Source: an uncultured Holophagales bacterium (lineage in GTDB: Bacteria; Acidobacteriota; Thermoanaerobaculia; UBA5066). From it: a stretch of 11,834 nt of DNA. The position numbers were made by a program, and so were the translations under genes. Under the pieces are notes generated by a model that made no database searches, was not told the DNA's origin, and saw only the letters and a program-made list of their open reading frames with translations. The stretch is taken from positions 1 through 11,834 of the forward strand of contig CALMDF010000080.1 of the NCBI GenBank assembly GCA_937864895.1, written 5' to 3'. Below, piece by piece: positions 1-11,834 of this stretch; the stretch's first letter is position 1; the number at the start of each line of letters is the position of its first letter.

Positions 1-531
1 GAGCTCGCCTCCCGCGCCGCCGCCGCCCCGCGAGCCGCCACCTTCGCGGGCCGCTGCTGGGTCTTCGCCGCTTCGGACATGATCCACCTGCAGCAGAAGG
101 GAACGCCCCCCGCCGAGATCGCCTACGGGCTCTGCGTCGCGATCGCGCGGAACGACCTCTCGACCCTCCTGAAGGGAAGGGCGGCGCCGCCCCTTGTCGT
201 GATGGCGGGGGGTTGCGCTCACAACCGCGGCCCCGTCCGGGCGTTCGCCGAGGTCCTCGGCCTCGAGGGGGCCGTCGGGGCCGCGCTCGCGGCCCGGGCG
301 GCGGAAGTCCCGTCCGTCGGCCCTGCCGAGGCCCGCGACGCGGTCGCCTCGCTCGACCGGTCCGGCCTCCTCGTCAACGGGGCGATCGCGCTGCGAAGAG
401 CCGTCGACGTCTGGCGCGTCAGGAACGTCGTCGGATCGCGCGCGACGCGGCTCGAAGAGCCGGGCTACCTCGAGATGAGGCGGCTCGCGGGGCCGTACAT
501 GCCGAACGAGGCCACGAGCTCCTCTTCGTGA
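1..531 (+). CDS. CoA-substrate-specific dehydratase activase (BcrAD/BadFG/HgdC type), 3' portion, 5' end outside window
   Basis: The frame is open from base 1, so the start lies upstream. Activases of this family are ATPases with a bridging [4Fe-4S] cluster that pass electrons to 2-hydroxyacyl-CoA dehydratases. Visible here are the family's C-terminal motif, Gly-Arg-Cys followed by VFAASD (Cys at codon 19, a likely cluster ligand), then a helix ending in a GLCVAIARN-like segment, and the second nucleotide-binding Gly motif GGCAHNRG (codons 70-77; Val or Ile is more usual than Cys at the third position). After about codon 100 the sequence leaves the activase domain and runs into a linker. The frame then ends at 531 just after a segment (MPNE) whose natural continuation is in frame 3, so the stop is probably the product of a one-base deletion. 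I infer that this is the activase part of a fused activase/dehydratase-like protein. It has no evident link to the polyglutamate genes downstream. Confidence 0.75.
   Translation, partial: ELASRAAAAPRAATFAGRCWVFAASDMIHLQQKGTPPAEIAYGLCVAIARNDLSTLLKGRAAPPLVVMAGGCAHNRGPVRAFAEVLGLEGAVGAALAARAAEVPSVGPAEARDAVASLDRSGLLVNGAIALRRAVDVWRVRNVVGSRATRLEEPGYLEMRRLAGPYMPNEATSSSS
508..513 (+). other. Probable -1 frameshift (single missing base) in the activase/dehydratase gene
   Basis: Frame 1 reads Met-Pro-Asn-Glu up to 510 and hits a TGA at 529-531. Frame 3 from 510 reads Gly-His-Glu-Leu-Leu and carries the homologous continuation. One extra G in the GAGGCC run would fuse them. There is no classical slippery heptamer here, so an assembly or sequencing deletion, or a true inactivating mutation, is more likely than programmed frameshifting. 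Confidence 0.6.
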
Positions 532-824
532 ACGTCGCCAAGATCGTCGACTTCGCCCGGGGAGGGGCGGACGGCGTCGTCAACGCCATCTGCTTCGGCT
601 GCATGGTGGGGAACGCCTCGGCCGCCGTCATCGAGAGGATCCGCCGCGACTTCGACGACGTCCCGATCGTCACGGCCGTCTATTCGGGGGCCGACGACCC
701 GTCGCGGCGGATGGTCCTCGACGCCTTCGTCGCCCAGGTGAAGGCGCACGCGCGGAGGCGTCGCACCGCGGCTCCGGCCTCCCTCGGCGAGCGCCTCCAG
801 CGACTGGCCGGCTGGCCGCACTGA
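510..824 (+). CDS. HgdB-like (2-hydroxyacyl-CoA dehydratase) C-terminal fragment, frameshifted continuation of the activase gene
   Basis: Reading frame 3 from about base 510 gives GHELLFVNVAKIVDF, then GADGVVNAICFGCM, then PIVTAVYSGADDPSRR and LDAFVAQ. This is the typical C-terminal lobe of 2-hydroxyacyl-CoA dehydratase subunits: a DGVVN strand, a Cys-x-x-Cys-Met turn, and a final helix ending near 'R...LeAFv'. There is no plausible start codon of its own in the homologous part; upstream frame-3 sequence is Arg/Gly-rich non-coding-type translation. Joining frame 1 at codon Glu 508-510 to frame 3 restores a continuous homologous sequence, so this is the 3' end of the preceding gene. Only about 110 residues of the dehydratase domain are present, much less than a full HgdB subunit, so the whole protein may be a fusion with a degenerate dehydratase lobe or may contain an internal deletion. 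It ends in a TGA, 48 bases before the sigma-factor ATG. Confidence 0.6.
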   Translation, partial: GHELLFVNVAKIVDFARGGADGVVNAICFGCMVGNASAAVIERIRRDFDDVPIVTAVYSGADDPSRRMVLDAFVAQVKAHARRRRTAAPASLGERLQRLAGWPH

Positions 825-871
825 GACGGGCGGCGCTGGAAGCGGAAGGCTCCCGGCAGGGGGTCCGGCGC

Positions 872-877
872 TATGAT
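872..877 (+). promoter_or_regulatory. Possible -10 element (TATGAT) before the sigma-factor gene
   Basis: TATGAT matches the sigma-70 -10 consensus at five of six positions and stands out in a very GC-rich context. No matching -35 hexamer is seen 16-18 bases upstream, and the element overlaps the first candidate ATG (873). If it is real, transcription would begin near 884 and translation at the ATG at 945. Confidence 0.25.
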
Positions 878-1550
878 TCGTCCGACGCGAAAGCCCACAG
901 GGTCCGGGAACCCCGGCGTTTCGTCGTTGGATCCCACGAGCGGCATGGACAGCGGACCGAAGCCCGGGCACGTGACCCAGCTCCTCCTCGCCTGGGGCGA
1001 CGGGGACCGGTCAGCCTACGAACGCCTCGTGCCGCTCGTGTACGAGGAGCTCCACGACATGGCGCAGCGCTACCTGCGCCGGGAACGCACGGACCACACG
1101 CTCCAGCCGACGGCGCTCGTCAACGAAGCCTACCTGCGGCTGGTGGACCAGAGCTCGGCGAGGTGGAGCAACCGGGCGCAGTTCTTCGGTGTCGCCGCGC
1201 AGGCGATGAGGAGGATCCTCGTGGACCATGCGCGCGGCCGCTCCGCCCGGAAACGCGGCGGAGACGCGGTGAAGGTCGTCCTCGGAGAGGCGGAAGGGGA
1301 CGCGCTCGCGTCCGACGGGTCCGCCGTGACCGTCCCCCGCGACGTCGAGCTGATCGACCTCGACGACGCCCTCCGCGCGCTCGCGGCCCTCGACCCCACG
1401 CTCGTCAGGGTCGTGGAGCTGCGCTACTTCGCGGGCCTCACGGTCGAGGAGGCCGCCGCGGTCCTCGACGTCTCGCCGGCGACGGTGAAGCGGGACTGGG
1501 TCACCGCACGGGCTTGGCTCTTCCAGCGCCTGCGCGGGGCGAGGCCGTGA
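873..1550 (+). CDS. ECF-type RNA polymerase sigma factor (Sig-70_X6-like)
   Basis: A 225-residue alternative sigma factor that should direct RNA polymerase to a specific promoter set. Counting from 873, region 2 spans about residues 34-125 and includes the subfamily signature TLQPTALVNEAYLRL (76-90) and then RAQFFGVAAQAMRRILVDHAR; a KRGG motif follows. Region 4 is near 170-222, with the helix-turn-helix GLTVEEAAAVLDVSPATVKR at 188-207. The start is uncertain. ATG 873 has AGGGGG nine bases upstream, but the first 24 residues are Pro/Gly/Ser-rich and unlike the family. ATG 945 (giving 201 residues) starts where homologues usually do but has a weak ribosome site. No anti-sigma gene is adjacent; instead the stop codon overlaps the start of a Ser/Thr kinase gene. 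That arrangement is common for this subfamily in Acidobacteriota and Planctomycetota and suggests phosphorylation-linked control. Its targets cannot be told from the sequence, and the downstream polyglutamate operon is only one candidate. Confidence 0.9.
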   Translation: MIRPTRKPTGSGNPGVSSLDPTSGMDSGPKPGHVTQLLLAWGDGDRSAYERLVPLVYEELHDMAQRYLRRERTDHTLQPTALVNEAYLRLVDQSSARWSNRAQFFGVAAQAMRRILVDHARGRSARKRGGDAVKVVLGEAEGDALASDGSAVTVPRDVELIDLDDALRALAALDPTLVRVVELRYFAGLTVEEAAAVLDVSPATVKRDWVTARAWLFQRLRGARP

Positions 1551-4099
1551 GCACGGAGCGCTGGAGGGAGACCCGGTCGCTCTTCGACGCGGCGCGGGAA
1601 CGCCGCCCCGAGGACCGGGACCGTTTCCTGCGCGAGGGGTGCGAGGACGAGGGGCTCCGAAAGGACGTTTCCGACCTCCTCACCGCCTCGGAGGAGGCGG
1701 GCGACTTTCTCGAGGAGCCGATCGTGGAGAGCGCGGAGCTCTTCCCCGGAGTCGCCCCGCGCCGGATCGGTCCCTACGCGGTGGTGCGGCGGATCGGCCT
1801 CGGCGGGATGGGCGCGGTCTACCTCGCGCACCGGAGCGAGACCCCGCTCTCGGACGTCGCCGTGAAGGTCATCAAGCGGGGGATGGACACGGAGCTCTTC
1901 GTCGACCGGTTCCGTCACGAGCGGGAGATCCTCGCCGGCCTCGACCACCCGAACATCGCCCGCCTCGTCGACGGCGGCGCCACGGACGACGGGCTCCCCT
2001 TCTTCGTCATGGAATACATCGAGGGGGAGCCGATCCACCGCTTCTGCGAGCGGAACGAGCTGACCCGCGAGGCGCGGCTCGACCTCTTCCTCGAGGTCTG
2101 CGCGGCGGTGGCCTACGCGCACCGGCACCTCGTCGTCCACCGGGACGTCAAGCCCGGGAACATCCTCGTCACCCGGGACGGCGTCCCGAAGCTCCTCGAC
2201 TTCGGGCTGGCGAAGGTCCTCGACCCCGACCCGGCGGCCGAGGCGGCCAGCGGGACGGCGACCGGGCTCAGGATGCTCACTCCGGACTACGCGAGCCCCG
2301 AGCAGGTGCGCGGCGAACGGATCACGACCTCGACCGACGTCTACTCGCTCGGCGTCCTGCTTTACGAGCTCCTGACCGGCCGGCGTCCCTACCGGACGAG
2401 CCACCACACGCCGGAAGAGCTGGCGCGCGTCGTCTGCGAGGCCGAGCCGGAGAGGCCGCCGAGCGGCGCGCACGTGCCCGCCGACCTCGTGAACGTCCTC
2501 TTCATGGCGCTCCGCAAGGAGCCCTCGCGCCGCTACGCGTCCGTCGACCAGCTGGCGGAGGACGTGCGCCGGTACCGGAAGGGGCTTCCCGTCATCGCGC
2601 GGAAGGGGACGTTCAGCTACCGGGCGGCCAAGTTCCTGAAGCGCCACCGGGCGGGGGTCGCCGCGGCGTCGCTCGTCGTCCTGGCCGTGCTCGCGGGCCT
2701 CGCCTCGACGGTCTGGCAGGCGAGAAAGGCCCAGGCGGAGAGGGCGCGGGCCGAGAGGCGTTACGGAGAGGTGCGCCGCCTCGCCGGGAGCCTCCTCTTC
2801 GAGCTCGACGAGGCGATCGCCGACCTGCCCGGCGCCACGCACGCGCGCGAGCTCCTCGTGCGGCGAGCCCTCGAGTACCTGTCGACGCTCGAGACGGAGA
2901 GCGACGGGGACCTCTCGCTCCAGCGCGAGCTGGCCGTCGCCTTCCTCCGGGTCGGCGAGGTCCAGGCCCGCGGTTTCGGCCTCGACCTCGGCGAGATCTC
3001 GGGCGCGCTCGAGAGCTTCCACAAGGCGATGGTGATCCGCCAGCGGCTCGTCGACGCGAGCCCGTCGGACCTCGAGGCCCAGGACGACCTCGCGGAGAGC
3101 CTCCTCAGGATCGCCCGGGTCATGGGCCAGATGGGCGACGCGACCTACTACATCGCCTACGCGCGCCAGGCGGTCACCATCCGCGAGGTGCTCGCCGCCG
3201 CGAGGCCCGCGAACGCCGCCTTCCGGTCGGGCCTCGCGGCCGCCCACGAGACGCTGGGGAACGCCCTGATGTCGGAGGCCGACCTCCCGGGAATGCTCGA
3301 GGCCTTCCGCAAGCTCCTCGTGCTCCGCCGGGAGCTCGCGGGCGACGGCCCCGGCGCCTTCCGCTCCCGCTGCGACCTCGTGGACGCGCACTGGGACCTC
3401 GGTCTCGCGCTCGCCCTGAACGGGGACGGGGCCGGCGCCCTCGAGAGCTGGCGGAGGGCGGAGGCGCTCCTCGAGGAGCTCGGGGCGGCCTCGCCCGGCA
3501 GCGAGAGGGTCCGCTCCGCGCAGATGCGCACCTTCACGCAGGTCGGCGGGAGCCTGAACGCGCTGGGGCAGAGAGCCGCGGCGCTCCAGTACCTTCGCCG
3601 CGCCGCGGCGACCGGGGAGACGCTCCACGCCACCGACCGGGGAAACGCCGAGGTGCGTCACCGGCTCGCGGAGACGTACCTCGACCTCGGGACGACGCTC
3701 GCCGCGGCCGGAGCCGGGCGGGAGGCCGTGGAGGTCCTGGAGAAGGCCCGCGAGCTCCTCGAGCGGTGGTGGCGGGCGAGCCCCTTGAACGTCCAGATCG
3801 CCGTCACCCTCGCCGGGGTCTACGAGAGCCTCGGCCAGGCGCACGAGCCCTTCGCCCGGCCGGGGACGACCGGGCCCGCGGGCGCGGGCTGGCGAGCCGC
3901 CCGGTCCTGGTACCAGCGATCCCTCGACGTGTGGCACGACCTGGAGGCCCGCAATCGGCTCGCGAGGCTCTACCGGTCCCGAACGGAGCGGGTCGCCGAG
4001 GCGGTGCTGAAGTGCGACGCCGCGCTGGCGTCCCCCCGTTCGAACCGGGGGCCTTCGCCGACGGAGCGGGAGCTCACCGGGGGTCTGCCTGCCGGGTGA
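1547..4099 (+). CDS. Membrane-anchored Ser/Thr protein kinase with C-terminal TPR region
   Basis: An 850-residue protein read from a GTG that overlaps the sigma-factor TGA (GTGA). Residues 1-72 form the small helical region usual before kinases of this class. The Hanks-type kinase domain covers about 77-345: glycine loop G84-LGGM-G89, VAVK lysine K107, catalytic loop HRDVKPGN (H198, D200, N205), DFG at 218-220, and ASPE (249-252) in place of APE. All residues needed for activity appear intact. One transmembrane helix lies at about 369-391 (AGVAAASLVVLAVLAGLAS). Beyond it, residues 400-790 form several TPR-like helical pairs, for example ALESFHKAMVIRQRLV near 487, so the TPR array probably faces outside the cytoplasm and may sense a protein partner or cell-envelope state. 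Translational coupling with the ECF factor suggests that the kinase modulates that sigma factor; this is known for some kinase-linked ECF groups but is inferred here. The substrate is unknown. Confidence 0.93.
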   Translation: MSTERWRETRSLFDAARERRPEDRDRFLREGCEDEGLRKDVSDLLTASEEAGDFLEEPIVESAELFPGVAPRRIGPYAVVRRIGLGGMGAVYLAHRSETPLSDVAVKVIKRGMDTELFVDRFRHEREILAGLDHPNIARLVDGGATDDGLPFFVMEYIEGEPIHRFCERNELTREARLDLFLEVCAAVAYAHRHLVVHRDVKPGNILVTRDGVPKLLDFGLAKVLDPDPAAEAASGTATGLRMLTPDYASPEQVRGERITTSTDVYSLGVLLYELLTGRRPYRTSHHTPEELARVVCEAEPERPPSGAHVPADLVNVLFMALRKEPSRRYASVDQLAEDVRRYRKGLPVIARKGTFSYRAAKFLKRHRAGVAAASLVVLAVLAGLASTVWQARKAQAERARAERRYGEVRRLAGSLLFELDEAIADLPGATHARELLVRRALEYLSTLETESDGDLSLQRELAVAFLRVGEVQARGFGLDLGEISGALESFHKAMVIRQRLVDASPSDLEAQDDLAESLLRIARVMGQMGDATYYIAYARQAVTIREVLAAARPANAAFRSGLAAAHETLGNALMSEADLPGMLEAFRKLLVLRRELAGDGPGAFRSRCDLVDAHWDLGLALALNGDGAGALESWRRAEALLEELGAASPGSERVRSAQMRTFTQVGGSLNALGQRAAALQYLRRAAATGETLHATDRGNAEVRHRLAETYLDLGTTLAAAGAGREAVEVLEKARELLERWWRASPLNVQIAVTLAGVYESLGQAHEPFARPGTTGPAGAGWRAARSWYQRSLDVWHDLEARNRLARLYRSRTERVAEAVLKCDAALASPRSNRGPSPTERELTGGLPAG

Positions 4100-4130
4100 T
4101 CCGCTGCCAGCCCTTTTCGCGCGTTAGGGT

Positions 4131-4137
4131 AGGGAGG
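4131..4137 (+). promoter_or_regulatory. Strong ribosome binding site AGGGAGG that sets the start of the first M14-like gene
   Basis: AGGGAGG lies eight bases before GTG 4146. The upstream in-frame GTG at 4137 overlaps this Shine-Dalgarno sequence, so it cannot be the start served by it. The 46-base gap after the kinase gene also contains TTAGGGTAG (4123-4131), which is less GC-rich than its surroundings and might be part of a promoter, though no clear -35 is visible. Confidence 0.55.
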
Positions 4138-4145
4138 TGGACCCG

Positions 4146-5276
4146 GTGTCGTCACGCGTCAGCCGCTCGGGAATGGCCGTCGTGGCCCTGGCGCTCGCCG
4201 TCGTGGCCCTCTCCGCGCGCGAGTTCCGGGCGATGTGGCGGACGGACGAGATCCGACCGGGGCCCGGCGTCACCCGTGTCGGGCGCCTTTCGGACGCGCA
4301 GCCGGCCCTCGCCGGGACGCCGGGCGACACCGCGGTCTACACGCTCGCCGCCCCGCCGGGCGCGCCGCCGGGCGGAACGGCGCTCGTCCTCGGCGGCACG
4401 CACGCCGACGAGCCGGCCGGCTACCTGGCCGCCGTCGTCCTCGTCGAGACCGCGATCGTCACAGCGGGGCGCCTGATCGTCATCCCGAGGGCGAACGCCT
4501 CGGGGTTCACGTACAACGTCCCGCAGGAGGCGCACCCGCAGCGGTTCGAGGTCCCGACGCCGCGGGGGCCGCGCGTCTTCACGTTCGGCGCCCGCGCGAC
4601 GAACCCGGTCCACCAGTGGCCCGACCCGCAGGTCTACACGCACCGGGGCTCGGGGCAGGCCCTCTCGGGAGCCGAGACGAGGAACCTGAACCGGGCCTAC
4701 CCCGGGCGGGCCGACGGCTCTCTCACCGAGAGAATCGCCTTCGCGATCACGTTGCTCGTCCGGGACGAGCGCGTCGATCTCGCGATCGACCTTCACGAGG
4801 CCGCCCCCGAGTACCCGGTCGTCAACACGATCGTCGCCCACGAGCGGGCGACCGAGCTGGCCGCCCTCGTGAACGTGAACCTGAGCGGCAGCGGGATCAC
4901 GATCGGCCTCGAGCCGTCGCCGAAGACGCTGCACGGCCTGTCGCACCGGGAGTGGGGCGATGCCACGCCCGCCCTCGCCGTCCTGATGGAGACGGCCAAC
5001 CCGGCCCAGGGACGCCTCCGGGGCCGGACGGACGCCGGCCTCGTCGTCACCGGCCGGGACCGCTACTTCCTCGCCGCCGCGCGCCGGCGCCGCCTGAACG
5101 TCCCGTTCGACGAGAACGGCTGGCCGCTCGACCTGCGGGTGGCGCGGCACCTGGCCGGCGTGACGCAGTTCGTGTCCGACCTCGGGATGTTCGACGAATC
5201 GAAAGGCATCGCCGTCACCGGTGTGCCGGCGTACGAGGACATCGTAGCCAACGGCGTCGGAGCGTACCTGCGGTGA
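4146..5276 (+). CDS. Exported M14-like zinc hydrolase, succinylglutamate desuccinylase/aspartoacylase family (copy 1)
   Basis: A 376-residue protein. GTG 4146 is chosen because AGGGAGG sits eight bases upstream. The N-terminus carries a hydrophobic segment (about 9-27, [16 protein letters not shown]) that acts as a signal or anchor, so the enzyme probably works outside the cytoplasm. Zinc-site motifs of the AstE/ASPA (M14-like) family are present: GGTHADE with likely ligands H86 and E89, NLNR at 180-183 for substrate binding, DLHE with the third ligand H217, and a candidate catalytic Glu at E282 (MET). The family removes acyl groups from amino acids or acts as carboxypeptidase; its known small-molecule members are cytosolic, unlike this one. 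A second copy lies at 8976-10106, sharing the 'GPGVTR...[12 protein letters not shown]' N-terminal block and [10 protein letters not shown]. Its place beside gamma-glutamyltransferase and pgsBC makes a gamma-glutamyl or poly-gamma-glutamate substrate plausible, but that is inference. The stop overlaps the next GTG. Confidence 0.8.
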
Positions 5277-6915
5277 CCCGGCTCGCGATCCTGCTGGCCC
5301 TGTCCCTCGCGACGGGGCGGACCCTGGGCGCGGCCCCGGCCGCGGCGGCGACCCGGAACCCGGAGGTCACGGCGCCTCACGGCATGGTCGCCTCGGCCCA
5401 CGCCCTGGCGTCGCAGGCCGGGCTCGAGCTCCTCCGGGCGGGAGGGAACGCGGTCGACGCCGCGGCGGCAGCCGCATTTGCCGTGGGAGTCGTGGAGCCG
5501 AACGCCTCCGGCATCGGCGGCGAGGGGCTGCTCGTCCTCTACAGGGCCGACACCCGCGAGGCGGTCGCCGTCGACTACCGGTCGACGGCCCCGCGACGGC
5601 GGCGTACCCCGGAAGGGTCCCCTCGACCGGCCACTCCGCGGTGGCGGTGCCCGGAACCGTCGCCGGCCTCGCGCTCGCCGTGGAGAGGTACGGGACGAAG
5701 AGCCTCGCCGAGGTGATGGCACCGGCCATCCGGCTCGCGCGCGACGGGTTCGTCGCGAGCCCCACCCTGGCCGGAATCGTCGCCGACTCGTTCGAGGAGC
5801 TCGCCGCGAACGCCCCGCTCGCGTCCGTCTTCTGCCCGGACGGCCTGCCGGTCGAGGCGGGCGCGACCGTGAAGAACCCCGACCTCGCGACCACCCTCGA
5901 GAAGATCGCGCGCTACGGACCGGACGTCTTCTACCGCGGCGGGATCGCCGAGGCGATCGTCGCCGAGAGCGCCGCGAACGGAGGGTTCCTCTCGAGGTCC
6001 GACCTCGCGGGCTACCGGGCGATCCTCCGCGAGCCGGTGAGGGGGAAGTACCGCGGCGTCACCGTCCTTTCCGGCCCGCCGCCCGTCGGCGGCACGCCGG
6101 TGATCGAGGCGCTGCAGATCCTGGACCGGTTCCGCGTCCGCAAGGGCCGACCGCTCGCCCCGGAGACGGTGCACGCCGTCGCCGAGTCGCTCAAGCGCGC
6201 CTACGCCGACTACCACGCCTTCGTCGCCGACCCCGGCTTCGTCGCGGTGCCGCTCGACCGGCTCCTCTCGCGCGCCTACGCGAAGCGGAGGGCGAAGGAG
6301 GTCGACAGGAACCGGATGACCGCGAAGGTCGTGGCCGGCGAGGTCCCCCGGGATCCGGGCCCGTCCACGACGTCGCTCGTGGTGGCCGACCGGCACGGCA
6401 ACCTGGTCTCCCTCACTCAGACGATCTCCGACTTCTTCGGGGCGAAGGTGATGGTCGCGGGGACGGGGATCATCCTCAACAACGAGATGAAGAACTTCTC
6501 GGCGCGCGGCGTCAACGCGATGGCGCCCGGGAAGCGGATGCGGACCCTGATCGCCCCGACCGTTCTCCTTCGGGGGAGCAAGCCGTTCGCGGTCCTCGGG
6601 ACGCCCGGGGGACCCCGGATCAGCGCGACGACGGTGCTTCTCGTCTCCAACCTCGTCGACCACGACATGCCCGTTCAGGAGGCGATCGAGGCCCCCCGCT
6701 ACTACGCCCGGGACACCGAGAAGGACCTGGCGGTCGAGTCGCGGTTCCCGAAGGAGACGCGGGAGGCCCTCGCCTCTCTCGGCTACACGTTCCAGGAGAT
6801 GAAGGACTACGACCTCTTCTTCGGCGGCGCCCAGGCCATCGTCATCGACCGCCGCACGGGAAACCGCGCCGGCGGCGCCGACCCTCGCCGGGACGGAACC
6901 GTGTCCGGGTACTGA
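5273..6915 (+). CDS. ggt: Gamma-glutamyltransferase / gamma-glutamyl hydrolase (GGT/CapD family), interrupted by a -1 frameshift
   Basis: The enzyme cleaves gamma-glutamyl amide bonds, and in capsule systems the CapD/PgsD relatives cut or anchor poly-gamma-glutamate. The 5' part (5273 to about 5593, frame 2) starts at a GTG overlapping the previous TGA. It has a signal-peptide-like N-terminus ([14 protein letters not shown]... GAAPAAA), then [33 protein letters not shown] and SGIGGEG. The homologous continuation is in frame 1 from 5593 ([22 protein letters not shown]) to the TGA at 6913-6915. Restoring one base gives about 547 residues, normal for the family. The autoprocessing site is the first Thr (nt 6367, about residue 366) in [11 protein letters not shown]; Ser replaces the His found after the two threonines in E. 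coli [23 protein letters not shown] and GTPGGPRIS complete the small subunit. As written, frame 2 stops at 5716 and the product would be inactive; an isolated base error is the simplest explanation. Confidence 0.88.
5589..5596 (+). other. ggt: Probable -1 frameshift (single missing base) in the gamma-glutamyltransferase gene
   Basis: Frame 2 carries the homologous sequence [10 protein letters not shown] up to 5593. Frame 1 resumes at once with [16 protein letters not shown]. The junction GGCCCCGCGACGG is G/C-rich and one missing C or G explains it. There is no gap in homology on either side, and no A/T-rich slippery heptamer of the kind used for programmed -1 shifts. Confidence 0.7.
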
Positions 6916-6939
6916 GACGGACCCTCTGAAAGGACGACC

Positions 6940-7512
6940 ATGAAGAAAACGCTCTCCGTCCTCGCCGCCACGCTCGCTTCCTTCGCCCTGGTCCGGCCGG
7001 CTCCGGCCGCCCCGCCGCCCGTCTTCGAGGGGCCCGGGGTCCTCTCGTCGATCGGCCAGAGCTCGGACATCGCGGTGGTCAAGGTCCTCCTCAACACCAA
7101 GCTGAAGCTGGGGCTCGACGTGAAGCCGCTGGCCCAGCCGGCCGACCTCGCGGGGCAGAAGTCGCTCGTCGTCGTCGTCGGCGCGAGCACGAAGGGGCTC
7201 GGGGCGGCCGGGCTCGACGTCGCCAGGGAGACCGAGCGGGCGAAGGCGCTCCTCGAAGCCGCGCGCGCGAAGGGAATCGGGGTGATCGCGCTCCACACCG
7301 GCGGCGGCTCGCGGCGCGGAAAGACGACGGACGACCTCGTCAAGCTCGTCGTGCCGCTCTCGGACTACGTCGTCGTCGTCGCGGGCGGGAACAAGGACAA
7401 GTCGTTCCAGGCGGCCGCGGGAGCGCGCCCGGTCCCGATCGTCGAGGTCGAGTCGCTCGCGGCCGTCGGCGACGCCGTGAAGGCCGTCTTCCGGGAGACC
7501 CGTGCCCCCTGA
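6940..7512 (+). CDS. Secreted DUF6305-type protein associated with a permease
   Basis: A 190-residue protein with ATG start and AAAGGA five bases upstream, separated from the GGT stop by 24 bases. It has a clear signal peptide (MKKTLSVLAATLASFALVRPAPAA), so it should be periplasmic or extracytoplasmic. The mature part begins PPPVFEGPG, has an alternating strand/helix pattern like a small Rossmann-type fold, and carries two Gly-rich turns: GASTKGLG at 81-88 and HTGGGSRRGK at 119-128. A third strand-turn, YVVVVAGGNKD, follows. From memory this matches proteins labelled DUF6305, whose biochemical function I do not know. The downstream permease gene overlaps it by 11 bases, which suggests the two products work together. 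An extracytoplasmic ligand-binding or accessory subunit for that permease is a reasonable guess. It does not resemble DctP or TctC solute-binding proteins. Confidence 0.7.
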   Translation: MKKTLSVLAATLASFALVRPAPAAPPPVFEGPGVLSSIGQSSDIAVVKVLLNTKLKLGLDVKPLAQPADLAGQKSLVVVVGASTKGLGAAGLDVARETERAKALLEAARAKGIGVIALHTGGGSRRGKTTDDLVKLVVPLSDYVVVVAGGNKDKSFQAAAGARPVPIVEVESLAAVGDAVKAVFRETRAP

Positions 7513-8821
7513 CCCTTCGCTCCTCGGCCGGCTCCCGTCCGGCTGGGCGGAACCGGCGACGCTCCTCGTGATGATCGGCGTCTTCGGAGCGCTCTCGGCG
7601 CGGCTCCGCTGGCAGACCGGGATCGCGCTCGGCGTCGCCGCGTGGGCCGGCGCGGCGGCCAACGGCCACCTGCTGCCCCTCCGGCAGCTCGTGGAGGGGG
7701 GAACGGCCTACATCGACCCCCTCCTCGCCATCGCGACGGCGATGATCTTCATGCGCGTTCTCCTCGACGGCGGCGCGCTCGCGTCGATCGGCGGGGCGGT
7801 GGAGCGGGCCTTCGGCTCCCGTCCCCTCTTCCTCGTCCCTTCCGTGATGCTCATCGTGATGTTCCCGGGGATGATCACCGGCTCGTCGACGGCCTCGGTC
7901 CTGACGACCGGCGTCATGGCCCTGACGATCCTGGGCGGGCTCGGCCTGCCTCCCGAGCGGTCGGCGGCCTTCGTCGCGATGGGGGGTGTCCTCGGGATGG
8001 TCGCGCCGCCGATCAACATCCCCGCGATGATCATCGGGGCCGGGCTCGACCTGCCCTACGCGGGGTTCGGCGTGCCGCTTTCGCTCATCGCCTTTCCGAC
8101 GGCCCTCCTCACGGGCTACCTCCTCGCGTGGCCGCTCCTCCGGCAGGGAGGCGCCCCTCGCGCGCCGCGGGAATCGTCCGGGGAGTCCCTGCCGGCGCCG
8201 GCCGTCCCGCTGGGACGCGCCCTCCTGGGCCCCGCGGCGGCGGTCCTCCTGATGGTCCTGCCGCGGGTCGCGCCAGCAGCCGTCCCGGATCCCGGCCTGC
8301 CCCTGGCGTTCCTCGCGGCGGCCGCGGTCGCGGTCGTCTCGATGCCGCGCTTCGACGTCTGGTATTCGTGTCTCCGCGCGACAGAAGAAGCGCTGCCCGT
8401 CCTCGGCATCCTCGTCGGCGTGGGGGCGTTCATCCAGGTCCTGACGCTGACCGGGGCGCGCGGGTTCGTCGTCTCCCTCATGATCGCGTCGCCCGCGGGA
8501 GCGCTCATCGCCGTCGCGGCCATCGGGCTACCCCTGTTCGGAGCGATCTCGGCCTTCGGGTCGGCCTCCGTTCTCGGGGTGCCCCTCCTCCTTGCGCTCC
8601 TCGGGCGCAGCGACGTCGTCGTCGCCTCCGGTCTCTCCGCCCTCGCCTCGATCGGCGACCTGATGCTCCCCGTCGCGCTCGCGCCGACCCTCGCCGCGCA
8701 GGCCGCGGGCGTCGACCGCCTCGTCGTCCTCCGCCGCTGCGTCGTTCCCGCCCTCCTCCTGGTAGCCGCCGCCGTCGTCGTCCTCGTCGCCGCTCCCGCC
8801 ATCGGGCGGCTGGCGAGCTGA
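7502..8821 (+). CDS. TRAP-transporter-like large permease (DctM-like integral membrane protein)
   Basis: A 439-residue, strongly hydrophobic protein with about 11-12 predicted membrane segments. It starts at GTG 7502, four bases after GGGAG and inside the end of the preceding gene. Motifs fit the DctM/ion-transporter superfamily: PGMITGSSTAS at 122-132 (a helix-breaking Gly/Ser/Thr hairpin) and GMVAPPINIPAMIIGAG (about 166-182), the counterpart of the Pro-Pro substrate loop. A second, weaker internal repeat contains the segment FGAISAFGSASVLGVP. TRAP permeases import carboxylates with a periplasmic binding protein and a small DctQ subunit. Neither standard partner is encoded here; instead a DUF6305 gene precedes it and a 48-residue membrane protein follows. 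In this operon the substrate could be glutamate, a gamma-glutamyl oligomer or another dicarboxylate. The direction of transport and the substrate are not shown by the sequence. Confidence 0.78.
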   Translation: MPPDPSLLGRLPSGWAEPATLLVMIGVFGALSARLRWQTGIALGVAAWAGAAANGHLLPLRQLVEGGTAYIDPLLAIATAMIFMRVLLDGGALASIGGAVERAFGSRPLFLVPSVMLIVMFPGMITGSSTASVLTTGVMALTILGGLGLPPERSAAFVAMGGVLGMVAPPINIPAMIIGAGLDLPYAGFGVPLSLIAFPTALLTGYLLAWPLLRQGGAPRAPRESSGESLPAPAVPLGRALLGPAAAVLLMVLPRVAPAAVPDPGLPLAFLAAAAVAVVSMPRFDVWYSCLRATEEALPVLGILVGVGAFIQVLTLTGARGFVVSLMIASPAGALIAVAAIGLPLFGAISAFGSASVLGVPLLLALLGRSDVVVASGLSALASIGDLMLPVALAPTLAAQAAGVDRLVVLRRCVVPALLLVAAAVVVLVAAPAIGRLAS

Positions 8822-8828
8822 GGGGAGG
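8822..8828 (+). promoter_or_regulatory. Ribosome binding site GGGGAGG for the 48-residue membrane protein
   Basis: GGGGAGG follows the permease stop directly and lies four bases before ATG 8833. It supports this very short reading frame as a translated gene. Confidence 0.6.
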
Positions 8829-8832
8829 TCCG

Positions 8833-8979
8833 ATGCTGATCGTCTACCGCCTCATCGCCGCGCTCCTCGCCCTCCTCGTCCTCGTCGTCACGCTCCGCGA
8901 GCGCGCCTCGCTCGGGGCGAGGGTCGTCGGAGGGATGGTCCTCGTCCCGCTCGTCCTCCGGCTGCTGCTCGTGAAGTGA
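8833..8979 (+). CDS. Small hydrophobic membrane protein, 48 residues
   Basis: The reading frame starts at ATG 8833 behind GGGGAGG, 11 bases after the permease stop, and its TGA overlaps the GTG of the next gene (GTGA). The product (MLIVYRLIAALLALLVLVV, then a polar TLRERASLGAR turn, then VVGGMVLVPLVLRLLLVK) reads as two short transmembrane helices joined by a charged loop. Its fit into the operon, with a good ribosome site and a coupled junction on the 3' side, argues that it is real. Two roles can be imagined: a small subunit of the upstream permease (DctQ is much larger, with four helices), or a counterpart of CapE/PgsE, the roughly 50-residue membrane peptide of Bacillus polyglutamate operons, which has no sequence motif to test against. 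Neither is proved. Confidence 0.7.
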   Translation: MLIVYRLIAALLALLVLVVTLRERASLGARVVGGMVLVPLVLRLLLVK

Positions 8980-10106
8980 GCCTCCGAATGCGTCCTCTCC
9001 GGCTCCCCGCCCTCGTCACGCTCTCAGCCCTCGCGTTCGTCGCCCCCGCGTGCCGGGCCACGTCCCCCGTTCCGCCCGCGAGCCCCGCCACCGCCGCACC
9101 GGTCCGCCTCCCGCGCGGCACGCCGGAGACCCACGACATCCGGACGGGCCCGGGAGTCACCCGCACCCTGATGCTCTCGGACTACCACCCGTCGCTCGCC
9201 GGCACCCCGGGCGACACGCCGGTCTACGTCCTCGAGGGGAAGGAGCCGGGCGGCACGTGCGTCGTCGTCGGCGGCACGCACCAGAACGAGCTCGCGGGGA
9301 TCTTCGCCGCCACGGTGCTCGTCGAGACCGCCCGGGTGAGCCGGGGCCGCCTGGTCGTCGTCCCCCGGGCCAACAACTCGGCCGTGACGCTGCGCGACGA
9401 GAAGCGCCCCGCGCCCGAGTGGGTCGTCATCGCCTCTCCCTCGACGCCGCCCTCCGCCTCGCGCCGCTTCCGGTTCGGCTCGCGCCTGACGAACCCCTTG
9501 CACCAGGGGGCGCCGGACCCGGCCGAGGTGAGGCTGCCCGGCGCGTCGAAGGCGCTTCCCGGCTACGAGGCGCGAAACCTGGACCGGGCCTTCCCGGGAT
9601 CCGCGGAGGGACCGCTCACCCGGCAGGTCGCTTTCGCGATCGTCGAGCTCCTGCGCCGCGAGAAGGCCGACCTGGCTTTCGACCTCCACGAGGCGCCGCC
9701 CGCTTCCCGGCTCTCCTGGATGCTCGTCTCCCACCCCCGTGGCCTCGACCTGGCGGCGGAAGCGATCCTCGAGCTCGACGCCGCGGGGCTCCCGATGAAG
9801 CTGGAGGCTTCGGACGAGGGGTTCCGGGGCCTGTCGCACCGCGAGTGGGGCGACGCCACGCCCGTCCTGTCGTTCCTCGTCGAGACCCCGAACCCGAACC
9901 AGGTCGAGGGGGCTCGCGACGTCGAGCCGGTCAGCCACCCCGAGTACCCGCTCGCCTCCCGCATCGCCGCGCAGCTCCAGACGGTCCTGACGGTCGTCGC
10001 GACCCATGCCGCGTCGGCCCCCCCGGAGCGGCGGATCGAGCTCGCGCCCGGGCCCGACTACCGGCTCATCGGCAGGAAGGGGCTCGGGGAGTTCCTTCTC
10101 TGGTGA
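8976..10106 (+). CDS. Exported M14-like zinc hydrolase, succinylglutamate desuccinylase/aspartoacylase family (copy 2)
   Basis: A 376-residue protein from GTG 8976, which overlaps the previous stop. ATG 8988 is a possible alternative; neither has a strong ribosome site. The N-terminus is a signal peptide (LRLPALVTLSALAFVAPA) followed by Cys; PAC is not a good lipobox, so lipid anchoring is doubtful. Zinc-site motifs are complete: GGTHQNE with H102 and E105, NLDR at 201-204, DLHE with H238, and a candidate catalytic Glu E303 (VET). It is a diverged duplicate of the protein at 4146-5276. Both share a GPGVTR block, [22 protein letters not shown] and [10 protein letters not shown]. The copies differ in the loops after the third ligand (PEYPVVNTI against PASRLSWML) and in the C-terminal third, so they may have different substrates or cut ends. 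Placement directly before pgsB favours a role on gamma-glutamyl polymer, by inference. The stop overlaps the pgsB GTG. Confidence 0.8.
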   Translation: MSLRMRPLRLPALVTLSALAFVAPACRATSPVPPASPATAAPVRLPRGTPETHDIRTGPGVTRTLMLSDYHPSLAGTPGDTPVYVLEGKEPGGTCVVVGGTHQNELAGIFAATVLVETARVSRGRLVVVPRANNSAVTLRDEKRPAPEWVVIASPSTPPSASRRFRFGSRLTNPLHQGAPDPAEVRLPGASKALPGYEARNLDRAFPGSAEGPLTRQVAFAIVELLRREKADLAFDLHEAPPASRLSWMLVSHPRGLDLAAEAILELDAAGLPMKLEASDEGFRGLSHREWGDATPVLSFLVETPNPNQVEGARDVEPVSHPEYPLASRIAAQLQTVLTVVATHAASAPPERRIELAPGPDYRLIGRKGLGEFLLW

Positions 10107-11233
10107 ACGAGACGGCCGCGATCCTGGGCTGCCTCGCCGTGATCCTCGCGGCGGGCCTCGTGGAACGTCTCCTCCGGGATCGCGCCCACTCGGGAATCCC
10201 GATCCGGGTCCACGTCAACGGGACGAGGGGAAAGTCGACCGTGACGCGCCTCGTCGCCGCGGCCCTGCGCGCACACGGAGTCCCGACTCTCGCCAGGGTC
10301 ACCGGGACCGAGGCCCGGGTCGTCCTGCCCGACGGGACGGAGAGGCCCGTCCGCCGCCTCGGCCCGGCGAACGTCCGCGAGGAGCTCCGCTTCCTCCTCC
10401 TGGCACGCCGCCTCGGCGTAAGGGCGGTCGTCGTCGAGTGCATGGCGATCCGGCCCGACCTGCAGCACGCGGCGGAGCGGGACATGGTCGTCTCGACGAT
10501 CGGCGTCGTCACGAACGTCCGCACCGACCACACGGAGGTCATGGGAGAGAGCCTGCCCGAGATCGCCGCCTCGCTCGCGGCGACGGTGCCCCGGGGAGGC
10601 GTCCTCGTCCTCGGCGCGCCCGATTTCGCCGGGCTCTTCCGCGAGCGCGCGGCCGGTCTGGGAGCGCGGGTGGTGGTCGCCGGGCCGCCGCCGGGCGCCT
10701 CGGCCACGCCGTGGCTCGACGAGAACGTCGCCACGGCGCTCGAGGTCACGCGGCTCCTCGGCGTGCCGGACGACGTCGCCCTCCGCGCCATGTCCGCCGC
10801 CCCGCCGGATCCGGGCGCCTTTCACGAGCACACCGCGAGCGTCGCGGGCCGCGAGGTCCCCGTCCTCGACGCGCGCGCGGCCAACGACCCCGAGTCGTTC
10901 GCCCTCCTCTGCGGGGGCTCGGCCGCCCTCAGGGAGGCGGGCCGTCCGGTCCTCGCGGTCTTCAATCACCGGCACGACCGCCCGGATCGCCTGCGCCGCT
11001 TCGCGCCGGCGCTCGCGGCGCTCCCGGACGCGCACGTCCTCCTCACGGGAGACCGGCCGGCGTGGTCCCTCGCCCGGGCGTCCCGGCACGCGGGGGGGGC
11101 GGCGTTCCGGTTCGTGCCGGTGAGCCGGCTGCGGGAGGCGGTTCAGGCCTCGGGCGCCCGCGCCATCGTCCTCTGCGGGAACACGCGCGGCCTGCCGGTT
11201 GCCGGGGTCGTGGGAGGATCGCCCCGTGGTTGA
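10103..11233 (+). CDS. pgsB: Poly-gamma-glutamate synthase subunit PgsB/CapB
   Basis: PgsB is the ATP-dependent amide ligase (Mur-ligase related) that forms gamma-linked glutamate chains at the membrane. This 376-residue protein (Bacillus PgsB is about 393) starts at a GTG overlapping the previous TGA, with GGGGAG 11 bases upstream. Residues 2-24 make an N-terminal membrane helix, as in Bacillus. The P-loop HVNGTRGKSTVTRL begins at 37 (G40-TR-G43-K44-S45). VVVECMAIRPDLQ (E112) and GVVTNVRTDHTEVMG (D142, H143) match Bacillus PgsB SECMAVNPDYQ and NVLEDHMDVMG. APPDPGAF and AANDPES near 235-265 and FNHRHDRPDR also align with the Bacillus protein. The pgsC gene overlaps it by eight bases. All expected catalytic motifs are intact, so the product should be active. 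The amino acid used could be L- or D-glutamate, or a related residue; the sequence does not tell. Confidence 0.95.
   Translation: MNETAAILGCLAVILAAGLVERLLRDRAHSGIPIRVHVNGTRGKSTVTRLVAAALRAHGVPTLARVTGTEARVVLPDGTERPVRRLGPANVREELRFLLLARRLGVRAVVVECMAIRPDLQHAAERDMVVSTIGVVTNVRTDHTEVMGESLPEIAASLAATVPRGGVLVLGAPDFAGLFRERAAGLGARVVVAGPPPGASATPWLDENVATALEVTRLLGVPDDVALRAMSAAPPDPGAFHEHTASVAGREVPVLDARAANDPESFALLCGGSAALREAGRPVLAVFNHRHDRPDRLRRFAPALAALPDAHVLLTGDRPAWSLARASRHAGGAAFRFVPVSRLREAVQASGARAIVLCGNTRGLPVAGVVGGSPRG
11212..11218 (+). promoter_or_regulatory. Ribosome binding site GGGAGGA for pgsC
   Basis: GGGAGGA lies inside the 3' end of pgsB, seven bases before GTG 11226. It fixes the pgsC start at 11226 rather than at an upstream codon. 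Confidence 0.6.
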
Positions 11234-11669
11234 GCTCGCGATCGCGCTCGGCATCGCCGTGAGCCTCCTCGTCACCGAGGTCCTCGGCGTCTCGGCCGCC
11301 GGGCTCGTCGTCCCCGGCTACCTCGCGCTCCACTTCGACCAGCCGGGCCGCCTCGCCGCGACCTTCGCCGTCGCCCTCGCCACGTGGGCGCTCGTCCGGT
11401 TCGTCCTGGCCCGCCTCGTCGTCCTCTACGGGCGGCGAAGGCTCGCGGTCGCGGTCCTCGCCGGGTTCCTCCTGAACGTTCTTTTCGACCGCGTCCTCTT
11501 CGCCCTCCCGGCCCAGCCCGTCGACGCCCGCGTCATCGGGTACATCGTCCCGGGCCTGATCGCCAACGAGGCCGTCTCCCAGGGCGTCGTCCCCACGGTG
11601 GCCGTGACTCTCCTCGTCGCCGTCGTGGTCCGCCTCCTCCTCGTCCTCGTCCTCGCCGGAATGCCGTGA
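11226..11669 (+). CDS. pgsC: Poly-gamma-glutamate synthesis membrane protein PgsC/CapC
   Basis: PgsC is the small multi-pass partner of PgsB in the polyglutamate synthase. The product is 147 residues (Bacillus PgsC is 149), starts at GTG 11226 behind GGGAGGA, and overlaps pgsB by eight bases. Most of it is hydrophobic, with about four or five membrane segments. Diagnostic blocks match Bacillus PgsC almost word for word: AAGLVVPGYLAL (24-35) and FDQP, VVLYGRRRLAV (about 65-75), FD in the following loop, and GYIVPGLIANE (105-115) followed by QG. The stop overlaps the next GTG (GTGA), so the third gene of the synthase set is probably translated in step with it. The product is membrane-bound and together with PgsB should make and feed the polymer outward. 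Confidence 0.95.
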   Translation: MVELAIALGIAVSLLVTEVLGVSAAGLVVPGYLALHFDQPGRLAATFAVALATWALVRFVLARLVVLYGRRRLAVAVLAGFLLNVLFDRVLFALPAQPVDARVIGYIVPGLIANEAVSQGVVPTVAVTLLVAVVVRLLLVLVLAGMP

Positions 11670-11834
11670 GGCCCGACGCGTCTTCGTTCCTCCGCCGGTC
11701 CCGCGTGCCGCCGTGGGCGCTTCTCGCCGCGGCGCTGGCGGCCGCGGGTGCGTGGCACCTCGCCGAGCCGCGCCTCACCCGGCGCGCGCCCGCCGCCACC
11801 GGGCTCGCGACCCGCGCCGCCGCGGCCGAGGCCA
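11666..11834 (+). CDS. Membrane-anchored protein after pgsC, N-terminal 56 codons only; candidate PgsW (or CapA/PgsA)
   Basis: The frame opens at a GTG that overlaps the pgsC stop and stays open to the end of the window. GGA lies five bases upstream. Residues 1-14 are polar and basic (Arg 2, 10, 11 and 13), followed by one membrane helix (PPWALLAAALAAAGAWHLAE, about 15-34) and a basic/Ala-rich stretch outside it. This layout, a short basic leader, one helix, then an Ala-rich region before the main domain, fits the poly-gamma-glutamate system protein PgsW, which stands after pgsBC in several phyla, as well as CapA/PgsA. Neither protein's domain is inside the window, so the choice rests on position and topology. 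The gene runs off the 3' edge, and no frameshift or stop is seen in the visible part. Confidence 0.6.
   Translation, partial: MRPDASSFLRRSRVPPWALLAAALAAAGAWHLAEPRLTRRAPAATGLATRAAAAEA

Follow-up and report, generated by a model that had tools for sequence, protein, structure and literature searches.

This locus raises the question of why genes for poly-gamma-glutamate (PGA) synthesis lie in a single run with genes for hydrolases, a gamma-glutamyltransferase (GGT) and a permease. The window, by which we mean the whole stretch of DNA analyzed, is one entire contig of 11,834 bases from an uncultured Holophagales bacterium. The run spans position 4137 to the contig end, and all named genes, as read from the sequence, are located on the forward strand in the following order:

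4137..5276, + strand, AstE/AspA-type zinc hydrolase, copy 1, predicted to be exported, 379 aa (PF24827)
5273..6915, + strand, GGT with one frame break (PF01019)
6940..7512, + strand, DUF6305 protein with a signal-like N-terminus, 190 aa (PF19823)
7502..8821, + strand, DctM-like permease, 439 aa (PF06808, below cut-off)
8833..8979, + strand, membrane protein, 48 aa (hydrophobic ORF conserved between permease and hydrolase)
8976..10106, + strand, AstE/AspA-type zinc hydrolase, copy 2, predicted to be exported, 376 aa (PF24827)
10103..11233, + strand, PgsB poly-gamma-glutamate synthase, Mur-ligase-like (TIGR04012)
11226..11669, + strand, PgsC, the membrane partner of PgsB (TIGR04011, PF14102)
11666..11834, + strand, ninth gene, 5' part only because of the contig end (56 residues; possibly the TIGR04332 protein, from its position after pgsC)

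A preliminary description of this DNA had placed the genes on one strand with gaps of at most 24 bases, which agrees with our data: six of the eight junctions overlap, by 4-11 bases, and the widest gap is 24 bases. The same description counted seven genes ahead of pgsB, of which there are six. Neither a sigma-70-like promoter nor a terminator turned up in positions 3900-11834, which is a weak test at a GC content of 70-75%.

The identities of PgsB and PgsC were confirmed, with scores above the curated cut-offs for both PgsB (TIGR04012, 263.4 bits, cut-off 222.7) and PgsC (TIGR04011, 112.6 bits, cut-off 96.45; also PF14102, 111.9 bits, cut-off 27). Proteins of these two families join glutamate via its side chain and send the chain outward. 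The 56 residues of the ninth gene gave no NCBIfam match and no Pfam match above the cut-off. In two relatives (L084 and L071), pgsC is followed by a gene for a TIGR04332 protein (334.9 and 365.8 bits, cut-off 100), and from its location the ninth gene possibly codes for this poly-gamma-glutamate system protein as well.

The enzymes upstream of the synthase retain residues of the catalytic type. The GGT gene was recognized in two pieces in different frames, a larger piece at 5641-6912 (PF01019, 388.6 bits, positions 81-512 of the family) and an N-terminal piece at 5273-5587 (58.2 bits, positions 2-54), so that the gene is present as described previously, but carries a single frame break, at about 5,580-5,640. 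The threonine of its STT motif, which we take to be the catalytic threonine, is aligned with a threonine in all 63 long relatives. Both zinc hydrolases also stood up as AstE/AspA-type proteins, with scores of 38.2 bits (copy 1) and 37.4 bits (copy 2) against a cut-off of 25 for PF24827. In an alignment of 50 proteins, consisting of 48 of 80 relatives plus the window proteins, H89, E92, H220, E285, R186 and N183 of copy 1 and H102, E105, H238 and E303 of copy 2 were kept in every protein; the H-x-x-E...H residues presumably represent the AstE/AspA-type site. Export is predicted by eye from a hydrophobic N-terminal stretch in copy 1.

Helicobacter Csd4 is a zinc peptidase that acts on gamma-glutamyl bonds. 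The best structure matches to the hydrolase profile are instead AstE/AspA-like and DoeB proteins (2qj8, E = 1.6e-14), and N-acyl amino acid deacylases are among the best solved relatives; the profile also has a weak match (E = 1.2e-4) to 4wcm, which is listed as a conserved hypothetical secreted protein and which we assume to be Csd4. By description, the hydrolases may also be likened to the phage protein PghP, a zinc peptidase that cleaves PGA according to the available part of that report (PMC4497714).

The remaining three genes code for a DUF6305 protein, a permease and a very small membrane protein. The DUF6305 protein scored 149.3 bits against PF19823 (cut-off 25), as expected from the earlier claim, and its structure model (mean pLDDT 91.7) consists of one alpha/beta domain. 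Fourteen residues (G39, Q40, G81, S83, K85, G86, G88, A90, G91, E97, G122, R125, R126 and D153) are invariant in 46 sequences, which comprise 45 of 61 relatives and the window protein. The likeness of the permease to DctM is supported in part, by its alignment, in which all 34 members (33 of 120 homologs listed out of 1160 found, plus the window permease) match DctM at E<=0.01, the best at 6e-12; the window permease itself scored 18.3 bits against PF06808, under the Pfam cut-off of 23.8. It also matches NhaC-type and CitMHS models, and the 1160 homologs were identified at E<=0.001 among 7998 scored. No Pfam family was found for the 48-aa protein. A hydrophobic ORF of 40-70 aa was located between the permease and the hydrolase in all 74 neighboring pairs, which substantiates the tiny membrane protein, and although the filter was lenient in asking for no more than a hydrophobic ORF of this size close to where the permease gene stops, we trust this count because R43 (75 of 75 aligned), Y5 (72) and K48 (71) are conserved. 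An earlier profile-based count of 78 out of 80 was dropped since some matches overlap the permease.

TRAP transporters (DctP-DctQ-DctM) likewise co-encode a DctM-like large permease with an extracytoplasmic and a small membrane protein. However, no match to the DctP or DctQ families was found in the scanned stretches of the run, the permease falls below the DctM cut-off, DUF6305 is a single small alpha/beta domain and the small protein has only 48 aa.

We examined the neighborhoods of the best 80 of 81 permease relatives. The permease, hydrolase, DUF6305 and GGT genes recur as a set, and in the same order, in loci from many phyla: a hydrolase gene was present in 79 of the 80 loci, DUF6305 in 69 and GGT in 64. 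PgsB was found in 28 of these loci. Conversely, 12 of 27 long PgsB-centered regions contain no permease. At the level of whole genomes, a PgsB match at E<=1.7e-13 was obtained for 72 of 79 permease-bearing genomes. Close relatives of the permease, DUF6305 and PgsB were also observed in Rhizobiales and Verrucomicrobia MAGs (one list of nearest relatives left out L170).

Among 396 Acidobacteriota genomes, 32 contain both PgsB and DUF6305, three PgsB only, three DUF6305 only and 358 neither; of the 13 families with PgsB, 11 also have DUF6305, and no family has DUF6305 alone. The 35 PgsB-positive genomes were defined at E<=1e-30, whereby 42 of 77 with weaker matches (best 1.7e-7) were dropped, and they include one (G267) in which the match lies in a 1433-residue frame with no adjoining PgsC match and may not be a true PgsB. 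In 100 Synergistota genomes, the synthase and DUF6305 were found together in 41, one without the other in two genomes each, and neither in 55. DUF6305 without PgsB or PgsC is thus rare: of the positive genomes, it was seen in 3 of 35 from Acidobacteriota, these three being 83-86% complete, and in 2 of 43 from Synergistota. The counts exclude DUF6305 matches below the cut-off (G148, G647, G672), one just at the cut-off within a 669-residue frame (G622) and a PgsC match below the cut-off (G499). The association is also seen where the genes are unlinked, including on separate contigs. In four sister genomes from the same family, which are 96-99% complete, the PgsB matches are all weak and Mur-like, and both DUF6305 and the permease are absent.

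The tie between the module and the synthase is one-way. Seven of eight Spirochaetota genomes with PgsC lack DUF6305 and the permease, and in the B. subtilis control PgsC is present and DUF6305 absent. Because of these Spirochaetota and the 12 PgsB regions without a permease, a single operon is not the rule. The separation of pgsBC from the other genes, which would count against the earlier suggestion, was thus observed in part. The suggested joint function of these genes and the synthase is upheld well beyond this contig, by the recurrence of the set across phyla and by DUF6305, which tracks PgsB or PgsC genome-wide in Acidobacteriota and Synergistota.

Chance neighborhood or hitch-hiking during transfer, with no common function, might account for the patchy distribution, and transfer is suggested by the relatives in Rhizobiales and Verrucomicrobia. 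The co-occurrence on different contigs and the recurrent order in the 80 loci already disfavor this explanation, which we consider highly improbable. It is also unlikely, though less so, that the module generally takes up gamma-glutamyl or N-acyl amino acids in peptide fermenters and is placed beside PgsBC since both handle glutamate; PgsBC may then make short gamma-glutamyl compounds instead of long PGA. Synergistota with as many as seven copies of DUF6305 for a single PgsC, two genomes with the module and without PgsC (G563 and G502) and the deacylases among the solved relatives of the hydrolase are in line with such a role, but the rarity of DUF6305 without the synthase speaks against it. 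Scavenging of foreign PGA is disfavored for the same reason, as the module would then be expected without the synthase too.

Alternatively, the module may serve maturation: GGT and the hydrolases would set the chain length or anchor the polymer to the cell surface like Bacillus CapD, and the permease and DUF6305 would move a precursor, a counter-ion or the chain outward, with no recycling. This is compatible with a module that depends on the synthase, but the permease matches DctM, NhaC-type and CitMHS models, DctM systems are importers, and two exported AstE/AspA-type hydrolases would seem to exceed the needs of trimming. Although the GGT-family enzyme CapD anchors as well as cuts PGA according to the accessible text of PMC10897055, we find maturation unlikely.

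We favor, at about an even chance, a PGA system joined to a dedicated trimming-and-uptake module. The functional link between the two is well supported, and the anatomy of the module, its conservation across phyla and its genome-level dependence on the synthase are documented above. PgsB, PgsC and the TIGR04332 protein encoded after them in relatives would polymerize glutamate and export the chain, which GGT and the two exported hydrolases would cleave outside the inner membrane, as judged from their families and conserved residues. The DctM-like permease and the 48-aa protein may form a transporter that retrieves glutamate or short gamma-glutamyl pieces, with DUF6305 probably as its extracytoplasmic capture part. 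For this make-trim-recover cycle, we infer the polymer, the transported substrate and the inward direction of transport.

Among the systems closest to this arrangement, that of Bacillus (pgsBCA(E)/capBCADE, GGT and PgdS) has PgsB, PgsC and a GGT-family enzyme in common with the run, which adds the permease, DUF6305, the 48-aa membrane protein and the two AstE/AspA-type hydrolases. No capA (PF09587) was found in the run, which ends with the contig 165 bases past pgsC; three PF09587 matches, two of them above the cut-off, were found on other contigs. In some Bacillus under starvation, GGT cuts PGA and the glutamate is used (PMC10897055, available part); a similar reuse may occur here. A survey of PGA capsules in Synergistetes, Planctomycetes and others describes the same CapB and CapC core, in some of the same phyla, and considers these two mandatory, CapA and CapE accessory and CapD able to sit apart; its available sections do not mention a permease module (PMC5542703). 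PGA genes have likewise been reported from the anaerobic, uncultured phylum Cloacimonadota, as a CapB-CapC-CapA operon with no transporter or hydrolase module mentioned in the portion available (PMC13082233). No description of the module was found in the literature searched, which was covered in part.

The recurrence of the module with synthase genes in distant bacteria suggests that the chain may be cut and reabsorbed beyond its role as a coat, and the polymer could double as coat and recoverable glutamate reserve. Tentatively, and at somewhat less than an even chance, DUF6305, the 48-aa protein and the DctM-like permease constitute an undescribed TRAP-like three-part gamma-glutamyl transporter, which with GGT and the AstE/AspA-type hydrolases would turn PGA into a recyclable glutamate store in many uncultured and fermentative bacteria, partly beside a two-component system. 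This would provide a first testable function for DUF6305 and for the unnamed family of small proteins, as well as candidate gamma-glutamyl hydrolases beyond those of Bacillus and phages. In several phyla, PGA would also no longer be seen as a one-way capsule but as a polymer which its maker may dismantle and reabsorb.

The synthase genes of the window lie in a single run of genes:

4137 to the contig end, forward strand, nine consecutive genes

Their order is an AstE/AspA-type zinc hydrolase (PF24827; hydrolase 1), gamma-glutamyltransferase (GGT), a DUF6305 protein, a DctM-like permease, a 48-residue membrane protein that is covered by no Pfam family in a Pfam scan, a second such hydrolase (hydrolase 2), PgsB, PgsC and a ninth gene, of which the first 56 codons are present before the contig ends. 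The preliminary description had placed the run on one strand with gaps of 24 bases or less, and this was borne out: all genes are on the forward strand, two junctions have gaps of 24 and 11 bases, and the other six of the eight overlap by 4–11 bases, which suggests translational coupling. The window is one whole contig of a draft genome that is 75% complete (3.1 Mb, 565 contigs), and its base composition is even, at 70–75% GC. The GGT reading frame changes once between approximately 5,580 and 5,640 (wider span noted, 5560–5660), and a BadF-like gene at the left contig end (1–824; PF01869 below the cut-off) is split between frames as judged by eye; assembly errors in the thin draft are a likely cause of both. 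Positions 873–4099, on the same strand as the run, hold an ECF sigma factor gene (PF07638, 200.8 bits), directly followed by a gene named by eye as Ser/Thr-kinase-like that ends 37 bases before hydrolase 1, and these two genes might be co-transcribed with the hydrolase 1 gene.

The hydrolase, GGT, DUF6305, permease and small membrane protein genes recur together as a module. A search profile of 34 permeases yielded 81 loci, of which the best 80, from 79 genomes, were kept; by record title they belong to Acidobacteria, Rhizobiales, Verrucomicrobia, Synergistota, Spirochaetes, Aminicenantes, several Bacillota, Bipolaricaulota/Acetothermia, Desulfobacteraceae and others, and the closest named permease homolog (92% identical) is labeled Thermoanaerobaculia. 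Among these best 80 of 81 loci, the hydrolase was present in 79, DUF6305 in 69, GGT in 64, PgsB in 28, PgsC in 27 and both synthase genes in 25, with many loci ending at contig ends. Within 4 kb of the permease on the same strand, the corresponding numbers for the best 80 of 81 were 78 (hydrolase), 60 (GGT), 59 (DUF6305), 19 (PgsB) and 6 (PgsC), after an overlap filter that partly drops genes overlapping a neighbor. A common order is GGT-DUF6305-permease-small gene-hydrolase, followed in some loci by PgsB-PgsC-TIGR04332; many Synergistota have DUF6305-permease-small gene-hydrolase-GGT-PgsB-PgsC. A small hydrophobic reading frame separates the permease and hydrolase in all 74 neighboring pairs, and its aligned products retain R43 in 75/75, Y5 in 72/75 and K48 in 71/75.

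In nine loci from one genome family, f44 (L142, L147, L148, L150–L154 and L156), the module is placed opposite to pgsBC and a gene for an M28-like peptidase of about 695 residues (by eye) separates the permease from DUF6305, most of them also having a 200-residue gene in that interval. Six spirochaete loci (L095, L110, L112, L117, L121, L134) have upstream of GGT a gene weakly matching C45 acyltransferases (one member tested), with a 220-residue gene alongside in five. Locus L062, which lacks pgsB and pgsC and comes from a genome with no PgsB match, has a TIGR04332-type gene (cluster c0) after the hydrolase at 12500–13700. Histidine-kinase-like genes were found at most 3 kb from a module or synthase gene on the same strand in 18 of the best 80 of 81 loci, and response-regulator-like genes likewise in 18, mostly in loci whose record titles name Synergistota or Bacillota; one member per cluster was tested against families and the others are named as cluster mates. 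Both types occur within 3 kb in L066, L071, L072, L079, L082, L084, L087, L089, L099, L109, L116 and L118.

At the level of whole genomes, PgsB is matched at E ≤ 1.7e-13 in 72 of the 79 genomes that contributed the best 80 of 81 permease loci, and in 43 of these the score exceeds the curated cut-off; of the other genomes, six have no match and one has 3.9e-5 at best. The Synergistota matches are divergent and low-scoring, but PgsC is their neighbor at many of the loci. With the synthase as anchor, the neighborhood survey proposed in the preliminary description upheld co-occurrence in part. The phylum of the window, represented by 396 genomes, was taken to be Acidobacteriota from the Thermoanaerobaculia label noted above and from two of its members, G330 and G351, in which PgsB has the same positions as in G399 and G433, the source genomes of L061 (Acidobacteria) and L096 (Aminicenantes). 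PgsB was detected at E ≤ 1e-30 in 35 of these 396 Acidobacteriota genomes, and 35 PgsB-centered regions were obtained from 34 genomes besides that of the window (one yielding two). The permease is present in 15 of the 35 regions, all among the 27 of at least 13 kb; 12 long regions lack it, two of which (L146, L158) have the hydrolase. DUF6305 lies elsewhere in 11 of the 12 corresponding genomes, the twelfth being G267, whose PgsB is doubtful (a 1433-residue frame with no PgsC match beside it). Five DUF6305-bearing genomes with the module missing from the pgsBC region or contig (G060, G111, G245, G304 and G393, the last with a pgsBC contig of only 3.4 kb) were checked for the permease, which lies within 150 bases of a DUF6305 site in all five; G111 and G304 each have a second copy, for which the distance is no more than about 4 kb. 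DUF6305 scored above the cut-off in 35 of the 396 Acidobacteriota genomes: 32 have both PgsB and DUF6305, three PgsB alone, three DUF6305 alone and 358 neither. The exceptions are G090 and G069 (81% and 83% complete, of one genus, each holding a different one of the two genes), G211, G287 and G336 (75–86% complete) and the doubtful G267. Similarly, 41 of 100 Synergistota have both PgsC and DUF6305, two and two have one alone, and 55 have neither.

The synthase can do without the module. In Spirochaetota, the phylum to which Rectinema belongs, PgsC is present in eight of 149 genomes and DUF6305 convincingly in one; the remaining seven have PgsB, PgsC and a TIGR04332-type gene (profile built here), but neither a module gene in the region retrieved around them nor a permease match anywhere in the genome. 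Two Synergistota, G490 and G554, also have PgsC without DUF6305 or a full-length permease match. The module, in turn, is seldom found without the synthase, which speaks against the alternative that it scavenges poly-gamma-glutamate (PGA) made by other cells. G563 and G502 have it with no PgsC match, the DUF6305 match of the latter containing one stop, and some Synergistota have up to seven DUF6305 copies and a single PgsC (five to seven copies in G516, G517, G524 and G540); such paralogs may have other substrates.

The most likely mode of action is a cycle in which a cell recovers its own polymer. From family knowledge, PgsB and PgsC would synthesize a chain of gamma-linked glutamate and pass it outward; this chain would be cleaved outside by GGT and the zinc hydrolases, and the permease, small protein and DUF6305 are putative uptake components for the pieces. 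Export of the hydrolases, GGT and DUF6305 is predicted from hydrophobic N-termini judged by eye. The hydrolases have an H-x-x-E motif, a later H and a late E that are invariant in 50/50 aligned proteins, as are additional R, N and H positions, and we take these to be the zinc and catalytic residues of the family. Among solved structures they come closest to AstE/AspA-like proteins and DoeB (2qj8, E 1.6e-14), with a weak match (E 1.2e-4) to the secreted protein 4wcm, presumably Helicobacter Csd4; Csd4 cleaves a gamma-D-glutamyl bond. The GGT threonine is conserved in 63/63 long relatives. DUF6305 is modeled with high confidence (pLDDT 91.7) as a single five-stranded alpha/beta domain, for which fold comparison returned common arrangements only; an invariant lysine and a pair of adjacent arginines, next to glycine-rich stretches, would suit an acidic ligand. 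The DctM-like permease is also near NhaC-type and CitMHS models.

Ranked by BLAST similarity, the loci nearest to the window are L058 (Rhizobiales), L059, L061, L060 (Verrucomicrobia) and L062 for the permease, L060 and L058 for DUF6305, L061, L060 and L062 for GGT, and L062 and L106 for hydrolase 2; for PgsB, L140 from the same phylum (Acidobacteriota) ranks before L058 and L060. Four genomes of the window's family have no DUF6305, no permease and only weak PgsB matches. A natural reading would be a cassette that has been passed between phyla.

In Bacillus, PGA is cut by GGT in starvation and the glutamate is then used, so that the first half of the proposed cycle is already known (PMC10897055). 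CapB/CapC-defined PGA systems, surveyed previously, are abundant in Synergistetes and others (PMC5542703), and a CapBCA operon is reported in Cloacimonadota (PMC13082233); the portions of these two reports available to us do not mention the module. TIGR04332 already carries the NCBIfam name of a PGA system protein. There is a fair chance that the predicted transporter represents a new three-part type. As judged from sequence comparison, the novelty lies in a conserved and dedicated module that includes a predicted transporter and is linked to the synthase in different phyla.
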